Of a DNA stretch of 28,279 nt, positions 1 to 28,279 are shown piece by piece. The stretch covers positions 1-28,279 of the IMG/VR virus record IMGVR_UViG_3300027710_000107. One strand, given 5' to 3'. Positions within the stretch are counted from its first letter, which is position 1. Each line of letters opens with the position of its first letter. The DNA is from a virus. The position numbers and the translations under genes were made by a program. Below the pieces are notes generated by a model. It was not told the DNA's origin. It worked only from the letters and a program-made list of their open reading frames with translations, and made no database searches.

Positions 1-296
1 TTGACCCATCAACAGGCGCGGTATCCGCTAAAAAAGATAAAAAATCTACATTCACTTTAGCTGGTGGTGACATTACCAATCAGTACGTTGATTTGCCCGA
101 TGTTGCAGGTGATGGTAGCGTTTTGTTAAGCGTTGTTGGTGCAGGCGCACAAGCCGAAACAGACGATTACACCGTCAACTACACAGGCGGCGCAAGCTCT
201 AAAACCCGTATCACATTTGCAGGTGGTTTAGCAACGGGCGGTGTGAGTGCGTTAGTTGCAGGTGACAAAGTTGTTGTGAATTACTCAGCGTTTTAA
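1..296 (+). CDS. C-terminal part of a phage tail or structural protein (5' end outside window)
   Basis: An open frame enters from the left edge (first full codon at base 3) and ends at TAA 294-296. The ~97 visible residues are rich in Gly, Ala, Val, Asp and Thr, with a beta-strand pattern such as DDYTVNYTGG and GDKVVVNYSAF and no obvious transmembrane segment. This composition is usual for the distal part of tail fibre, tail tip or decoration proteins. The internal ATG-like starts are not needed, since the frame stays open to the window edge. It is followed directly by a terminator (307-332) and then three further late genes. Assignment to the tail module rests on neighbourhood and composition, not on a recognised domain. 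Confidence 0.5.
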   Translation, partial: DPSTGAVSAKKDKKSTFTLAGGDITNQYVDLPDVAGDGSVLLSVVGAGAQAETDDYTVNYTGGASSKTRITFAGGLATGGVSALVAGDKVVVNYSAF

Positions 297-306
297 GTTG
301 TGAACT

Positions 307-332
307 AAGAGGCTGTTTATCAGCCTCTTTTT
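307..332 (+). terminator. Rho-independent terminator
   Basis: Stem AAGAGGCTG (307-315), loop TTTAT, complementary arm CAGCCTCTT (321-329), followed by a T run. It lies 10 nt after the stop of the first gene and just before the start of the next. Confidence 0.85.
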
Positions 333-342
333 GGGTGGGTTT

Positions 343-945
343 ATGTCTCAAATTAAACTGAAATTTATTGAAGCCATTGCAGCAGTCAGCCCAACGTATA
401 ACGCTTTATTGACAGCAGGCGACAAAATAACGGACGTGTTGGCAAAACTTCAAGGTTTGTTGGTTTGGAGAAATACGCGCCTCACGTTATCCACCACGGC
501 AACTGGCGGCATCAATACAACCGCTGATTTTGATATTGGCACACTGACTATTCCTGCAAACACCCTGAAAGTTGGCGATGTCATTCATATTGTGACTAAT
601 CAGAATATCGCTAAAGGCACTGGCGGAGTGATTTACTCTGCATGGTTTAAGGTGAACGGGGCAAAGACTGGCGTGTATGCCAAGTCTTTTGGCAATGCTG
701 CTAGTGGAGCTAATGGGGTACGAGTATTTGCAATACTCACGGTTAGAAGCATTGGAGTTGGGGGAGTCTTAGTGTTTGGCGGCTATGGCGTACAGGGTAC
801 AGGAACAGACGGGATTAACAATAACAACCCTGTTATCACAGTCAACACTACGGCGGCAATGACGGTTGCTATAGGGGCTAATTTTAGCGTTGCTAATGCC
901 AGTCACGTCATTAGCAGCCACGGTGGAGAAATAAAATTATCATGA
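343..945 (+). CDS. Putative phage tail/receptor-binding structural protein, 200 aa
   Basis: ATG at 343 (MSQIKLKF) is preferred over the TTG at 331, which lies in the terminator tail. GGGTGG sits just upstream of the ATG. The N-terminal ~50 residues look helical, and the rest is a Gly/Thr/Asn/Val-rich beta-type region (for example the stretches around residues 55-75 and 140-190), as in tail-tip or fibre head domains. No enzyme motif is seen. The stop overlaps the start of the DUF4376-like gene (ATGATG, 942-947), so the two are translationally coupled. In tail modules the gene before a DUF4376 or fibre-assembly gene is often the fibre itself. The call is contextual. Confidence 0.5.
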   Translation: MSQIKLKFIEAIAAVSPTYNALLTAGDKITDVLAKLQGLLVWRNTRLTLSTTATGGINTTADFDIGTLTIPANTLKVGDVIHIVTNQNIAKGTGGVIYSAWFKVNGAKTGVYAKSFGNAASGANGVRVFAILTVRSIGVGGVLVFGGYGVQGTGTDGINNNNPVITVNTTAAMTVAIGANFSVANASHVISSHGGEIKLS

Positions 946-1505
946 TGTACGCTCAAATAAACACATTGAATCGCATTATTTCGCTGTGTGGCGAACAAAC
1001 AGACGGGTTAATTCCTGTTGATAATCTTGATGTGATTCAATCGCCACAAAACTATAAATTTGCCGATGGTGACTTTGTTTTAGATGCTTCTCCTAGTGCG
1101 TACCACACTCTTGATGCTAACGGTAACTGGTACTTAAACAACGAGATATTGCAAAGCACGAAAGAAGCGATGTGGCAATACATTAAACACATGAGAGATA
1201 CACGATTAAATAGTGGATTTTTATGTGCTGGTAAGTTTTGGCATAGTGATAATGAGTCCCGTATTAAATACTTAGGCTTACTTATGCTAGGCGCAAATAT
1301 GCCTAATACAATTTACTGGAAAACAATGGACGGTAGCTTTGTGCAAATGACCCCTACGTTGGCACAACAAATTTTCGTGACGGCAGCAGCTTGGGATACA
1401 GCAACTTTTGTTAATGCAGAAACGCATAAAACAGCCATGCAAGCGAGTAGCGACCCTATTAATTATAACTTCACAACTAACTGGCCTCCTATTTTCGGAG
1501 AGTAA
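942..1505 (+). CDS. DUF4376-like phage tail protein, 187 aa
   Basis: Starts at ATG 942 or ATG 945, overlapping the previous stop. The second half has the look of DUF4376 tail proteins: AMWQYIKHMRDTRLNSGFL near residues 77-95 (helix leading into a DxRLxxGF motif), then a conserved core with WKTMDGSFVQMTP and AAWDTATFVNAE (~128-160). The N-terminal part (MYAQINTLNRI) resembles the short beta domain that precedes such regions in fibre-associated proteins. DUF4376 proteins occur next to tail fibre genes of Mu-like and other phages, with no firmly known activity. The neighbours (fibre-like gene upstream, cell-wall-hydrolase-like gene downstream) fit the end of a tail operon. Confidence 0.6.
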   Translation: MMYAQINTLNRIISLCGEQTDGLIPVDNLDVIQSPQNYKFADGDFVLDASPSAYHTLDANGNWYLNNEILQSTKEAMWQYIKHMRDTRLNSGFLCAGKFWHSDNESRIKYLGLLMLGANMPNTIYWKTMDGSFVQMTPTLAQQIFVTAAAWDTATFVNAETHKTAMQASSDPINYNFTTNWPPIFGE

Positions 1506-1507
1506 TC

Positions 1508-2017
1508 ATGGCAAAAGTTTATGCAGTTTATAGTCGTGTTGATAAGTCGCTATTTTCTCACGCGATAAGATGGCGGATTACTCCGAAGGGTGAAAAGCTA
1601 TTCCCTTACAGTCATGTAGGGTTAATTCTTGAGCCAGATAAAAAACTAATCACACTTGATTCACTGGTTACTGAATCAAGTGTTAAAGGTAAGGGCGTGC
1701 ATTTTTCTACGCTAAAGAGCTTTATGAGTCATGCAAGTGCTTATTTGGTGACTGAGCTTCACGAAGATACTGATCGCTTTGATGACCTTCTAAATCTTGC
1801 CAAACGCTACGAAGGGACTAAATACGACTTAAAAGGGGCGGTTGGTTTAGGTGTTGGCGAGAATTGGCAGGAGGATGATGCGTTTTGGTGTTCGGAGTGG
1901 TTTGCTTTTAAAATGAAGAAAATCGCTATGTCATTTATGAGAAATGACATCGAGCATCGTATTGATCCTCGACATTGTTTTTTATGGCCGCAAACGCCAA
2001 TCACCTTGAGTTTTTAA
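1508..2017 (+). CDS. Permuted NlpC/P60-type (YiiX/YebB-like) papain-fold protein
   Basis: 169 aa, ATG 1508 just 2 nt after the previous stop, with GGAG at 1497-1500. The histidine comes first, in PYSHVGLI (His36), and the cysteine later, in FWCSEWF (Cys128). That order is typical of circularly permuted NlpC/P60 or YiiX-like proteins. LAKRYEGTKYDLKG (98-110) also fits this fold. Family members cleave peptidoglycan peptides or lipid/peptide amide bonds. In late phage operons they are often tail-associated or lysis-related hydrolases. No signal peptide or transmembrane segment is visible. It is the last gene before a strong terminator and the attachment site, and so the end of the late operon. 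Confidence 0.65.
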   Translation: MAKVYAVYSRVDKSLFSHAIRWRITPKGEKLFPYSHVGLILEPDKKLITLDSLVTESSVKGKGVHFSTLKSFMSHASAYLVTELHEDTDRFDDLLNLAKRYEGTKYDLKGAVGLGVGENWQEDDAFWCSEWFAFKMKKIAMSFMRNDIEHRIDPRHCFLWPQTPITLSF

Positions 2018-2019
2018 TA

Positions 2020-2040
2020 GCCGCCTTCGGGCGGTTTTTC
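2020..2040 (+). terminator. Rho-independent terminator ending the tail operon
   Basis: CCGCC (2021-2025), tetraloop TTCG, GGCGG (2030-2034), then TTTTT. The same hairpin sequence occurs in the opposite orientation at 3645-3668, so the attachment/integrase/HTH block is flanked by two inverted copies. Confidence 0.9.
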
Positions 2041-2057
2041 AGTGGTTTTTTATCGCA

Positions 2058-2294
2058 TTTACGATAGAATTACGACAAACCATTATAAGTTATTGATTTA
2101 TAACAATTGCAACTGCCCTCCGAAGGCAGGGGTCGTGGGTTCGAATCCCGCTGGGCGCGCCAATAAAATCAAGGGTTTCAAGCAATACCAACACTTCTAA
2201 ATCTAATCTTGTCGTAAATTTGTCGTTAATCCTCTTTTTAAAAGAAGGTTAATGCAGTAAATTGTCGAACCGTTTACGACAAAATTACGACAAC
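2058..2294 (+). promoter_or_regulatory. Integrase arm-type binding repeats around the att core
   Basis: Repeats of a TTACGACAAA-like element lie on both sides of the core: ATTTACGATAG (2058-2067), ATTACGACAAA (2069-2079), inverted TTGTCGTAAATT (2209-2220), inverted TTTGTCGTTAAT (2219-2230), and a tandem TTTACGACAA/ATTACGACAA (2273-2293). Tyrosine integrases of the lambda/P2 type bind such arm sites through their N-terminal domain while the catalytic domain binds the core. The last pair lies at or inside the start of int, so integrase could repress its own expression. Confidence 0.65.
2111..2162 (+). other. attP: Phage attachment site core: 3' half of a tRNA-Arg(CCG) gene
   Basis: Contains the anticodon arm (CTGCC, loop CTCCGAA with anticodon CCG, GGCAG; 2113-2129), variable region, T arm with GGGTTCGAATCCC, and the 3' acceptor strand ending in CCA (2160-2162). 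The matching 5' acceptor strand (expected GCGCCCA) and D arm are absent from the ~100 bases upstream, so this is not a complete tRNA gene. It is the segment a phage carries to restore the host tRNA-Arg after integration. Phage genes and integrase arm sites on both sides indicate an attP-type arrangement. Confidence 0.85.
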
Positions 2295-3311
2295 ATGAAA
2301 TTACCAAAACCAAGAAAGCGTGGCGACTCATGGCTTATTGAGTTTATGCTCAACGGTCATCGTTACTCTGCAACACGAGATACACAATTAGAAGCTAAAG
2401 ATTGGGCAATGCGCGAAATTGTCAGATTAAAAGACGATGCAAAGCGAACTAGCGCGGGTGAGCTACCAAGCCACACTTTAAAAGAATTATGTAGCGTTTA
2501 TCTACTAAAAGTCACAAAGCATAAAAAAGGCCATGACTCAGAAAGTAAACGCATTAACGCGCTATTAACCAATTACCCAAAACTGGCTAATAAAACACTA
2601 GAAACTATCGCCCCAAAAGATATTATTTTTTGGAAAAACGACAGGCTCAAATTAGTAGCAGACAGCACAGTTAAGCGCGAATTAAACTTGCTATCGTCAA
2701 TTTTTAGCTACGGCATTAAAGAAATGCTTTGGCTGCACAATAATCCAGTATCTAAAGTTACCAAGCCAAGCGAAGCAAAACCGCGATGCAGGCGCATATC
2801 TCAAGATGAAATAGCAGTGATATTAAATGCCTGCGGTTATATAAAAGGCGAGATACCCACTACTCAACGTCATTTTGTCGCATGGTGTTTCTTGTTTGCG
2901 ATTGAGACAGCGATGAGGGCAGGCGAGATACTTAGTCTAAAGTGGGTGAATGTGTACAATGACTTTGTTGTGTTGCCTGATACGAAAAATGGCTCTAAAA
3001 GAGAAGTGCCGTTGTTACCATCAGCCATAGAATTAATAGGATTGGTGAAGGGAATAGATAAAGCGCAAGTCATGCCGCTATCTAGCGACAGTCTGAAGAA
3101 GATATTTAAGCGGGTTATTGATAGTGTTGCTATTGAAAATATGACTTTTCACGACACGCGACATGAAGCGACAACGCGACTAGCTCAATTGCTTGACGTG
3201 AAAGATTTGAGCAAGGTAACGGGTCATAAAGATATTAACGTACTTGTTAATACCTACTATAACCCGACTGCAAGTGAATTGGCGGCAAAAATGAGAAGAA
3301 AAGCGGGGTAG
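2262..3311 (+). CDS. int: Tyrosine-recombinase phage integrase
   Basis: Catalyses site-specific recombination between phage and host att sites. The catalytic set is visible: Arg in ETAMRAGEIL (R219), Lys in KNGSKREVP (K246), His and Arg in FHDTRHE (H297, R300), His in VTGHKDI (H322) and nucleophile Tyr in NTYYNP (332/333). The N-terminal part holds an arm-binding-like beta region (residues 18-60) and a SAM-like core-binding domain (70-165). Two starts compete: TTG 2262 (349 aa) and ATG 2295 (338 aa). The first 11 codons of the longer form are made of arm-site repeats, and AGAAGG at 2243-2248 is 13 nt from TTG, so ATG 2295 is equally plausible. The gene directly follows the tRNA-Arg core and converges on the HTH gene. 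Confidence 0.93.
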   Translation: MSNRLRQNYDNMKLPKPRKRGDSWLIEFMLNGHRYSATRDTQLEAKDWAMREIVRLKDDAKRTSAGELPSHTLKELCSVYLLKVTKHKKGHDSESKRINALLTNYPKLANKTLETIAPKDIIFWKNDRLKLVADSTVKRELNLLSSIFSYGIKEMLWLHNNPVSKVTKPSEAKPRCRRISQDEIAVILNACGYIKGEIPTTQRHFVAWCFLFAIETAMRAGEILSLKWVNVYNDFVVLPDTKNGSKREVPLLPSAIELIGLVKGIDKAQVMPLSSDSLKKIFKRVIDSVAIENMTFHDTRHEATTRLAQLLDVKDLSKVTGHKDINVLVNTYYNPTASELAAKMRRKAG

Positions 3312-3632
3312 TCATGCAGCTTTGCGCGGCCTCCCTGTTTTTTGCGCTTTAGTCATGCGTTCTATGGCTTCGCGTTCAAATTTTAAGTGCTTACCGACAC
3401 CTATATTTTTAGGCATTTTACCCGCTAAGTGCCATTCTCTAATTGTAAAAACAGACACATCTAACATTAATGCAGCTTCTCCTGTTGAGACAACATTACT
3501 CTTAGTGCCTGTTAGTTGTTCAAGCTGAGAAAGTGCATTTGTTAAAAGTTTTTCATTGTCTGCTTGCTGTTCTTTTAAAGAGCTTACTTCATGCAGCAAA
3601 GCCTTTAAAATTGTATTTAGTTCATCGCTCAC
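3312..3632 (-). CDS. HTH (MerR/excisionase-like) DNA-binding protein
   Basis: 106 aa. The N-terminal half is a heptad-like helix (SSLKEQQADNEKLLTNAL, coiled-coil character). The C-terminal half has a helix_turn_helix_17-type domain, STGEAALMLDVSVFTIREW followed by LKFEREAIERM, as found in excisionases and MerR-like regulators. It ends in a basic tail (GRPRKAA). It lies tail-to-tail with int with no spacer (int stop 3309-3311, this stop 3312-3314). Its position at the promoter-distal end of the leftward early operon makes it a candidate recombination directionality factor, although other HTH roles are possible. Confidence 0.6.
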   Translation of the reverse strand: MSDELNTILKALLHEVSSLKEQQADNEKLLTNALSQLEQLTGTKSNVVSTGEAALMLDVSVFTIREWHLAGKMPKNIGVGKHLKFEREAIERMTKAQKTGRPRKAA

Positions 3633-3644
3633 TTTTCAACTCCC

Positions 3645-3668
3645 AATAAAAAACCGCCCGAAGGCGGC
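3645..3668 (-). terminator. Rho-independent terminator (leftward)
   Basis: On the minus strand: CCGCC, TTCG, GGCGG, then TTTTTT and ATTG. It follows the 146-aa gene at 3713-4153 and lies before the HTH gene. It matches the hairpin at 2020-2040 in inverse orientation. Confidence 0.85.
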
Positions 3669-3712
3669 TATGAATAATTCCATGAATAAAAAACTACGAA
3701 AATTACAGAAAA

Positions 3713-4153
3713 TTAAGACATCATTTGCAAAATATTCGACTTATTCATTGCCTCACGACACATATCAGCCATCGCTTTATTAGCAGTAGCTTTTTCGTAG
3801 TGGCAATTTCCCAAGTGATGACGCTCATAATCTGAAAACTTTGCCGCGCATTTCATAAGGGCATCTTCTAATACCGCTATAAACTGTTTTTCGGCTTCAG
3901 TAATATTTTTCTGTGCCTGCATGATTTTACAATCAGCATCTTCAACGCCAAAAATCTTCAATATCGCAAAAGCCAACTGCTGCTGGTGAGAATTGCTTGT
4001 GTAGCGATAGTTGTAGTTGATTTGCACAAAATCAAATGGTTCTTTTTCCCCTTCATGCTGAGTTTTGATATGCACAACGCCGTCAAAGCCTTTTTCAGCC
4101 CACACTTTTGTTGGCATGATTTTTACCACCGTTGCTTTTTGTACTGTATCCAT
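3713..4153 (-). CDS. Hypothetical phage early protein, 146 aa
   Basis: ATG 4153 is preceded by GGGGATCGGGA, a usable ribosome site. No domain is recognised. The first 60 residues look beta-rich (TVVKIMPTKVWAEKG, VHIKTQ, FVQINYNYRY). The rest is helical, with a Cys/His-containing stretch around MKCAAKFSDYERHHLGNCHY (residues 99-118) that could bind metal, though the spacing is not a known motif. It belongs to the leftward early operon, 13 nt downstream of the 116-aa gene, and has its own terminator. Confidence 0.6.
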   Translation of the reverse strand: MDTVQKATVVKIMPTKVWAEKGFDGVVHIKTQHEGEKEPFDFVQINYNYRYTSNSHQQQLAFAILKIFGVEDADCKIMQAQKNITEAEKQFIAVLEDALMKCAAKFSDYERHHLGNCHYEKATANKAMADMCREAMNKSNILQMMS

Positions 4154-4166
4154 TCCCGATCCCCGT

Positions 4167-4517
4167 TTAAACTTCTAACACCATCAAATCATTAAGCACC
4201 TGCTTGTAAACGGCACGTAATTCATCATCAAGACCATAATCATCGGCTTTTGCGCGATACCGCTTTATCAGTTTTTGATTATCGGTATTGATATGCTCAA
4301 CCACGCGCCAATCTCTCGCACTTAGCGTCCAGCTTGCCGTTTCTTCATAAAACCGCCAAATGCCACCAACATTTTTAAGCTCATTAAAAACAACCACCTC
4401 ATGCCCGATAAATATAATTTTCAGCCGTGCGATATGACCATCTTCTGCGCCCTCGATCACGTCACCAACAACAAACCCGCGCTTTTCGCAGATCAGCGCA
4501 TTGTCCGATTTAGCCAT
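4167..4517 (-). CDS. Hypothetical phage early protein, 116 aa
   Basis: ATG 4517 with AGAGGT eight bases upstream. The sequence begins MAKSDNALICEKRGF and has a beta-rich first half (VGDVIEG, ARLKIIFIGHEVVVFNE, GGIWRFYEE), suggesting a small beta-barrel fold. Charged helices follow (NQKLIKRYRAKADDYGL). No family is recognised. It is closely followed by the 146-aa gene, and a terminator (4535-4560) separates it from the gene upstream. Confidence 0.6.
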   Translation of the reverse strand: MAKSDNALICEKRGFVVGDVIEGAEDGHIARLKIIFIGHEVVVFNELKNVGGIWRFYEETASWTLSARDWRVVEHINTDNQKLIKRYRAKADDYGLDDELRAVYKQVLNDLMVLEV

Positions 4518-4534
4518 ATTTACCTCTTTTTTGA

Positions 4535-4562
4535 CAATAAAAAACCCTCAGTTGAGGGTAGG
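4535..4562 (-). terminator. Rho-independent terminator (leftward)
   Basis: On the minus strand: ACCCTC, loop AACT, GAGGGT, then TTTTTTATTG. It follows the 288-aa gene at 4612-5478. Its tail GGTTTTTTATTG is shared with the other terminators of this operon. Confidence 0.85.
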
Positions 4563-4611
4563 TGTTTGCGAATTAGCTTTTTAGGCATTTTGCCTTACTG
4601 CCTTGGCGTTA

Positions 4612-5478
4612 TCAGGCCGCCACGTTATAGCTTTTCTTAATAACGCCTTTCTCGCTACTGCCAACAACACACGCATTAACCCATACGTTACCAGTATCAA
4701 GCCGTCTAATATGGCCGCGCCGCAAGTGTTGTCTTGGGCTTTCATGTGTGCCTGTTCGCGTACCAGTGCCTTGTTTTGCATTTACTTTAATCGTCAATAT
4801 GCGTTCTTCATAAAGCGGTAACTTGCCTTTATTAACGCGCCTTGCGTTTAATGCGGCATCGTATTTTTGAATAATGGTTTGCTCTACGTTTTTACAGGTT
4901 AGGGCTTCTATCAGTTCAAGAACTGTAGTTATCACCAACTCTCTAAAAAATTCAAGACCTAAGCCTTTTGTTGGGTTAGCCATCTCATCTATTTCATTAA
5001 CAAAAGAAAACGACAACCCATTAAACGCTGGCTCTGTTTCAAAGTAAAACTTAAAACAACCATCTTCTTTTTTAACGTAACTTGAAAAATCTAATGGGAT
5101 TCTCACAAAAAATGGAAACGGTATCCATTTCGTAATTAACTTGTTTTTTATATATGCGCCAACAGTAAAGAAATCATTAGTTTTCTTGTTGTTCTTGCAG
5201 ACAGAATCATTCATGCAAACAATAAGCAGCTTGCTAACACCATAATCAACAGATATAGAAATTTTATCGTAAGGCAGATGTATTTTTGTGCCAATAATCC
5301 CCTTAAAGCCATCATCGAATATATAAGGGTCATTTATTGAGAAGTTAACAGAATCATTAAGTGCAATATCAAAAAAACCAGCATCAGATAATGTTGATAA
5401 GCTGTCTTCATTAAATCTAAAAGACTGAATATAGTCATTTTCTTTTTTAACTTGCGCCGCATAGTTCTTTGCTTGCAT
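4612..5478 (-). CDS. Phage protein with C-terminal R-x-H-x-R-R-G-H motif, 288 aa
   Basis: ATG 5478 is chosen because GGAG lies 6 nt upstream; an upstream TTG at 5490 overlaps that ribosome site. The first ~170 residues are beta-rich with many aromatic residues (FFVRIPLDFSSYV, FYFETEPAFNGLSFSF). A helical region (~180-225) follows. The C-terminal ~55 residues carry the pattern HESPRQHLRRGHIRRL followed by VWVNACVVG. From memory, a very similar R-x-H-x-R-R-G-H ... WV ... VG tail ends many otherwise unrelated proteins of phages and mobile elements, with unknown function. The invariant His/Arg residues suggest nucleic-acid or phosphate contact. It lies in the leftward early operon. Confidence 0.6.
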   Translation of the reverse strand: MQAKNYAAQVKKENDYIQSFRFNEDSLSTLSDAGFFDIALNDSVNFSINDPYIFDDGFKGIIGTKIHLPYDKISISVDYGVSKLLIVCMNDSVCKNNKKTNDFFTVGAYIKNKLITKWIPFPFFVRIPLDFSSYVKKEDGCFKFYFETEPAFNGLSFSFVNEIDEMANPTKGLGLEFFRELVITTVLELIEALTCKNVEQTIIQKYDAALNARRVNKGKLPLYEERILTIKVNAKQGTGTRTGTHESPRQHLRRGHIRRLDTGNVWVNACVVGSSEKGVIKKSYNVAA

Positions 5479-5517
5479 AAATATCTCCAAGTTGCGCGTT
5501 ACGATTTGTGTGAGGCA

Positions 5518-5745
5518 TTAGCAATTAATGCAGTACATCATTCGTCCTGCTTCAGTCAGTTCGTAACCCTTAATTGTCACGCCATTAAAAACAATCTCTT
5601 TCTCCGCCAACAATAAATCATCGACCAATTTCTTGGCCGTTTTTGACTTAGTTTGCATCAAGTGTGGAATGTTTTTATTTAGTGCTGAATTAACTTCAGC
5701 CTCATACGCTTTTTCTAGCAAGTTGCGTTCTTTTGAGCTAACCAT
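5518..5745 (-). CDS. Small hypothetical phage protein, 75 aa
   Basis: ATG 5745 has AGGA eight bases upstream. The protein is mostly helical (SSKERNLLEKAYEAEVNSAL, TAKKLVDDLLLAEKEI), then a short beta hairpin (IVFNGVTIKGYELT) and a C-terminal MYCINC with two cysteines. The layout resembles small winged-helix-like phage proteins, but no family is recognised. It is 39 nt upstream of the 288-aa gene with no terminator between them, so the two are probably co-transcribed. Confidence 0.55.
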   Translation of the reverse strand: MVSSKERNLLEKAYEAEVNSALNKNIPHLMQTKSKTAKKLVDDLLLAEKEIVFNGVTIKGYELTEAGRMMYCINC

Positions 5746-5758
5746 GATGCATTCCTCG

Positions 5759-5785
5759 CAATAAAAACCATCAACTTTTTTATTG
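5759..5785 (-). terminator. AT-rich hairpin after the DUF551-like gene
   Basis: CAATAAAAA (5759-5767) and TTTTTATTG (5777-5785) form a 9-bp stem. It overlaps the stop codon of the gene at 5780-6160. It has the same TTTTTATTG end as the stronger terminators of this operon, but the AT-only stem makes it a weak terminator. Confidence 0.4.
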
Positions 5786-6160
5786 AGCTATCAAGTCCAG
5801 TGCTTCAATTTTGGCTAGTGTCGATTCCTGCCAGCCATCAAGCCAATCACACTCAAGCGGAGTATATGGAGAGCCGTAACACTCACTCAAAATACAAAAA
5901 GCATTTCTATGCTTTAGCCAAACAGCTTCGACAACAGATGTTTGCCATTTAACCAATATGTGCCGATCCTTCGGCGCGGTATTCATCGCTTGCCATGCTT
6001 CTAAATCACCACTTTGTTTTACAACAGCAACAGGAATTGCAGGTCTTAAATCAATGCCTTCTAAACCCACGTCATCACCTCGACTGGTTGATAAATAAAA
6101 ACTACTTACGGTAGTCACTCGGCATTTAGTATCTGCCACAGCATCACGCGCCACAGTCAT
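5780..6160 (-). CDS. DUF551-like phage protein
   Basis: The C-terminal ~75 residues match the DUF551 pattern: WQAMNTAPKDRHILVKW, then FCILSECYG and WLDGW. DUF551 domains are common at the ends of variable early-region proteins of temperate phages (Ea22/Ead-like) and their function is unknown. The N-terminal ~55 residues (MTVARDAVADTKCRVTTVSS...) are unlike any domain I know. ATG 6160 lacks a clear ribosome site, so the true start may be internal. Early leftward operon. Confidence 0.55.
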   Translation of the reverse strand: MTVARDAVADTKCRVTTVSSFYLSTSRGDDVGLEGIDLRPAIPVAVVKQSGDLEAWQAMNTAPKDRHILVKWQTSVVEAVWLKHRNAFCILSECYGSPYTPLECDWLDGWQESTLAKIEALDLIAQ

Positions 6161-6233
6161 CAGGTTCTAGCACTGGTACTGCAAACAGCATTACGCATTA
6201 GCTAGACATAACGTGTGGTGAGTCGTGATTTGG

Positions 6234-6264
6234 TAATAAAAAACCCACTGCTAGGAGTGGGTTT
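6234..6264 (-). terminator. Rho-independent terminator after the antirepressor gene
   Basis: On the minus strand: AAACCCACT, loop CCTAGC, AGTGGGTTT, then a T run and ATTA. It lies ~40 nt beyond the BRO-N gene stop. A smaller hairpin (CCCC, TTTTT, GGGG; 6285-6297) sits between the stop and this terminator. Confidence 0.85.
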
Positions 6265-6302
6265 GGTTGAGAAACTAGGTTTACCCCCAAAAAGGGGAAA
6301 AC

Positions 6303-7037
6303 TCAAATAGTGGTATTTATTGCATGGCGAAATCTATCACCCATATCAATCTGCATTTTCCCTTGTTCTTGAACCAGTAACGCATTTAGCTCATGCGGCA
6401 ACTCCTTCATGTTGTTGCGCATAAATGCACGTTCAATAGCAAACACCCCATTTTTGAGCTTTGAACTTTCGATAGCCATGTCTTTTAATCGGCGTTGCGC
6501 TTCGGGAAAAAATACAACTGGCATATTGGCCGCAGGTAAGCCGCCAGATAGTTCACGCATCACACGCCATGCCCACCATTCAGCACTTTGTTTCAGATGA
6601 AAGGCATTGGCAATGCAATCAACCATGTACGATAGTTCTCGGTACTGTTTTGGACTAATAGGTTCAACAGATGGCTTAGGTGGTTGCGGTATCGTGTAGC
6701 TGCCAGTTTTGCGTATGCTTGGCAAGACTTCGGACGTTACCCACTTTTTGAACTTCTTGGCTTCGGGTTTGCGGCTTTTCAGAATGGCAGAATAAAGGCC
6801 GCTTTCGTTGATAACGGTCATTTGTTGATTGCCAGAGGGGGTACTCACATTGTGAGTACCCTTTTCATCGTCATCTAAAAAGCGAGTCATATTAGCAGCA
6901 TCACGATATTCAAGTGCGGCTGCAACATCGCCAGCAACGAACCAAGGGTTACCGTCAATAACGATAACGCGAACATCAAAAGAGGGTTGGAATTGAAATA
7001 CAGAAACGGCGGACGAATTTTGGCTAGAGTTAGTCAT
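6303..7037 (-). CDS. ant: BRO-N domain phage antirepressor
   Basis: 244 aa from ATG 7037, which has GAGG at the usual distance (GAGGTCATTATG). The frame is open further upstream to 7172, but that stretch is the RNA leader. Residues ~10-112 form a BRO-N domain: FDVRVIVIDGNPWFVAGDVA, NMTRFLDDDEKGTH, VINESGLYSAILKSRKPEAKKFKKWVTSEVLPSIRKTGSY (in parts). Bro-N proteins of temperate phages act as antirepressors or DNA-binding regulators. The C-terminal half (~140-244) is helical and is not a KilAC or P22AR domain that I recognise. The gene has its own promoter, RNA leader and terminator, like the C4-controlled ant genes of P1/P7 and relatives. Confidence 0.8.
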   Translation of the reverse strand: MTNSSQNSSAVSVFQFQPSFDVRVIVIDGNPWFVAGDVAAALEYRDAANMTRFLDDDEKGTHNVSTPSGNQQMTVINESGLYSAILKSRKPEAKKFKKWVTSEVLPSIRKTGSYTIPQPPKPSVEPISPKQYRELSYMVDCIANAFHLKQSAEWWAWRVMRELSGGLPAANMPVVFFPEAQRRLKDMAIESSKLKNGVFAIERAFMRNNMKELPHELNALLVQEQGKMQIDMGDRFRHAINTTI

Positions 7038-7275
7038 AATGACCTCGTGTTTAAACAGATTATAAACCTGCCCCAAACCGTCAAATTTGGGTGGCAGACT
7101 GAACAGGGTTGACGGACTGGTAAACACGAACCAGCAAGCCCGAAGGCTTCCCCATTCAGCCAACCATAACACGGGTGTAGCTGAACGATACGCAATAAAA
7201 AACCGCTTAACGCGGTATTTGCGTGTGTTTACTTATCAGGCCGTCAAACCTGCCTGCCCGATGTGGGGCATTGCA
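7038..7275 (-). ncRNA. C4-like antisense RNA / leader of the antirepressor gene
   Basis: The transcript from the promoter at 7279-7307 would contain GGTTTGACGG (minus strand, ~7240-7252), a terminator hairpin (7193-7218), then a ~150-nt leader with CCGTCAACCC and TTTGACGGTTTGGGGCAGG before the ant start. GGTTTGACGG is complementary to CCGTCAACC apart from one bulged base, so the 5' RNA can pair with the ant leader. In one frame the leader encodes VYQSVNPVQSAT, the signature of Icd-like ORFs found in C4 loci. In P1/P7 the C4 RNA silences ant this way. Boundaries are estimates. Confidence 0.5.
7193..7218 (-). terminator. Terminator/attenuator inside the ant leader
   Basis: On the minus strand: ACCGC, loop GTTAA, GCGGT, then TTTTTTATTG. 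It lies between the leader promoter (7279-7307) and ant, so it can end a short RNA upstream of ant. Confidence 0.8.
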
Positions 7276-7278
7276 ATC

Positions 7279-7307
7279 ATCATAGTCATAAGTTTGTTTT
7301 CCGTCAA
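7279..7307 (-). promoter_or_regulatory. Promoter for the antirepressor leader RNA
   Basis: On the minus strand: -35 TTGACG (7302-7307), 17-bp spacer, -10 TATGAT (7279-7284). It sits downstream of HU and upstream of the C4-like region. Confidence 0.7.
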
Positions 7308-7347
7308 TAAAACATTTACCCACTCGCAAGAATGGATAAAGGTCTTA

Positions 7348-7363
7348 GCCCTCAAAAGAGGGC
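7348..7363 (-). other. Small hairpin after the HU gene
   Basis: GCCCTC, loop of four bases, GAGGGC, 9 nt past the HU stop. Similar hairpins follow the BRO-N gene (6285-6297) and the first leftward gene (10591-10608). None has a U tract, so they are more likely RNA 3'-end or processing structures than terminators. Confidence 0.55.
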
Positions 7364-7371
7364 ATGGACTG

Positions 7372-7644
7372 CTACATAACCGCGTCTTTCAATCCTTTAC
7401 CTGCTTTGAATTGCGGTGTTTTACTCGCAGCAATAGGGATTGTTTCACCAGTCTTAGGGTTACGCCCAGTGCGTGCGGCTCTATCCTTAACGCTAAAAGA
7501 GCCAAAGCCAACAAGGGTTACATCTTCACCACGCGCTAAGGCATTGGTGATATTGGCTGTTACCGCATCAAGCAACTTGGCGGCTTTCTCTTGTGAGACT
7601 TCAACATCTTCGGCAATTGCTTTAACTAAATCTGACTTGTTCAT
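7372..7644 (-). CDS. hup: HU-family DNA-binding protein
   Basis: 90 aa from ATG 7644 (MNKSDLVKAIAE), which has AGAG upstream. Upstream in-frame codons to 7737 do not match HU and are excluded. The full HU fold is present: N-terminal helices (DLVKAIAEDVEVSQEKAAKL), then VTLVGFGSFSVKDRAARTGRNP with the DNA-intercalating arm (RNPKTGETI), ending KTPQFKAGKGLKDAV. HU bends and compacts DNA and assists site-specific recombination and replication initiation. Phage-encoded copies are known. Here it may assist integrase, the origin or repressor loops. It is followed by a hairpin and then the ant leader promoter. Confidence 0.9.
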   Translation of the reverse strand: MNKSDLVKAIAEDVEVSQEKAAKLLDAVTANITNALARGEDVTLVGFGSFSVKDRAARTGRNPKTGETIPIAASKTPQFKAGKGLKDAVM

Positions 7645-7660
7645 GGTTTTTCTCTTGTGG

Positions 7661-7750
7661 TTAATCATCGTTGTCGTATGCACCATCGTCCTCGAACGGT
7701 TCATCGTCGAAGGGGTCAGGGCGGTATTCATCTTCATGGCGGTGAATCAA
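7661..7750 (-). CDS. Possible small acidic protein, 29 aa
   Basis: TTG 7750 start with GGAG about ten bases upstream, ending TAA at 7661. The predicted peptide is very acidic (DEYRPDPFDDEPFEDD). It fills the gap between the exonuclease and HU genes and ends 16 nt before the HU start, a spacing normal for this operon. No homologue is recognised. The TTG start keeps confidence low. Confidence 0.35.
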   Translation of the reverse strand: MIHRHEDEYRPDPFDDEPFEDDGAYDNDD

Positions 7751-7768
7751 TTACGAACATCTCCGTTG

Positions 7769-8458
7769 TTAGGCTTGGGTTAATGCCTTACGCAAGTAAG
7801 GGTCTAGGTCGGTTTGCTTTAACAGCCATTGCTTGTAATCAATTGGCAGTAACTCAATTTTTTGACCGTTATGCTTGCCAAAGGTAATGATCTTTGGAAT
7901 ACGTGCCATTTCCGAAAACTGGTACAGCTCCTCAAAATTCGTTGCCTTGGTCAATGGCAACAACAATTCAAGCAACCGTAACGTCATCCACACATCATCT
8001 AAGGCTGAATGTGCGCTTGTGGCGTTTGCCCGTGCAAAGTCATAATCTAGCGCGTACAGCATGGCCGTGAGCTTGTGTGAGTCAATCTCAGGGAACAAAT
8101 AACGCGCCATAGCCAGTGTACAAATGCGCTTAGGCTCAGGTTGCACGCCGCACGATTGAATGATCTGCCAATCAAAATCAATATTATGGCCAATCATGTA
8201 TTCAACGCTTTCGGGGAGTGCGAACGTGGTGTAAGGCTCGCAATCAATCACATCGCTATTAGTAATGTGGTGCGTGGCCATTGCGCCAAATTCAATCGGC
8301 TGCATAGGGTTAAACAGTTGACGATATTCAAAAACAATATCAAACCCGCGAATAATCATCGGGTGAGTTAGCAGTCTTGATACATCAATATAAGCCACCT
8401 CAACAGGGCGTGCGTTTTTTAGCCCTGTTGTTTCAGTGTCCAAAATAATCACGCGCAT
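7769..8458 (-). CDS. ExoX-like DnaQ-family 3'-5' exonuclease
   Basis: 229 aa from ATG 8458 (GGAG 5 nt upstream); a GTG at 8479 is less likely. DEDDh exonuclease motifs: ILDTETTG (D7, E9), GHNIDFDW (~95-102), and HSALDD near residues 150-156. The C-terminal region, ITFGKHNGQKIELLPIDYKQWLL (in parts), matches the ExoX-type C-terminal domain. It probably trims 3' single-stranded DNA ends. Beside a Sak4-like recombinase it makes up a phage recombination module. The ATG is 21 nt from the recombinase stop, so the two are coupled. Confidence 0.85.
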   Translation of the reverse strand: MRVIILDTETTGLKNARPVEVAYIDVSRLLTHPMIIRGFDIVFEYRQLFNPMQPIEFGAMATHHITNSDVIDCEPYTTFALPESVEYMIGHNIDFDWQIIQSCGVQPEPKRICTLAMARYLFPEIDSHKLTAMLYALDYDFARANATSAHSALDDVWMTLRLLELLLPLTKATNFEELYQFSEMARIPKIITFGKHNGQKIELLPIDYKQWLLKQTDLDPYLRKALTQA

Positions 8459-8478
8459 AAAAACTCCAAAACCACGCA

Positions 8479-9837
8479 CTAGGCGGCGTGGTCTGAATGA
8501 GTGGTGTAGTTGATTTCGTCGGATCGGTTGTAAAATGCGGTATTAAATACGGCGTTTTGTGCCTCAGTAATAACCCCAGTAAACGACTCAACATCTAACT
8601 TCCAAACATCACTCAACTCCTCAGTAGTGGTTGCTGATTTGATTTTAGCCAAAACAACATCAACATCTTCTTGAGTCATTGGTGTGACTTCATTTCTGCG
8701 TTTTTGGTAAGCCCGATTAAGCGTTTCACGGTCTTTGTCAGAAATATCTTTAGGAACGGCTGACACAGCGGCTTTTAACACCTCCATATTAACGGCGTTG
8801 GTAATCGACTTGATTAGAGCTATAACATCGACTTTCTTAGGCTCTGCTACTGGCACTGGCTGTTGCTCGGTCGGGTCTGTGACAGGAGCTAACGGCAAAG
8901 TGCTACTAGCCTCTTTATCAAGAAAACGACCTTCTTCTTTGCTATACACAACTGGCAATGCCTTTGCCGCCTGTGAAAATGCCGTTCTCATTTGAGCGAT
9001 GTACGGGTGATCGGCATTGACGTTGTAAATAAGCTCGTTTAGAGCCTGTGCGTTTTCACATAACAGACAGTCATTTTTCCAGTTTTGCAGGTCATCAAGG
9101 TGCTTGGCTTCTTCGACCTGAGCTTCGGTTAGGCTGTTGATGTGGTCTTTTCCTTGTTGAATCAAATTGCCCAAAAAGCTAGGCTCATTTACAAGGTCAG
9201 GCAGGGCAACATCACCTAAACCGCCTGAGTTTTTTGCGTGGTAGGCGGTAGATGGTGAGAAGTTCAACATCCGTACTTGTTTGCCTTGTTCGCCTGATAC
9301 ATTTGTCAAATAGGCCATTAAATCAGCTTGGCGATACAGTTCGTTTTTGTTCTTTCCGCCAACATCGGGACGGAAAATAATGTCATCACCTTTTTTATCT
9401 TCGGCGGCATGAGCCAGAATAATCACGTCTTTGCCATAACTGCGAATACGAGTGATCCAGTTTTTGAATAACTCATTAGCGATGCCTTGAGCCTTGAGCT
9501 TTAACGAGCCGTCATTTTGACGATTGGCTTTGTTTTCAGCCAAGTGCGTTTTAATCATGTCCAGCGCACGGCCAGCGGTATCAATGACGATAGATTGATA
9601 GCTTTCAACATCACAGGCTTCAATATTGGCAACATCAAGCCAATGCTCAACAGGGACGGTAGCCCCACGGCGTAATTTACCGCTACGATGTGCGCCTGCA
9701 TCAAAGTCGAACAGAATCGGGTTTTTCGCGGTGTAGGCGAGGGACGTTTTACCAATGCCGGGGTCTGCATAAATGTATGCCACCAAGCAGTTGACGCGCA
9801 TGGTTTGCGCTGCGCTAACGACGCTTTTTAACGCCAT
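8479..9837 (-). CDS. Sak4-like RecA-fold ATPase (phage recombinase)
   Basis: 452 aa, ATG 9837 with GGAG 7 nt upstream. Walker A ADPGIGKTS (24-32), then ILFDFDAGAHR, and a Walker B-like YQSIVIDTAGRAL (~82-94). DVIILAHAAEDKK and FRPDVGGKNKNEL follow, the typical core of phage AAA_24/Sak4 NTPases. Sak4 proteins are minimal RecA-like single-strand annealing or recombination ATPases. The core ends near residue 235. The long C-terminal extension (235-452) is helical and contains two related repeats (DVIALIKSITNAVNMEVLKAAV and DVDVVLAKIKSATTTEELSDV), a duplication seen in other phage recombination proteins. It is coupled to the ExoX-like gene. Confidence 0.8.
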   Translation of the reverse strand: MALKSVVSAAQTMRVNCLVAYIYADPGIGKTSLAYTAKNPILFDFDAGAHRSGKLRRGATVPVEHWLDVANIEACDVESYQSIVIDTAGRALDMIKTHLAENKANRQNDGSLKLKAQGIANELFKNWITRIRSYGKDVIILAHAAEDKKGDDIIFRPDVGGKNKNELYRQADLMAYLTNVSGEQGKQVRMLNFSPSTAYHAKNSGGLGDVALPDLVNEPSFLGNLIQQGKDHINSLTEAQVEEAKHLDDLQNWKNDCLLCENAQALNELIYNVNADHPYIAQMRTAFSQAAKALPVVYSKEEGRFLDKEASSTLPLAPVTDPTEQQPVPVAEPKKVDVIALIKSITNAVNMEVLKAAVSAVPKDISDKDRETLNRAYQKRRNEVTPMTQEDVDVVLAKIKSATTTEELSDVWKLDVESFTGVITEAQNAVFNTAFYNRSDEINYTTHSDHAA

Positions 9838-9962
9838 GATTTTTCTCCAATTTGCTTTTCAGTTTGGGCAACGAGTTTTTTAATTTGCTCGGTGCGTTGT
9901 TTTTCGGCTTGCTTGCCGCGCCATTGCGGAACATAAGGTGCGGCTTGTTGTTGCTGACTCAT
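9828..9962 (-). CDS. Small hypothetical protein, 44 aa, overlapping the recombinase gene
   Basis: ATG 9962 with GAGG upstream; TAA at 9828-9830 lies inside the Sak4 gene, giving a 10-nt overlap. The peptide is Gln- and Lys-rich and basic (MSQQQQAAPYVPQWRGKQ, KQRTEQIKKL). The overlap with the recombinase start implies translational coupling. No family is recognised. Confidence 0.6.
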   Translation of the reverse strand: MSQQQQAAPYVPQWRGKQAEKQRTEQIKKLVAQTEKQIGEKSWR

Positions 9963-9969
9963 AACCACC

Positions 9970-10107
9970 TCACTTAATCTCACACGTTTCGTTTGGGTTC
10001 ATCTTGTGAGCATTGGCGCACTTTCTGTTGTATTCTTCATTTCCACCAACACCAAACGCACCCACTAAGATCACCCAAAACACCAATAAAACTAACCAAT
10101 TTGGCAT
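9970..10107 (-). CDS. Small secreted or membrane-anchored protein, 45 aa
   Basis: ATG 10107 overlaps the stop of the 62-aa gene (TAATG), which is strong evidence for coupling. Residues 4-20 are a hydrophobic segment (WLVLLVFWVILVGAFGV). A hydrophilic tail follows with two cysteines (NRKCANAHKMNPNETCEIK) that could form a disulfide outside the cytoplasm. Function unknown. Confidence 0.6.
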   Translation of the reverse strand: MPNWLVLLVFWVILVGAFGVGGNEEYNRKCANAHKMNPNETCEIK

Positions 10108-10295
10108 TACTGGCACTCCAATTCATACATGGCACGGCATACCCACTCATTAGCCACCTGCGATTCAACAGCCTGCAATTCCTGAGCTAACAGGGCTTGT
10201 TTAGCCATCATTGCCGCAAAACGCTTACGCTGCAAAAACGCGCGAATTTCTTCAAACGCAAGAATCACCAACAGCACTAGAATTAATAATTCCAT
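10107..10295 (-). CDS. Small membrane protein with helical tail, 62 aa
   Basis: ATG 10295 with AGAGGTGATGAA upstream. An N-terminal transmembrane segment (LLILVLLVILAF) is followed by a charged helix with coiled-coil character (QRKRFAAMMAKQALLAQELQ) and a Cys-containing end. It sits in the leftward early operon just before the 45-aa membrane gene. The two may form a small membrane complex, but no function is known. Confidence 0.6.
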   Translation of the reverse strand: MELLILVLLVILAFEEIRAFLQRKRFAAMMAKQALLAQELQAVESQVANEWVCRAMYELECQ

Positions 10296-10319
10296 TTCAT
10301 CACCTCTTGTTGTTTTGAC

Positions 10320-10452
10320 ACTAAAAACAGCTAATGACTGCCAAGGAATGCCAATCCTTGTGAGTGTTTGCAGCTACACCAACTCCTGTTAGTTGCTAAC
10401 TACATGCGCCTTACCGCATTTAATTGGGCAACAGTCATTAGCTGTTTTTAGT
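10320..10452 (-). repeat. 21-bp perfect inverted repeat enclosing two smaller hairpins
   Basis: Arms at 10320-10340 and 10432-10452 are exact reverse complements (core ACAGCTAATGACTG). Inside lie CAAGGA/TCCTTG (10342-10347/10355-10360) and GTTAG/CTAAC (10388-10400). In the leftward transcript this gives a three-way, clover-like RNA between the first and following genes. One arm overlaps the coding sequence of a 34-aa ORF. Confidence 0.8.
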
Positions 10453-10493
10453 TTCATCAACCCTGCAAGATAGTTTTTTGTCGCTAGTACCAT
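10389..10493 (-). CDS. Possible small Cys-containing protein, 34 aa
   Basis: ATG 10493 has GGAG 6 nt upstream (GGAGATAGAAATG). The frame is open further to 10598 but without a better start. The C-terminal half (TANDCCPIKCGKAHVV) has three cysteines and is encoded partly by the left strand of the 21-bp inverted repeat. It could be a real short protein or a by-product of the RNA structure. Confidence 0.4.
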   Translation of the reverse strand: MVLATKNYLAGLMKLKTANDCCPIKCGKAHVVSN

Positions 10494-10590
10494 TTCTATC
10501 TCCGACCTGTTCGCTGTGATTGCAGCTAGTCGCCAAGGGTCACATCGCATAGCCTGTGAGAGCGTGAACTGTGTCTTTCTTAATGCCCTA

Positions 10591-10608
10591 AGCCCCAAAA
10601 GAGGGGCT
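10591..10608 (-). other. Small hairpin after the first leftward gene
   Basis: AGCCCC, six-base loop, GGGGCT, 20 nt past the stop of the gene at 10629. There is no U tract. It is the third copy of the G/C-stem, T-rich-loop type seen at 6285 and 7348. Confidence 0.5.
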
Positions 10609-10628
10609 GTTTAACGCTATTGAAGTGA

Positions 10629-10811
10629 TTAGCGGCGGCGTGGTGGTAAGCCACAAGCAGCACGAAATTCGTCATCGTCTTGCGCCGAACGGTTTGCGCG
10701 GTGTGCGTATTCAGAGTCTTTTTCTGATTGAATAGCGGCTTGTTTTTCGGCATGCTGTTGACTGATAACAGCGTTTCTTGTGGCTTGGTTTGTGTAGCGG
10801 CTAATGTGCAT
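10629..10811 (-). CDS. First gene of the leftward early operon, 60 aa, unknown
   Basis: ATG 10811 (MHISRYTNQATRN) is favoured since GGAG lies 9 nt upstream; ATG 10826 would add five residues. The protein is helical and very polar, with an N-terminal Arg-containing segment, a central Gln/Glu/Lys helix and a C-terminal LPPRRR. It occupies the place of lambda N, directly behind the leftward promoter. It is not clearly an arginine-rich antiterminator, so that role is only a possibility, raised by the serial terminators downstream. Confidence 0.55.
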   Translation of the reverse strand: MHISRYTNQATRNAVISQQHAEKQAAIQSEKDSEYAHRANRSAQDDDEFRAACGLPPRRR

Positions 10812-10844
10812 TTTGTGTTGCTCCATACGGGTTGGTATGGATTA

Positions 10845-10896
10845 AATATAAGTTATCTTACTTTTTAATGCAAGATAACTTAGTAAGATAACTTAT
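10845..10896 (-). promoter_or_regulatory. Leftward early promoter with three repressor operators (OL)
   Basis: Promoter on the minus strand: -35 TTGCAT (10868-10873), 17-bp spacer, -10 TATATT (10845-10850). Operators: ATAAGTTATCTTAC (10848-10861), CAAGATAACTTA (10871-10882) and GTAAGATAACTTAT (10883-10896). The first is the exact reverse complement of the third and is identical to the operator at 13680-13693 next to the repressor gene. Repressor bound here would cover both promoter boxes. Confidence 0.85.
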
Positions 10897-10960
10897 TGTT
10901 TGCTTAAAATTTAATCAATTGAAGTTTAGGGTAAAGAACTTTATTTAATGAGGGGTGCTA

Positions 10961-11074
10961 ATGAGGGGAGTAGCGGCGTTATGGGGTATGTTCCACGGCT
11001 TACGGGGTATGCTTTTTTGGCAGAAGGAATATTGCAGGTGTAAAAAAGCCCTCACTGGGAGGGCTTTGGGTTAA
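10961..11074 (+). CDS. Doubtful rightward ORF, 37 aa, in the gap between OL and the kinase pair
   Basis: The 190-nt stretch 10897-11089 has no clear leftward gene. On the plus strand ATG 10961 has GAGGGG five bases upstream and codes for a peptide with ALWGMFHGLRGMLFWQKEY and two cysteines. It runs through the terminator hairpin at 11045-11067, which argues against it. A second ATG (10948) opens another 31-codon frame. No promoter is evident. Confidence 0.2.
   Translation: MRGVAALWGMFHGLRGMLFWQKEYCRCKKALTGRALG
11040..11067 (-). terminator. Rho-independent terminator of the immunity operon
   Basis: On the minus strand: AAAGCCCTC, loop CCAGT, GAGGGCTTT, then a T run. It is 22 nt after the DUF3037 gene stop and ends the operon that begins at the repressor. 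Confidence 0.9.
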
Positions 11075-11089
11075 TGGCTGGTTCAGGAA

Positions 11090-12022
11090 TCAAGCCAACT
11101 CCGCCGCCGCTTCATAAATTTTTTGCTTATCATCCGTCACTACAACATTGACTGGGTAGCCATTCTTTTTCATTTGATTGATAGCGTATAAAGAACTGTC
11201 TATCTCGTTATCAATTTGCGCGTTAAGTGCTTCACTAAATCCAGCGTCAACCGACGGCCTGTAAATAAAAATGCCACTTTTTGAACGCTTGCCTAGCATT
11301 TCACACGCATTACGCACGTTTAGGCAGCCGTGTGCAATATGGTAGCCGCGATGCGTAGGGTCTTTATAGGCTGCCGATACTATTGTGCCAAAGCAAGAAG
11401 GGGCTTCATCTTGCAGATTGCCGTTGCTGTTCCAAATAGGCAGGTCAATATAAATCCCGTTTGAGCCTGTGGCATCACGAATATATACAGGGGTGTCGCG
11501 GTAAATACGCTCATACACGCTTGGCATTTCTTTTTTAAGTCGGCCAAAAATTGTTTGTCTTAGTTTGGAGGTATGCAAGGAGTCCTTGTCTTTTAAGACG
11601 GTATTATCCTCATCAATACACTGCAAGTTCACCATGGTGTTGTACAGTGAGTCGATGATGTCGGCGATGCTGTTGCCTGAGGCATAAGCGGTATCGGTAA
11701 ACAAAATATGGGGTGACGACGGTGTTGCAAAATCATTTTGATAAAAGCGTTTTTTAATGGTGTTGAGCAAAAAATTAAAATTATCCAGTCCTTTGTAGCC
11801 AAATAAACACTGGAACGGGCGTGCATCGGGAATGAGGCGATGATGAATTTGCCCTGTATTATCAATCATTGCGACACCGACGTTAAACAATTCGCCTGTG
11901 ACTAAATCGGGAATGAGTCGTAAGGTAAACCATTGTCCACTCACCAAAGGTAAATCAGACGCATCATCAAACAACGCACTAAAGGCTAAATCAGGTGTTG
12001 ATACCGTTGGCGAATGAGACAT
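11090..12022 (-). CDS. DUF3037-like protein, partner of the HipA-like kinase
   Basis: 310 aa. ATG 12022 has AGGAG 7 nt upstream and overlaps the kinase gene by 37 nt. Residues ~29-55 (GQWFTLRLIPDLVTGELFNVGVAMID) carry the DUF3037 hallmark: a leading beta strand, then a PD-x-x-x-GE-x-x-NVGV pattern. A long mixed alpha/beta region follows with no recognised catalytic motif. DUF3037 genes often lie beside HipA-like kinase genes in bacteria (from memory), which suggests a substrate, inhibitor or regulatory partner. The pair is transcribed leftward from the repressor side and ends at the terminator 11040-11067. It sits in the lysogeny-expressed rexAB position. A toxin-antitoxin or superinfection-exclusion role is inference. 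Confidence 0.65.
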   Translation of the reverse strand: MSHSPTVSTPDLAFSALFDDASDLPLVSGQWFTLRLIPDLVTGELFNVGVAMIDNTGQIHHRLIPDARPFQCLFGYKGLDNFNFLLNTIKKRFYQNDFATPSSPHILFTDTAYASGNSIADIIDSLYNTMVNLQCIDEDNTVLKDKDSLHTSKLRQTIFGRLKKEMPSVYERIYRDTPVYIRDATGSNGIYIDLPIWNSNGNLQDEAPSCFGTIVSAAYKDPTHRGYHIAHGCLNVRNACEMLGKRSKSGIFIYRPSVDAGFSEALNAQIDNEIDSSLYAINQMKKNGYPVNVVVTDDKQKIYEAAAELA

Positions 12023-12831
12023 GAGACCGCTCCTGTGCGCTGCTGCAAAAAGTCGTAAAAAGCTTGTTGTTCTTGTGGCTCTTTAATAAACGATTGTATC
12101 CAGTATAGCAATTCATTCTCAATATGATTCGTGCTTGTTGCGTGTTGATCAGCACAAAACAGTGTGTGGTGAATATTTTTTTTAGTGGGTTGATGCAGCC
12201 AAATATGTTCAGAAAGTCGGTTGCGATAGAGTTTGTCCGCGTCAAGCATTCCTACCGTCCAGCGTTCGCTTTTATCACAGACAAGACGGCCATTATCAAT
12301 GGCGGCGTAAGTATGCTTTTTGATGCGTAATAAGTTGTTGATGTGGCGGTCGGTGTGGGCAATATTTTCGTCTAATGCAATGGTTTTTGGTAAATCAGGC
12401 CATGCGGCAATGTCGTCACAAACATCTTGCGAGCTTTCTGTTATATATATTCCTGCACTTTTTCCATCGAGTCGCGTGGTGCAAAACACTGGATAATATG
12501 TATAGGATAGTAACCAATGGCTTTCACCCAATTGAGCAGACAGTTCTTTGTACATAGCATGGATTGGAATTTGAGCAATAAAGGCATGGATTGGTTGAGG
12601 TACGCCTAGCGCATGAGCAAACAAATAGCCTATGATTTCGTTAATAAGGCCACGTTCTCCTTCATTAAGTGGGTAAATTTTGCAATAGGCTGTCACAGGT
12701 TTGGCAAGGTTTGGGTGGCTAAATGTCGCTACAAATACAGGATTAAGATTCTGAACCTTGGGATCTGCCCAACCAATAAATGAGCCAAAACAACGGGCAT
12801 TAAGCGTGGAAATAATCCGTTCAGTCGTCAT
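11986..12831 (-). CDS. HipA-like protein kinase
   Basis: 281 aa, ATG 12831 with AAGGA upstream. Kinase-fold features: AYCKIYP (Lys51, ATP-phosphate lysine), EIIGYLFAHALGVPQP (residues 65-80, Glu65 as the helix partner), catalytic loop HTDRHINNLL (159-168; D161, N165/166), metal-binding AAIDNGRL (176-183; D179). This matches the short HipA-like kinases, which lack the classical HipA N-terminal domain, more than full-length HipA (~440 aa). HipA-family kinases phosphorylate translation factors such as aminoacyl-tRNA synthetases and halt growth. No HipB-type antitoxin gene is adjacent. The companion is DUF3037, and the upstream CI has the nearest HTH. The operon order CI, membrane peptide, kinase, DUF3037 suggests expression in the lysogen. 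Confidence 0.75.
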   Translation of the reverse strand: MTTERIISTLNARCFGSFIGWADPKVQNLNPVFVATFSHPNLAKPVTAYCKIYPLNEGERGLINEIIGYLFAHALGVPQPIHAFIAQIPIHAMYKELSAQLGESHWLLSYTYYPVFCTTRLDGKSAGIYITESSQDVCDDIAAWPDLPKTIALDENIAHTDRHINNLLRIKKHTYAAIDNGRLVCDKSERWTVGMLDADKLYRNRLSEHIWLHQPTKKNIHHTLFCADQHATSTNHIENELLYWIQSFIKEPQEQQAFYDFLQQRTGAVSCLIRQRYQHLI

Positions 12832-12874
12832 TAAATAATTCCTTATATGCGGTTATTTTGTTTTTAATGTTCAC
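12821..12874 (-). CDS. Possible 17-aa leader peptide coupled to the kinase gene
   Basis: GTG 12874 has GGAG about eight bases upstream. The peptide is MNIKNKITAYKELFNDD, and its TGA stop (12821-12823) lies inside the start of the kinase gene (ATG 12829-12831). Such an overlapping mini-ORF would control kinase translation by coupling. Confidence 0.4.
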   Translation of the reverse strand: MNIKNKITAYKELFNDD

Positions 12875-12888
12875 GCTCGTAGCTCCTT

Positions 12889-12993
12889 TTATTTAAAACA
12901 CTCATAAATAGCCGAGCCAATACCAGCGATAACCATTGCTATCACTATATGTTTCATGTGTTTTTCGATGAATTTGTCGCTGTAGATGTACAT
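12889..12993 (-). CDS. Small single-pass membrane protein, 34 aa, between repressor and kinase
   Basis: ATG 12993 has AAGGA 7 nt upstream; TAA at 12889. Short polar N-terminus (MYIYSDKFIEKHMK), then a hydrophobic segment (HIVIAMVIAGIGSAIYE) long enough for one membrane span, and a Cys/Lys end. It lies 29 nt after the repressor stop and 14 nt before the leader peptide of the kinase, so it is part of the same operon. Such peptides can be membrane sensors or toxins, but nothing in the sequence fixes the role. Confidence 0.55.
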   Translation of the reverse strand: MYIYSDKFIEKHMKHIVIAMVIAGIGSAIYECFK

Positions 12994-13022
12994 AGAAACG
13001 TCCTTGTTTTCAAATAAAGTTT

Positions 13023-13679
13023 TTACGTCAAATCTAACGACGCGCTCACCACCGTTCCAATAATGACAGTTCCCTCGGTGATTGGAATAATTTGATACTG
13101 TGAGTTAAACGGTCTTAAATAGCTTCTATCGCCGTCAATCACCAACTCTTTAACGGTGGCTTTGTCACTATCCGACAAACGAGCGACCACAATACTTCTA
13201 TGTCTTGCCTGCTTCTCAGGATCAACAACAACAATCATACCCTCACTGAGCGAGCGTCTTTCCGATGTGTTGGCCATTGAGTCGCCCACAACTCGCAGTG
13301 CAAACGCATAGCGACTATTGGCCTGTAGTGTAGGTATCCATTCGCTAATATCAGACTCATCAAACCCCGTCTTAATATCCGTCCATGCACCTGCTTGCAC
13401 TTCATTTATCACTGGCACAAGTCCTTTTAGGCGTGGTGCTGCTTCTACGTTTTCGTGTATGTCGTTGGGTGAGCCTTTTCCGCTCATCAAATAGTCAGGA
13501 GTACAACTTAAAACTTGAGAAAGCTTGAGAAGGTTATCTCCTTTTGGCGATGTTTGATTATTTTCCCACTGGGTAATAGTTGGACTAGAGACACCGATTT
13601 TTCGTGCCACCTCAGCCTGAGTCATTTTATGTTTTTTGCGTAGTTCACGGACACGCTCGCCGATTTCGAATGTATTCAT
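13023..13679 (-). CDS. cI: CI-type prophage repressor (XRE HTH + S24 peptidase)
   Basis: 218 aa. The HTH domain (residues 4-60) shows MTQAEVARKIGVSSPTITQW. The S24/LexA-like domain (~90-215) has a cleavage site in VQAGAW (A96-G97), a catalytic Ser in VVGDSMAN (S134) and a Lys in ATVKELV (K177), so RecA-stimulated self-cleavage is expected. It maintains lysogeny by binding the AAGWWWWCTT-type operators at 13680-13742 and 10848-10896. The ATG (13679) touches the first operator and has no Shine-Dalgarno sequence, so the maintenance mRNA is probably leaderless or nearly so, as with lambda PRM. Downstream in the same direction are the membrane peptide and kinase genes. Confidence 0.92.
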   Translation of the reverse strand: MNTFEIGERVRELRKKHKMTQAEVARKIGVSSPTITQWENNQTSPKGDNLLKLSQVLSCTPDYLMSGKGSPNDIHENVEAAPRLKGLVPVINEVQAGAWTDIKTGFDESDISEWIPTLQANSRYAFALRVVGDSMANTSERRSLSEGMIVVVDPEKQARHRSIVVARLSDSDKATVKELVIDGDRSYLRPFNSQYQIIPITEGTVIIGTVVSASLDLT

Positions 13680-13745
13680 ATAAGTTATCTTACATCTTGT
13701 CTAAGTAAGTTTTCTGTGTAAAAATACAGTAAGAAAACTTATTAT
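13680..13745. promoter_or_regulatory. Divergent early promoter/operator region (OR)
   Basis: Three operator-like sites: ATAAGTTATCTTAC (13680-13693, identical to one OL copy), GTAAGTTTTCT (13705-13715) and GTAAGAAAACTTAT (13729-13742); shared core AAGWWWWCTT. Rightward promoter candidate: TTGTCT (13697-13702), 16 bp, TAAAAA (13719-13724). Leftward maintenance promoter candidate on the minus strand: TTTACA, 17 bp, CAAGAT. Both are weak matches, as expected for repressor-controlled promoters, and the exact start sites are uncertain. Confidence 0.75.
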
Positions 13746-13760
13746 TGACGGGTCTACAAA

Positions 13761-13946
13761 ATGACTAAACAAGAAGCCTACGAACTGCTTAATTGCAACG
13801 GGGCAGAGCTAGCTGAAAAACTTGGCATTACGCCAACTGCCGTTTATTTGTGGCCAGACGAAGCCATTCCTGTTGGTCGCGCATATCAAATTAAAGACTT
13901 GGCAAACGGCAAAGAGCCTCTGCGAGTAAAAAAACAAGCCGCCTAA
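13761..13946 (+). CDS. cro: Cro-like HTH regulator, 61 aa
   Basis: First rightward gene after OR, divergent from the repressor. The HTH is visible in GAELAEKLGITPTAVYLW, followed by AIPVGRAYQIKDL, which matches the short Cro/YdaS-type phage regulators. It should bind the same operators and repress lysogeny genes. Its ATG has only a weak upstream ACGGG, so expression may be low. Confidence 0.75.
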   Translation: MTKQEAYELLNCNGAELAEKLGITPTAVYLWPDEAIPVGRAYQIKDLANGKEPLRVKKQAA

Positions 13947-13959
13947 CGGAATTAAGAAA

Positions 13960-14160
13960 ATGTCAGACAAACCATTTGAAAAGAAAACCACCGAAATAAA
14001 AGTGCATGTTGGTGAAACGCTCAAGGCTGACCTTATGGCACTTGCATTTGATGATGGATTTGAAGATTTAAGCCCGTTCATTAGAAAAATCCTCCGTATG
14101 TATGCCTATAAGGGTAGCCCAACTAAAGAGCAAAAGGCGCAAATGGTGAGGGATGATTAG
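13960..14160 (+). CDS. Small ribbon-helix-helix-like regulator, 66 aa
   Basis: ATG 13960, 13 nt after cro. Pattern: a beta-like strand (TTEIKVHVGETLKADLMALA) then DLSPFIRKILRMYAY, reminiscent of Arc/MetJ-type RHH proteins. It sits in the cII position of lambdoid phages, so it may activate or repress early promoters. The RHH match is by eye only. Confidence 0.5.
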   Translation: MSDKPFEKKTTEIKVHVGETLKADLMALAFDDGFEDLSPFIRKILRMYAYKGSPTKEQKAQMVRDD

Positions 14161-14218
14161 TGGCGGTTAGGGTCTTTACGGTTTGAGTGTAGAACAATCA
14201 ATAAATAGGAATGCCTCC

Positions 14219-14356
14219 ATGAGTCACATGACCATAGAACACTTTTTACAAGGCGCGGCAATTTACGCCGTGATAGCGATTTTGTTGTTGGCTTGGATTT
14301 TTCGCATCGGCGGAAAAATCAAAAAGGATGATGATGATTTTGGCGGCATGGCTTAA
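14219..14356 (+). CDS. Small membrane protein, 45 aa
   Basis: ATG 14219 with AGGA 7 nt upstream. One strong transmembrane segment (AIYAVIAILLLAWIF), then a basic patch (RIGGKIKK) and an acidic end (DDDDF). By the positive-inside rule the C-terminus is cytoplasmic. It lies between the RHH-like gene and the long non-coding region. Function unknown. Confidence 0.6.
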   Translation: MSHMTIEHFLQGAAIYAVIAILLLAWIFRIGGKIKKDDDDFGGMA

Positions 14357-14379
14357 CGAATCAACCTTAGTGTTCGGGC

Positions 14380-14785
14380 GGTAATGACACTTTTCTTGCT
14401 ATGAGGCCGAATAACTAGCAAGCGTCACTCTAAAGACGTAGCGACGGGAAGCATATCCGATGGTTTTAGAGAGATGCCGAGTGACTGACGTAAACAGTCA
14501 ACAACCGACTTGATTTTGCTTGCCTTTGGGAGTCCTCGATCGAGGCCGAGACGCTAGTAGAGTCAAGTCGGTTGTTGTGGTGGTCAACACGGTAGCCTTG
14601 GATTGAGCCAGTACCCGCAAAACTGCGCGGATAAACCGAGCAATTTGACATGCGCCGTCCGATGTAAGCCGTAACAACGTAGGAATGTTGGCCGTACTTT
14701 TCTGTAGCTGGCGACCAACAGGGATGTGATTTTAATTTGGTGGATTTACACCGTTTTAATTCCGTCGAATTCGATGGAATTAGAA
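14380..14785 (+). ncRNA. Putative large structured RNA (~400 nt) upstream of the KilAC antirepressor
   Basis: The ~500 nt between 14357 and 14860 has no convincing ORF but many nested inverted repeats: CTTGCTA/TAGCAAG (14395-14401/14416-14422); CTCTAAA/TTTAGAG (14428-14434/14465-14471); GTCACTC/GAGTGAC (14424-14430/14479-14485), which competes with it; GACTG/CAGTC (14483-14499); a 15-bp perfect stem (14499-14513/14563-14577) that extends inward by seven pairs if G-U wobbles in the plus-strand RNA are allowed; GGTG/CACC (14739-14752); and a near-palindrome at 14757-14782. Wobbles that pair only in plus-strand RNA support a rightward transcript. It matches no RNA family I recognise. Confidence 0.55.
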
Positions 14786-14797
14786 ATAACAGGCAGC

Positions 14798-14825
14798 AAA
14801 AAGCCCGATTCGCAGTCGGGCTTTA
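14798..14825. terminator. Strong hairpin before the KilAC gene, possible terminator
   Basis: AAAGCCCGA (14800-14808), loop TTCGCAG, TCGGGCTTT (14816-14824). Rightward it is followed only by TTT; leftward by TTTTT. It could end the structured RNA at its 3' side, or stop antisense transcription. Confidence 0.6.
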
Positions 14826-14860
14826 GGTGAAGCAAAACACATAACAAGTGAGGTCATTAT

Positions 14861-15556
14861 ATGTCCAGCTTTGAAAAAAATCAAATCGCATTAACGGTTA
14901 ATGCAAATGCTCAAGCAATGAGTAGTCGTGACTTGTTGGATTTAATCAATTCAGCACGCTTACAAAATGGTGAGCCTGAGATACGCCTAAACAAATTCAA
15001 TGAAAAAATTGAAGATGAGCTAGAGGGCGATTACTACACTAAAAGTGTAGTGCAAAATTCAAACAATACTGAGTCTGTTATTTATCAACTGACTAAAGAC
15101 CAGTGCTTGTTAATTTCAATGCGCGAATCAAAATCAGTTCGCCGCACAGTGCTTGCTAAATTAAATGCCATCCCTCAAACCCTACCCGAAGCCTTGCGCC
15201 TTGCCGCTGACTTAGCTGAACAAAAAGCGGTGCTAGAAGCCAAAGTTCAAGCTGATGCGCCCAAGGTTCAATTTCACGATCAAGTCACTGAGGCTATCAA
15301 CTGCCAAACAGTAGAAGAAGTCGCCAAAGTTTTAGGCACTGGAAAAATAAGAATGTTTCGCTGGTTGCGTCAAGAAGGCTTTTTAATGAGTGACAACAAT
15401 CCGTATCAGTCTTATTTGGATCGTGGCTACTTCAAAGTCATTGAAGCGCAATATAACGATAAAAAGCACGGTGACAGCCACACCTACACCAAAACACTGA
15501 TTACAGGCAAAGGACTGACTTTCTTTCAAAAGCGTTTTGTTGCTGAGGTGGCGTAA
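14861..15556 (+). CDS. KilAC-domain phage antirepressor
   Basis: 231 aa, ATG 14861 with GAGGTCATTAT upstream, the same leader as the BRO-N gene at 7037. The N-terminal ~105 residues (MSSRDLLDLINSARLQ, then LTKDQCLLISMRESKSVRRTVL) resemble a Rha-like regulatory domain. A helix with coiled-coil character (~108-133) follows. The KilAC domain occupies ~135-230 (FHDQVTEAINCQTVEEVAKVL, FRWLRQEGFLMS, PYQSYLDRGYFKV, KTLITGKGLTFFQKRF in parts). KilAC proteins counter repressors or switch lysis-lysogeny. It lies behind the structured RNA region, hinting at RNA-level control. Confidence 0.8.
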   Translation: MSSFEKNQIALTVNANAQAMSSRDLLDLINSARLQNGEPEIRLNKFNEKIEDELEGDYYTKSVVQNSNNTESVIYQLTKDQCLLISMRESKSVRRTVLAKLNAIPQTLPEALRLAADLAEQKAVLEAKVQADAPKVQFHDQVTEAINCQTVEEVAKVLGTGKIRMFRWLRQEGFLMSDNNPYQSYLDRGYFKVIEAQYNDKKHGDSHTYTKTLITGKGLTFFQKRFVAEVA

Positions 15557-16113
15557 TGTGTACCACTAAAAAAGTGACACCTAAGCCGACTATCCAATAC
15601 GATTTTTCAGGCAACCAAGCCAATGTCTTGAGTGTGGCAATCAATTTGCCATTACAACATCGCGTGTCTTTTTTGGCCGAACAAATGAGTCCAGAAAATT
15701 TACTGTTGGCATTTGCTAACTTTATTGGCATGGCGAATAGTGTATCTGAGAACACGTTTTTAGCAGTTGAGCAAATACTGGTTGAATGTGGTGTGACTCA
15801 TCCCGATCGCTTATCTGGCGCAAATTTGCCAACGCTGACAGGTGCGTTAAATGGCTATGAGTTAAGCCAAGGCATTAGTCAAAAGCGCACATGTAAAGGT
15901 TGTGCTTATCGCAAAGGCACGCCTGCCAATCAATCACTCATTACAACAACCGATGCCAGTTATTGCATTGATAGCTATGAAGACTTTCATTGTCACGAAA
16001 AGCTAGATGATAACGGCCAGCCAGTGAAGTTGTGCGCTGGTCATGTGCAGCACAAAAAGCATGATGAAGCCGCAATCAAAAAGGCAATTTTGGCTATTCG
16101 GAGTGAAGTATGA
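15556..16113 (+). CDS. Phage protein with C-terminal DUF6283-like cysteine module, 185 aa
   Basis: The start overlaps the previous stop (TAATG). The N-terminal ~100 residues are helical with no known motif. The C-terminal part has a cysteine set: CKGCAYRKG (C113, C116), SYCIDS (C137), HCHE (C146, H147), then CAGHVQH (C160). Together with the next gene this shows a repeated C-x-x-C ... CH ... CAG arrangement, a metal or iron-sulfur site of unknown use. It is part of a tightly coupled rightward operon. Confidence 0.55.
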   Translation: MCTTKKVTPKPTIQYDFSGNQANVLSVAINLPLQHRVSFLAEQMSPENLLLAFANFIGMANSVSENTFLAVEQILVECGVTHPDRLSGANLPTLTGALNGYELSQGISQKRTCKGCAYRKGTPANQSLITTTDASYCIDSYEDFHCHEKLDDNGQPVKLCAGHVQHKKHDEAAIKKAILAIRSEV

Positions 16114-16478
16114 AATTCACCCTCAGTAAACCATGTGCTAATTGCCCATTCCGTACCGACAAGCCAGAGCAAGAGGGATGGCTTGGTGGGGAACGCGCTC
16201 AAGAAATTGCCGACGATATTTGCAATGGCGACAAGACATTTTCGTGTCACAAAACCATAAAGCATGATGAGGAAGGTCAACCAGTTTCTAGTATGAATGA
16301 CATTCATTGTGCGGGTGCGCTCATCATGCTCGAAAAAATGGGTATGACGAATGAAAACAACATGCTGCGTATTGCACAACGCCTTCGTATTTATGACGTA
16401 TCAACACTCGATATGGATTCGCCGATTTTTGGTGATGAAAGTGCCTTTGTTGATTGGCATGAAGGAGGTGTCACATGA
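16110..16478 (+). CDS. DUF6283-like small cysteine protein, 122 aa
   Basis: ATG 16110 overlaps the previous stop (ATGA). The motif series is clear: KPCANCPFR (C9, C12), FSCHKT (C46, H47), CAGAL (C67), matching the DUF6283 pattern of phage and actinobacterial proteins. Presumably a small metal-binding protein; the function is unknown. It shares the cysteine arrangement with the C-terminus of its upstream neighbour, so the two may be paralogous in part. Confidence 0.65.
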   Translation: MKFTLSKPCANCPFRTDKPEQEGWLGGERAQEIADDICNGDKTFSCHKTIKHDEEGQPVSSMNDIHCAGALIMLEKMGMTNENNMLRIAQRLRIYDVSTLDMDSPIFGDESAFVDWHEGGVT

Positions 16479-16681
16479 GAATTCATCGTAAACGAACACC
16501 AAAATTATTAGATGTCAGTAATCCACCCGCATCTAACAACTGTGGCGACTGTGAATACTCATTCGAGCATTTGCACGGTTACAACAGCTACGTGTGTGAC
16601 ATTGATGCCGAGCCAATCCAATTAAACAAAGAGCGCGCTGACTGTCCACGTCGTCGTATCCCTATGCAGGAGGCAGCGTAA
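16475..16681 (+). CDS. Small four-cysteine zinc-ribbon-like protein, 68 aa
   Basis: ATG 16475 overlaps the previous stop (ATGA). Cysteines at residues 23, 26, 41 and 57 (NCGDCEYSF, YVCDID, ADCPRR) form a C-x2-C ... C ... C set that can bind zinc. The basic N-terminus (MRIHRKRTPK) suits nucleic-acid binding. No family is recognised. Confidence 0.55.
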   Translation: MRIHRKRTPKLLDVSNPPASNNCGDCEYSFEHLHGYNSYVCDIDAEPIQLNKERADCPRRRIPMQEAA

Positions 16682-16899
16682 TGGAAACTTGTGTATCCGA
16701 TAAAGCGTCAAAAGTAGAACAGGAAAGCCTAGCGCACACTTTAGCCCTACGCAAATTGAACGCCCCAACATTCGAGTCATTCAAAGAGTGTGTCGAATGC
16801 GGTATCGAAATCCCACTTGCCCGCCGTCAATTTGCCAAAGGCATTACTCGTTGTGTCGATTGCCAAGGGATTGTTGAGCATAAGGGAGGGCGCAAGTAA
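16681..16899 (+). CDS. TraR/DksA-type zinc-finger protein, 72 aa
   Basis: Start TAATG-coupled. The C-terminus has CVECGIEIPLARR and GITRCVDCQ (C37, C40, C58, C61), the C4 zinc finger of TraR/DksA proteins. Phage and plasmid TraR homologues bind the secondary channel of RNA polymerase and mimic DksA with ppGpp, inhibiting rRNA promoters and activating others. The length fits TraR (~73 aa). It could help early expression during induction. Confidence 0.85.
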   Translation: METCVSDKASKVEQESLAHTLALRKLNAPTFESFKECVECGIEIPLARRQFAKGITRCVDCQGIVEHKGGRK

Positions 16900-17924
16900 T
16901 GAGTACGCAATCATACCCGTGGTTCAGATTTGCCCATGTTGAATATTTATTAAATCCAGTCATCACAGGTTTATCGTTAGCGGCACAAGGGGCAAACACA
17001 CGTTTAATGGCCTATGCCGCCCGTGAACTACCATTCGGCACTTTGCCAAACAATGAAAAAGACTTGATAACCATGAGTGGTGCTAAGTCTGTTAAAGAGT
17101 ATCAAAAAATACTTAGCGAGCTAATGGATAGAGTTTGGTTTGTTGGTGATGATCGTCTGTTTTGCCCGTTGATGAATGTTGAGTCTGTGCCCGTTGCTCA
17201 AGAATCTAAGCAAGACAGCGAAGATGATAAAAAAGGCATGACCAATGCCGAGCGTCAAGCCGCTTATCGTGCTCGTATAAAAGCTGAAGAAGAAGCATTG
17301 CGTAACGCTCAAGAAAATAACGAAGTAACGGACAGTAACGTAACGCGTAACAACGAAGTAACGGAGCGTAACGGATGTAGTAACGGCAGCGTTACGGAGC
17401 GTAACGTAACGAGTAACGCTGCCGTTACGGACAGTAACGTAACGCACCGTAACGAAATGGGGGGTAGGGGGGAAGATTTAGATTCAGAATTAAAACAAGA
17501 TTTAGAATTAAAACAAGAGGTTAAAAACTCTCTATCTCCTAGCGCGAACGAAAAAAAATCAACCCGCTCTCAAAACTTTTTTGACGACGAGTTAAAACCG
17601 AATTTAAAAATGTTGAACGATAAATTTATTGGTGAAGTCGTAGTAACACAAGCACTTATCGACTCTCAATTATTTGTATTCAATGCTCACTACGAAACTC
17701 AGCAACTTACTGATAACCAGCGTTTAGCAAAATGGGTGTCGTGGATTAAGCGGAAGATAGTCGATGAAAAGATTTCGGCTAATAAGTCGCAAAAAATCAC
17801 TAGGCCACCCAAGGAAAAAATATTCGGCAATGTGAACGATGATTTCCCTATTGTTAACCATCGCATGTTAACCCCCGAAGAGATTGCAGCTAACAAGGAG
17901 AAATTAAATGACCTCCCATTCTAA
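16899..17924 (+). CDS. Replication initiator (lambda O-like), with origin inside the gene
   Basis: 341 aa, TAATG-coupled. An N-terminal helical domain (residues 1-100, with DRVWFVGDDRLFCPLM) probably binds origin DNA. NAERQAAYRARIKAEEEAL (~116-134) follows. A low-complexity stretch of Asn/Val/Thr/Glu (~143-190) is produced by GTAACG repeats, then an acidic/Lys linker and a C-terminal part (DELKPNLKMLNDKFIG..., QALIDSQLFVFNAHY). The DnaC-like gene directly after it (17-nt overlap) and the internal iterons make replication initiator the best call. Sequence similarity to O is not obvious. Confidence 0.65.
   Translation: MSTQSYPWFRFAHVEYLLNPVITGLSLAAQGANTRLMAYAARELPFGTLPNNEKDLITMSGAKSVKEYQKILSELMDRVWFVGDDRLFCPLMNVESVPVAQESKQDSEDDKKGMTNAERQAAYRARIKAEEEALRNAQENNEVTDSNVTRNNEVTERNGCSNGSVTERNVTSNAAVTDSNVTHRNEMGGRGEDLDSELKQDLELKQEVKNSLSPSANEKKSTRSQNFFDDELKPNLKMLNDKFIGEVVVTQALIDSQLFVFNAHYETQQLTDNQRLAKWVSWIKRKIVDEKISANKSQKITRPPKEKIFGNVNDDFPIVNHRMLTPEEIAANKEKLNDLPF
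17301..17535 (+). other. ori: Phage replication origin: GTAACG iterons plus AT-rich element inside the initiator gene
   Basis: About 14 direct TAACG copies and two inverted CGTTACG copies lie between 17301 and 17454. An AT-rich region (17474-17535) follows, with a 15-base direct repeat (AGAATTAAAACAAGA at 17486 and 17504). This is the lambda plan: initiator-binding iterons beside a DNA-unwinding element, placed within the O-type gene. Confidence 0.75.
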
Positions 17925-18675
17925 AATCTTTTTGGGTGAAATCAAAAAAGACAATTGCCAAAAACACGGCAGGTATTACGAAAACCGTTTGTTGTTTGGC
18001 CGCTGGACTGGATGCCCTGATTGCAACATCGAGCTGGTTGCTGAGTTGGATAAAAAACGTGAAGCCGAAGAACTTGAAAAGCGTAGAGCTAAGATACTTG
18101 TATCTGCATACATTCCTGAGATGTTTGTTAATGCAGGGTTTAAAAACTATGAGGCTGAATCTAATGGCAAGTCGTTCGCACTAAACAACGTCCGTGATTA
18201 TGTTAGTAGACTTAAAATTGATTTAAAAACAGCAGGCAACCTTGTCATGACTGGTCACACGGGGAACGGGAAAACTCACCTTGCGGCGGCTGTATTACGA
18301 GTTATGGCGCACTCAATGCGTCGAGTCCGTTACGTTACATCAGCTCAGATGATTAGCGAGTGCTTCGCTACTTGGGACGACAAAAGCAAGACCATTGAAC
18401 AAGTGGTGACCCATTACGCCAGTTATGACGTGTTGCTGATTGATGAGGTCGGTCTAAACGATTGCACCACGGAAAAGGCACAGTCGTATCTCACGCAAAT
18501 CATTGATGCCCGTTATCTCGCTAAACGACCAACAATTACAACATCAAATCTCTTTGAAGATAAATTTCATAAGTTGCTTGGCGACCGTTCGTTTGATCGC
18601 CTTTGTGAAAACAGCCTTGTGATTCGGTTTGATTGGGAAAGCTATCGTCAGCAGTCAAGACGGAGTGGAGTATGA
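17908..18675 (+). CDS. dnaC: DnaC-like replicative helicase loader
   Basis: 255 aa. Walker A GHTGNGKT (116-123), Walker B VLLIDE (175-180), sensor-type TTSN (211-214), and N-terminal cysteines C17, C36, C39 (CPDC) that may bind metal. This is the architecture of DnaC/IstB-like AAA+ loaders. It would load the host DnaB helicase at the iteron origin under the control of the preceding initiator. It overlaps that gene by 17 nt and the methyltransferase gene by 4 nt. Confidence 0.88.
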   Translation: MTSHSKIFLGEIKKDNCQKHGRYYENRLLFGRWTGCPDCNIELVAELDKKREAEELEKRRAKILVSAYIPEMFVNAGFKNYEAESNGKSFALNNVRDYVSRLKIDLKTAGNLVMTGHTGNGKTHLAAAVLRVMAHSMRRVRYVTSAQMISECFATWDDKSKTIEQVVTHYASYDVLLIDEVGLNDCTTEKAQSYLTQIIDARYLAKRPTITTSNLFEDKFHKLLGDRSFDRLCENSLVIRFDWESYRQQSRRSGV

Positions 18676-20177
18676 AATACGGCTCTGTATGTTCAGGCAT
18701 CGAAGCTGCAACCGTGGCATGGCATAAAATTGGCTTGGCCCCTGCGTGGTTTTCTGAGATTGAACCATTTCCATGTTCGGTATTGGCACATCACTATCCC
18801 CATGTGCCTAATTTGGGTGATATGACCAAAATTAAAAACCGTGTGCTTAACCAATCGGTCGTAGCCCCCGATGTTTTAGTTGGCGGAACCCCGTGTCAAT
18901 CATTTTCAGTGGCAGGTTTACGCGAAGGCTTAGACGAGAGCCGTGGCCAGTTAACTTTAGAGTTTGTGAGATTAGCTAATGCAATTGACTTTATTCGCGC
19001 AAGAAAAGGCCAACCCCCCTCAATCATCGTGTGGGAAAACGTACACGGTGTCCTCAGCTCCAAAGACAACGCGTTCGGCTGCTTTTTGGCTGGGCTTGCA
19101 GGGGAAGATAACGAACTACACCCGTCAGGGAAAAAATGGACGAACAGTGGTTGTGTGTTTGGACCCGAAAGAACAATCGCATGGCGAACACTTGATGCTC
19201 AATATTTCGGACTGGCCCAACGACGCAAGCGTGTGTTCGTTATCGCAAGTGCTAGAAAAGACATTGATTGCACCAAAATTCTTTTTGAGCGCGACAGCGT
19301 GCGTAGGGATACTCCGCCGTGCAGACAGTCGCAACAAGACCTTGCCGCCACAATTGAAGCAAGCCTTGGAAGGAGTCGCGGCGCAGGAACGCCCATAGGT
19401 GGTTTGATTTCTTCTAAACAGTGGCCCACTGATATTACTGCAACATTAAATGCTGCCTTTGGTTCAAAGCTTGGATTAGAGAATCAGCATATAGATGGTG
19501 GCGCATCTCTTTTTGTGCCTGCGATCATCACTTTAACGAGCAAACAACAGTCATTAAATACAGGTAACGATATTGCACTAACGGTATGTGCCAATGACTA
19601 TAAAGAGCCACAAGTCGTTTGTTTCCACCCAACACAAGACCCGATTAGTAGTGTCGATGGTTTAAGTCATAGCCTTGGTTGCGGTTCATCAAATGGCCAA
19701 GCCAGTGTTGCCGTAGCTTACTCGTTTGATAGTTTGGCAAGTAACTCTATGAAGTCTGCTAATCCCCATAGTGGATGCAGACAGGTTGATTTAAGTAAAA
19801 CTATCGATACAGCAACTCCTTGCCCAAGTAAAAATCAAGGCGGATTAGCTCTTGTTCAATCAGTCACCTATGGCATACCTGCCAATTGGATCGGCCGCAA
19901 ACCTGAGAATGGCGGTAATGCCACCGAGCCACCGATTGAACTATCACCGTGCCTGACAAAAACGGATGTTCATGCTGTTCAAACACAAATGCAAGTACGT
20001 CGTTTAACGCCGCGTGAGTGTGAACGGTTACAAGGCTTTCCTGACGATTACACTTTAATTCCGCACAAAGGCAAATCAGCCGCCGATAGCCCACGGTACA
20101 AAGCTTTGGGTAACTCAATGGCCGTGCCTGTGATGGCATGGATTGGTGAACGTATTCAGCAGGCGGTGAAAGCATGA
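18672..20177 (+). CDS. dcm: C5 cytosine-specific DNA methyltransferase
   Basis: 501 aa from ATG 18672 (ATGA overlap with the loader stop); the frame extends upstream but starts inside the previous gene. Motif I GSVCSGIEAA (4-13), catalytic motif IV GGTPCQSFS with Cys75, motif VI ENVHG (122-126), motif VIII QRRKRVF (~191-197), motif IX RRLTPRECERLQGFPDDY and motif X ALGNSM near the end. The region between motif VIII and IX is long and variable, and holds the target-recognition domain. It methylates cytosine at an unknown site, most likely to protect phage DNA from host restriction. No cognate restriction gene is in the window. Confidence 0.93.
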   Translation: MKYGSVCSGIEAATVAWHKIGLAPAWFSEIEPFPCSVLAHHYPHVPNLGDMTKIKNRVLNQSVVAPDVLVGGTPCQSFSVAGLREGLDESRGQLTLEFVRLANAIDFIRARKGQPPSIIVWENVHGVLSSKDNAFGCFLAGLAGEDNELHPSGKKWTNSGCVFGPERTIAWRTLDAQYFGLAQRRKRVFVIASARKDIDCTKILFERDSVRRDTPPCRQSQQDLAATIEASLGRSRGAGTPIGGLISSKQWPTDITATLNAAFGSKLGLENQHIDGGASLFVPAIITLTSKQQSLNTGNDIALTVCANDYKEPQVVCFHPTQDPISSVDGLSHSLGCGSSNGQASVAVAYSFDSLASNSMKSANPHSGCRQVDLSKTIDTATPCPSKNQGGLALVQSVTYGIPANWIGRKPENGGNATEPPIELSPCLTKTDVHAVQTQMQVRRLTPRECERLQGFPDDYTLIPHKGKSAADSPRYKALGNSMAVPVMAWIGERIQQAVKA

Positions 20178-20929
20178 AAAGCGTAATAGGTAATTGCGAG
20201 TTACTGCTTGGGGATTGTCTGCAGGTGATGCAGTCAGTTCCAGACAGCAGCATACATATGATCCTTTGTGATTTACCGTATGGCACAACTCAATGTAAGT
20301 GGGATGTAGTTATTCCGTTTGCTGCGCTTTGGGAGCATTACCGTCGAATCATCAAGCCCAATGGGGTGATTGTTTTAACAGCGGCTCAACCATTCACATC
20401 TCTCTTGATAGCAAGCAATTTAGCAATGTTCCGCTATGAGTGGATTTGGGAAAAGGGAAACGCTACAGGATTTTTAAACTCAAAAATACAGCCATTACGC
20501 GCACATGAAAATGTTTGTGTTTTTTATAGTCAGCAACCCACGTATCACCCACAAATCACAAGCGGCCATAAACGCGGTACCGCTCGCCGCTCGCCTATTG
20601 ATTCTGAGTGTTACGGCAAAACATTAAAAAATACTGATTATGACTCTACCGATCGGTATCCACGCAGCGTGCAATTTTTCTCTAGCGATAAGCAAAAGGT
20701 AAATTTACACCCAACACAAAAGCCAGTTTCCTTGATGGAGTATTTGGTTCGCACATACACCAATGAGGGTGACTTGGTGATGGATAACTGCATGGGCAGC
20801 GGTACCGTGGCCGTGGCTTGCGTAAACACTAAGCGTAAATTCCTTGGCATCGAGAAAGACAAGAATTATTTCAACATGGCCTGCGAGCGAATTATTGAAT
20901 CACAAATGCAAGAGAGGTTATTCGCATGA
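20174..20929 (+). CDS. Beta-class DNA N6-adenine/N4-cytosine methyltransferase
   Basis: 251 aa, ATGA-coupled. Motif IV DLPYG (33-37) comes before the SAM-binding motif I (DNCMGSGTVAVAC, ~206-218), the beta-group order of the DAM/MboIIM-type N6/N4 MTases. NLHPTQKPVSLMEYLV precedes motif I, as is usual for this family. D-L-P-Y at the catalytic motif is a common variant of D-P-P-Y. It is probably an anti-restriction or regulatory enzyme that works beside the cytosine MTase; the target site cannot be read from sequence. Confidence 0.92.
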   Translation: MKSVIGNCELLLGDCLQVMQSVPDSSIHMILCDLPYGTTQCKWDVVIPFAALWEHYRRIIKPNGVIVLTAAQPFTSLLIASNLAMFRYEWIWEKGNATGFLNSKIQPLRAHENVCVFYSQQPTYHPQITSGHKRGTARRSPIDSECYGKTLKNTDYDSTDRYPRSVQFFSSDKQKVNLHPTQKPVSLMEYLVRTYTNEGDLVMDNCMGSGTVAVACVNTKRKFLGIEKDKNYFNMACERIIESQMQERLFA

Positions 20930-21147
20930 CCCCTCTATTCACCAATACCCAAGAATTCATAGATTTTACCAACCACTGGACGGCCTGTGATTACTGCCAT
21001 CCGCGCAACGAACGCTATTGTTCAGAGGGTAAACGCCTACATGCGCTGAATCAAAGCGGTATGACCTTAGTGAAGAAAGAACCCGTCGAAACAAATAACG
21101 GCTTTACCAATGTTATCCAAATGCCGAAAAGAAAGGCCAGTAAATGA
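20926..21147 (+). CDS. Small His/Cys-containing phage protein, 73 aa
   Basis: ATGA-coupled to the MTase. The N-terminal half has TACDYCHPRNERYCSEGKR (~18-36), a compact cysteine/histidine group that could bind zinc, then a flexible tail with PVETNNG and a basic end (PKRKASK). No family is recognised. Confidence 0.55.
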   Translation: MTPLFTNTQEFIDFTNHWTACDYCHPRNERYCSEGKRLHALNQSGMTLVKKEPVETNNGFTNVIQMPKRKASK

Positions 21148-21551
21148 AGTCAAGTTTTAGCGCGTCTTCATTTGGGCGTGGATTTGCTAAAGAGTTTGGT
21201 GAACCCAAGAAGGCAAATAAGTTCGGTAATACCAAAGTCAAAGTCAATGGTGTGACTTTTGATAGTGAAGGCGAGTACAGCCATTACTGCGCATTGAAAC
21301 TACGGGAACGGACAGGACAGATACGCAACCTACGCCATCATGTGCTGTTTGAGTTAATTCCCTCGCAGGTCATTTGTGGAAAAAAAGTACAAGGATCAAG
21401 TTATGAAGCCGATTTTGTCTATGAGCAAGCACCTGACTGGATTCAGGTAATTGAAGATTACAAAGGCTATAAAACGCCTGAATACATCCTCAAACGTAAG
21501 CTAATGAAGTTCTTATTAAAGCTAGATGTTGTGGAGATAACCAAGTGCTAA
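21144..21551 (+). CDS. DUF1064-like nuclease (T7 endonuclease I-type fold)
   Basis: 135 aa, ATGA-coupled. Motifs: FGNTKVKVNGVTFDSEGEYSHY, LRERTGQIRNLRHH, YEADFVYEQ and VIEDYKGYKTPEYILKRKL (in parts). The D-S-x-x-E, E-A-D-F and D-x-K-G residues match the PD-(D/E)XK core seen in DUF1064 proteins, which resemble Holliday-junction resolvases such as T7 endonuclease I. The probable role is resolution of recombination or replication branches before packaging. It overlaps the next small lipoprotein gene by 7 nt. Confidence 0.75.
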   Translation: MKSSFSASSFGRGFAKEFGEPKKANKFGNTKVKVNGVTFDSEGEYSHYCALKLRERTGQIRNLRHHVLFELIPSQVICGKKVQGSSYEADFVYEQAPDWIQVIEDYKGYKTPEYILKRKLMKFLLKLDVVEITKC

Positions 21552-21676
21552 GTCGCCAAAAGAAAGTTTTTATCAGCATATTCGTGATTGGAGTCATGAC
21601 AACATCGTGTTCAACCATGCCAATAAATTGCACCAGTGTTGTGAAATTGAAATTAGAAGTGTGTCCTACTAAATAA
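21545..21676 (+). CDS. Small lipoprotein (Rz1-like), 43 aa
   Basis: GTG 21545 with GGAG 8 nt upstream; it overlaps the DUF1064 stop. Basic N-terminus, hydrophobic core (FISIFVIGVM), then lipobox TTSC with acylated Cys22. The mature part is short with two further cysteines. An outer-membrane lipoprotein is predicted. Rz1-type spanins are lipoproteins of similar size, but no inner-membrane partner (Rz) overlaps it, so an exclusion lipoprotein is an alternative. Confidence 0.6.
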   Translation: MLSRQKKVFISIFVIGVMTTSCSTMPINCTSVVKLKLEVCPTK

Positions 21677-21693
21677 TGAGAAGGGGCGATTTT

Positions 21694-22410
21694 ATGAGTC
21701 AAGGACAATTAGATTTAAACATAGAAGATCAGGCCGCACAGTGCGCGGAAGAGGCCGAGCTGCTGGCTCAAGAAATTGTTGCGGCCATTGTTGAGGAAAA
21801 TAAAAAGCCACGTAAAGAGCCTACTGAGTTTGAAAAAATGGTGGCTGAACGCTTTGTAAAGGCGCGTAACTTAAATGGGCTAAAACCTCATGAAGCTGCT
21901 CTAAAAATGCGGATTAGAAATAAAAAGGTATTGTCGCAAATAGAAAATGCTCATCGCCTACCCACGAATAAAATGTTGGTGATCGCGGCTAATGCCTATG
22001 GGGTGAGTGCTGATTTTTTACTGGGGATGTCAGAGGATGATGACAGAAGCTCTAGTATTGCTACCCGTGCAGCAATTGATCGTCAGCTTGAGGCTAAATT
22101 CAATATCGTGAAAAAAGTGTTGGCAGATACTACCTATGACTATGCAAAAGCCGTCAATGATTTTACGGTGCGCGAAATGGTAAATGTCGTCGAAGAGGTA
22201 TGCCTGAAGTTTAATCGGTTCTGTGAGTTGAATCCTATTTTTTTAGATATGCGTGCAGGCGCACCTGTTCAAGATTTAATGTTGACTCTCATGCCTTTGA
22301 CGAGAAAGGTGAAGAACGATATTCAAAAAAGGGAAGGGCTAATTGATTTGCACAATCAACAGCTTGATAGCTTGGTGCAACGCCAGTTATTTGGAGCGAT
22401 GAATGGCTAA
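21694..22410 (+). CDS. HTH (XRE) regulator, 238 aa
   Basis: ATG 21694 is chosen because AAGGGG lies 8-10 nt upstream; ATG 21676 has no ribosome site. The N-terminal ~40 residues are acidic (EEAELLAQEIVAAIVEE). An XRE-type HTH spans ~48-115 (ARNLNGLKPHEAALKMRIRNKKVLSQIE, then AANAYGVSADFLLG). The C-terminal 120 residues are helical (LEAKFNIVKKVL, VREMVNVVEEVCLKF) and may oligomerise. It lies directly before the small terminase gene (8-nt overlap), so it may control late gene expression or terminase activity. That role is inferred from position. Confidence 0.7.
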   Translation: MSQGQLDLNIEDQAAQCAEEAELLAQEIVAAIVEENKKPRKEPTEFEKMVAERFVKARNLNGLKPHEAALKMRIRNKKVLSQIENAHRLPTNKMLVIAANAYGVSADFLLGMSEDDDRSSSIATRAAIDRQLEAKFNIVKKVLADTTYDYAKAVNDFTVREMVNVVEEVCLKFNRFCELNPIFLDMRAGAPVQDLMLTLMPLTRKVKNDIQKREGLIDLHNQQLDSLVQRQLFGAMNG

Positions 22411-23281
22411 GTCATACTCACCTGACGTTTGGAAGGCGATTAAGCGGTATTGGGAAAATAACCCTAAAGCCAGTTACAACGATGCGGCTAAATCAATAGG
22501 TACGGATGCCCCCAGTAAAGCCGCCGTTGCCAAGAGAGCGGTCGAAGAGCGTTGGTCAAAAAAGAGCAACCAAGATATTCAAAAACGTGCCGATATTGAA
22601 GGTGTTTTCCGTCAAGTTGACGATGAAGAAAGTTCGCAAGTTGACGCTCAAGTTGACGGTGTTGACGATGAGAATGACCGTCAAGTTGACGGTGAATCAG
22701 ATAAGAAAAACCATGCTCAAAGCCTTGCTATCATTAACAATAAGGCGAAGCGTAAGGCTGATTTAAAGCAATCCCAAGTTGACGCTCAAGTTGACGGTTT
22801 AGCAGGTTTAATCGCGTCGAACGCCAAGTTGACGGATGAAGAGGTTGACGAAATATGTGCTGACTTTAGAGCGGGTATTTTACAAAAGCATCGAGGCGAT
22901 TTTGACCAGATAGATGCGGTCGTTAATACGTGTGTTGGTCTGTTTAAAAAGGCGATGGATGCCATTGCCAGTGGGGGATACGCTAACGAAAACGATGTGA
23001 TTGATGGTGATGGGTTTGTACATGTTAATTTAATGAATAATTTGAAGCTGGCAGACGCGACGATTAAATCGATGTTTAACGTAACGTTAATTAAAACGAA
23101 TAAGCAAAATAATGAGCGCAAATCTTACGGCCTAGACACCTATGAAGAGCCTAACAGTGGGGGAGACTTGGCTAAAAAGGCATTGAGTCAGACAGGCATG
23201 GGTAATCACTATGAGCGGATTAGATTGGGTAAGCCTGATGAGAAGACGCTACTGAGGGATAGGTTGAAGGGGGCTATTTAA
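22403..23281 (+). CDS. terS: Small terminase subunit-like protein with internal repeat tract
   Basis: 292 aa, ATG 22403. The N-terminal ~52 residues form an HTH-like domain (SPDVWKAIKRYWENNPKAS, NDAAKSIGTDAP), typical of small terminase or packaging DNA-binding subunits. Residues ~70-135 are an acidic, low-complexity region rich in QVD, encoded by the CAAGTTGACG repeats. The C-terminal half (~140-290) is helical with an acidic-basic mix. No ATPase motif is present, so it is not the large subunit. Large terminase does not follow. A different phage HTH protein remains possible. Confidence 0.6.
   Translation: MAKSYSPDVWKAIKRYWENNPKASYNDAAKSIGTDAPSKAAVAKRAVEERWSKKSNQDIQKRADIEGVFRQVDDEESSQVDAQVDGVDDENDRQVDGESDKKNHAQSLAIINNKAKRKADLKQSQVDAQVDGLAGLIASNAKLTDEEVDEICADFRAGILQKHRGDFDQIDAVVNTCVGLFKKAMDAIASGGYANENDVIDGDGFVHVNLMNNLKLADATIKSMFNVTLIKTNKQNNERKSYGLDTYEEPNSGGDLAKKALSQTGMGNHYERIRLGKPDEKTLLRDRLKGAI
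22613..22850 (+). repeat. Seven-copy CAAGTTGACG repeat array in the terminase gene (possible pac site)
   Basis: Exact copies start at 22613, 22637, 22649, 22682, 22775, 22787 and 22825, with shorter TTGACG copies at 22662 and 22845. Pairs 22637/22649 and 22775/22787 are both 12 nt apart. Arrays within terS genes are the known location of pac sites in headful-packaging phages such as P22 and SPP1. Confidence 0.7.
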
Positions 23282-23550
23282 ATGCGCAAAATAGTCATCG
23301 CGGTTGTGGTCAAACAAGCGTGAATTATGTGGGCGAGATCAAAAGAGAAACATCCACCTTTGCAAGAGATAACTTTTGTGGCTTTTTAGAGCAGTTTGAA
23401 TCCTGATGACTTGGTACGTGCATGACATGTGGCTACGTGGTTAACACGATAAGCTGTATAGATCTTTGCAAATCTAATTCTATTAAAAAATGTACGGCAG
23501 TGCCTTGGAAATTAGGAGGAAACCATAGAGCAAAAGTTAGGTTATTGCGA
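23282..23550. other. Gap after the small terminase gene: no convincing gene
   Basis: A 13-codon ORF (ATG 23282) overlaps a 28-codon GTG ORF (23320-23406), and a 64-codon ORF (23422-23616) overlaps the lipoprotein gene on the other strand. None has a good ribosome site or a recognisable domain. GTTAGGT at ~23537-23543 could be an attC R-box for the cassette array to its right. Large terminase sequence is not seen. Confidence 0.4.
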
Positions 23551-24120
23551 TTAGTAACAATTTGCTGCCACTGTAACAAGTTCTTGTTGTTCTTCACTTA
23601 TGAAGCCAACAAATGAATAAGGAATAGCATAACGCCAATCATTCATTCGACAATCTACATCACGTTTTTGCAAGTCAACTCCATTGATAGCCGCTCCTCC
23701 CAATTTTTTATAATCAAGAAATGCTTCTTCTTTTACATTATTAAAACTGACAATAATACTTCTTGCAGCAGAATCATTATTATGTTCGGATTGTGTACTA
23801 CTTTTTTGTTCTATTACTTGTTCATTTTGGGCATTCGTTACTTTCTCTAATGCATCAAGAAACACGTATACTGCAGCCATTTTCTTAAATGGTACTGACT
23901 CAAGAAATTCATTGCTTCTTCGTATTTGATTTTTCTGCTCTTCATTTTCATCAGAGAATCGACTTATACGATCTGAAGATTGAATGGCATAATCATTCCG
24001 TTGCTTATCTGGAAATCCAATATTTTCCTGAGCATTAATACTGTCACTTTTTGTACATTCATTACATTCTTTGCTGCATCCTGAAATAGCAAAAGCAATT
24101 ATTAAAGCTAACAATCGCAT
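23551..24120 (-). CDS. Cassette-borne lipoprotein, 189 aa
   Basis: ATG 24120 with GGAGG upstream; the frame opens further to 24270 but that part is the attC-like site. N-terminus MRLLALIIAFAISGC is a lipoprotein signal with lipobox ISGC (Cys15), followed by CNEC. The mature protein is charged and helical (~40-90), with a C-terminal beta-type domain (RSIIVSFNNVKEEAFLDYKK, DWRYAIPYSFVGFI). No family is recognised. It is preceded by an attC-like site and is the last ORF of the leftward cassette array. The AT content exceeds that of the phage genes. Confidence 0.6.
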   Translation of the reverse strand: MRLLALIIAFAISGCSKECNECTKSDSINAQENIGFPDKQRNDYAIQSSDRISRFSDENEEQKNQIRRSNEFLESVPFKKMAAVYVFLDALEKVTNAQNEQVIEQKSSTQSEHNNDSAARSIIVSFNNVKEEAFLDYKKLGGAAINGVDLQKRDVDCRMNDWRYAIPYSFVGFISEEQQELVTVAANCY

Positions 24121-24135
24121 TTTTACCTCCATACA

Positions 24136-24256
24136 ATCTAACTGCAAAACTAACGGGTAACAACCCATAAAAAAATCAAAACGTGCAAGGTTGCCAAAAA
24201 TATAAAAATGAGAAGTAATTGGCTGGGTTGGTATCCTGTTGAGTGCAAAGTCAGAC
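24136..24256 (-). repeat. attC: attC-like recombination site A (121 bp)
   Basis: On the minus strand: R'' GTCTGAC (24250-24256), then TTTGCACTCAACAGGATACC, imperfectly complementary to the other arm, and R' GTTAGAT (24136-24142). The arms pair over ~30 nt and end with ACCCA/TGGGT pairing. Inner TAATTGGCT is shared with site B. It ends directly before the lipoprotein ribosome site. Confidence 0.65.
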
Positions 24257-24418
24257 GAGCACAACTCCAAAACCTAACAAACAAAAACTGTGCCATGAAA
24301 GCCTCATATTCCGATAATGCCTTAAAAATATCAAACCAACAACAATCATGTTTAGAGTTTTTTGACGAAATAAATTAAATGACCAAAACTCCAAACATTC
24401 ATCATAAAAACAGCACAT
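24251..24418 (-). CDS. Possible cassette ORF, 55 aa, ending inside attC-like site A
   Basis: ATG 24418 to TGA 24251-24253. The TGA is part of the R'' box GTCTGAC of site A, a hallmark of cassette genes. The peptide is hydrophobic and Cys-rich (MCCFYDECLEFW, then MIVVGLIFL and CLLGFGVVLV). No Shine-Dalgarno sequence is obvious, so expression is unproven. Confidence 0.4.
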   Translation of the reverse strand: MCCFYDECLEFWSFNLFRQKTLNMIVVGLIFLRHYRNMRLSWHSFCLLGFGVVLV

Positions 24419-24483
24419 TGGCGATGGCTAAAGACCAAAAATTCAAGCAAAATGTCATCTTGACTGTTGACTAGCCACGTTTT

Positions 24484-24548
24484 GGCTAACAAACTAAAAA
24501 ACTTACCTGATGACTGGGGTGTGTTCCTAATTGATTGCTGAGTTAGAT
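24484..24548 (-). repeat. attC: attC-like site C (65 bp), weaker match
   Basis: On the minus strand: R'' ATCTAAC (24542-24548) and R' GTTAGCC (24484-24490), 65 bp apart, a length like the 60-bp attC of aadA cassettes. The inner boxes are poorly complementary. On the plus strand it directly precedes the ribosome site of the gene at 24566. Confidence 0.4.
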
Positions 24549-24565
24549 GCGTAAAGGAGATGACA

Positions 24566-24832
24566 ATGAAGAAAAGATATAGAAAACCCGTTGCTAAGGA
24601 TAGCGAACTACTTGCCAAGTACGGGAAAGATGGCGGTGACGAAGATTTATTTTATTGCTACCCAGACAACGAATATGGCATGAAAAAAGATAGCAAAATG
24701 TTAATGATCGCATTTGAGCACACAAAAATTCTTGATGATAAAACATTACGGCAAGAGCTTGAATTGCGCGGCTATGATATTACGACACTGACTTTTTCGA
24801 TAAAAAAGAAATCCGTCAAACTACCCGCATAA
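24566..24832 (+). CDS. Hypothetical cassette protein, 88 aa
   Basis: ATG 24566 has AAGGAG 6 nt upstream; ATG 24560 overlaps that site. The protein is basic with acidic patches (KKRYRKPVAKDSELLAKYG, DEDLFYCYPDNEYG), then MLMIAFEHTKIL and a C-terminal LELRGYDITTLTFSIKKK. No signal peptide and no known family. It is the only rightward gene of the accessory block and converges with the next gene, so it is inverted relative to the other cassettes. Confidence 0.6.
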   Translation: MKKRYRKPVAKDSELLAKYGKDGGDEDLFYCYPDNEYGMKKDSKMLMIAFEHTKILDDKTLRQELELRGYDITTLTFSIKKKSVKLPA

Positions 24833-24847
24833 GTAGCAGGCACCCAC

Positions 24848-25318
24848 TTACCATTTTCTTGTGCTCTTAATTCTATGCTTACCTTCATACTGCAAAACAC
24901 TTTTAGAATAAAGTGATTTAGAAAAGTTATACATACCTACGCAAAATATACATATCCATAAAGAGTACCCAAATATGTAGTCAAAAATTGGAATTTTATA
25001 TTTTGGTAACGGGGTAGGTAAAAATCCGCCAGCTTGTAATTTTTTAATCTTTTCATCATTCAATTGGTAATATTTTTTAGGATCTCTATTACTTGATATT
25101 ATATATCCTTGGTCTTTCAAATATACTCCTGCTAAAAAGAAATGAGCGGTAGTTCTATAGCCTAAATAAACAGGCTCATTATTTATTTTTAATGAATTTC
25201 CAGTTATTTCTTGGATTTTATGTAAATTATCATGTTTTCCAAAAGCGACAGCATAAGCAGATGTAGACACAAAAAGCAACGCGAGAAAACAGAAAACCAT
25301 TCCGTTAAATATCCGCAT
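24848..25318 (-). CDS. Exported membrane-anchored cassette protein, 156 aa
   Basis: ATG 25318 with AGGGG 8 nt upstream; in-frame codons to 25345 are not needed. Signal peptide MRIFNGMVFCFLALLFVSTSAYA in part (cleavage after AYA). Exported domain with GNSLKINNEPVYLGYRTTAH and GVYLKDQGYIISSNRD. A C-terminal transmembrane segment (FDYIFGYSLWICIFCVGMY) and basic tail follow. No family is recognised. A shared upstream element at 25361-25379 may be a cassette boundary. Confidence 0.6.
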   Translation of the reverse strand: MRIFNGMVFCFLALLFVSTSAYAVAFGKHDNLHKIQEITGNSLKINNEPVYLGYRTTAHFFLAGVYLKDQGYIISSNRDPKKYYQLNDEKIKKLQAGGFLPTPLPKYKIPIFDYIFGYSLWICIFCVGMYNFSKSLYSKSVLQYEGKHRIKSTRKW

Positions 25319-25360
25319 TAAATTTCCCCTCAAAATCGCACGCACAACAACAGGCCGAAA

Positions 25361-25379
25361 TGTAACTTAGTATTAGACT
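25361..25379 (-). repeat. Element shared with 26524-26541, possible degenerate attC end
   Basis: On the minus strand GTCTAATACTAAGTTACA. The copy near 26530 reads GTCTATACTAAGTTAGAC. Both lie upstream of leftward ORFs. Confidence 0.4.
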
Positions 25380-25397
25380 ATATATAAAACAGGAAAA

Positions 25398-25859
25398 TTA
25401 ATGACAAAAAGATCGAATATCATTTTTGGCAGTATTTATATCGTTTTGATCTGTTGGAGCACCATTTTTGTGTTTTACAGCACCACTAATAACATTACGA
25501 GCAAGCCTGCAATCCGATGTGTCACGACTCTCTGGTGCTTCATGAGGCAGTGTAAGTGGACGAATATTATTCTTCATAAAAACAGGCGGGCGAGATTTTT
25601 GCATATTATTAAGCTTGTCTATTATGTCTTTCACTTGCTCAGTCGATGACTTTTGAGGTTGCGTACTAGCCGATGCTGGCGGAGCTGCAACTTTTACATT
25701 TATGATTTTAGACTCACCAGCATCCTCTTTATTTTCAGAGTAATGTGTATGGCCATTTGCATCGACCCATTTAAATATTTCCGCATAGCAAGTTGGAGCA
25801 AAAAAGATAAGAGCTAAGTAGGCACTTAATATGCCACGATTTATACTTGAACCTTTCAT
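25398..25859 (-). CDS. DUF4124-domain exported protein, 153 aa
   Basis: The start is set at ATG 25859 (signal peptide start MKGSSINRG); longer frames run into the attC-like site. Signal peptide with cleavage near CYA, then the DUF4124 core EIFKWVDANGHTHYSENKED (residues 27-46). A Pro/Ser/Gln-rich linker and a charged tail with paired cysteines (SDCRLARNV and SFCH) follow. DUF4124 proteins are periplasmic, often thiol-containing, with unknown function. It lies between attC-like site B and the next cassette ORF. Confidence 0.7.
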   Translation of the reverse strand: MKGSSINRGILSAYLALIFFAPTCYAEIFKWVDANGHTHYSENKEDAGESKIINVKVAAPPASASTQPQKSSTEQVKDIIDKLNNMQKSRPPVFMKNNIRPLTLPHEAPESRDTSDCRLARNVISGAVKHKNGAPTDQNDINTAKNDIRSFCH

Positions 25860-25891
25860 GTACATTAACTCATATTTCATCATTAACACAT

Positions 25892-26006
25892 GTCTAACTA
25901 CTCGCGTAAGGAGCAAGCACCAGAAGCGAGATTAAAAAGAAAGCCGTAATCACAGCTTTCAAAAATTGCACAATAATTGGCTAAGTGCTTGAGGCGCAAG
26001 TTAGAC
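25892..26006 (-). repeat. attC: attC-like recombination site B (115 bp)
   Basis: On the minus strand: R'' GTCTAAC (26000-26006) with the stop codon of the DUF1877 gene inside it, and R' GTTAGAC (25892-25898). The plus-strand arms GTCTAACTACTCGCG..GCAAGCAC and GTGCTTGAGGCGCAAGTTAGAC pair well, including the GCAAGCAC/GTGCTTG inner boxes. Inner TAATTGGCT is shared with site A. Confidence 0.7.
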
Positions 26007-26510
26007 GTAGTAGAAAAGCATTACTTGTTCTTTCTGAGCTGCATTTATAAAATAATCTGACAATGTCTCAAATGAACCCAATAACGTCTCAAAATAAGAC
26101 TCGTTACCAAACTCTTTGCCATGATATATTTCTTCTTCCGTACCTTTAATTTCTAGTTTTGATTTAAACTCAGTTGAATTAAATCTACGTCTAAACTCTT
26201 CAACACTAAATCTTTTTAATTTTTCTGCTATGCGTTTCACGTCAATAACCTCAAGATAAAACGCGTCTACTTCATCAAGGAAATGTGCCGCATCCAAATA
26301 ATCAAGGGATACAGTGTTATCAAACTCCTCCCCGTAATCATTTTCATCAAACCAATTATTAATTAAAAAATTAACCGCATCAAACTCATAGTCTAAACCA
26401 CAAGCATCATCTTCAGCATCATCGGTGATCTCTTCATAAACATCACTATCCTCGTGGATCTGTTCTAGCTGCTCTTTTGAAATCGCTACAAAATACATTC
26501 CCATGCCCAT
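26001..26510 (-). CDS. DUF1877 family cassette protein, 169 aa
   Basis: ATG 26510 with GGAG 7 nt upstream. It starts MGMGMYFVAISKEQLEQI, the DUF1877 signature. The protein is acidic, with VNFLINNWFDEN, FDNTVSLDYLDAAHFLDEV and the conserved end FETLSDYFINAAQKEQVMLFYYV (in parts). Function is unknown; DUF1877 genes are frequent among integron cassettes and next to defence or toxin genes (from memory). The stop TAA is part of the attC-like R'' box, as in typical cassettes. It is the rightmost gene of the array. Confidence 0.75.
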   Translation of the reverse strand: MGMGMYFVAISKEQLEQIHEDSDVYEEITDDAEDDACGLDYEFDAVNFLINNWFDENDYGEEFDNTVSLDYLDAAHFLDEVDAFYLEVIDVKRIAEKLKRFSVEEFRRRFNSTEFKSKLEIKGTEEEIYHGKEFGNESYFETLLGSFETLSDYFINAAQKEQVMLFYYV

Positions 26511-26523
26511 GACTTTACTCCAA

Positions 26524-26588
26524 GTCTAACTTAGTATAGACACCTACCGTAATGTGTCTGTTGAATTTTCCATAGGTGTATAACACAT
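26524..26588 (-). repeat. Half attC-like site before the DUF1877 gene
   Basis: R'-type box GTTAGAC (minus strand, 26524-26530) followed outward by TATAGACACCTA, which pairs with TAGGTGTATA at ~26573-26583. The other R'' box is not found. It may be a truncated site or the array's entry point. Confidence 0.4.
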
Positions 26589-26877
26589 TTTCTCAGTCGT
26601 ATCGAATCGAATTTAAAGAAAATGTATTTTGTAATTGGACTATTGCGAACATCAAACACACCTAAATAAATTGGCATTTTAGTATGTAATTAACTGAATA
26701 AAATCAGTAAGTGCTAACACATTTATAAAACTATAACCTATTGTTTTTTATATATATTAAAAAAACACACCTGCGGGTGACAAGGATAAGCCGTAAAAGT
26801 TTGACAAACATCCCAACGATAAAATACCCGCACAGTTGTAACCCCATAAAAGTGGAGGAGTGCATTTAATCCATAAT
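26531..26877. other. AT-rich intergenic stretch without a gene
   Basis: No ORF of interest. TTGACA at 26801-26806 and TAAAAT at 26820-26825 are only 13 bp apart, so they are not a standard promoter. GTGGAGGAG at ~26852 resembles a ribosome site, but only a 19-codon GTG frame follows it and runs through the terminator. Confidence 0.5.
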
Positions 26878-26904
26878 AAGCCTATCCACCCGATAGGCTT
26901 TTTT
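26878..26904 (+). terminator. Rho-independent terminator directly before the baseplate gene
   Basis: Stem GCCTATC (26880-26886), loop CACCC, GATAGGC (26892-26898), T run to 26904. The next start codon is at 26906. Confidence 0.9.
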
Positions 26905-26905
26905 C

Positions 26906-27223
26906 ATGTTCACGCTTAACCCTAACGCGCAAAGCACAGCCATCAATGCCGAAGATATACAAGGCATGATAACCCATTGGCTTGCTACGCCCGTGAACGG
27001 CTATCTGGGCAGCGATTACGGCTGTGATGCTAAGTCACTACTGCAAAAAGCCTTACATTCAGGCATAGCAGATGCATTTATTGCCAAGATGAAAAAAGAC
27101 ATTCCTATCCTAAGCGTTATCCCCCAAGAAAATATCAGCCTGTATTCCATTCCAGAGCTACCCGACAAATTACGTTTATTTATCGCCATTGCAGGTATCA
27201 CCACGGTAGAGATTAACCCATGA
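26906..27223 (+). CDS. gpW/gp25-like baseplate wedge protein, 105 aa
   Basis: Residues 15-60 (EDIQGMITHWLATPVNGYLGSDYGCDAKSLL in part) follow the gp25/W pattern: a helix leading into TP-x-x-G-x-x-x-x-x-YG. The C-terminal region (ELPDKLRLFIAIAGITTVEI) ends in the beta strands seen in that family. gpW/gp25 is the lysozyme-like structural subunit at the baseplate. ATG 26906 directly follows the terminator T run with no ribosome site; ATG 26966 has AAGG only 3 nt before it. The 4-nt overlap with the next gene fits the W-J order of P2-like tails. Confidence 0.55.
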   Translation: MFTLNPNAQSTAINAEDIQGMITHWLATPVNGYLGSDYGCDAKSLLQKALHSGIADAFIAKMKKDIPILSVIPQENISLYSIPELPDKLRLFIAIAGITTVEINP

Positions 27224-28279
27224 CCACGAAAGCCCAATTTCTAGCCGCCGCCAGTGTTGAATTAGCCAATCCGCAATATGGCAAGATTGCCGCACTGTAT
27301 CAGGCACAAGACCCGCGCATTGTCGCGTCTATTGGCGCAATGGCTCAAATGCTGGAGATGTACAGTGTTCAGCAAGACTTAGCCGAAACAGAGGTATTCA
27401 TTAAAGCGCGTGATGCCACCGTCTTAGCCGATGCCACCTTAAAAGGGATTTTACCCTTGGCCAAGTCAGCCCAAGTACACGCCTTAGTGACGAACCCAAG
27501 TAGTAACCCGATTACCTTAGCCTACGGTCGGCGGTTATTGGATGATAAGGGGCGAGTGTGGCGCGTGGCCGCTACCTTAGTGGTTGCCGCCAATGGCACA
27601 GGTACGTTATTACTTAATCAAAACGAACTACGCACCATTAGCCATACCATCGCCAATGATGATCCGTTCTACACCATCACCTTGGCCAACAATGACGAAG
27701 GGCTTTATTTAGAAAACATTCGCATCAAGGACACGATAGGCAGTACCGACAACCTGTACGCCTATGCCCCTGAGTTTATGAATGTCTTGAACGGGGCGCG
27801 TGTCTATCACCTTGAAACAGACGAAGCACGGCAAGTCACGATTAGACTAGGCGCACAAGACGGAGCAAGCCTTGTCTATGGCTTTCAGCCACCCGTCAAC
27901 ACGGTACTCACCATTGAGTTGACCGAAACATCGGGACAGTTAGCCATTGGTACAGGGGCGAGCTTTAGCCTTGAGTACAGTAATAACGCCAATGAGGACG
28001 CATTAAAAATTGTTTCTACGGGTGTTAATTCATTGGGTAGCAATCCCTTATCGTTGCCCGTGTTGCGCCTGTTATCACGCTATAACGCCTTGTATGACCA
28101 TGATGCGGTTTACCTATCAGACTTTGATTTTTTAATCAGGCGTTATCACGGTGACAGCATTAACTTTTTAGCGGTCTGGAATGAGCAAGTACACGAACAA
28201 GTCCACGGTTATAGTGCTGCCAATATCAATAAGCTATTTATTGCCGTACAAGCGAAAGACACACTGGAGCAAAGTAATC
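27220..28279 (+). CDS. Baseplate J-like structural protein (3' end outside window)
   Basis: ATG 27220 overlaps the previous stop (ATGA); the frame stays open to the window edge (353 codons visible). The N-terminal helical region (QFLAAASVELANPQYGKIAALYQAQ, EVFIKARDATVLADATLKGIL in part) resembles the start of phage baseplate J-type proteins, which contact W. A long beta-rich region follows, then VSTGVNSLGSNPLSLPVLRLLSRY and YLSDFDFLIRRYHGDSINFLAVW. The W-J neighbourhood supports the call, although other baseplate proteins are possible. GC and codon use differ clearly from the cassette block just upstream. Confidence 0.6.
   Translation, partial: MTTKAQFLAAASVELANPQYGKIAALYQAQDPRIVASIGAMAQMLEMYSVQQDLAETEVFIKARDATVLADATLKGILPLAKSAQVHALVTNPSSNPITLAYGRRLLDDKGRVWRVAATLVVAANGTGTLLLNQNELRTISHTIANDDPFYTITLANNDEGLYLENIRIKDTIGSTDNLYAYAPEFMNVLNGARVYHLETDEARQVTIRLGAQDGASLVYGFQPPVNTVLTIELTETSGQLAIGTGASFSLEYSNNANEDALKIVSTGVNSLGSNPLSLPVLRLLSRYNALYDHDAVYLSDFDFLIRRYHGDSINFLAVWNEQVHEQVHGYSAANINKLFIAVQAKDTLEQSN

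Follow-up and report, generated by a model that had tools for sequence, protein, structure and literature searches.

The 28,279-base stretch analysed here in its entirety (the window; positions 1–28,279 of the IMG/VR virus record IMGVR_UViG_3300027710_000107) carries an apparent lambdoid immunity region, in which a CI-like repressor gene is followed on the minus strand by a 34-aa ORF, a kinase gene, a DUF3037-like gene and a terminator, in that order. The features of the region are:

10629–10826, minus strand: ORF of 65 aa, the first in the left operon, behind OL
10849–10895, no strand: predicted OL, three half-site copies beyond the pair and ahead of the left operon (half-site search)
11045–11067 (stem; T run to 11042), minus strand: predicted intrinsic terminator of the CI-kinase-DUF3037 operon (folding)
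11090–12022, minus strand: DUF3037-like protein, predicted antitoxin/regulator (310 aa; phrog_27972; shares 37 nt with the kinase gene)
11986–12831, minus strand: HipA_2-like kinase, predicted toxin/effector (281 aa; K51, E65, D161, N166, D179; phrog_11186)
12889–12993, minus strand: 34-aa ORF with a single hydrophobic stretch, between CI and kinase, probably outside the module
13023–13679, minus strand: CI-like repressor, heading the immunity operon (218 aa; HTH_3 and Peptidase_S24)
13681–13741, no strand: predicted OR, putative operator half-sites for CI/Cro in the promoter region between the divergent CI and cro genes (half-site search)
13761–13946, plus strand: cro-like gene, divergent from CI (61 aa; by position and by eye from its sequence)

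The open reading frames and their strand agree with these coordinates, the kinase and DUF3037-like genes sharing the 37 nt at 11986–12022, and the terminator folds as a nine-pair stem followed by a T run (−13.6 kcal/mol, z −4.0). An earlier interpretation made from the letters of this DNA (the sequence-only reading) had described two overlapping genes that follow CI and a small membrane peptide and end at their own terminator, and both the ORF coordinates and the folded stem agree with that description. A pattern scanner did not call the terminator at 11045–11067, probably because the stem absorbs part of the T run. The CI-like protein matches HTH_3 and Peptidase_S24 (Pfam; 3.6e-22). Elsewhere in the window, both contig ends (1–2017 and 26906–28278) fall within tail or baseplate genes, and inspection by eye recognised no gene for the head; the record could be fragmentary, or else the opened circle of a phage without a head module. 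At 18633–20929 lie two overlapping DNA methyltransferase-like genes identified by motif, the cytosine type followed by the N6/N4 type, with a DnaC-like gene preceding them.

Within the window the 13-nt half-site TAAGTTATCTTAC has five copies at two or fewer mismatches, as against an expected 0.92, and none of 100 shuffles reaches five. Two copies (13681, 13729) belong to the CI-cro promoter region and three lie at 10849–10895, just past the terminator and ahead of the left operon, with none outside these two places. Lambdoid immunity regions have their OR and OL arranged in this way, and the pair therefore lies between OL and CI, the place of rexB-rexA in lambda; the predicted sites would be expected to bind CI. 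A rexAB-like position had already been proposed, and the case for it is now stronger than first made, with a half-site common to OR and OL bracketing the pair. Both lambda and Pseudomonas putida (RexABpp; PMC12894663) are known to have Rex-type modules downstream of CI, and the window resembles these in having two genes on the CI strand, between a CI-type repressor and OL, that would likewise be expressed in the lysogen. The likeness does not extend to the proteins: RexA is a DNA-binding protein and RexB a membrane protein, both unrelated to the kinase and DUF3037-like protein encoded here.

The kinase and its DUF3037 partner

The kinase belongs to phrog_11186 (3.5e-40). On its own it found no match in Pfam, NCBIfam or PDB searches, nor to the PADLOC model PDC-M66A, and profile searches of PDB sequences returned no relative of either it or its partner. 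Within a 26-sequence alignment (relatives 17–46% identical to the window kinase) K51, E65, D161, R162, N166 and D179 are invariant, while 16 of the 26 match HipA_2/PF20613 (best 1e-8) and 7 match PDC-M66A. Of the catalytic set originally put forward, K51, D161 and D179 hold throughout, the ambiguous N165/166 narrows to N166, and E65 has to be added. An AlphaFold model (pLDDT 88.3, pTM 0.90) retrieves protein kinases from the PDB with a probability of about 1 and E of about 1e-4, yet at low TM-scores (0.3–0.4), and among viral models it retrieves one close relative (TM 0.85) followed by PI3K-like and other kinases. The structure prediction that had been suggested as a check thus supports, together with the invariant residues, a HipA-like kinase core, and fold, residues and family matches jointly point to a HipA_2-type kinase with intact predicted catalytic residues.

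The partner is a member of phrog_27972 (4.5e-54). Its match to the DUF3037 model of Pfam (E 0.0026, 18.4 bits) lies under the curated cut-off of 22.6, but the signature noticed earlier is genuine, being backed by PADLOC PDC-M66B, which matches the partner at 2e-4 and also 12 of the 26 homologues. The AlphaFold model (pLDDT 83.5, pTM 0.54) separates a DUF3037 part from a C-terminal alpha/beta part, and the comparison with the PDB gave no credible match, the C-terminal part included. There is also no Pfam match to DUF1829, a domain found in the partner of the E. coli system DS-6 (DS-6B).

Two pairs of this kind have been studied genetically. The HipA-like/DUF3037 pair carried by Retron-Sda1, named candidate PDC-M66 in PADLOC, protects E. 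coli from Bas51 even when the retron is absent; this defence is lost once the kinase is deleted, and deleting the DUF3037 gene is toxic (PMC12548924). The E. coli system DS-6, from the DefensePredictor work and renamed HipAD, couples a HipA-family kinase to a partner with DUF3037 and DUF1829; its defence is lost when the kinase carries a catalytic mutation, and AlphaFold3 predicts both a complex of the two proteins and DNA binding by the partner (PMC13092281). The name HipAD is credited there to Brenes & Laub 2025, a work on E. coli prophage defences, as far as that citation describes it. The sequence-only reading had regarded the exclusion system as undescribed, which no longer stands, because HipA-like/DUF3037 pairs have already been proven defensive (PMC12548924, PMC13092281). 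The window pair shares with HipAD a HipA-family kinase gene adjoining a DUF3037 partner gene, in the order kinase then DUF3037, along with conserved kinase residues and no HipB; it differs in a kinase that lies below HipA_2 and PDC-M66A detection, in a partner without a DUF1829 match and in its placement between CI and OL. With the Retron-Sda1 cargo it shares the two-gene kinase/DUF3037 organization and the PDC-M66B match, although that cargo is associated with a retron and not with a CI repressor. The parallel with HipBA and HipBST is confined to a kinase toxin of the HipA superfamily: the window pair is accompanied by neither HipB nor HipS, its control is attributed to DUF3037, and its kinase is shorter than classical HipA.

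Distribution and genomic neighbourhoods

Single-protein scans of IMG/VR returned no relatives for the kinase and one for the partner; a scan with the kinase family alignment gave 36 loci, the partner alignment being too divergent for scanning. The family set comprised these 36 loci, two phage records, the window and one record from a plasmid collection that, at 3.66 Mb, evidently has the size of a chromosome (individual loci, those in genomes included, carry L numbers below), and clustering at 85% kinase identity yielded 25 clusters. A DUF3037 gene adjoins or overlaps the kinase gene in all 25 clusters and in 8 further genome loci. The possibility raised at the outset, that the pair might be absent from other phages, is not borne out, the partner being constant across the 25 clusters. 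Chromosomal occurrence is sparse: 6 of 395 genomes in one survey and 4 of 369 in another contained a match.

A CI-like gene lies directly upstream in the same direction in about 18 of the 25 clusters, a count that is itself a reading, since a few short neighbours without a model match (e.g., in L006) were taken for repressors on the strength of their position and sequence pattern. A CI-like gene is likewise directly upstream in the annotated phage records Mcat22 and D14P. Among the 33 upstream neighbours scanned, 12 matched HTH_3, 10 Peptidase_S24 and 3 Phage_CI_repr. The repressors of L003, L004, L006, L010, L018 and L020 are short (154–184 aa) and have no recognised S24 domain, and several of them have in common a C-terminal motif resembling GRL(T/S)xxDxxLLxxIxxxF. 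In L011 a repressor and then an apparent lipoprotein gene (L011:5457–5879) precede the pair. Other clusters place the pair away from CI, in lysis or tail regions (L013, L016, L017, L019, L025) or beside an Ltp-type lipoprotein gene (L021), the last directly upstream of the pair at L021:5267–5788 (PF07553, 9.7e-32; assigned to L021 by eye). The lipoprotein-like genes of L011 and L021 are reminiscent of superinfection-exclusion lipoproteins. Mapped onto the kinase tree, adjacency to CI requires 7 changes of state, at least 5 of them forced by well-supported branches; these changes may be gains or losses.

One chromosomal pair (L055/L062), whose branch has matches to HipA_2 and PDC-M66A, likewise stands behind an S24 repressor, and chromosomal pairs L044 and L063 are accompanied by ATPase and HNH genes which, by eye, resemble Septu-type defence. 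This PtuAB-like pair is upstream in one and downstream in the other of these two loci (L044, about 3630–5649, from Vibrio; L063, about 6860–8900, from an Enterobacterales survey genome). When two relatives served as queries for distant DNA searches, E. coli genomes gave no match.

To place the operator bracket in this wider set, 26 loci were examined for matches between the repressor promoter region and the 300 nt that follow the DUF3037 gene. The match exceeded all stretches of the same locus and all shuffles in six loci (the window, L003, L004, L006, L010 and L030), which amount to about five independent cases because L003 and L010 are closely related. Three more (L005, L020, L023) were borderline, 10 of the 19 CI-adjacent loci gave no OL-like match above the controls, and the six control loci with the pair away from a repressor gave nothing. 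Judged from these putative sites, the operator bracket is evident in some CI-adjacent loci and not in all.

Control of the kinase

Across 20 CI-adjacent loci the similarity of kinases tracks that of their partners closely (Mantel r 0.96) and that of the repressors much less (0.45). L029 and L036 illustrate the point: their kinases and partners have score ratios of 0.84 and 0.88, while their repressors are not mutual nearest relatives, that of L036 being nearest to L005 (0.35) and that of L029 to L023 (0.26). The kinase and DUF3037 genes therefore travel as one unit while the repressor is exchanged. In these two loci the immunity gene has been swapped and the cassette has kept its place.

These patterns bear on two alternatives that would bind the kinase to the repressor. 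One is that CI itself is a HipB-like antitoxin, an HTH protein with its kinase as in hipBA, and the overlap of the repressor gene with the kinase gene in L003, L004, L006, L014, L018 and L020 does recall that operon; however, CI as cognate antitoxin was rejected, as unrelated repressors have been swapped in while the pair was retained, and with the kinase of the homologue neutralised by DUF3037 (PMC12548924) this alternative is scarcely credible. No HipB-type HTH antitoxin was found as cognate partner either: the HTH gene upstream of the pair in the window is the S24 CI repressor, of a kind that tracks the kinase weakly, and the earlier statement that the module lacks HipB remains correct.

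The other alternative is that the pair regulates the lysis-lysogeny decision, with the kinase modifying CI (or Cro or host factors) or the DUF3037 protein binding operators, and so tunes the switch, a role also proposed for lambda RexA. An operon shared with CI, between OL and OR, would suit such a role, as would the DNA binding that AlphaFold3 predicts for the E. coli partner (PMC13092281) and the bias that RexA exerts on the lambda switch (PMC11077077). Yet very similar pairs stand behind unrelated repressors (L029, L036), some pairs lie far from any repressor, and the kinase-repressor tracking is weak (r 0.45), leaving a switch function very unlikely.

For the control of the kinase, either DUF3037 or the membrane peptide had been suggested, and only the former keeps its standing. 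The 34-aa membrane ORF has a plausible ribosome-binding site by eye, but found no match among phages; as an antitoxin it was rejected, the other CI-adjacent loci having a repressor/kinase overlap or a gap of less than 90 nt, with L011 as the exception. Both the published work on homologues and the way in which the two proteins have diverged in step mark the DUF3037 protein as the probable antitoxin of the kinase.

A toxin and antitoxin of this description could also serve purely in addiction, stabilising the prophage with no anti-phage role, such that prophage loss frees the kinase and the cured cell is killed or arrested. The toxicity of DUF3037 deletion in the homologue (PMC12548924) would be expected of such a system, as would a pair that is mobile and autonomous of the repressor. 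Against this, two homologous pairs defend against phage (PMC12548924, PMC13092281), and chromosomal copies sit beside defence-like genes, where prophage retention brings no benefit; pure addiction is considered unlikely.

Probable kinase-based exclusion from the immunity operon

The reading best in accord with these observations, at a probability of roughly three in four, is that the window pair is a divergent HipAD (PDC-M66) toxin-antitoxin module that the lysogen expresses together with CI and that acts by abortive infection against superinfecting phages. It draws on the kinase fold and residues, the constant pairing, the adjacency to CI, the operator bracket, the terminator, the genetics of the homologues and the defence-like neighbours. 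On the other side stand a window kinase that neither HipA_2 nor PDC-M66A matches, a partner in which DUF1829 was not detected, and the relatives in lysis or tail regions, which imply that the family does not require expression from an immunity operon. The growth-arrest role in exclusion that was first suggested thus appears likely, given that the homologous pairs need their kinase for defence and suffer toxicity on DUF3037 loss; defence by the window pair itself we infer from these homologues.

From the anatomy of the operon, CI-driven transcription in the lysogen would place CI, the kinase and the DUF3037 protein on one message. The DUF3037 protein would keep the kinase inactive, presumably by direct binding, the relief of toxicity being genetic and known from the homologue. 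A superinfecting phage might disturb this control and release the kinase, which would then phosphorylate a target in the cell, such that growth stops and the foreign infection is aborted. Upon induction, the loss of CI would turn the operon off, and the prophage would proceed unhindered by its own module.

A broader proposal, for and against which the odds seem even, is that the CI-OL region is a recurrent docking site, which a separate kinase/DUF3037 defence cassette has entered in several lineages of phages whose repressors are unrelated, so that position by itself couples defence to lysogeny; the phage subfamily, which current defence-finding models largely fail to see, would then form a second class of Rex-like exclusion, one based on a kinase. 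The pair itself is known in kind. The recurrent use of the CI-OL slot may be new, being unmentioned in the literature covered, to which Brenes & Laub 2025 does not belong.

In these terms, a kinase defence proven in E. coli and in a retron cargo would extend to diverse temperate phages, in the place that lambda gives to rexAB. The slot would offer a natural logic of expression—on in the lysogen and off upon induction—and the trigger and target of HipAD would become testable in small phages, most of whose kinases of this family are missed by present annotation models.

Follow-up and report, generated by a model that had tools for sequence, protein, structure and literature searches.

The window analysed here, a 28,279-base IMG/VR virus record of metagenomic type, is a fragment of a phage genome. 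Between a terminase small subunit-like gene and a group of baseplate genes it carries a slot (23535-26544) whose genes lie mostly on the minus strand; phage genes flank this slot on both sides, so that the array within it lies inside the phage genome. An earlier note on this DNA had described an integron-type cassette array between small terminase and baseplate genes, richer in A+T than the phage. The phrog matches on either side confirmed this location, and the G+C content (35.1% in 23535-26544 vs 43.2% in 1-23280) agreed with the stated composition. To score attC sites we used a covariance model, R1, built from eight aligned attC sites of the chromosomal integron of Agitococcus lubricus DSM 5822 (Moraxellaceae), the bearer of the closest named phage relative, with none taken from the window. 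The features of the slot and its flanks are as follows.

22403 to 23281, plus strand: terminase small subunit-like gene, left phage flank of the slot (phrog_1206, E=5e-6; phrog_7533)
23535 to 23541, minus strand: R''-like box ACCTAAC, a bare box past the lipoprotein gene, read from the sequence and with no model support
23551 to 24120, minus strand: distal cassette gene for a 189-aa lipoprotein-like protein (ORF; no Pfam family above the cut-off)
24136 to 24256, minus strand as cassette top strand, plus strand as folded bottom strand: attC site with degenerate R'' (R1 55.6 bits, E=4.7e-12; alignment with chromosomal attC sites)
24480 to 24548, minus strand: decayed attC-like site (R1 12.6 bits, E=0.45, not significant alone)
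24560 to 24832, plus strand: 90-aa ORF, opposite to the cassette direction (no Pfam family)
24848 to 25318, minus strand: gene for a 156-aa membrane-type protein (ORF; no Pfam family)
25360 to 25378, minus strand: second attI-like copy with a damaged R box, GTCTAATACTAAGTTACAT (pattern match with two mismatches, 0 expected by chance; alignment)
25398 to 25859, minus strand: DUF4124 cassette gene (PF13511, E=3.2e-12; 82%-identical cassette in genome G034)
25892 to 26006, minus strand as cassette top strand, plus strand as folded bottom strand: attC site (R1 57.6 bits, E=1.5e-12; R''/R' pairing 7/7)
26001 to 26510, minus strand: first cassette gene, DUF1877 (PF08974, E=4.5e-16; stop codon within R'')
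26524 to 26544, minus strand: putative attI core, GGTGTCTATACTAA followed by GTTAGAC (matches in L001, L002, L132, L133, prophage L092 and the intI-adjacent attI of G007)
26524 to 26683, minus strand: wider putative attI module (83% identical to L001; also common to a chromosomal island of G007, by alignment with L091)
26906 to 28279, plus strand: baseplate genes, right flank, truncated by the end of the record (phrog_4683, E=1.2e-30; phrog_1369, E=2.6e-78)

The integrase of the window (2262-3311) is of phage type (phrog_1), and a search of the entire record for the integron integrase family TIGR02249 returned no match, in line with the earlier statement that none is visible. Blastn tuned for distant matches found nothing similar to 22403-28279 in annotated phage and plasmid collections, and a pattern scan of IMG/VR found no relatives of the small terminase protein; a homologue 42% identical is encoded in a prophage of Agitococcus (L006), likewise upstream of the slot. 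Elsewhere in the window, a C4 antisense RNA (7087-7171, minus strand; Rfam RF01695, 75.1 bits) sits at the start of a long ORF (6303-7172) that looks like an antirepressor-type gene. It was the only Rfam match in the window at gathering thresholds, and none of attC type was returned.

attC sites and cassette genes

A. lubricus encodes an intact integron integrase (TIGR02249, 468.8 bits), beside whose gene lie attC sites about 125 bp long. The independently built R1 recovered, to the exact coordinates, both window sites for which an attC layout had been proposed, 1.6 kb apart and each with E~1e-12. Although these E-values are rough, as the tool itself warns, the gap in bits is large: the weaker site scores 55.6 against 13.3 for the next-best match in the window (E=0.29). 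Across 377 kb of other loci, nothing outside arrays scored above 18.5 bits, and a scan of IMG/VR with an attC-core pattern returned no match. R1 strongly preferred one strand at both sites (57.6 vs 10.6 bits at 25892-26006; 55.6 vs 11.2 bits at 24136-24256); since the cassettes read on the minus strand, the bottom strand usable by IntI is the window plus strand. In the imperfect stem formed by R''/R' and L''/L', the end boxes are intact and paired 7/7 at 25892-26006 (GTCTAAC...GTTAGAC), and R'' is degenerate at 24136-24256 (ATCTAAC...GTCAGAC). Both sites contain TAATTGGCT, the shared central sequence already noticed. The attC family to which they belong is that of Moraxellaceae integrons with intact IntI.

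In an alignment of 66 sites of this family, pairing in the two stems is 82.7% and doubly changed cells number 131 vs 56 in shuffles; sliding the partners lowers pairing to 31-53%. These figures are biased towards the structure because the alignment was fitted to the model. Folding of the bottom strands, suggested in the earlier note along with the model search, gave a result of intermediate strength: the window sites fold moderately better than shuffles (z -2.3 and -2.7 at one site, -1.9 and -1.7 at the second), and folding energy supports them less than two Agitococcus attC sites folded in the same way (z -4.3 to -5.0).

The expected relation between genes and sites was found in most respects. 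The DUF1877 gene takes its stop codon from R'' as had been claimed (TAA, 26003-26001, minus strand); at the second site support for this claim is weak, as the ORF ending at the TGA is only ~55 aa long. Counted from R', the next ORF starts after 33 bp in the case of DUF4124 and after 16 bp in that of the lipoprotein, and the Pfam matches listed above bear out the DUF1877 and DUF4124 assignments. A copy of the DUF4124 gene, 82% identical in nucleotide sequence, lies among other genes in the Moraxellaceae genome G034, flanked on both sides by attC-like sites (21.0 and 21.6 bits), and the homology is restricted to window positions 25400-25905, a stretch that starts at the stop codon and ends within the R' side of the attC. 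The DUF4124 gene is thus a true cassette, and it alone among the window genes was found elsewhere as a separable unit with attC boundaries; nine attC-bearing genomes yielded a single relative of DUF1877 (28%) and none of the 156-aa protein. The attC expected after DUF4124 is decayed or lost, and the ACCTAAC box at 23535-23541 is possibly the remnant of another lost attC. That the slot holds an ordinary moron block with chance palindromes for sites has virtually no probability and is contradicted by the model search: cargo slots are common between phage modules and the Agitococcus prophage has non-cassette genes in its slot, but E~1e-12 by an independent model, a shared cassette between attC-like sites and an attI are set against it.

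Close relatives and the head of the array

When the window was compared with relatives, as the earlier note had proposed, close ones were found to keep the putative attI yet to carry different cargo beyond it. The baseplate proteins of two other phage sequences, L001 and L002, are 98% and 94-95% identical, respectively, to those of the window. L001 matches the window at ~95% identity over the baseplate region and at 83% over the attI module; the similarity ends at 26522, which is the end of attI. Past this point L001 has genes for DUF3800 and T5orf172 and a single attC (72.3 bits), of the family found in the window, whose R' is decayed, and L002 continues after GTTAGAC with a third, different sequence. 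The remainder of the L001 phage has no nucleotide similarity to the window, and a longer attI-flank pattern matched only L002/L007 in IMG/VR. PADLOC reported no defence gene among the cargo of the window or of L001. In L001, the ORFs at 6081-7352 and 7349-7558, which adjoin baseplate and tail genes, look by eye like the exonuclease VII subunits xseA and xseB. The Agitococcus prophage L006, whose baseplate is 80% identical, has terS and baseplate in the same order with other genes in the slot, where R1 finds no attC.

These relatives also bear on whether a fragment of a bacterial integron might have been joined to a phage contig during assembly. The window is a fragment and a metagenomic-type virus record, as such a chimera might be, but it is highly unlikely to be one: terS and baseplate surround the slot in the same order in L006, and L001 and L002, which come from other assemblies, show the same link between attI and baseplate gene.

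On the minus strand the head of the array reads GGTGTCTATACTAAGTTAGAC, and the same position reads GGTGTCTAATACTAAGCTAGGC in L001 and GGTGTCTAATACTGAGTTAGAC in L002. The Moraxellaceae genome G007 has the exact core, GGTGTCTAATACTAAGTTAG, directly upstream of a divergently transcribed intI; on the other side of the core come a cassette ORF and then an attC belonging to the same family, which is the canonical integron layout of intI, attI, cassette and attC. With up to two mismatches allowed, the core occurs among 249 family genomes only in G007 (three times) and G138 (once); matches with three mismatches were ignored because the control, the same pattern read backwards, matches at least as often. 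Judged by this likeness, 26524-26544 is attI-like and not half an attC. The earlier note had listed it as a half-site; within the same series of weak and half sites, 25360-25378 is the second attI-like copy, 23535-23541 is a bare R''-like box, and the weaker 65-bp site is not significant on its own. L001 has a comparable second copy at about 923. In both the window and L001 the second copy stands behind the second cassette, and simple cassette insertion leaves it unexplained. The third core of G007 (L091 7178-8891; G007:C47) heads cassettes beside a type I restriction-modification island, and the module upstream of it matches the phage attI module.

The head might instead be another kind of recombination site, for instance a Xer/dif-type module, in which case the array would have been moved by another recombinase. 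It is consistent with this that L035 aligns with the phage attI sites in a core of ~20 bp only, and that the phage copies share a longer module with the L091 island. In G007, however, the same core occupies the position between intI and the first cassette, and in five of the other places found it heads an attC array; a dif-like module was rejected on these grounds, and we leave the explanation a slim chance.

Other phages and genomes with the same sites

A scan of IMG/VR for the exact core returned L132 and L133 in addition to L002. In both, attC arrays adjoin the core, and both are otherwise unlike the window except for short L133 matches; L132 has terminase, endolysin and SSB genes. In G007, six sites follow the core in a prophage (L092) whose portal and terminase genes are P22-like. 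The arrays of attI and attC extend over 7109-10057 in L092, 4577-8084 in L132 and 1704-2968 in L133.

In these three arrays the longest ORF is reversed with respect to the cassette direction in 15/15 inter-site intervals, matching phage transcription, whereas forward ORFs prevail in chromosomal arrays with this attC family (~24 to 3, by our own reading of the same table). The contrast (Fisher p ~8e-9 on that tally) is a lead and not a test, since the intervals are non-independent, some sites score 21-37 bits and the tally was made after the pattern had been seen. Some reversed ORFs start inside an attC (L133 2644-2952, L092 7816-8127, L032 2657-3148), which thus encodes part of the N-terminus (LASDLNRELG, LASHLTQELG, VASDLNAELG).

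Scattered attC sites of the same family occur in the Moraxellaceae genomes G015, G062, G034, G048 and G149, with no IntI match at E<=1e-40; those of G015 lie at six places, several of them single. The earlier suggestion to search the host for IntI and the same cassettes was answered at the level of the family: IntI with matching attC and attI occurs in the Moraxellaceae, and the DUF4124 cassette in one of their genomes; no genome was found with both the window's phage and an IntI.

Proposed loading in trans and comparison with known systems

The attC model, the attI match and the differing cargo in relatives all support the integron-type reading of the earlier note, whose own refuting condition (no attC hits, and relatives with an ordinary moron block) turned out the opposite way, and we regard it as nearly certain that the region is an integron cassette array. 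Our preferred interpretation, with a probability of about 0.75, is that 23535-26544 is a CALIN with its own attI and without integrase, carried by a temperate phage and loaded in trans by a host IntI. Because baseplate genes instead of intI lie beside attI, it is not classed as a complete integron. On the minus strand the order would be attI (26544-26524), the DUF1877 cassette, attC, the DUF4124 cassette, the second attI-like scar, the membrane-protein gene with decayed material, attC and the lipoprotein cassette. IntI joins double-stranded attI to the folded bottom strand of attC at G^TTRRRY. An IntI encoded by the host chromosome would most likely bind attI on the phage, together with the attC bottom strands in folded form (window plus strand), and join the two at G^TTRRRY, whereby cassettes would be inserted, excised and replaced in the phage, which would then ferry them into new hosts. 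Both substrates are present in the phage, where no enzyme is visible; related hosts possess the enzyme together with the same sites. The simplest explanation is a host IntI that works on the phage attI in trans. The host is likely a member of the Moraxellaceae related to Agitococcus, G007 or G034. Recombination by IntI in trans and its current activity are inferred, as are the host's identity and whatever benefit the cargo may bring.

Ongoing exchange of cassettes by host IntI in trans seems probable from the sequences compared. Its main rival is a frozen relic: one or a few acquisitions through homologous or illegitimate recombination with a host integron would have brought in attI and a cassette block, exchange would have ended, and the relatives would differ through replacement of entire blocks in ordinary phage mosaicism. 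The decayed R'' of one attC, the decayed R' of the L001 attC and the attC lost behind DUF4124 agree with this and imply that much of the array may be inactive; moreover, the attI module is common to a chromosomal island to ~130 bp upstream, and elsewhere in the phage group the slot is simply occupied by other genes. On the other hand, three close relatives retain the attI core and diverge right after the crossover point, and 25892-26006 is intact, with R pairing 7/7. We therefore hold the relic to be unlikely, if a serious contender, and retain loading by a host IntI as the better reading.

A wider proposal is more tentative, and we would put it forward as a possibility short of an expectation: a group of Moraxellaceae phages may have domesticated the integron, which would serve them as a cargo port free of any integrase, with a phage attI beside the early/late gene junction loaded by host IntI in trans. 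The arrays of L092, L132 and L133 would then be phage-adapted, their genes reversed to read with phage transcription and some starting inside attC, and most cargo of the window lineage would still face in the chromosomal direction. Matching attI and attC, a shared cassette and relatives with different cargo tie a phage lineage to a bacterial gene-capture system, and the reappearance of such arrays in other members of the phage group points to a habit and not an accident. If host IntI loads the phage attI, phages would be direct cassette shuttles between cells, with cargo renewable through host machinery.

The kind of element is already known, as phage-borne CALINs, one with its own attI, have been published. 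In 10,705 phage genomes Qi et al. 2023 (PMC9892861) found 17 CALINs, three complete integrons and one In0. They demonstrated IntI1-mediated recombination between phage attC sites and attI1, and they described in the Shewanella prophage M16-3 a CALIN with its own attI; in a literature searched only in part we found nothing closer. Like those phage CALINs, the array lies in a phage without an adjacent intI and has attC sites of its host group's type. As in M16-3, attI heads the array and structural phage genes surround it, but M16-3 also has a complete integron with IntI, whereas the window has no intI, its near relatives differ in the cargo that follows the same attI, and other phages carry the core too. 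The chromosomal integrons of A. lubricus and G007 share the attC family, and that of G007 the attI core as well; in these intI adjoins attI, and the phage array is short and without intI. In common with a phage moron or cargo slot, the region holds AT-rich, oppositely transcribed, variable genes between conserved modules; unlike in such a slot, the gene boundaries in the window are attC and attI recombination sites. What is newer here is that close relatives differ in cargo at one phage attI and that this attI is met again in other phages; the arrays of reversed genes may be newer as well.
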